Below are positions 1 through 23,710 of a DNA stretch of 23,710 nt, in pieces. Made by a program: the position numbers and the translations under genes. Positions within the stretch are counted from its first letter, which is position 1. Each line of letters opens with the position of its first letter. Source of the stretch: a virus; IMG/VR virus record IMGVR_UViG_3300009176_000075, positions 1-23,710 of that record. One strand, written 5' to 3'. The notes below the pieces were generated by a model. The model was given only the letters and a program-made list of their open reading frames with translations, did not search any database and had not been told where the DNA came from.

Positions 1-116
1 AAGACCGTGCCCACCCAGAGACGGACCCGCCACGTACGGACACCGGTGACGTCCACCCTGATCGTCACGCCGCGCATCGCTGACGCGACCGGATACTTGT
101 AGCGCAGCGTGGCCAT
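1..116 (-). CDS. hypothetical protein, N-terminal part (runs off window)
   Basis: Reading the reverse strand from an ATG at 116 gives about 38 codons without a stop before the window edge. The peptide begins MATLRYKYPVASAM and is rich in Arg, Val and Thr. The start codon shares its A with the TGA of the upstream gene (TGATG arrangement), so translation is probably coupled to it. It would be the third gene of the leftward operon led by the helix-turn-helix gene. I do not recognise the family, and the function cannot be stated from this fragment. Confidence 0.55.
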   Translation of the reverse strand, partial: MATLRYKYPVASAMRGVTIRVDVTGVRTWRVRLWVGTV

Positions 117-388
117 CACGTCTCCGGGTCGTAATAGGGCATGGCGCGCATCCGACTCCGTAACTTCTCGCGGCGCGCGAGCGTGAGGAGCGGCGACGTG
201 CCCATCAGCGGCGTGATGACGTAATCGACATAGAGCGAGTGAGCCTCCTGCCAGTTCGTGAAGGGGCTCAGGCCGTCGTGTTCGTACAGCTCGTCGTAGA
301 TGACGTACCGCCCCGACGCTAAACGCGGTAGATCCTGTCGATCGGAGAGTCGCTTCCCGTCAGCGCGCGTCGCGAGTGCGTCGTTCAT
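116..388 (-). CDS. small hypothetical protein of the leftward operon
   Basis: This encodes 90 residues, starting at an ATG (388) that overlaps the TGA of the helix-turn-helix gene by four bases (ATGA) and ending in a TGATG overlap with the next leftward gene. The coupling at both ends is the main reason for choosing this internal ATG over the much longer open frame that extends to 1009. The protein is mixed-charge, with several Tyr and a central segment containing DELYEHDGLSPFTNW. It shows no signal peptide or membrane segment. I do not recognise a family. A role in the same early or regulatory unit as the helix-turn-helix protein is inferred from context only. Confidence 0.6.
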   Translation of the reverse strand: MNDALATRADGKRLSDRQDLPRLASGRYVIYDELYEHDGLSPFTNWQEAHSLYVDYVITPLMGTSPLLTLARREKLRSRMRAMPYYDPET

Positions 389-708
389 CGCCGATGTTCC
401 ACGGTGGCCTTGCCGCCCTCGGTGGCCACGACGTCGAGATCGGTGCGGCCAAAGACGGTCACGTTCACGTTCGAGGACGCGGCCGCGAACTGCTGATCGA
501 TCACGCGCTCGTGCGCCGCGATCCGCACCTTCTGGGATTCGATGTACGCCTGCAGGTCGACGGGATCCACGCGCCATTGATTCCCAAAGCGCACCCCGAT
601 CAGCTCCCCGCGTCGGATGAGGCGTCGCACCGTCTCCTGACTGCACTTCATCAGGAAGGCCACCTCGTGCACCTCCAGGAGGCGCGGCAGGTGTGGGTGT
701 AAATCCAT
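385..708 (-). CDS. excisionase/MerR-type helix-turn-helix DNA-binding protein
   Basis: This 107-residue protein is a likely small DNA-binding regulator or excisionase. Residues about 10-60 fit the HTH_17/excisionase pattern: an LLEVHEVAFLMKCSQETVRR helix pair, then a basic wing (RRGELIGVRFGNQWRVDP) and DLQAYIESQ. This is the winged helix-turn-helix seen in Xis, AlpA and plasmid or phage helix-turn-helix proteins. The C-terminal 45 residues are not recognised. It is the first gene of the leftward operon and overlaps its neighbour by ATGA. The 334 bp control region lies directly upstream, so it is a natural candidate to bind the repeats there. Whether it acts as excisionase, repressor or activator cannot be decided, because no integrase is in the window. 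The family call is fairly secure. Confidence 0.8.
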   Translation of the reverse strand: MDLHPHLPRLLEVHEVAFLMKCSQETVRRLIRRGELIGVRFGNQWRVDPVDLQAYIESQKVRIAAHERVIDQQFAAASSNVNVTVFGRTDLDVVATEGGKATVEHRR

Positions 709-946
709 CGGTCTCGCGATTGTGGGGCCTCTCTCGGTAGTGTACGCGCCCCGTCGACGCTACTTGACACGACTCCGTGCTACTCGGCGCACCAGAGGCG
801 TGTTTTCCCCCTCGGTACGGGCGGACACTTGCAGTTACCGGCGCGGTCCTCCTGGTCGCGCCTCTCGTCCCCGACAACCTTGACAGAAGGGATCCCGCCA
901 CCATGCGGAGGGCGTCTCGCACGATCGACTCCCTCTCCCGCCTCGC

Positions 947-984
947 TACGTACGTGTCCACACGTGTCATGACGTGTACGTACG
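947..984. repeat. phased ACGTGT repeat cluster flanked by TACGTACG palindromes
   Basis: The hexamer ACGTGT occurs three times, at 952-957, 962-967 and 972-977, with an exact 10 bp period. The cluster is bounded on both sides by the self-complementary octamer TACGTACG (947-954 and 977-984), 30 bp apart. It also contains the palindromes ACACGTGT (960-967) and GTCATGAC (966-973). One-helical-turn spacing of short repeats is typical of cooperative binding sites for small phage regulators or Xis-like proteins. The sequence pattern is seen directly, while its use as an operator is inferred. Confidence 0.6.
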
Positions 985-1008
985 CAGCCCCGAAGGAATG
1001 CCAGAACA

Positions 1009-1026
1009 ACCCGATTGTGATCGGGT
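1009..1026. promoter_or_regulatory. palindrome ACCCGAT-TGTG-ATCGGGT upstream of rightward genes
   Basis: A perfect 7 bp inverted repeat with a 4-base centre ends 16 bases before the ATG at 1043. As DNA it resembles a dyad operator. As RNA it could form a stem-loop close to the start of the small membrane protein gene. No T-run follows, so it is not an intrinsic terminator. Its role is inferred. Confidence 0.45.
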
Positions 1027-1042
1027 CGAAACCAGGGCGCGC

Positions 1043-1186
1043 ATGATTCCTTACACCGACAAGGAGTCAGGCCTTCGAGACTATCGACCCAACGTCGCCA
1101 ACCATGAGCTGACGTCGTGGCCACGCTGGCCCTGGCTCGTGCTCCTCGCGTTCTTCCTTGGCCTCGCGATTGGATCGCACCGCTGA
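1043..1186 (+). CDS. small single-pass membrane protein
   Basis: This encodes 47 residues. The N-terminal half is polar and charged (MIPYTDKESGLRDYRPN). The C-terminal half is one hydrophobic segment (WPWLVLLAFFLGLAIG, about residues 29-44) ending in SHR, so a single-pass membrane protein is likely. Upstream in-frame starts exist (GTG 974, ATG 998), but the GTG at 974 would lie within the repeat cluster. None of the starts has a convincing Shine-Dalgarno sequence, so the start is uncertain. The stop overlaps the next gene's ATG (TGATG), consistent with translational coupling. The function is unknown. Confidence 0.45.
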   Translation: MIPYTDKESGLRDYRPNVANHELTSWPRWPWLVLLAFFLGLAIGSHR

Positions 1187-1533
1187 TGGCAACCATCTGC
1201 CGCCTCCGCGAATCGATCGACTGGGAGAACGAGCGCCCGCAGCCAGGCGATATGTTCTGGGTCACGTTCGCTGGCGATGGGAAGTGCTCGACGCACGAAC
1301 CCCCATGCGAGCGACACCTGCACGTCGTGCTCCCCAATGATCACTGGTGGGACATCGACGGCCGCGCGTCAAACTGCACGCTGAAGGACGACAAGGCGCA
1401 TCGCTGCTGGGTCCGTCACGGGGAACCACCCACCATCACCGTCGACAAGAACGGACTGACGTGTAGCGCAGGGGCAGGATCAATTCAAGCCGACGACTAC
1501 CACGGCTTTCTTCAGAACGGATCGCTGACCTGA
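1186..1533 (+). CDS. conserved phage-type hypothetical protein (Cys/His/Trp-rich)
   Basis: This encodes 115 residues. The ATG at 1186 shares a base with the preceding TGA, and its own TGA overlaps the HNH gene start in the same way; this is why I prefer it over the frame's earlier codon at 1117. The sequence contains a distinctive core: a DMFW motif, then HVVLPNDHWWDIDGRASN, HRCWVRHGEPP, and a DKNG-TCSAGAGS segment near the C-terminus. Many conserved Cys, His and Trp residues suggest a compact, possibly metal-binding fold. The pattern looks like a conserved phage hypothetical, but I cannot name a family. Its position next to an HNH nuclease and the terminase genes suggests a late-gene or packaging neighbourhood. 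Confidence 0.7.
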   Translation: MATICRLRESIDWENERPQPGDMFWVTFAGDGKCSTHEPPCERHLHVVLPNDHWWDIDGRASNCTLKDDKAHRCWVRHGEPPTITVDKNGLTCSAGAGSIQADDYHGFLQNGSLT

Positions 1534-1943
1534 TGGCGATGGCCCCGCCTCGTCTCTGCTCACATCCGAAGTGCGGCCGCATCTGTAAGAAGCCCGAGGC
1601 CGAAGCCTGGCGCACCCTCGAGCGTCCGCTCGTCACGCGCATCCGCGGCCGCGAGCTCCAACGTCGACGCGCGCGTCTCTTCGCATCGCAGCCGTGGTGT
1701 GTCGTGTGCCTGAAGGAGGGACGACACACCAAGCCCACCATCCGCGATCACATCGTGCCGCTCGCGGAAGGTGGGACCGAAGACGAGTCGAACGAACAAG
1801 CGCTCTGTCTCGATTGCTCCGACCTCAAGACCGTGACCGAGTCACAGCGTGGTGTGCAGCGATCGGTGATGACACCGACGTTCCGACGCAGCTCACTCCC
1901 TCGCGATCAAGCAGGGCAGTTCAAGGTGAGGCGTCGATCGTGA
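1533..1943 (+). CDS. HNH endonuclease
   Basis: This 136-residue protein is probably a metal-dependent HNH nuclease. Visible features are a zinc-knuckle pair C56-x2-C59, the catalytic-type DHIVPL motif with H73, a GG turn, N87 (SNEQALC) and a second pair C92-x2-C95, followed by SDLKT. In most family members the residue after the second Cys pair is His; here it is Ser96, so the third HNH position is atypical. The N-terminus carries another CSHPKCGRIC Cys cluster and an Arg-rich helix. The start overlaps the upstream stop as TGATG. HNH proteins next to terminase genes in HK97-like phages assist cos cleavage and packaging, and that role is inferred here from position. Confidence 0.85.
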   Translation: MAMAPPRLCSHPKCGRICKKPEAEAWRTLERPLVTRIRGRELQRRRARLFASQPWCVVCLKEGRHTKPTIRDHIVPLAEGGTEDESNEQALCLDCSDLKTVTESQRGVQRSVMTPTFRRSSLPRDQAGQFKVRRRS

Positions 1944-2164
1944 TCGGAAACCTGTTGACATCCGCGTCGACCGCGCGACCGGACGGGTGGGGGGGCCTCG
2001 CAAGTCCCTGTGGATTGGGGGCCGGGAAACCGCGCCGGGGTTTCCTTCGCGCGTTGGCAGCAAATGAATTTCGCATTTTGGGAGCAGTTTCCATGATCAC
2101 CACCCGCCGGCGCCGGCCGAAGTTGCGGATGGCGAAGGCCGTCCTTCGACCGAGCGCGCGCTGA
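1940..2164 (+). CDS. doubtful micro-ORF between HNH and small terminase
   Basis: A GTG at 1940 overlaps the HNH stop (GTGA). The frame stays open for 74 codons and ends in a TGATG overlap with the small terminase ATG. A shorter start, ATG 2093, has GGAG eight bases upstream and would give 23 residues. The predicted peptide is Arg/Gly/Ala-rich, with no recognisable domain and a very basic tail (TTRRRRPKLRMAKAV). Exact coupling at both ends fits the neighbouring genes. The sequence also contains G-tracts and a stem-loop that look more like non-coding signal DNA. I regard it as possible but unproven. Confidence 0.25.
   Translation: MIGNLLTSASTARPDGWGGLASPCGLGAGKPRRGFLRALAANEFRILGAVSMITTRRRRPKLRMAKAVLRPSAR
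2025..2045. other. stem-loop GGAAACC/GGTTTCC upstream of terminase genes
   Basis: A perfect 7 bp stem (2025-2031 with 2039-2045) encloses a 7-base loop. It is followed by a locally AT-richer stretch (2056-2095). No T-run follows, so a terminator is unlikely. Candidate roles are a packaging (cos) element or an mRNA structure controlling terminase expression; both are inferred from position only. Confidence 0.35.
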
Positions 2165-2736
2165 TGCCGGGGACCTCGAGCTCCGGCGGCCGCAATAAGA
2201 AATCCCACCGCGAACACGCGCTCGCCGGCACGGGCCGGAAGGATCGCGGCACCGTGACGACGGCGACGTCGGCCGACGCGCCGGATCCGCCGGTCGGTCG
2301 CCCGCCGATCCCGATCGGCCTGAACGGGCCCGCGCTCGAGGAGTGGCGCCGCATGGTCCTCCGCCTCGAGGCGGCGAAGACGTTGTCGAAAGTCGACGAC
2401 GCCGCGCTCTACCAGTACTGCCAGCTGTTCGCGGAGACGGAAGCGATCGTCGTAACGCATCGGACGAACGTCGCCCTCGTGGCCAAGCTGCAGAAGGCGA
2501 TCGGCAAACTGCGGGACGGTGAGCAGATCGTCCGCGCGATCGAGTTGATCGTGCAGCTGAAGAAGCTCGAAGTGAAGACGACGGCGCAACTCCGGCAGGG
2601 GCACATGGCCGTCCGCCAGTACCTGGTGGAGCTCGGCATGACGCCGGCGGCCCGGTCGCGCGTGAAGGTCGCCGACGCGCCGGCCCCAGACGATCCCTTT
2701 GCGGAGTTCGATGAGCCTGCTGCCCAAGCCCATTAA
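2164..2736 (+). CDS. terS: terminase small subunit, P27-like
   Basis: This 190-residue protein would recognise phage DNA and recruit the large terminase during packaging. The basic, low-complexity N-terminus (about residues 1-50) precedes a helical core: LNGPALEEWRRMVLRLEAAKTLSKVDDAALYQYC, a long helix of QKAIGKLRDGEQIVRAIELIVQLKKLEVK, and a C-terminal LGMTPAARSRVKV segment. The last segment, with an acidic DPFAEFDE tail, is characteristic of P27-family small terminases. The gene lies immediately before, and overlaps by 26 bases, the large subunit gene, as is usual. There is no strong Shine-Dalgarno sequence at the start, and the TGATG context suggests coupling to upstream translation. Confidence 0.85.
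   Translation: MPGTSSSGGRNKKSHREHALAGTGRKDRGTVTTATSADAPDPPVGRPPIPIGLNGPALEEWRRMVLRLEAAKTLSKVDDAALYQYCQLFAETEAIVVTHRTNVALVAKLQKAIGKLRDGEQIVRAIELIVQLKKLEVKTTAQLRQGHMAVRQYLVELGMTPAARSRVKVADAPAPDDPFAEFDEPAAQAH
2703..2706 (+). promoter_or_regulatory. Shine-Dalgarno GGAG fixing the large terminase start
   Basis: GGAG lies four bases before the ATG at 2711, inside the end of the small terminase gene. It supports ATG 2711 over the in-frame TTG at 2699. Confidence 0.6.
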
Positions 2737-4462
2737 GAAGGCCGCGGCCAGCGTCGTGCTCGCCGTGGGCACGGTGCTCGGCCTGATCCATCCGGTCGAT
2801 GCCTACGCGCGCCGCGTGGCCGCCGGCCGGATCCCGGCGGGGAAGTATCACCGCCTCGCGTGCGAGCGGCATCTCCGCGATCGGGCGCGCGAAGCGACCG
2901 CGGCCTTTCCGTACCGGTTCGTCCCGGCGAAGGCCGATCGGTTCTTCCGGTTCGCCGCGAAGCTCAAACACTACAAGGGCGAGTGGGCGGGATCGTTCAT
3001 CGTCCTGCAGCCGTGGCAGCAGTTCCGGCTCGGCTCCCTCTTCGGCTGGGTCCACGTCGACACCGGTCTCCGGCGGTTCCGGACCGCCTACAACGAGATC
3101 CCCCGGAAGAACGGCAAGACCCTCGAGGCGGCGATCGTCGGGCTCTACGTCACGTTCTACGACGGCGAGCCGGGCGCCGAGGGGTACTGCCTGGCGACGA
3201 AGCGCGGCCAGGCGATGTTCGTCTTCAACGACATGAAGAAGCTCGTGCGGTCGAGCGGGCTGAAGACCCGCATCGTCGTTCGAGCGAAGAACCTCCACCG
3301 CGTCGACACGTCCTCGAAGCTCGAGCCGCTCGGGAAAGATCCGGAAGACGGGCTGAACCCGAACCTGATCATCGTCGACGAGTTCCACAAGATTAAGCAT
3401 CGCGACACGATCGACGTGATGGAGACGGCGACCGGCGCCCGCCGGCAGCCGGTCAATTACCAGATCACGACGGCGGGCAATGACCCCGTCTCGCCCTGCG
3501 GCGACCAACATTTCTACGCCTGCCAGATTCTCGACCAGGTCCTCGTCGACGAGACGTTCTTCGCGTTCATCGCCCACGCCGATCCCGAGGACGACTGGAC
3601 GCTCGACGCGACCGCGCGGAAGGCGAATCCGAACTACGGCGTCTCGGTGAAGCCGGACGACCTGGCGGCGCTGGTCGCGAAGGCGCTGGCGATGCCGGGC
3701 GCGGCCGCGGCGTACCAACAGAAGCGCCTGAACCTCTGGGTCAACACCGACGCGCCCTGGCTGTCGATCGAGGGGTGGAAGCAGGGGCAGAGCGCCTGGA
3801 CGATCGAGGAGCTCCGCGGTCAGCCGTGTGTCGCCGCCGTCGACCTCTCGAGCAAGATCGACCTGGCCGCGCTCGCATTCCTCTTCCCCCCGACGGCGAC
3901 GCGGAGCTCGTGGCGGTACCTGGTGCGGTGCTTCACGCCGGCGGACACGCTCTTGGCCCGGTCGCGTCGGGACAGGGCGCCGTATCTGCAGTGGGCGAAG
4001 GAGTTGATCCCGGGCACGCCCTGGCCGGTCCTGACGACGAACCCAGGCAACCGGATCGACCAGGATGTCATCCGCGCCGCCGTGAAGGACGCGAAGGTCC
4101 TCTTCGGGGTCGACATCCAGCTCGTCGGGTTCGACCCCTGGAACGCCGGGACGATCGAGAACGACCTCGAGACGGACGGCTTCCCGGTCCTCGAGATCCC
4201 CCAAACGATCAAGCACATGACGCTCCCCTCGAAGGACTTCGAGGCAGAGGTCCTCGACGGGCTCGTCGACGCCGGCGGGAACCCGCTCCTGGCGGTGCAG
4301 GCGTCGAACGTCGTCGTCTATCGTGACGGGCCCGACAACATCAAACCCGTGAAGAAGCGGAGCAGCGGCCGCATCGACGGCATCGTCGCGATGATCATGG
4401 CGCGCAAGCTCGCGGCGCTAGACGTCGGGCCGCCCGAGGATCCGGAGCTCCTCGTCGCATGA
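2711..4462 (+). CDS. terL: terminase large subunit (ATPase and nuclease)
   Basis: This 583-residue protein would be the packaging motor that translocates DNA into the procapsid through the portal and cuts concatemers. The N-terminal ATPase domain shows a Walker A motif of HK97-type terminases (IPRKNGKT, residues 130-137, with K136) and Walker B LIIVDE (219-224). A TTAGN coupling motif follows. The C-terminal RuvC-like nuclease domain has D378 (AAVDLSSK), D475 (LVGFDPWN) and D556 (GRIDGIVA) as the likely metal ligands. Length and motif order are normal for the family. A hydrophobic stretch near residues 12-27 is unusual but short. The start overlaps terS, and the stop overlaps the next gene as ATGA. 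Confidence 0.95.
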   Translation: MSLLPKPIKKAAASVVLAVGTVLGLIHPVDAYARRVAAGRIPAGKYHRLACERHLRDRAREATAAFPYRFVPAKADRFFRFAAKLKHYKGEWAGSFIVLQPWQQFRLGSLFGWVHVDTGLRRFRTAYNEIPRKNGKTLEAAIVGLYVTFYDGEPGAEGYCLATKRGQAMFVFNDMKKLVRSSGLKTRIVVRAKNLHRVDTSSKLEPLGKDPEDGLNPNLIIVDEFHKIKHRDTIDVMETATGARRQPVNYQITTAGNDPVSPCGDQHFYACQILDQVLVDETFFAFIAHADPEDDWTLDATARKANPNYGVSVKPDDLAALVAKALAMPGAAAAYQQKRLNLWVNTDAPWLSIEGWKQGQSAWTIEELRGQPCVAAVDLSSKIDLAALAFLFPPTATRSSWRYLVRCFTPADTLLARSRRDRAPYLQWAKELIPGTPWPVLTTNPGNRIDQDVIRAAVKDAKVLFGVDIQLVGFDPWNAGTIENDLETDGFPVLEIPQTIKHMTLPSKDFEAEVLDGLVDAGGNPLLAVQASNVVVYRDGPDNIKPVKKRSSGRIDGIVAMIMARKLAALDVGPPEDPELLVA

Positions 4463-4647
4463 AGCGCACGGGGCCGGGCCGGCCGCGCGTGGACGACGAC
4501 GATACCTCGGTGGAAGTCGGCGTGACGCTGCCGTCGAAACAATACGACGCGTACTCCCGACGGGCGCAGCGGCTCACCCGCACCGAGGGCCGGGACGTCA
4601 CCGTCCCCGAGATCATCCGGCGCGAGCTCACCCGGCGCGCGGAATAA
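4459..4647 (+). CDS. small ribbon-helix-helix-like protein
   Basis: This 62-residue protein overlaps the large terminase stop as ATGA. It has a basic N-terminus (MKRTGPGRPRVDDDD), a short predicted strand (TSVEVGVTLPSKQYDAY) and two helices (SRRAQRLTRTEG and VPEIIRRELTRRAE). This strand-helix-helix order and size match Arc/MetJ-type ribbon-helix-helix DNA-binding proteins. The fold call is from pattern only. Its place between terL and the portal gene suggests a small regulator or packaging accessory, but no function can be assigned. Confidence 0.6.
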   Translation: MKRTGPGRPRVDDDDTSVEVGVTLPSKQYDAYSRRAQRLTRTEGRDVTVPEIIRRELTRRAE

Positions 4648-4662
4648 TATCGGGACACCGCA

Positions 4663-4953
4663 ATGGACGAACGAGCCTCCACGCGCCGACTGTGGGTGCT
4701 GGAGTACGTGAACGGCCACCAGTTCATTGGCCGTTTTGATGGGCATTGGACGCGGACGCGCGATCTCGACGCGGCCGCGCTCTTTTCGTCCAAGGGCGAG
4801 GCGGACAACGCCCGGCAGGCGCTTCTCCAAGAGGCCACGGATCGCATCAGCGCGACGGGCCTGCGCGCGATCGACATGTGGTGGGACTTCGCGGGCGGCC
4901 TCGTCGTCATTTCGGAAGTGGAGCAGATCACGCGCCTCGTCGGCCCCGAATAA
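4663..4953 (+). CDS. hypothetical protein
   Basis: This encodes 96 residues starting at ATG 4663, without a clear Shine-Dalgarno sequence. The N-terminal part contains LWVLEYVNGHQFIGRFDGHW, which looks like two beta strands. A helix (SSKGEADNARQALLQEATDRI) follows, then an acidic C-terminus with IDMWWDFAGGLVVISEVEQ. No signal peptide, membrane segment or catalytic motif is visible. It is soluble and probably compact. I do not recognise a family. It is one of three small genes between the terminase and the portal. Confidence 0.55.
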   Translation: MDERASTRRLWVLEYVNGHQFIGRFDGHWTRTRDLDAAALFSSKGEADNARQALLQEATDRISATGLRAIDMWWDFAGGLVVISEVEQITRLVGPE

Positions 4954-5018
4954 ACATCGACAAATACAGTCCGTGCGTCCGGCCATTCCACACTGCTACG
5001 TGTGGCTTCCTCTCACTG

Positions 5019-5249
5019 ATGCTGTCCTGGCTTTGTTTCTGGCGGCCGCCGTGCCTGCTCCGGCGGGTCATTGTGAACTTCAAGCACACGGACTCCGAAG
5101 CGATCGAGGGGATCGTCTGGCAACAGCGCGGGCCGTGGTTCATTCTGCGCGACTGTTCAGCGCTGAAGGCCGGCCTGCCGCCCGAGAAGTTGCCCGGCGA
5201 CGTCCACATTCCGCGCGCCAACATCGCGCACCTGCAGGTGGCCCCGTGA
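5019..5249 (+). CDS. small hypothetical protein preceding the portal
   Basis: This encodes 76 residues from ATG 5019, the first in-frame start after the preceding gene. A GTG at 5073 is an alternative and would remove the Cys/Trp-rich N-terminus (MLSWLCFWRPPCLLRR). The remainder (NFKHTDSEAIEGIVWQQRGP, then WFILRDCSALKAG and LPGDVHIPRANIAHLQV) looks like a small beta barrel. Similar short proteins sit just upstream of portal genes in other siphoviruses. The TGA overlaps the portal GTG (GTGA), implying coupled translation. The function is unknown. Confidence 0.55.
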   Translation: MLSWLCFWRPPCLLRRVIVNFKHTDSEAIEGIVWQQRGPWFILRDCSALKAGLPPEKLPGDVHIPRANIAHLQVAP

Positions 5250-6751
5250 TCGTCCGAACCTTCGAGGGTCTGCAGGCGCTCACGAACCCGCCGCCGCGCT
5301 GGTCCGGCTCGTCTGGGGGCTCACTAGATCTCTACGACTACCGGCACACCTACGCCGAGATTTACCGCACGCAGCCGAACGTTCGGATCTGCGTCGACTT
5401 TCTCGCCCGCAACATCGCGCACGTCGGTCTCCAGGTCTTTCGCCGTGTCTCGGACACCGACCGCGTGCGCCTCGTCGATCACGATCTGGCCCGGTGGCTG
5501 GGGAAGCCGAACCCCGCGACGCGACGGTACCGGCTCATCGAAAGCCTGGTCAGCGACCTCGGGATCTACTTCAACGCGTACTGGCTGAAGGTGCGGCACC
5601 GTGGCGCGGACGGCCGGCCCGCGATCGGCCTCGTGCGCCTGCCGCCCGAACAGATGGAGGTCAAGGGCGACCTCCTCCCGTCGCATTTTGAACGGACGGT
5701 GAACGGTCGCGTCCAGCGCTTCGAGCTCTCGGAGATCGTGTACTTCAACGGGTACAACCCGCTCAACCCGTTGATGGGCCTGTCGCCGCTCGAGACGCTG
5801 CGCCGGATCCTCGCGGAAGAAGAAGCCGCCGGAGACCATCGCGAGTCGTTCTGGCGCAACGCGGGCCGCCAAGACGGCCTCATTGAGCAAGCGCTCGACG
5901 CGCCCGCGGGCAAGTGGAACACCCAGCAAAAGAAGGACTGGCGCGAACAGTGGCAATCGCGGTTCGCCGGCAGGGCGGGCGCCGGCCAGGTGGCCGTCCT
6001 CGAGCCCGGGTGGACCTTCAAGACGAGCTCCTTCAGCGCAAAGGACTCCGAGTACACCGTGGGCGGGAAACTCCGGCGCGAAGTCTGCGCGGCCGAGTAT
6101 CAGATCCCGCAACCGTTCGTCGGCATCCTCGACCACGCGACGTTCAGCAACATCAAAGAACAGCACAAGAACCTGTACCAGGACTGCCTCGGGCCCTGGT
6201 TCGAGCACATCGACCAAGAGATCGAAGGGCAGCTCCTGATCGACTGCGAGGACCAGGTCGATGTGTACACCGAGTTCAACATCGGCGCGAAGCTCGCCGG
6301 CAGCTTCGAAGAGCAGTCGAATTCGCTGTCGGTGGCCGTTGGCAAGCCGTACATGAAGGTCAACGAGGCGCGCGCGAAGGTGAACCTGCCGCGCGACGAG
6401 GATCCGGCGTCCGATGAGATCGCCCCCCAACAGGGCGGCCCGTCCGACGCGACCGCGCATCCCGGGGACAAACCGGCGCCGATGTTCACCCGGCCGGACG
6501 ACCCGACGGATCCCGACGCCGCCTCGATCGCGCCGGTCGTGCACGCCGCCCGGCTCCGTCAGCAGGCCCGACTCAGCAAGCTCCCGATCGCCGAGCGGGC
6601 GACCACGTTCTACGAGCAGCTCGATCGGTGGCACCGCGAGCTCGCAGCCGACCTGACGCGCGCCGGCCTCGACCCCGAGCGGGCCGCGCTCGTGGCGCAG
6701 CGGGCGAACACGGCGACATTGACTCAGCTCCTCGGCCAGGAGGCGGCATGA
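5246..6751 (+). CDS. portal protein, HK97 family
   Basis: This 501-residue protein would form the dodecameric portal ring at one capsid vertex, the channel for DNA entry and exit. The GTG at 5246 is chosen because it overlaps the previous stop and removes a long non-conserved upstream extension. Family features include the early YRTQPNVRICVDFLARNIAH helix, the clip/stem region around FELSEIVYFNGYNP and LMGLSPLETLRRILAEE, and the crown-side segment containing AKDSEYTVGGKL and QIPQPFVGILDHATFSNIKEQ. The last 100 residues are Pro/Asp-rich and then helical, probably the crown or a head-interior tail. The stop overlaps the protease start (ATGA). Confidence 0.92.
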   Translation: MIVRTFEGLQALTNPPPRWSGSSGGSLDLYDYRHTYAEIYRTQPNVRICVDFLARNIAHVGLQVFRRVSDTDRVRLVDHDLARWLGKPNPATRRYRLIESLVSDLGIYFNAYWLKVRHRGADGRPAIGLVRLPPEQMEVKGDLLPSHFERTVNGRVQRFELSEIVYFNGYNPLNPLMGLSPLETLRRILAEEEAAGDHRESFWRNAGRQDGLIEQALDAPAGKWNTQQKKDWREQWQSRFAGRAGAGQVAVLEPGWTFKTSSFSAKDSEYTVGGKLRREVCAAEYQIPQPFVGILDHATFSNIKEQHKNLYQDCLGPWFEHIDQEIEGQLLIDCEDQVDVYTEFNIGAKLAGSFEEQSNSLSVAVGKPYMKVNEARAKVNLPRDEDPASDEIAPQQGGPSDATAHPGDKPAPMFTRPDDPTDPDAASIAPVVHAARLRQQARLSKLPIAERATTFYEQLDRWHRELAADLTRAGLDPERAALVAQRANTATLTQLLGQEAA

Positions 6752-7866
6752 AAGGTCGCTACGACCACGTCCTGAGCTTCGCGCTCGAGCACCCCTGGAA
6801 CCTCGAGCGGCCGATGCTGCGCGTCGTCGCCGGGATCCTGGCGCGGCGGATGGCCGGGCAGGACGCCGACGACGCCGCGATCGCGGCGGCGCTGGTCGAT
6901 CGCAAGAACCTCCCGCAGCCCCGCGCGGGCAGCGTCGCGATCATTCCCGTGTACGGCGTCATTGCCCCGCGGATGAACTTATTCAGCGAGTTCTCAGGGG
7001 GGACGACGTTTGAAAGCCTGAGTCGATCGCTTGGCAAGGCGATGGCCAGCGCTGACGTCAAAACGATCCTGCTCGACATCGACTCGCCGGGGGGATCCGT
7101 CGCCGGCAACGCGGAATTCGCGGCCGAAGTGATGAAGGCGCGTGTGACGAAGCCGGTCATCGCGCAGATCCAATATCTCGGGGCGTCTGCCGCGTATCAG
7201 GTCGCGGCCGCCGCCACGGAGATCGTCGCCGCGCCGTCCGCGCGCATTGGCTCGATCGGGACGTACTGCATCCTCGAGGACCTCTCGGGCATGCTCGAGC
7301 AGCTCGGCGTGAAAGAAACCTTTGTCTTCGCCGGCGAGGGCAAGGACGACAACAACGTCGCCGCCGCGCCGAGCGCGGCCCAGATTGCGCGCACGCAGAA
7401 AGCGGTCGATCTCGCGTACGGCCAGTTCGTCACGAGCGTCGTGAATGGCCGCGGCAAGGGCATGACGCCCGAGCGCGTCCGCAACAAGTGGAAGGCCTTC
7501 GTCTACGGATCGGCCGAGGCGCTGTCGATCGGGATGATCGATTCCGTCGCGACACTGAACGAGACCCTGGCCCGCGTGCTGTCGGCGTCCGCCAATCCGG
7601 CGGACCAGCGCGCGGCGCGCCTGTTGGCGTCGGCCGACGACGACACGTGTCCGACCTGCCACGGCTCGGGCCTGAGGGACGAACGCTTCATGTCCGACCC
7701 GCAAGGCCAAGAACCCTGCCCGGCCTGTAACGGGACCGGAAAGAAGACGACGACCCCGACCGACGACACGGCTGCAGGAGCCTCACGGCCACCAGCCCAG
7801 GATCGCCCGTCGGACCTCACCTGGCAGAACGCCGCCGAGGCGGCGCTCCTTGAACTCGATTTGTAG
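6748..7866 (+). CDS. S49-family prohead protease with C-terminal DnaJ-like zinc motif
   Basis: This 372-residue serine peptidase of the SppA/lambda-C type would cleave scaffold and capsid precursor during head maturation. A strong AGGAGG (6738-6743) lies four bases before the ATG. Visible features are VAIIPVYGVI, the DSPGGSV turn, the nucleophile motif GASAAYQVA with Ser147, SARIGSIGTY, and AGEGKDD with Lys199. A Ser-Lys pair about 52 residues apart fits phage S49 enzymes. The C-terminus is unusual. Two Cys pairs, C301-PT-C304-HGSG and C324-PA-C327-NGTG, match the CxxCxGxG motif of DnaJ zinc fingers. A Thr/Pro/Ala-rich tail follows. This could be a zinc-binding scaffold or targeting tail. It sits between portal and capsid genes, the usual position. 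Confidence 0.9.
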   Translation: MKGRYDHVLSFALEHPWNLERPMLRVVAGILARRMAGQDADDAAIAAALVDRKNLPQPRAGSVAIIPVYGVIAPRMNLFSEFSGGTTFESLSRSLGKAMASADVKTILLDIDSPGGSVAGNAEFAAEVMKARVTKPVIAQIQYLGASAAYQVAAAATEIVAAPSARIGSIGTYCILEDLSGMLEQLGVKETFVFAGEGKDDNNVAAAPSAAQIARTQKAVDLAYGQFVTSVVNGRGKGMTPERVRNKWKAFVYGSAEALSIGMIDSVATLNETLARVLSASANPADQRAARLLASADDDTCPTCHGSGLRDERFMSDPQGQEPCPACNGTGKKTTTPTDDTAAGASRPPAQDRPSDLTWQNAAEAALLELDL

Positions 7867-7880
7867 AAAGCGACCCGAAC

Positions 7881-9449
7881 ATGGACAGGATTCCGCTCTA
7901 TCTCGCCGCGCTGATCGTCGCCATTGCCAGCACCCCGCTCAACATCTTCGACGTGCACGCCCGGAACGTCGGGATCGGGAAATCCGAACCGTGGCGCACG
8001 AAGCTCTCGACGTGCCTGACGGCGCCGACGCGGGCGCTCGCCAGCATCGCCGCATTTCTGCGACACAGCGTCTGGGGTGAGCATCGACAGCTTGTCACCG
8101 CGTCGGTGATTCTCCTCGTGCTGCTGCTGATGCCGCACACGTCGCAGGCGCACGGCCTGGTGATGGTCGGCATGGCGGGCACACTGAATCTCGCGCAGCT
8201 CGAGACCGATGTGAAGGCGAAGCAGACCGCGGCGAAGGACCTGCTCGAGGCCACCATGCGCGCGTGCGCCGATCACGTCGTCGCGAAGGCCACCGACACC
8301 ACCCCCGAGATCAAGGGCCGGCTGATGACCGCCGACGAGAAAGCCGCCATCCAGGCCATCCTCGACGAGGGCAAGGCCCTCAAAGCGAAGATCGACGGCC
8401 TCCAGGGCGACGCCAACTTCCAGGCCGAGATCGCGCGCCTCACCGCCGGGATGCAGGCGGCCGCGCACGAGGGCAACCGTGCCCGCGAACGGCGCTCGAT
8501 CGGGCAACAGTTCATCGCGGATCCGGCGTACCGCGCGTGGGTCAAGGGCGGCCAGCACAAGCGCTCGGGCTCGTTGTCGCCCGGCGTCGAGATCATGGGC
8601 GCGACCTTGACCGAAGACGCGGCCTCCGGCGGGGACCTGATCATCCCCGACACGCGGCCGGGCGTCATCCCGCTGCTCTTCAAGCGCCTCGTCGTGGCGG
8701 ATCTCATCGCGCCCGGCACGACCGACGGCAACCTGATCCAGTTCATGAAGGAAACGACCTTCACGAACGCGGCCGACGCGGTCGCCGAGGGCGGCCTCAA
8801 GCCCGAGTCGACGTTGATCTTCGATGCGGCGACCGCGGCCGTCCGCAAGATCGCGCACTGGATCCCGGTCACCGAAGAGATGCTCGAGGACTTCAGCCAG
8901 ACCGCCTCGATCATCGACGCTCGGCTGAAGCTGGGCCTCGACCTCAAGGAAGAGGACGAGCTCCTGAACGGCTCCGGCGTGGCGCCGCACATCCTCGGCC
9001 TCATGACGCTGCCCGGGCTCACCGCGGCGCAGGCGCGCGGGGCGGACAGCAATATGGACGCGATCTTCAAGCAGATGACCACGATCGCGACCACCGTGTT
9101 CGTGCTGGTGGACGGCGTCGTGATCAACCCCGCGAACTGGCAGGCGATCCAGCTCCTGAAGAACGCGGCCGGCAACTACATGGGCAGCGGCCCGTGGGCG
9201 GCCGCGCAGACACCGATCCTGTGGGGCGTGCCCGCGGCCGTCACGCCGTCGATCGTCGCCAACACCGCGCTCGTCGGCGCGTTCCGATCCTGTGCGCAGA
9301 TCTTCCGCAAGGGCGGGGACCGCGTCGAGAGCTCGAACAGCCACGCGAGCTTCTTCGTGAACAACCTCGTCGCGATCCGGGCCGAACGTCGACTCGCGAT
9401 GGCGGCGTACCGCGAAGCGGCCTTCGGGAAGGTCACCGGGCTCAACTAG
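7881..9449 (+). CDS. major capsid protein, HK97 fold, with hydrophobic N-terminal extension
   Basis: The frame encodes 522 residues. From about residue 98 it is a standard HK97-type capsid precursor. A helical delta/scaffold domain (starting MAGTLNLAQLETDVKAKQ and including DEKAAIQAILDEGKALKAKI) is followed by the shell domain with TLTEDAASGGDLIIPD, AHWIPVTEEMLED and NPANWQAIQLLKNAAG. The first 97 residues are atypical. They contain two hydrophobic segments (about residues 5-23 and 70-84), the second followed by HTSQAHG, resembling a signal-peptide cleavage region. Alternative in-frame starts at ATG 8163 (428 aa) or 8172 (425 aa) would give a normal capsid protein, but neither has a good Shine-Dalgarno. 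GC-rich third positions suggest the extension is genuinely coding. Confidence 0.9.
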   Translation: MDRIPLYLAALIVAIASTPLNIFDVHARNVGIGKSEPWRTKLSTCLTAPTRALASIAAFLRHSVWGEHRQLVTASVILLVLLLMPHTSQAHGLVMVGMAGTLNLAQLETDVKAKQTAAKDLLEATMRACADHVVAKATDTTPEIKGRLMTADEKAAIQAILDEGKALKAKIDGLQGDANFQAEIARLTAGMQAAAHEGNRARERRSIGQQFIADPAYRAWVKGGQHKRSGSLSPGVEIMGATLTEDAASGGDLIIPDTRPGVIPLLFKRLVVADLIAPGTTDGNLIQFMKETTFTNAADAVAEGGLKPESTLIFDAATAAVRKIAHWIPVTEEMLEDFSQTASIIDARLKLGLDLKEEDELLNGSGVAPHILGLMTLPGLTAAQARGADSNMDAIFKQMTTIATTVFVLVDGVVINPANWQAIQLLKNAAGNYMGSGPWAAAQTPILWGVPAAVTPSIVANTALVGAFRSCAQIFRKGGDRVESSNSHASFFVNNLVAIRAERRLAMAAYREAAFGKVTGLN

Positions 9450-9474
9450 AACCCGTCGTTTCCTTAACGTTCGT

Positions 9475-9514
9475 GGGGGAAAAACTCGGTCGCGTGTTTT
9501 TCCCCCTTCCTTTT
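9475..9514 (+). terminator. intrinsic terminator after the capsid gene
   Basis: GGGGGAAAAAC (9475-9485) pairs perfectly with GTTTTTCCCCC (9496-9506) around a 10-base loop, and TTCCTTTT follows. It lies 26 bases after the capsid stop. Such a site would cap or attenuate transcription so that capsid mRNA exceeds downstream messages. The structure is seen directly, and its efficiency is inferred. Confidence 0.8.
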
Positions 9515-9535
9515 CGCTCGGTTCTGTGGATCACG

Positions 9536-9541
9536 AAGGAG
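9536..9541 (+). promoter_or_regulatory. Shine-Dalgarno AAGGAG for the gene after the terminator
   Basis: AAGGAG lies seven bases before ATG 9549. It supports this start and shows that the downstream gene is translated independently of the capsid gene. Confidence 0.65.
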
Positions 9542-9548
9542 ACAGCCG

Positions 9549-9911
9549 ATGGGTCAGCCTCGCTACGACGCGGCTCGGAATCAATACGTCTACGGCGCCG
9601 GGCCTGACGACGACACCGCGCAACTGATCGACGGCGCGATCACGCACATCGACGGGGTGCACGCGCTCACGAAGGCGAGCGCCGGCGCCTACACCCTGGC
9701 GGTGCCGACCGCGGCCGAGGAAGGGATGCGCCTCGTCATCGTCAGCCGGACCGCCTTCGCCCACGTCGTGACCGTCGCGGGCGGGCTCGGGGGCAACGCG
9801 GCCGACGACGTCCTGACCTTCGGCAACAAGGTCGGCAACAACATCACGCTGCTCGCCGACAACGGCTTCTGGGTGCCGGACGGCACGGCGTACGGCGTCG
9901 TCATCAGCTAG
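9549..9911 (+). CDS. small beta-rich head protein, possible capsid decoration
   Basis: This encodes 120 residues with a clear Shine-Dalgarno. The sequence is rich in Gly, Ala, Val and Thr, with alternating hydrophobic strands. Examples are ALTKASAGAYTLAVPTAAEE, MRLVIVSRTAFAHVVTVAGG, NNITLLADNGFWVPDG and YGVVIS. No membrane segment or catalytic motif is visible. Strand-rich proteins of this size directly downstream of the capsid gene are often head decoration or stabilisation proteins. I make that call from position and composition only. A head-fibre or minor structural role is equally possible. Confidence 0.7.
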   Translation: MGQPRYDAARNQYVYGAGPDDDTAQLIDGAITHIDGVHALTKASAGAYTLAVPTAAEEGMRLVIVSRTAFAHVVTVAGGLGGNAADDVLTFGNKVGNNITLLADNGFWVPDGTAYGVVIS

Positions 9912-9925
9912 TCGGGACCAGGCGC

Positions 9926-10333
9926 GTGGACGATGCCCCGATCGTCCGGATCGTGGGGCAGCGCGAAGAGCACCTCGGGGATTGCACGATCGCCGCCTTC
10001 GCGATGTGTGTCGGCGTGTCGTACTCGGAAGCGCTGGTCGCGATCGCGCACGTCAGCCCGCGCGTGTTGCGGGAGGGCGCGACGTGGGCCGAGCTCAAGC
10101 GCGCGGCCCGGGTGTTCGGCGTCAGGTTCGTCGAGAAGACCGGGTGTGATCTGGACGACCTGGAAGAGAGCGGCGGGATGCTCGGCGTGCAGTTCTCGAA
10201 CGGGGAGGAGCACGCCGTCTATTTCAAACGCGGGCTGATTTTCGACGGGCGATCACAAGCGGTGTGGGATGCCGACGTCTATCTCGCCGTGAACAAGGTC
10301 AAGGTCCTGACGATGCTCGTCCGGACCCGGTAA
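9926..10333 (+). CDS. candidate papain/C39-like cysteine peptidase-fold protein
   Basis: This encodes 135 residues from GTG 9926; the nearby ATG at 9932 is in a different frame. The N-terminal LGDCTIAAFAMCVGVSYSEA places Cys20 at the start of a helix after Asp19, as in papain-like and C39-like peptidases. A later EHAVYF gives His96, followed by LIFDGRSQAVWDA with Asp107. The Cys-helix, His-strand, Asp order and spacing fit a small C39-like fold. Between them, EGATWAELKRAARVFGVRF resembles the helical 'which gene comes next' segment of C39 domains. There is no signal peptide. The fold call is tentative, and activity is unproven. It could act on head proteins, on host targets or not as an enzyme at all. 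Confidence 0.7.
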   Translation: MDDAPIVRIVGQREEHLGDCTIAAFAMCVGVSYSEALVAIAHVSPRVLREGATWAELKRAARVFGVRFVEKTGCDLDDLEESGGMLGVQFSNGEEHAVYFKRGLIFDGRSQAVWDADVYLAVNKVKVLTMLVRTR

Positions 10334-10344
10334 AGGAGTCGCCG

Positions 10345-10608
10345 ATGGGAATCGTCACCACACACACGGAAGGCCGCGTCGTCACGCACAGCGAGGACGG
10401 CCAGCTGCCGGTCGAGGTCGTGCAGTTGCCGTCGCGCGATGGGGCGATCCAGGCGGCGTCAGAGAGCGCGTCAACGAACGCGCCGACATCGGCACAACCC
10501 GCGAGCCCTGAACACGTTCCTCCTGCCAAACAGCCGGCCACACCTGCGGTCAAGGCCGCCGTGAAGCAGCAGCGCGCCCGAACGAAGAAGGCCACGAAGA
10601 AGGGCTGA
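10345..10608 (+). CDS. small hypothetical protein with Lys-rich tail
   Basis: This 87-residue protein has AAAGGAG (10332-10338) six bases before the ATG. The N-terminal third contains LPVEVVQLPSRDGAIQA, a motif echoed in the next gene. The middle is Ala/Pro/Ser/Thr-rich and probably disordered. The C-terminus (KAAVKQQRARTKKATKKG) is highly basic, like a nucleic-acid-binding tail. It overlaps the next gene as TGATG. I do not recognise a family. It is likely a minor head-associated or DNA-binding protein, but that is inference. Confidence 0.6.
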   Translation: MGIVTTHTEGRVVTHSEDGQLPVEVVQLPSRDGAIQAASESASTNAPTSAQPASPEHVPPAKQPATPAVKAAVKQQRARTKKATKKG

Positions 10609-10874
10609 TGTTTCATCGCCACGATCCCGGGGACTGTCCGATCTGCGGCACCGCGCATTGCGCGTGTGGCGGCGGACCGATCGAAATCGCGCAGCTCCCG
10701 GCACGAGACGCCGCGGCGCGGGCGCTGCAGGGTGCACCGCTGGGAACGTCAGCTGCCCCGGTTGACGAGGTGCAGGCTGCGAGCCCCGCGCCGCTCGTGT
10801 GTGACGTCGTGCAGGCGGGCTTGTCGCCCGGGTCCTTCACGTCTGGCACGTATCGCGGCCAGAAGAGACGCTGA
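10608..10874 (+). CDS. small zinc-ribbon-like protein
   Basis: This 88-residue protein is joined to both neighbours by TGATG overlaps. Residues about 10-20 contain CPICGTAHCAC, a compact Cys/His cluster that could bind zinc. Directly after it comes GPIEIAQLPARDAAARA, which resembles the VEVVQLPSRDGAIQA motif of the preceding protein. The rest is Ala/Pro/Ser-rich and ends with a basic YRGQKRR. No enzyme motif is seen. The shared QLP-x-RD motif suggests the two genes arose by duplication or share a binding partner. Confidence 0.6.
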   Translation: MFHRHDPGDCPICGTAHCACGGGPIEIAQLPARDAAARALQGAPLGTSAAPVDEVQAASPAPLVCDVVQAGLSPGSFTSGTYRGQKRR

Positions 10875-11740
10875 TGGGGGTGACCTGGAACGGCCCTCGC
10901 TCGAGCGCGGCACCGCCGCACGCGGTGGCGGTCCTCGTGACGCCGGCGATCGCGATCGTCACGTCGTCGATCGCCGCAGCCACGGTGCTGACCACGCTCG
11001 CGCCGCACCACTTGGTTTCGGGCGACACGGCCGCGGTTGCGGACCATGTCGGGTCGACGCCGGCGGTCGACGGCTCCTACGTGGTGACGGTCATCGACTC
11101 GTTGCATGTCTCCATTCCGCTCGCGGTGACGGTCGCCGGCGCCGGGGGCACGCTGACCCTCACGACCGCGGTCGAACCCCTGACGCTCACTGAGGGCAAG
11201 CAGCTGGCCGGCCTCGACTGGGTTGACGGCGATCCGCGCGATGCCTTGATGCGCCGCTTCCTCACGATGGCGCGGAGCCAGGTGCAGCAAGACACCGGGG
11301 TCGTGCCGCGGCTCCGGACCTACGACGTCTTCTTCGATGCGCTGCCCCTCGGCCGCGTGCCGATCGTGTTGCCTTGGCGCCCGGTGCCGTCCATCGTGTC
11401 GATCAGCTCGATCGATGCGAGCGACGTCGTGCAGACGCTTGGCGTCGACCAGTACACGCTGGACCCGTCGAGCGAGCAGCCGACGCCGGCGCGTGTGGCG
11501 CTCTCGAGTCTCGGCGCCTGGCCGACGGACCTGCGATCGTTTCAGCCGTATGTGCTGCGGATCGTCGCCGGGTATCCGTCGGTCGCGCTGATTCCGCCCT
11601 GGTTCACGTTCGCGATGGGGCTTTTGGCGGCGCACTACGCGACCGTCGGCCGCGACCTGACGACGGCGGGGAGCGTCTCGACGACCCCGTACGGCTATGA
11701 CGAGGCGATTGCGCCGTACCGGCTGGTGACCGTCGCATGA
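10874..11740 (+). CDS. head-tail connector, gp6/QLRG-like, with extra N-terminal beta domain
   Basis: This 288-residue protein would join the portal ring to the tail during head completion. The C-terminal two thirds fit gp6-like connectors: DPRDALMRRFLTMARSQVQQDTG is the first helix pair, then RTYDVFFDALP, LPWRPVPSIVSISSID and QYTLDPSSEQP strands, and a final IPPWFTFAMGLLAAHYATVGRDL helix. Residues about 25-95 form an additional strand-rich insert containing LAPHHLVSGDTAAVADHVG and DGSYVVTVIDSLHVSI. This 'HxLxxGD' pattern recurs in phage structural proteins. The insert makes it longer than the usual connector of about 100-200 residues. It overlaps the adaptor gene by ATGA. Confidence 0.8.
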   Translation: MGVTWNGPRSSAAPPHAVAVLVTPAIAIVTSSIAAATVLTTLAPHHLVSGDTAAVADHVGSTPAVDGSYVVTVIDSLHVSIPLAVTVAGAGGTLTLTTAVEPLTLTEGKQLAGLDWVDGDPRDALMRRFLTMARSQVQQDTGVVPRLRTYDVFFDALPLGRVPIVLPWRPVPSIVSISSIDASDVVQTLGVDQYTLDPSSEQPTPARVALSSLGAWPTDLRSFQPYVLRIVAGYPSVALIPPWFTFAMGLLAAHYATVGRDLTTAGSVSTTPYGYDEAIAPYRLVTVA

Positions 11741-12087
11741 TCGCCCCGAAGACGTCCATCTCCGAACGTCCACACCGCGCGACGTTCCAGAATCCTGGAC
11801 CGGCGGTTCCGGATGGTGATGGCGGAAGCGCTCAAAGCTGGACGGACCTCGTCCCCCCGTCGCTGTCTGTCCGCATCTCGCCGGCGACGGCGGTGGACTT
11901 GGAGCGCGTCGCCGCTGGCACGGTGCTGTCGACCAACACCTACATCGTCAAAGGGCCGTATCACCCGCAGGTGACCACGCAGACCCGCATGCTCTATGAC
12001 GGGCGGATGTTCAGTGTGACGGGCGGCGGGAGTCCGGACGAGCGCAAGGTCGAGATGGAGCTCGTCGCCGTGGAGATCGTGTCGTGA
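11737..12087 (+). CDS. head-tail joining/adaptor protein
   Basis: This 116-residue protein resembles the Phage_H_T_join family (SPP1 gp16-like stopper/adaptor). Residues about 45-116 show the family's strands: RISPATAVDLERVAAG, NTYIVKGPYHPQVTTQTRM, LYDGRMFSVTGGGSPDE and RKVEMELVAVEIV. It would cap the portal-connector complex and keep packaged DNA in place. It is linked by ATGA to the connector gene and by GTGA to the next gene, within the conventional head-completion order. Confidence 0.8.
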   Translation: MIAPKTSISERPHRATFQNPGPAVPDGDGGSAQSWTDLVPPSLSVRISPATAVDLERVAAGTVLSTNTYIVKGPYHPQVTTQTRMLYDGRMFSVTGGGSPDERKVEMELVAVEIVS

Positions 12088-12509
12088 GCGCTTCCGTGAC
12101 GTGGACCGGGCTCGAGGAACTTCAGGCGGCCCTCCGGGCGCTGCCGGCGGCGCTCGCCGGCGACGGGGCGGACATCATCGAGAACCGCGCCGAAGTCGCG
12201 AAGGCCTCGATCATCCAGGGCTATCCGCTGGAAGAGGGCGACCTCCGGAACAAGGTCGAGGTCGAGCACACGCGGAGCGAGTTCGGGGCGCGGTCGGTCG
12301 TGCGGAGTACCTCGACGCATGCCGAGGAATTCGAATACGGGACCGAAGCGCGGCACTACACCACCAAGCGCGGCGTCCGCCACCTGACCGGCAAGATGCC
12401 ACCCGGGCACGTGTTCGTGCCGGCCGTGGTCCGGGAACGGCACCGGATGTATGACGAATTGAAAGATCTATTGGTGAGCCACGGGCTCACGGTGTCCGGC
12501 GATGCGTAG
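12084..12509 (+). CDS. HK97-gp10-like head-tail/tail completion protein
   Basis: This encodes 141 residues from a GTG that overlaps the previous stop. It shows the HK97-gp10 pattern. An N-terminal helix (TGLEELQAALRALP) is followed by a helix (IIENRAEVAKASIIQGYPLEEG), a DLRNKVEVEHTRSEFGARSV strand pair, and AEEFEYGTEARHY. PPGHVFVPAVVRERHRMYDEL lies near the end. Such proteins sit at the neck or upper tail of siphoviruses. The position between the adaptor and the terminator-like gene agrees with this. Confidence 0.8.
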   Translation: MSASVTWTGLEELQAALRALPAALAGDGADIIENRAEVAKASIIQGYPLEEGDLRNKVEVEHTRSEFGARSVVRSTSTHAEEFEYGTEARHYTTKRGVRHLTGKMPPGHVFVPAVVRERHRMYDELKDLLVSHGLTVSGDA

Positions 12510-12960
12510 CACCGCCATCACGAGCGCGCTGATCAACACGCTCCGGGCCGATGCCGAGCTCACCGCGCTGGCGCCGGACGGCGTGTTCAACAACGTGGCG
12601 GGCGCGTCAATGGCCGCGACCGGCGGCACGGCGAAGCGGTTCGTGATCGTGTCATTCATCGTCGGGACGAACGCTCGGGTCTTTCGGCGACGCGCGTATA
12701 CGGACGCGCTCTACCTGGTCGAGGCCCGGATGCTCTCGACTGCCGGCGGCGATGTGAATGCCGCGGCTGCGCGGATCGACGAGCTCCTGGATCCCCAGCC
12801 GCCCGACCCGCCGGCCACGCTGACGATCCCGGGCTTCGCGTTGATGGCGCTGTATCAGGACGAGCCGACGGAGAGTACGGAATTCGACGACGCCGACCGA
12901 TCGATCCAATGGCACCGCGGCGGCGGGCGGTATCACGTGTGGGCCGCGCCGGCGGCGTAA
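12502..12960 (+). CDS. tail terminator-like protein
   Basis: This 152-residue protein overlaps the gp10-like gene by eight bases. The N-terminal helix (AITSALINTLRADAELTALAP) followed by VFNNVAG and a central beta sheet (KRFVIVSFIVG, DALYLVEARML) fits the tail terminator / DUF3168-like pattern. The end contains a helix (VNAAAARIDELLDPQ), then FALMALYQDEPTESTEFDD and a final strand WHRGGGRYHVW. Terminators form a hexameric ring that stops tail tube growth and docks to the head. Position supports this. Sequence similarity is only moderate, so the call is tentative. Confidence 0.65.
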   Translation: MRSTAITSALINTLRADAELTALAPDGVFNNVAGASMAATGGTAKRFVIVSFIVGTNARVFRRRAYTDALYLVEARMLSTAGGDVNAAAARIDELLDPQPPDPPATLTIPGFALMALYQDEPTESTEFDDADRSIQWHRGGGRYHVWAAPAA

Positions 12961-12978
12961 ATCAGTAGGGAGTTCACC

Positions 12979-13482
12979 ATGTCAGTGACCGCAAAAATCA
13001 GTCTCTCCGTCACCGGCCAACAGACCGGCACCGCGGATCTCGGCACGCCGGTCGCCCCGTTTGCCGCCAACCTGGTCGTCAACCTGGCCGCCGGCGTGGG
13101 CGTCAGCCAGGCCGACAAGGTCTTCTCCGACACGCGAACGCTCATCGCGAGCGCGACGGAAGATCTCGACCTCGCCGGCGTGCTGCTCGATGCCTTCGGC
13201 GCGGCGATCACCTTCGCGAAGGTCAAAGCCATCATCATCATGGCCGCCGTCGGCAACACCAACGACATCAATGTCTCGCGGCCGGCGGGCGCGACCGGTG
13301 TGCCGTTGTTCCTCGCCATCTCGGACGGATTCAAGCTGCCGCCCGGGTTCGCGTTCGCGTGGTTCGGCGCCGGCCCAGGCGTCGCGGTCACCCCGGCGAG
13401 CGGCGACCTCCTCACGATCACCAACGGCGCGGCCGGCACGCCGGTCACCTACACCGTCGTCATCATCGGCACGAGCGCGTAA
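12979..13482 (+). CDS. beta-rich phage structural protein
   Basis: This 167-residue protein has GGGAG six bases before ATG 12979. It is strand-rich and Ala/Val/Thr-rich, with no membrane segment predicted beyond one hydrophobic strand (KAIIIMAAVG). Its DLDLAGVLLDAFGAAITFAK segment followed by NTNDINVSRPAG recurs in many phage proteins of unknown role near head-completion and tail genes. It may be a tail tube-associated or head decoration protein. The exact function is not known. Confidence 0.7.
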   Translation: MSVTAKISLSVTGQQTGTADLGTPVAPFAANLVVNLAAGVGVSQADKVFSDTRTLIASATEDLDLAGVLLDAFGAAITFAKVKAIIIMAAVGNTNDINVSRPAGATGVPLFLAISDGFKLPPGFAFAWFGAGPGVAVTPASGDLLTITNGAAGTPVTYTVVIIGTSA

Positions 13483-13539
13483 ACCAAGCGCGGGCGGCGC
13501 GTCGGAGCCGGACACGCAGCGGACAGAAGGACAACGACT

Positions 13540-13956
13540 ATGGCAGCAGAAGATCGACTCCACGGCAGCGGCGGCGAGGTGCAGATGGATCCGCTCGGCG
13601 GCTCCGCGCTCGTGACCGTCGCCTCGCTCAACGCCTGGGACCTGGACATGGCGAAGGACCAGGCCAAGGTGACGTGTTTCCGGGATACGAACCAGGTGTA
13701 CGTCGAAGGCCTCCCGGACATCAAAGGCTCGTACAAGGGCGTCTATGACCCGGCCGACGGGCTGGTGATCTTCGACGTGATCTTCGGCACCGTGAAGCCG
13801 ACGCTGCGGTTGCTGCCGTCGTACCTCACGCCGCTCGTGGGGTTCGGGGGCAAGGCCAACATCAGCGGGAAGATCTCGGTCGACGCGAACGGCGCGATCA
13901 CGATCGGCGGCGGGATCACCGCGGCTGGCCCGTGGACGTTGCCGTCGGCGGCGTAG
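13540..13956 (+). CDS. tail tube (major tail) protein-like
   Basis: This 138-residue protein has AGAAGG nine bases before the ATG. The N-terminus (MAAEDRLHGSGGEVQMDP) leads into LNAWDLDMAKDQAKVTCF and then VEGLPDIKGSYKGVYDP, a pattern shared with siphovirus tail tube proteins. Two further strands (LVIFDVIFGTVKPTLRLLPS and ANISGKISVDANGAITIGGG) complete a small beta barrel. Such a protein would polymerise as hexamer rings around the tape measure. The gene order (tube, small protein, frameshifted chaperones, tape measure) supports the assignment. Confidence 0.75.
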   Translation: MAAEDRLHGSGGEVQMDPLGGSALVTVASLNAWDLDMAKDQAKVTCFRDTNQVYVEGLPDIKGSYKGVYDPADGLVIFDVIFGTVKPTLRLLPSYLTPLVGFGGKANISGKISVDANGAITIGGGITAAGPWTLPSAA

Positions 13957-13975
13957 TCACGAGAAGGGGCCGGCC

Positions 13976-14263
13976 ATGCTGAGTGGCATTGTCGGCCTCA
14001 TCAAATGGGGCACGCCACCGGCCTGGTACACCTGCGCGCAGATTGAGGGCTATACCGTCACGCGCAACAAAGCCGGGACGGTGTGGTCGCTCACCGCCAC
14101 GGTCGTCTTGTCGGACGCGTTCAAGATGGCCCAGACGCCGCTGACCTTCGTCGCGAAACATGCGAAAGGGGAGTGGCGCTTTCCGATCGTCTCGCACGAG
14201 CTGCGGCGGGACACCTCGCAACTGACCGCGCGGCTCGGGCCGCCCAAGCAGGAGAAGACGTAA
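13976..14263 (+). CDS. small hypothetical tail-module protein
   Basis: This 95-residue protein lies between the tail tube and chaperone genes. It starts MLSGIVGLIKWGTPPAW, with a short hydrophobic N-terminus, followed by several strands (IEGYTVTRNKAG, WSLTATVVLSDAF) and WRFPIVSHELRRD near the end. It is probably soluble. I recognise no family. Its stop is directly followed by the next ATG with no spacer, so it is likely translated together with the chaperone gene. Confidence 0.6.
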   Translation: MLSGIVGLIKWGTPPAWYTCAQIEGYTVTRNKAGTVWSLTATVVLSDAFKMAQTPLTFVAKHAKGEWRFPIVSHELRRDTSQLTARLGPPKQEKT

Positions 14264-14683
14264 ATGCCGCGGTGCCGTGTCGTCGTTCCTGAAACCGTGC
14301 GGCTGCCGTTGTCGGACGGGGATTTTCTCGATGTCTGGAAAGAACTGAACGCTGGGCAGTATCTCGATTTCATCGTGGCGATGACGGATCGGCGGCCCTT
14401 TGCGAAGGTCCAGGCGTATGTGCTCGCGTGGTCGTTCGTGGGCGTCGACGGGACGCCGGTACCGTGGGACCCCGACACGGACGCCGCGACGCGCCTTGGC
14501 ACCTTGCGGTCGCTCGACAAAGGCACGATGCGCGAAATGATCGCCGCGCTCGACCGGCACGAGGCGGCGGAAGAGGCGGCCCTCGCGGAAAAAAAAAGGA
14601 CCCCGCCCGTCGCGCCCGCATCGACCGGGACATCCACATCGCCCGACGCTGCGGCTGGACCCTTGAGTACGTCCGCGCTCTAA
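14264..14683 (+). CDS. tail assembly chaperone, short form (lambda G-like)
   Basis: This 139-residue zero-frame product would bind the tape measure protein and guide tail tube assembly. Residues 1-70 contain MPRCRVVVPETVRLPLSDGD, WKELNAGQYLDFIVAM and a charged helix; the later helix MREMIAALDRHEAAEEAALAEK precedes the frameshift site. Without frameshifting, translation continues into a Pro/Thr/Ser-rich tail ending at 14683. Location immediately before the tape measure gene and the slippery run support the call. Confidence 0.8.
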   Translation: MPRCRVVVPETVRLPLSDGDFLDVWKELNAGQYLDFIVAMTDRRPFAKVQAYVLAWSFVGVDGTPVPWDPDTDAATRLGTLRSLDKGTMREMIAALDRHEAAEEAALAEKKRTPPVAPASTGTSTSPDAAAGPLSTSAL

Positions 14684-14742
14684 GCCGGGAAGACGACGAC
14701 GCGGTCAGGGCGATCTTGATCGCGGAACAGCCAAAGGACTAG
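14264..14742 (+). CDS. tail assembly chaperone, -1 frameshifted long form (lambda GT-like)
   Basis: A -1 shift on the A9 run would fuse the first 111 residues to a 48-residue helical extension read in the other frame. That extension begins KDPARRARIDRDIHIARRC and continues WTLEYVRALSREDDDAVRA to a TAG at 14740-14742. The result is a product of about 159 residues. The extension has no start codon of its own in a usable position and ends flush against the tape measure ATG. This is the lambda G/GT arrangement. The long form would contact both the tape measure and the tube protein. The mechanism is inferred from the sequence. Confidence 0.75.
14589..14597 (+). other. slippery A9 run for -1 frameshifting
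   Basis: Nine consecutive A residues give the zero-frame reading GAA-AAA-AAA-AGG, containing the heptamer A_AAA_AAA (14590-14596). A -1 slip leads to AAG-GAC-CCC in the frame that continues to 14742. Any downstream stimulatory structure was not identified. Confidence 0.75.
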
Positions 14743-16914
14743 ATGGCCATCTCGGGCGCATTCGCGGCGGACTTCACCAGTTTCAACGCGGCCGTCGACG
14801 GCGCCGTGGTCAAGCTCGCCTCGATGGAGAGCGGCAGCGAGAAGGTGGCCGGACGGCTGTCGCGCATGACTGAGAGCTTCTCGGGGCGGAAGATCATCCA
14901 AGAAGCCAAACTCATGGCGGAGGTGTTCGAGCGCGCCGGCAATGGGGCGGGGCTGACGGCGGCGGAACTGCAACGCATGGGTGCGGTCGGCGCGGAGGCG
15001 ATGGCCAAGCTCCAGGCCACTGGGGCGCCGGTTCCCCCAGGCATCGCCAGGATCGCGGCCGAAGCGCGAACGACAGGCGGCGAACTCGAGCACATGCGCG
15101 GCATCGCGGCCTCGCTGGCGGGCGCGTTCGGCGTCTCGTTTTCGCTCGGCGCGGTCGTGGGCTTCGGGAAAGAACTCCTCGCCACGGCCGGTCATCTCGT
15201 CAAAGTCTCCAACCAGACCGGTATTTTCATCAGCGACGTGCAGCGTCTGGAATATGTGGCGGGGCAAACCGGCGGTTCCCTCGACACCCTCACCGGCGCC
15301 ATCGGGAAGATGCAGCTGAACCTAAATGACCCGAAGGCACAACAAGCGTTCCGCGATCTGAATATCAACTTTGCGGAACTCAGCGCAAAGAACCCGTATC
15401 AGCAGTTTGAAATGATCGCCACGGCGGTGGGCACGATCGAGAGCCCCGTGAGGCAAGCCGAGGCCGCCGTCGCAATTTTCGGGCGGACGGGGCTCGAGAT
15501 TCTCCCGCAGTTGAAAGCGAAATTCAAAGAACTGGCATCCGAGGCGACGACCTCCGGGGATGCGCAAGTGCGGGCCGTGAATGCGGCGGGGGACGCGCTC
15601 GACCGCCAATGGACGCGGATGAAGAACCAGGCCCTCGGGGGCGCCGGCGGCTTCGCGCAGTTGGTCGAGAAGATGGGACTCGCCGATGCGCTGATGGCCA
15701 CGCTCAATCCGTCCCGTTATGCGGCCGAGATGGGGAAGATCCAGGTCGAGGTCGATGCGGCGGCAGCGGCGGAAGCGGACCTCGCGGCGGTCCAGGGTGG
15801 AGTGGCCGTCGACGCGCAGGACACGTACCGCGCGCATCTCGACGAAGTCCGCGGCGCCGTCGACGCGCTCTCGGTCAGTGACAAAGCGATGATCAAGGAC
15901 GCCCTCGCGTTGGGCGAGAGCACCACCGAGATCGCCGGCGGGATGAACCTGGCCGCGGGCGCGGTGGAAGTCTACGCCACGGCGTTACAGAAAGCCGAGG
16001 CAGCGACCAAACAAGCCGCGGAGAAAGAGAAGACGCTCGTCGGCCAGCAACTCCTCGAACTCACAAAGATCAAAGAGGACGCCCGCGTCCTTGAGGCGGC
16101 GCAGACCGGGACCGCCGACGAGCGGGCGATCGTCGCCATCAAGGCACGGTACGCCAAGCAGATCGCCGCGTTGGAAGAGAGCGGCAAAATCACCGCGGCG
16201 ATCCGGCAGGAGTTGGCGAGAAACGAGCTGAAGGAGATCGACGACGTCGGCGCGCTGATGCAACAGAAGAATCAGAACTCCATCAGCGCGATGCGCGCCC
16301 GGGCTGACCACGAGCGCCAGGCGTACATGGACATGGCGAACTCGGGGGACTTTTACCGGGACGAACTCGACAAGCAGCTTGCGCTCGTGAAGTCACTGGA
16401 AGCCGCGGCCCGCGGGATGGGCGCGGCGACCGTCAAGGCGTACGCCGAGATGGCGGAGGCGGCCGAGAGTGCCTTCGACCGGACCAACCGCGCGCGCATG
16501 TCCTCAGAGAATACGACGAGCGCCTACAGCAATCAGAAGGAGATGGATAAAGCGACGAAGGGCATGACGACTTTCGACCGAACCAACTACGAACGGCAGC
16601 ACGGCGAGCGAGGCAAAGCGACCGGCGACAACGACTCGTGGATCTCGACGTTCGAGACCGCCGCCGACGTGTGGGCGGCGCACGGACTGACCGGCCCGGT
16701 GCGCGACGCCCTCCTGAAAGCGATCGCAGAGCGCGAGTCGAAGCAAACCGTCGCCGCCACCATCGACGGCCGCAGCGCCGAGACCACGGTCGTCAATGTC
16801 GACATGAAGGTGAGCGGCGTCCTCGACCCTCGAACGATTCAGGAATTGTCGGCGGGCGTCAGCGCCTACGTCATGCGCAGTCTCAAGGTCTCTCGCCAAA
16901 TGGGCACGGCATGA
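14743..16914 (+). CDS. tape measure protein
   Basis: This 723-residue, mostly helical protein would occupy the tail lumen and set tail length. It begins immediately after the chaperone stop. Residues about 120-155 hold a hydrophobic segment (IAASLAGAFGVSFSLGAVVG), a usual tape measure feature. QTGIFISDVQRLEYVAGQTG resembles conserved N-terminal segments in many tape measures. Long Ala/Glu/Lys-rich coiled-coil-like stretches occupy roughly residues 340-600. The C-terminal part includes DMKVSGVLDPRTIQELSAGV. It is short for the family. At about 1.5 angstroms per residue it would correspond to a tail near 100 nm. Confidence 0.9.
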   Translation: MAISGAFAADFTSFNAAVDGAVVKLASMESGSEKVAGRLSRMTESFSGRKIIQEAKLMAEVFERAGNGAGLTAAELQRMGAVGAEAMAKLQATGAPVPPGIARIAAEARTTGGELEHMRGIAASLAGAFGVSFSLGAVVGFGKELLATAGHLVKVSNQTGIFISDVQRLEYVAGQTGGSLDTLTGAIGKMQLNLNDPKAQQAFRDLNINFAELSAKNPYQQFEMIATAVGTIESPVRQAEAAVAIFGRTGLEILPQLKAKFKELASEATTSGDAQVRAVNAAGDALDRQWTRMKNQALGGAGGFAQLVEKMGLADALMATLNPSRYAAEMGKIQVEVDAAAAAEADLAAVQGGVAVDAQDTYRAHLDEVRGAVDALSVSDKAMIKDALALGESTTEIAGGMNLAAGAVEVYATALQKAEAATKQAAEKEKTLVGQQLLELTKIKEDARVLEAAQTGTADERAIVAIKARYAKQIAALEESGKITAAIRQELARNELKEIDDVGALMQQKNQNSISAMRARADHERQAYMDMANSGDFYRDELDKQLALVKSLEAAARGMGAATVKAYAEMAEAAESAFDRTNRARMSSENTTSAYSNQKEMDKATKGMTTFDRTNYERQHGERGKATGDNDSWISTFETAADVWAAHGLTGPVRDALLKAIAERESKQTVAATIDGRSAETTVVNVDMKVSGVLDPRTIQELSAGVSAYVMRSLKVSRQMGTA

Positions 16915-16918
16915 CGCC

Positions 16919-19900
16919 ATGCCGCTGACCTGGACGCAGCAGTCCACCCCCACCACCTACAACAACGTCTGGCGCGATCTGTGTTACGCGCCGGGGTTCG
17001 GTCTGTTCGTGGCGGTCGGATCGCAGAACAGCGGGTCGGACGCGCACCGCGTGATGACGTCGCCGGACGGCGTGACGTGGACGATGCGCGCCGCGGCGTC
17101 GGCGACGTCCTGGCGCGCCGTGGCGTGGGCGCCGACCTTGGGCACCTCGGGCCGACTCGTCGCGGTCGGGGCCTCGGCGGTGATGACGTCGGACGACGGC
17201 GGCGTGACCTGGACGTCGCGCACGGCCTCGGAAGCGAATCTCTGGTACGACGTCGCGTGGGCGCCGGCGTTGACGCTGTTCGTCGCGGTCGCGGCCGCCG
17301 GGACCCATCGCGTCATGACGTCGCCGGACGGGGTCACCTGGACGAATCGGACCGCCGCGGCCGCGCGCGCGTGGGAAAGCGTGGTCTGGGCCGAGGCCCT
17401 GGGGCTCTTCGTCGCCGCCTCGGTGACGGGCGGGCACGCGATGACCTCGGCGGACGGCACGAGTTGGACCGAACAGACCGCCGTCTTTGGCGCGCAGAGC
17501 GTCACGGAGCGAGGCCTCGCCTGGTCCGAGGATCTCGGCCGACTCGTCGCGATCCAGCAGAACAACGACGATCCGATCTGGACGAGCGACACTGGCACCG
17601 CGTGGACACAGCGCACGGTCCCGACGACCGGCGGCAGCCGTCCCGTCTGGAGCGGCGCGGCGTGGGGGGCGGGGCAGTGCGTCGTCGTCGCCGCGGCCGG
17701 GGCGACCAACACCAACCAGATCGCGGTCTCCGCGGACGGGGTGACGTGGACGGAATCGGATCCCGCCGTCGCCACCGTCGAACCGTGGCATCAAGTCGCC
17801 TGGGGTGCCGACCGGTTCGTCGCACTCGCGAACAACACGAACAACGACGGCCTCTCCGTGATGACCTCGCCGGCGCCGGCGCTGACGGTCACGGCGATCG
17901 ATCCCGCCGACGGGCTGTCCCTCGGCGGCACCGCGGTCACGATCACGGGCACCGGCTTCGTCGACGGGGCGGAAGTGAATTTCGACCATCTCGCGGCGAC
18001 CGACGTCGTCGTGGTCAGCCCGACGTCCATCACCTGCGTCACGCCCGCGCACGTCGCCGGCGTCGTCGATGTCACCGTCACGCTCCTGCCGAGCGGCGGC
18101 TACGGGACGCTCGTCGACGCCTTCGAGTACTTGGCGTACGGGATCGCGAGCGTCACGCCGGACCACGGGCCGGTGACGGGCGACACGGCGGTCACGATCG
18201 CGGGGCTCGGGTTCACGGTCGACGCCGACATTACTTTCGGCGGGATCGCGGCCACCGACATCGTCTTCGTTGACGAGACCGCATACACCTGCGTCACCCC
18301 CGCGCACACCGTCGGGCCGGTGACGGTCGTCGTGGGCGACAGCGAGTTCGCCGAAGCGTTCACGTTCGAAGCGCTCGACGTGGAGGGGCCCGCGCTGCCG
18401 GAGGACGACGAGACGTGGACGGGGCTGGTGCGGACCGACCCGGCGCCGAGCCTGTCCTCGAGCCATCACGGTATCAGCACGCTGACGTTTACCACCCGCG
18501 AATCCGGCGAGGTGCCGGCGGGCCAGATCATCGGGTTGGACTTCGGCGACGGGCCGGTGTTTCGCGGACCCGTCGTGTCGACGGACCTCACGTTCGTCCT
18601 CACGGATGCCGAACTGGCGCAGCAGCATCACGCGGTCGATTTCGCGTGGGACCTGAACGCCATTCGGCCGTTCGGCACCTGGACCGACGTGTCGGTCTCG
18701 ACGATCGTCGCCGAGATGCTGGCTGAGTCTGCGCCCGACTTCACCGGCAGCGGCGTCGCGGCCGGCTTACCCGAGGTCACGATCCTCTTCGACGGGTCCG
18801 CCCAATTCACCGAGTGCCTGACCGCGCTGTGTGAGGCGATGGGCGGTGGCGCGTTCTATCTCGACGAGCGGGATCTCCATCTCTTCCAGGATCCCGAAGC
18901 GGGGACCGACCCCGACGTCATCACCGCCGACACGGCGAGTTTCCTGCACGACGCGCCGGTCACCCTGACCGAGGACCTCACGCAACTGCGCACCCGCATC
19001 CATGGGAAAGGGGCGGGCTCGTCGACGCGCGCGCTCGCCTTGGCCGGCGATACCACCCTCGAAGTCGGCAGCCTGGAGAACTTTGAGTCCGCCGGCGGCT
19101 CCGTGCTCGTCGGCTCGCAAGTCGTGACGTACACCGGCACGGCGAAAGTCGCGGAGGCGGCTCGACGCGCGGCGACGGCGCCGACCGGACCCGGCGGCGG
19201 GATGACGCTGTTGCCGAGCCTGACGGGCAGCGCGCCGTACGACAACGGCAATATCCGCAACCTCGTCGCCTACAAGCTGTCGTTCGTGGATGAACGCGGC
19301 CGCGAATCGGCGCTGAGTGAGGCCCAGGCGATTACCTGGTCCCCGCAGGTCGCGCCGGTTGGCGGGGGCGCCGCCGTTGCCACGACCGGCGGGTTCATGG
19401 ACTTCGGCCACTACAGCTATGTGATCTCCTACGCGACCGCGGAGGGGGAGACCAACGGCGCCGTCTGGATGTCGCCGTACGGCATCACGGGAAACGCGAA
19501 CGGGGCCGTCGTCTTTACGGACCTCGTCACGAATGACGACCCGCGCGTGCTGACGATCCGGATCTACCGGACGAAGCGCGGGGCTTTCTCGCCCTACTAT
19601 CTCGTCGGCGAGATCCCCAACACCCTACCGAACACGTTCACCGACGTCTTGAACGACGCGTCGCTGACGACTCCGAATTTCAATATCGCGCCGCGGACGA
19701 TCAACACGACCGGCGGCACGGTGTACCTCTCGAACATTCCGCCGTGTCCCGATCCGGTCGCCGGCGGCGCGGTCCAACCCAGTTTCGGCCCGGTCGCCGG
19801 CGGCACGTCGATCACGGTCACCGGGCGCGGCTTCATCGCCGGCCTGAACGTGTACGTCGGCGGCACGCTCGCGACCGCGATCACCTTTATCGACGAGACG

Positions 19901-22579
19901 CAGTACACCTGTACCGTGCCCGCGGGCACCGGCATTGTCGACGTGACGGTCGGCACGGCGGGAGACGAGGCGAGCTATCTCCGGGTGCCGGACGCGTACG
20001 CCTACACCGACACCGACGTGCGCGCGAAGCGGATCTATCGCGCGGAATACGACGCGGTGTTCGGGCACTGGCGCAACCTCTTTACCGCGATTGCCACCCT
20101 GACGCCCAGCGAGACCACGCACGTCGACGACGCGGCGACGCAGCCCCCCGGGCTCAACGATTCGCCCCTCACCCTCACGGAGGACGCCGGGACGCCGGTC
20201 ACGGACGCGACCGGAAAAACGCCACCGACGTGGCACTACCTGCTGACCGGGATCCCCGGCAGCGGTGAGGGGGCGATCGTGGCGCCCGTCCTCGTGAACA
20301 CGGCCGTCAATGTCTGGATCCAACGCGACGACGTCGAGGCCCAGGCGGCCTTCGCGCTGCGGCACGGCGGCACCGGGGTCCGGGAAGGGCGCGTCACCGA
20401 TACGACCCTCCGGACGGCGGCGCTCATCCGCCGCGTCGAGGCCGAGCTCGCGCTGTGGAAGGACCCGATCCGGACCGTCAAATTCCCCTCGCGCGACCCG
20501 AAGCTCACGGTCGGGGGCACGGTCACGTTCGCGCTGGTCCGACCGCCGATCGCGGGCAGTTTCCTGATTCAAACGGTCGGCGCCTCACTCTCGCCGAACC
20601 TCACCACGGATCCGATTCTGTCGGTGACGGCGTCGAGTGTGCGGTTTACGCTCGAGGATCTGCTCCGGCGCGTCGTGCTGAAGGACGAGGACCGAGGCGG
20701 CGGGGGATCCGGCAGCGGCACCGGCGCGTCGTCGAGCAGCAGCGACGGTCCCGACCCGGCGGTCTGGGGCGATCTCGGCGGCACGCTGAGCGACCAAACC
20801 GATCTCGTCGCGGCCCTCGCCGTGAAGGCCTCGACGACGCACGCGGCGACCCATGCCCTCGCGGGGAGCGATCCGCTGTCGGTCCTCGATCTCGACGGCT
20901 TCCCCGGCGGCACCACAGACTTCCTGCGGGCGGATGGATCGTTTGCGACCCCGGCAGGCGGCGGCGGGGCGTGGTCTATGGCGCGCCTGCTCGCGGGCAA
21001 CAGTGTCGACGGGTCCGCGGACGTCGCCTTCGCGAACAAGTTCCTCGCGCAGGGCGTCGCGGATGCCGGCCTCACGGGCGCGCAATTCCTCGGCGCGCTG
21101 GCGACGGGCATCGTCAAGAACACGACGACGACCGGCGTGCTGTCGATCGCTGTCGCCGGCGACTTCCCGACGCTGAATCAGAGCACGAGCGGCAACGCCT
21201 TGACGGCCACGTTGGCGGTGGCGGCGACCGTGCTCGCCACGCCCCGCGCCATCAACGGCGTCAGCTTCGACGGCTCGGCCCCGATCACCGTCACGGCGGC
21301 GGCCGGCACGCTGACCGGCGCGACGCTCGCGGCGACTGTCCTGGCGTCTTCCTTGACGAGTGTCGGCGTGCTGGCGACCCTCACAGTGACGGCGCCGATC
21401 GCGGGGAGCGTCACGGGGTCGTCCGGGTCGACGACGGGGAATGCCGCGACGGCGACCAGCGCGGGGAAGTGGACCACCGCGCGGAACCTGGCCGGGAACA
21501 GCGTTGATGGCTCGGCGACGGTCGCGTTCGCGAACAAGTTCGTCGTGCAAGGCACCGCGGACGCCGGCCTGTCGGCGGCGCAGTTCCTGGGCGCGCTCGG
21601 CACCGGCATCGTCAAGAACACCACGACGACCGGCGTGCTGTCGATCGCCGTCGCCGGCGACTTCCCGACGCTCAACCAGAACACCACGGGCAGCGCGGCG
21701 AGTCTGAGCGCGACGCTGGTCGCGACCTCCGGCGGGACGGGGCAAAGTGTGTTCGCCGTCGGCGACCTGCTCTATGCGGACACGACGACGACGCTCGCCC
21801 GGCGCGCGGCCGTGGCGGCCGGATCGTATCTCCGGGCGGCCGGCGTCACCACGGCGCCCGTGTGGTCGACGCTGATCCTGCCGAACGCGATCACCGCGAA
21901 CCAGGTGGTGTACGGCTCGGCGACGAACACCTACGGTAGCAGCGCGAGCCTGACGTTTGACGGGACGACCCTCGCGATCGCCGGCAACCTCACGGTCACG
22001 TCGACCGCCGGCCCGGGCCTCGTCATCAGTAAGGGCAACAACCAGCCGGTCGCGTTCCAGGTGCTGGGCACGGCGGGGAATAGCCAATCGCTGAGCATGA
22101 TCGCGGACGTCCTCACCTATACCCAAAATGACGGCCTGACGGTCAACATCTCGATCACGCAATTAGGCGCCGTCACGATCCCGGGCACGCTCGCCGTCGG
22201 GGCCGTGACCGGGAGCAACAAGATCGTCTCGACGCATGCGACGGCCGGCCTCGGCTACGCGACCGGCGCCGGCGGGACCGTCACGCAGATCACGAGCCGG
22301 ACGACGACCATCATCCTCAATAAAGCGACGGGGAAGATCACGCTGTTCTCGGTGTCGCAGGCCGCGGACACCACGGTGGTGTTCACCTTGACCAACTCCG
22401 CGATCGCGGCGACGGACCTCTTGGCGTTCAGCCAGATCGCGGGCGCGATCGGGTCGTACAACATCACGGCCGTGTGTGGGGCCGGCACGGCCCAAGTCAG
22501 TATTCGCAACGTGACGCCGGCGGCGATCAGCGAAGCGCCGGCCTTCCGGTTCGTGGTGATCAAATCGGTCGATGCCTAG
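16919..22579 (+). CDS. giant tail-tip mosaic: propeller, TIG domains, hub-like part and fibre
   Basis: This 1,886-residue protein starts four bases after the tape measure stop. Residues about 5-318 contain seven related repeats starting at W5, W54, W98, W141, W183, W229 and W277. Each carries a WxxVAWAP-LFVAV core and an Asp-box-like S-x-DG-x-T-W, predicting a seven-bladed beta propeller. TIG/IPT domains occupy about 321-404, 405-488 and 951-1025. Between them, roughly 490-760 resembles a tail hub (FRGPVVSTDLTFVLTD, SAQFTECLTALCEAMGGGAF, YLDERDLHLF). A second hub-like or fibronectin-like part spans about 770-1255. A Gly/Ser linker lies near 1260-1280. Residues 1290-1778 are tail-fibre repeats, and 1779-1886 match a common fibre C-terminal domain. 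It probably combines tail hub, carbohydrate or protein binding, and receptor-binding fibre. Domain limits are by eye. Confidence 0.85.
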   Translation: MPLTWTQQSTPTTYNNVWRDLCYAPGFGLFVAVGSQNSGSDAHRVMTSPDGVTWTMRAAASATSWRAVAWAPTLGTSGRLVAVGASAVMTSDDGGVTWTSRTASEANLWYDVAWAPALTLFVAVAAAGTHRVMTSPDGVTWTNRTAAAARAWESVVWAEALGLFVAASVTGGHAMTSADGTSWTEQTAVFGAQSVTERGLAWSEDLGRLVAIQQNNDDPIWTSDTGTAWTQRTVPTTGGSRPVWSGAAWGAGQCVVVAAAGATNTNQIAVSADGVTWTESDPAVATVEPWHQVAWGADRFVALANNTNNDGLSVMTSPAPALTVTAIDPADGLSLGGTAVTITGTGFVDGAEVNFDHLAATDVVVVSPTSITCVTPAHVAGVVDVTVTLLPSGGYGTLVDAFEYLAYGIASVTPDHGPVTGDTAVTIAGLGFTVDADITFGGIAATDIVFVDETAYTCVTPAHTVGPVTVVVGDSEFAEAFTFEALDVEGPALPEDDETWTGLVRTDPAPSLSSSHHGISTLTFTTRESGEVPAGQIIGLDFGDGPVFRGPVVSTDLTFVLTDAELAQQHHAVDFAWDLNAIRPFGTWTDVSVSTIVAEMLAESAPDFTGSGVAAGLPEVTILFDGSAQFTECLTALCEAMGGGAFYLDERDLHLFQDPEAGTDPDVITADTASFLHDAPVTLTEDLTQLRTRIHGKGAGSSTRALALAGDTTLEVGSLENFESAGGSVLVGSQVVTYTGTAKVAEAARRAATAPTGPGGGMTLLPSLTGSAPYDNGNIRNLVAYKLSFVDERGRESALSEAQAITWSPQVAPVGGGAAVATTGGFMDFGHYSYVISYATAEGETNGAVWMSPYGITGNANGAVVFTDLVTNDDPRVLTIRIYRTKRGAFSPYYLVGEIPNTLPNTFTDVLNDASLTTPNFNIAPRTINTTGGTVYLSNIPPCPDPVAGGAVQPSFGPVAGGTSITVTGRGFIAGLNVYVGGTLATAITFIDETQYTCTVPAGTGIVDVTVGTAGDEASYLRVPDAYAYTDTDVRAKRIYRAEYDAVFGHWRNLFTAIATLTPSETTHVDDAATQPPGLNDSPLTLTEDAGTPVTDATGKTPPTWHYLLTGIPGSGEGAIVAPVLVNTAVNVWIQRDDVEAQAAFALRHGGTGVREGRVTDTTLRTAALIRRVEAELALWKDPIRTVKFPSRDPKLTVGGTVTFALVRPPIAGSFLIQTVGASLSPNLTTDPILSVTASSVRFTLEDLLRRVVLKDEDRGGGGSGSGTGASSSSSDGPDPAVWGDLGGTLSDQTDLVAALAVKASTTHAATHALAGSDPLSVLDLDGFPGGTTDFLRADGSFATPAGGGGAWSMARLLAGNSVDGSADVAFANKFLAQGVADAGLTGAQFLGALATGIVKNTTTTGVLSIAVAGDFPTLNQSTSGNALTATLAVAATVLATPRAINGVSFDGSAPITVTAAAGTLTGATLAATVLASSLTSVGVLATLTVTAPIAGSVTGSSGSTTGNAATATSAGKWTTARNLAGNSVDGSATVAFANKFVVQGTADAGLSAAQFLGALGTGIVKNTTTTGVLSIAVAGDFPTLNQNTTGSAASLSATLVATSGGTGQSVFAVGDLLYADTTTTLARRAAVAAGSYLRAAGVTTAPVWSTLILPNAITANQVVYGSATNTYGSSASLTFDGTTLAIAGNLTVTSTAGPGLVISKGNNQPVAFQVLGTAGNSQSLSMIADVLTYTQNDGLTVNISITQLGAVTIPGTLAVGAVTGSNKIVSTHATAGLGYATGAGGTVTQITSRTTTIILNKATGKITLFSVSQAADTTVVFTLTNSAIAATDLLAFSQIAGAIGSYNITAVCGAGTAQVSIRNVTPAAISEAPAFRFVVIKSVDA
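20972..21698 (+). repeat. duplicated fibre module (two copies, 498 bp apart)
   Basis: Two copies of a module of about 75 residues start at W1352 (20972) and W1518 (21470). Both contain LAGNSVDGSA, VAFANKF, AQFLGALxTGIVKNTTTTGV and LSIAVAGDFPTLNQ. The nucleotide sequences are nearly identical over about 70 bases (21112-21181 and 21610-21679), indicating recent duplication or ongoing gene conversion. Confidence 0.8.
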
Positions 22580-22592
22580 AGAGGAACCCTGA

Positions 22593-22880
22593 ATGGCTGA
22601 ACAGCTCGATCTGACCACGCCGCTCGTCGTCCCGGATAAGACCTTTTACCGGGTGACGAAGCTCATCTTGGAATGGGATCTTCAGACCATCGGGATCGTC
22701 CTGGTTGGAAGCGATGGCGTCGTCACGACGGCGGGGTACAGCGGCGCCCAGGCGATCGCGTTGATGACCGTCCTGAATACGGCCGACCTCTCGGTGAAGT
22801 CGCTGCAGAAGCGCGTCCTCGAGAAACTCGTCACCGACGGCAAGTTGACGGCGGGGGCCGTGACGGGGACGCCGACATGA
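22593..22880 (+). CDS. small hypothetical protein downstream of the fibre
   Basis: This 95-residue protein has GAGAGGAA just upstream of ATG 22593. It contains VVPDKTFYRVTKLILEWDLQ, IGIVLVGSDGVVTTAGYSG and a helical C-terminus (LSVKSLQKRVLEKLVTDGKL). Short proteins of this type follow tail fibre genes in some siphoviruses. It may be a fibre chaperone or a minor tail protein, but no family is recognised. It overlaps the next gene as ATGA. Confidence 0.65.
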   Translation: MAEQLDLTTPLVVPDKTFYRVTKLILEWDLQTIGIVLVGSDGVVTTAGYSGAQAIALMTVLNTADLSVKSLQKRVLEKLVTDGKLTAGAVTGTPT

Positions 22881-23290
22881 TCGCCACCACCCTCGGCGCG
22901 CTCGTCACCGCGGAACCGGCGCTCGAACGCCTGGCGACGGAACGGCTCTCGGTGAAAGCGGCGTACCACGTCGCGAAACTGGCGCGCCTGGTGCGTCTGG
23001 AGACCGCGCTCTTTCACGAGGCCCGGCAAAAGGCGCTGCTCGAATTCGGGGAGGAGCGGGACGCGGCGACCCCCGAAGAACGGGCGCGGCTCGGGCCACG
23101 GGTCATCACCGTGACGCCCGAGCATGCGGCCGCGTTCACCGCGCGGCTCGCGGACCTGACCGCGCTGCCGGTGGAGCTCGCCTGGACGCCGCTCGACCTG
23201 GAGGCCCTCGGCGACCTCCGCATCACGCCGGCCGATCTCCTGGCGCTGGGCCCGTTGATCGCGGACCCGAAAGAAGAAGGACATGAGTGA
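22877..23290 (+). CDS. hypothetical helical protein
   Basis: This 137-residue protein starts at ATG 22877, overlapping the previous TGA; this choice removes a longer non-homologous extension upstream. It is mostly alpha-helical and charged (LERLATERLSVKAAYHVAKL, LFHEARQKALLEFGEERDAA), with a C-terminal acidic segment. There is no signal peptide or membrane segment. Its last bases overlap the holin-like gene by eight. The function is unknown; a position near lysis genes is noted. Confidence 0.6.
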   Translation: MIATTLGALVTAEPALERLATERLSVKAAYHVAKLARLVRLETALFHEARQKALLEFGEERDAATPEERARLGPRVITVTPEHAAAFTARLADLTALPVELAWTPLDLEALGDLRITPADLLALGPLIADPKEEGHE

Positions 23291-23576
23291 ATTCATCGAG
23301 CGGGCGTACATCAACGCGTGGGCGATCTCCGTGCTGTCGAGCCGCACGATGTGGTGGAACGCCGCGAACCTCTTCGTCGCCGTCCTGTCGCTGACGGAGG
23401 TCCTGGCGCTGATTCCGTTGCGGTTCGTGCCGCTCCAGGTCGCCGTCGTGGCGATGGTCAACCTCGCGCTGCGGATGAGGACCACGCGGCCGGTGGCGTT
23501 CGTGGCGCCCGGCAACACGCTGGTGATTCAGGTCCCGAAGATTGACCCGCCGGCGCCGCCGTTGGTGGGGGACTGA
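23283..23576 (+). CDS. holin-like small membrane protein
   Basis: This 97-residue protein has AGAAGG just before ATG 23283. Residues about 24-60 are hydrophobic, with two likely membrane segments (NLFVAVLSLTEVLALIPL and FVPLQVAVVAMVNLAL) separated by a short turn. A basic stretch (RMRTTRPVAF) and a Pro-rich tail follow. Small two-pass proteins at this position, after tail genes, are often holins or holin-like. The assignment is from topology and context, not from a recognised family motif. Confidence 0.6.
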   Translation: MSEFIERAYINAWAISVLSSRTMWWNAANLFVAVLSLTEVLALIPLRFVPLQVAVVAMVNLALRMRTTRPVAFVAPGNTLVIQVPKIDPPAPPLVGD

Positions 23577-23579
23577 GCC

Positions 23580-23710
23580 ATGACCGCAGACGAATCGATT
23601 GCCGCGTTGAAGGAGCTGCTCCTCGCCGAGATTCGGGGCACCCGCACGCTCATCGAGGAAAAGGACAACCGGTACCGGGACCTGGTCGAGACGAAGACCA
23701 AGGGGATTCT
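23580..23710 (+). CDS. coiled-coil protein, N-terminal part (runs off window)
   Basis: From ATG 23580 the frame is open to the window end (about 43 codons). The peptide begins MTADESIAALKELLLAEIRG and continues with RTLIEEKDNRYRDLVETKTK, an amphipathic helix typical of coiled coils. With a holin-like neighbour it could be an XhlA- or spanin-type accessory with a later membrane segment. That part lies outside the window, so the call is speculative. Confidence 0.5.
   Translation, partial: MTADESIAALKELLLAEIRGTRTLIEEKDNRYRDLVETKTKGI

Follow-up and report, generated by a model that had tools for sequence, protein, structure and literature searches.

The question raised by this locus is how a siphophage tail tip is organised when propeller, TIG domains, hub and fibre are all encoded in one open reading frame (ORF), and whether such a chain also takes over the function of the distal tail protein (Dit). 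The window, i.e. the whole stretch of DNA analysed here, is a complete viral contig of 23,710 bp that carries siphophage structural genes, with a cassette comprising small and large terminase, portal, head protease, major capsid protein, connectors, major tail protein and tape-measure protein (TMP). The tail-tip ORF (16919-22579) begins 4 bp past the TMP stop, has an ATG start and encodes 1,886 aa without interruption; the contig ends 1.1 kb further downstream. The features under discussion, with the respective evidence in brackets, are the following:

13540..13956, + strand: major tail (tube) protein (phrog_10528)
13976..14263, + strand: small conserved tail gene, 95 aa, candidate tube-hub adaptor (same place in more than 80 loci)
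14264..14683, + strand: probable tape-measure chaperone (position and conservation)
14743..16914, + strand: tape-measure protein, 723 aa (phrog_8125)
16919..17872, + strand: predicted seven-bladed beta-propeller, residues 1-318 (AlphaFold2 model, VIA fold match, repeats in multiples of seven)
17879..18133, + strand: TIG/IPT domain 1, residues 321-405 (Pfam PF01833, custom HMM)
18134..18367, + strand: TIG/IPT domain 2, residues 406-483 (Pfam PF01833, custom HMM)
18386..19153, + strand: N-terminal half of a gp27-like hub, residues ~490-745 (AlphaFold2, VIA, homology to about 100 hub loci)
19154..20230, + strand: hub-splitting insert, residues 746-1104 (low-confidence model, FN3-like by eye; third TIG domain by Pfam and custom HMM)
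20231..20704, + strand: C-terminal half of the gp27-like hub, residues 1105-1262 (AlphaFold2 pLDDT 74-92 over most of it; VIA match spanning both halves)
20705..20785, + strand: Gly/Ser-rich linker, residues 1263-1289 (sequence)
20786..22579, + strand: fused tail fibre, containing duplicated segments of ~75 aa and ending in a phrog_18251 domain (PHROGs, fibres of unrelated phages)

The sequence-only reading had placed a seven-repeat propeller in the first ~320 residues and had named structure prediction as the check on its closure. The repeats start at W18, W65, W109, W152, R198, W244 and W290 with a spacing of 43-47 residues, the fifth lacking the leading Trp that the other six share. Indeed, the AlphaFold2 (AF2) model of residues 1-325, which was based on 55 aligned sequences, is a closed propeller (mean pLDDT 88.5, pTM 0.90) with 28 strands in seven four-stranded blades, the last of which is completed by an N-terminal strand (residues 6-9). 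The nearest solved fold found by VIA is the seven-bladed virginiamycin B lyase (Z 33 over 288 residues, 2.4 Å), and further near folds, likewise seven-bladed, include a designed propeller (Z 29) and, according to Foldseek, Ycf48.

Over 570 stretches of viral contigs encode relatives of this propeller. Among the complete ORFs of the 79 best loci, seven repeats were counted in 58, 14 in eight, 21 in two and another number in eight, so that 68 of the 76 complete ORFs contain 7, 14 or 21 repeats; the loci had been ranked by their similarity to a query of seven repeats, a bias that favours seven itself but does not extend to 14 or 21. Such multiples are expected if seven blades form a folding unit, and they show that the count is not due to chance. 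L119, L120, L110, L171 and L177 encode tail proteins in which two or three propellers of seven repeats follow one another (14 or 21 repeats), and in L113 (5378-9200) three neighbouring genes each contain a propeller of 6-7 detected repeats. A complete seven-repeat propeller ORF of 321 aa is also present on the + strand of Synechococcus phage B23 (L003, 5917-6882); at this place the record shows two small hypothetical genes on the other strand, which is likely a misannotation.

The proximity to virginiamycin B lyase and to GH74 xyloglucanases, which are also among the closest folds, together with a weak match of the propeller profile to a GH33 sialidase repeat (E 0.0055) among solved structures, would be in line with a sialidase- or lyase-like enzyme that trims surface polysaccharide. 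Yet sialidases are six-bladed, whereas seven blades were found here. The conserved columns of the 55 propellers hold structural W/G/S/T and Asp-box residues and show neither an evident catalytic set nor an invariant His/Glu/Arg set, which makes an enzymatic role improbable in our view. The Asp-box (S-x-D-x-G-x-T-W) of the window protein is exact in repeat 2 only (SDDGGVTW), the other repeats being one residue shorter (SPDGVTW).

Behind the propeller, the three TIG/IPT domains of the sequence-only reading were all recovered by Pfam (PF01833; three stretches, E 1.3e-38, 131 bits compared to a gathering cut-off of 20.9), two of them directly following the propeller and the third lying within the hub insert (residues 948-1030). 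The two hub-like segments described earlier proved to have a hub fold, but they are not two hubs. The AF2 model of residues 485-1262 is good only at ~519-745 and ~1105-1245 (core pLDDT 70-94), while the insert of ~360 residues between them is poorly modelled (block means 28-66). If both halves are taken together, they superpose over about 300 residues each time on whole gp27-like hubs, i.e. those of HFTV1 (VIA Z 18.5), Mu gp44 (15.3), Bxb1 (14.1), T4 gp27 (13.1) and T5 pb3 (10.3), from which we conclude that they represent one hub interrupted by the insert. Across both halves, VIA matches to many hubs reached Z 12-18. Despite this clear fold match, a hub sequence search of solved structures gave no convincing match, and the full ORF matched mainly TIG relatives by sequence.

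We collected about 100 hub loci by profile scans; single-protein scans of viral contigs for the hub gave no match, and alignments were required. All hubs of which both halves were seen have an insert of 156-983 aa at the same site. N-terminal extensions of the hubs are mostly 34-320 residues long; in the window protein the match starts after residue 518, and a longer extension was found only in L018. The hub gene abuts or overlaps the TMP gene in about 50 loci, with no gene in between; in some other loci one to three genes are located there, and those inspected by eye look like fibres. Annotation by eye of the genes following the hub in the relatives yielded fibre-like, lysozyme-like or small products, none of them hub-like. 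The order TMP followed by the hub, without a Dit gene, is the norm in this hub family.

These loci bear directly on the Dit question. The canonical order TMP-Dit-Tal was not found in the window, where no gene lies between the TMP gene and the 1,886-aa ORF, and this could suggest that the N-terminal region replaces the missing Dit and that a single chain acts as Dit, hub and fibre, as had been proposed from the sequence. However, the about 50 relatives mentioned above are equally Dit-less, even where no more than 34-50 residues precede the hub core. Propellers were matched by the model of residues 1-325 and gp27-like hubs by that of residues 485-1262, the insert being modelled poorly; the N-terminus is predicted to consist of propeller and TIG domains, with no tail-tube fold. 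In addition, propeller-TIG-TIG is a gene of its own in L194. On the basis of the relatives with minimal extensions we rejected a Dit-replacing role of the N-terminus, and a combined Dit-hub-fibre chain appears highly improbable to us; since hubs with hardly any extension also lack a Dit, we regard the propeller as an add-on. A better candidate for the tube-hub adaptor than the propeller-TIG region is the 95-aa protein. More than 80 loci of the Dit-less group have a gene of ~90 aa that always lies behind the major tail protein gene and ahead of the gene for the probable chaperone (e.g. 13976-14263 in the window, 1695-1976 in L148 and 590-886 in L027); no PHROG match was obtained for 24 members of the family and no convincing match to a solved structure.

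Two further observations concern the ends of the hub proteins. A short repeated motif of the type ARLGxxRLGxFRLG is common in front of the hubs (L026, L042, L059, L062 and L069) and is absent from the window protein, and the hub-position protein of L020 (11384-15799) ends in a long His/Asp-rich repeat tail (HGDxxHxD) that is possibly metal-binding.

In the window protein, the chain continues for 634 residues past the hub, which was unique in our first survey; in the relatives with a complete C-terminus found there, the ORF ends 3-14 residues past the hub. Residues 1390-1886 match tail fibres, and parts of the fibre match those of unrelated phages. That a single polypeptide combines a propeller with TIG domains, a hub and a fibre, as read from the sequence, is supported.

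As the window is a single metagenomic contig, the fusion might in principle have arisen by a sequencing or assembly artefact. We consider the probability of this to be negligible, because the independent contigs L190 (121 kb) and L191 share this domain order along some 1,250 residues; L190 is colinear with the window protein over residues 8-1259 at 40% identity. These two contigs contain the colinear propeller-TIG-TIG-hub series, within the overall order TIG-TIG-propeller-TIG-TIG-hub, and their hubs form a clade with that of the window (support 100/99). L148 encodes a propeller-hub protein without TIG domains directly behind the TMP; the C-terminal continuations of L148, L190 and L191 are all shorter than that of the window protein. 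In L027 (3027-5261) and L208 (8159-10408), which belong to another part of the hub tree, the propeller occupies the usual insert site within the hub. The separate propeller-TIG-TIG gene of L194 (4924-6417), encoded between TMP and hub, is 33% identical to the window protein, and the occurrence of the same unit in fused and in separate form suggests a functional link. Given this recurrence in other viruses, the propeller-hub arrangement is a real and probably host-binding variant of a known part. In the literature available to us, we found no report of a propeller joined to a siphophage hub.

The propeller closest to that of the window (54-56%) belongs to a protein of another phage, L104, that is not a hub; the two propellers pair in the first propeller tree (support 100/100), and other relatives lie in fibre-like proteins, as would be expected of a swappable adhesin. 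A single clade of the hub-fused propellers of window, L148 and L027 was rejected in tree tests (p-AU 8e-5), and one of window, L148, L190 and L191 was marginally rejected (p-AU 0.044), while a clade of window, L190, L191 and L104 is compatible with the data (p-AU 0.83). From these tests we conclude that hubs probably gained or exchanged such propellers more than once.

This mobility also has to be weighed against a purely structural role, in which the propeller would be an assembly module docking baseplate or fibre proteins, and not the host. Propellers generally serve as protein-protein platforms, and the role of the peripheral phiKZ gp131C propeller is unproven (PMC4901313). Most hubs of the family have no propeller, which argues against a fixed docking part, and the occurrence of the same propeller in unrelated tail proteins of many phages, with more than one gain by hubs, fits a host-facing module better. 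We therefore regard a docking module as rather unlikely, and the predicted role of the propeller as a host-binding head as plausible and favoured.

Several known systems resemble the window protein in part. It shares with gp27-like hubs and Tal proteins (T4 gp27, Mu gp44, T5 pb3, phage Tal) the fold of the joined halves, the gene position behind the TMP and the frequent presence of decorating modules, and differs from them by the large N-terminal propeller-TIG extension, since in known Tals, as described, the gp27-like domain comes first and the extensions lie behind it (PMC7291167). Sugar-binding modules have been reported within gp27-like Tal domains, and 'evolved' Dit and Tal proteins have been reviewed (PMC7291167). 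In these, too, a core baseplate protein bears a module of putative binding function, in some cases placed inside the gp27-like part, but the module is a carbohydrate-binding one, whereas that of the window is a seven-bladed propeller of putative binding function. Propellers are known in receptor-binding or baseplate proteins of phages, that of phiKZ gp131C being seven-bladed (PMC4901313); unlike in the window, the propellers of phiKZ gp131C, phi11 gp45 and PRD1 P2 lie outside the hub chain, and those of phi11 and PRD1 are five-bladed. In the RcGTA megatron (Rcc01698), adhesin-like domains are followed by a hub-like central domain and a fibre-binding domain (PMC7296036), but the domains are different ones and distal tail protein and hub protein are separate. 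Jersey (Guernseyvirinae) gp32 is a hub protein that carries a further domain at its N-terminus (PMC13243795), which in contrast to the propeller is small, tethered and without known fold, and the L- and J-like parts are located on two chains.

Taken together, our main reading, to which we assign a probability of roughly 70%, is that the 1,886-aa protein is a gp27/Tal-type siphophage hub enlarged by modules, with propeller and fibre binding the host and triggering hub opening. We read it as a decorated hub of the 'evolved Tal' type with the propeller as a swappable, putatively host-binding adhesin; domain order, propeller fold, hub fold and recurrence rest on sequence and models. According to this model, the two hub halves fold together, and a trimer, as in gp27-like hubs generally, would close the tail tube under the TMP. 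The two TIG domains of each chain may form a stalk in front of the hub with the propeller as its head, so that each virion would carry three propeller heads around the hub, and each chain would continue behind the hub into a fused fibre that is likewise trimeric. A sugar or protein of the host surface is the most likely ligand of the propeller, and binding by propeller and fibre may orient the tip and trigger hub opening.

The decorations known for hubs would hence now include seven-bladed propellers, located before or inside the hub, and the several contexts (N-terminal fusion with or without TIG domains, insertion, separate gene) provide a comparison set for the gain and exchange of host-binding modules by hubs. 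The loci also point to a siphophage tail type that is widespread and has no recognisable Dit; the small conserved gene is the candidate replacement. More tentatively, and below even odds, the hub of this Dit-less type may dock on the tube via the 95-aa protein, with host range set by a propeller that is swapped among hubs, fibres and separate genes, and with the slot before or inside the hub as the site of adhesin exchange.

Regarding the remainder of the contig and the host, the large terminase of the window was not found in L190, L191, L148 and L194, a result of little weight given that several of these are fragments, and a prophage search for the hub with one motif pattern in 84,980 bacterial and archaeal genomes gave no match. 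Relatives of the major capsid protein (35-38%) were found only in sphingomonads, which is a weak guide to the host. The capsid ORF (7881-9449) has ~100 extra N-terminal residues compared to most of its relatives, whose matches begin at residue ~102; translation probably starts further downstream.
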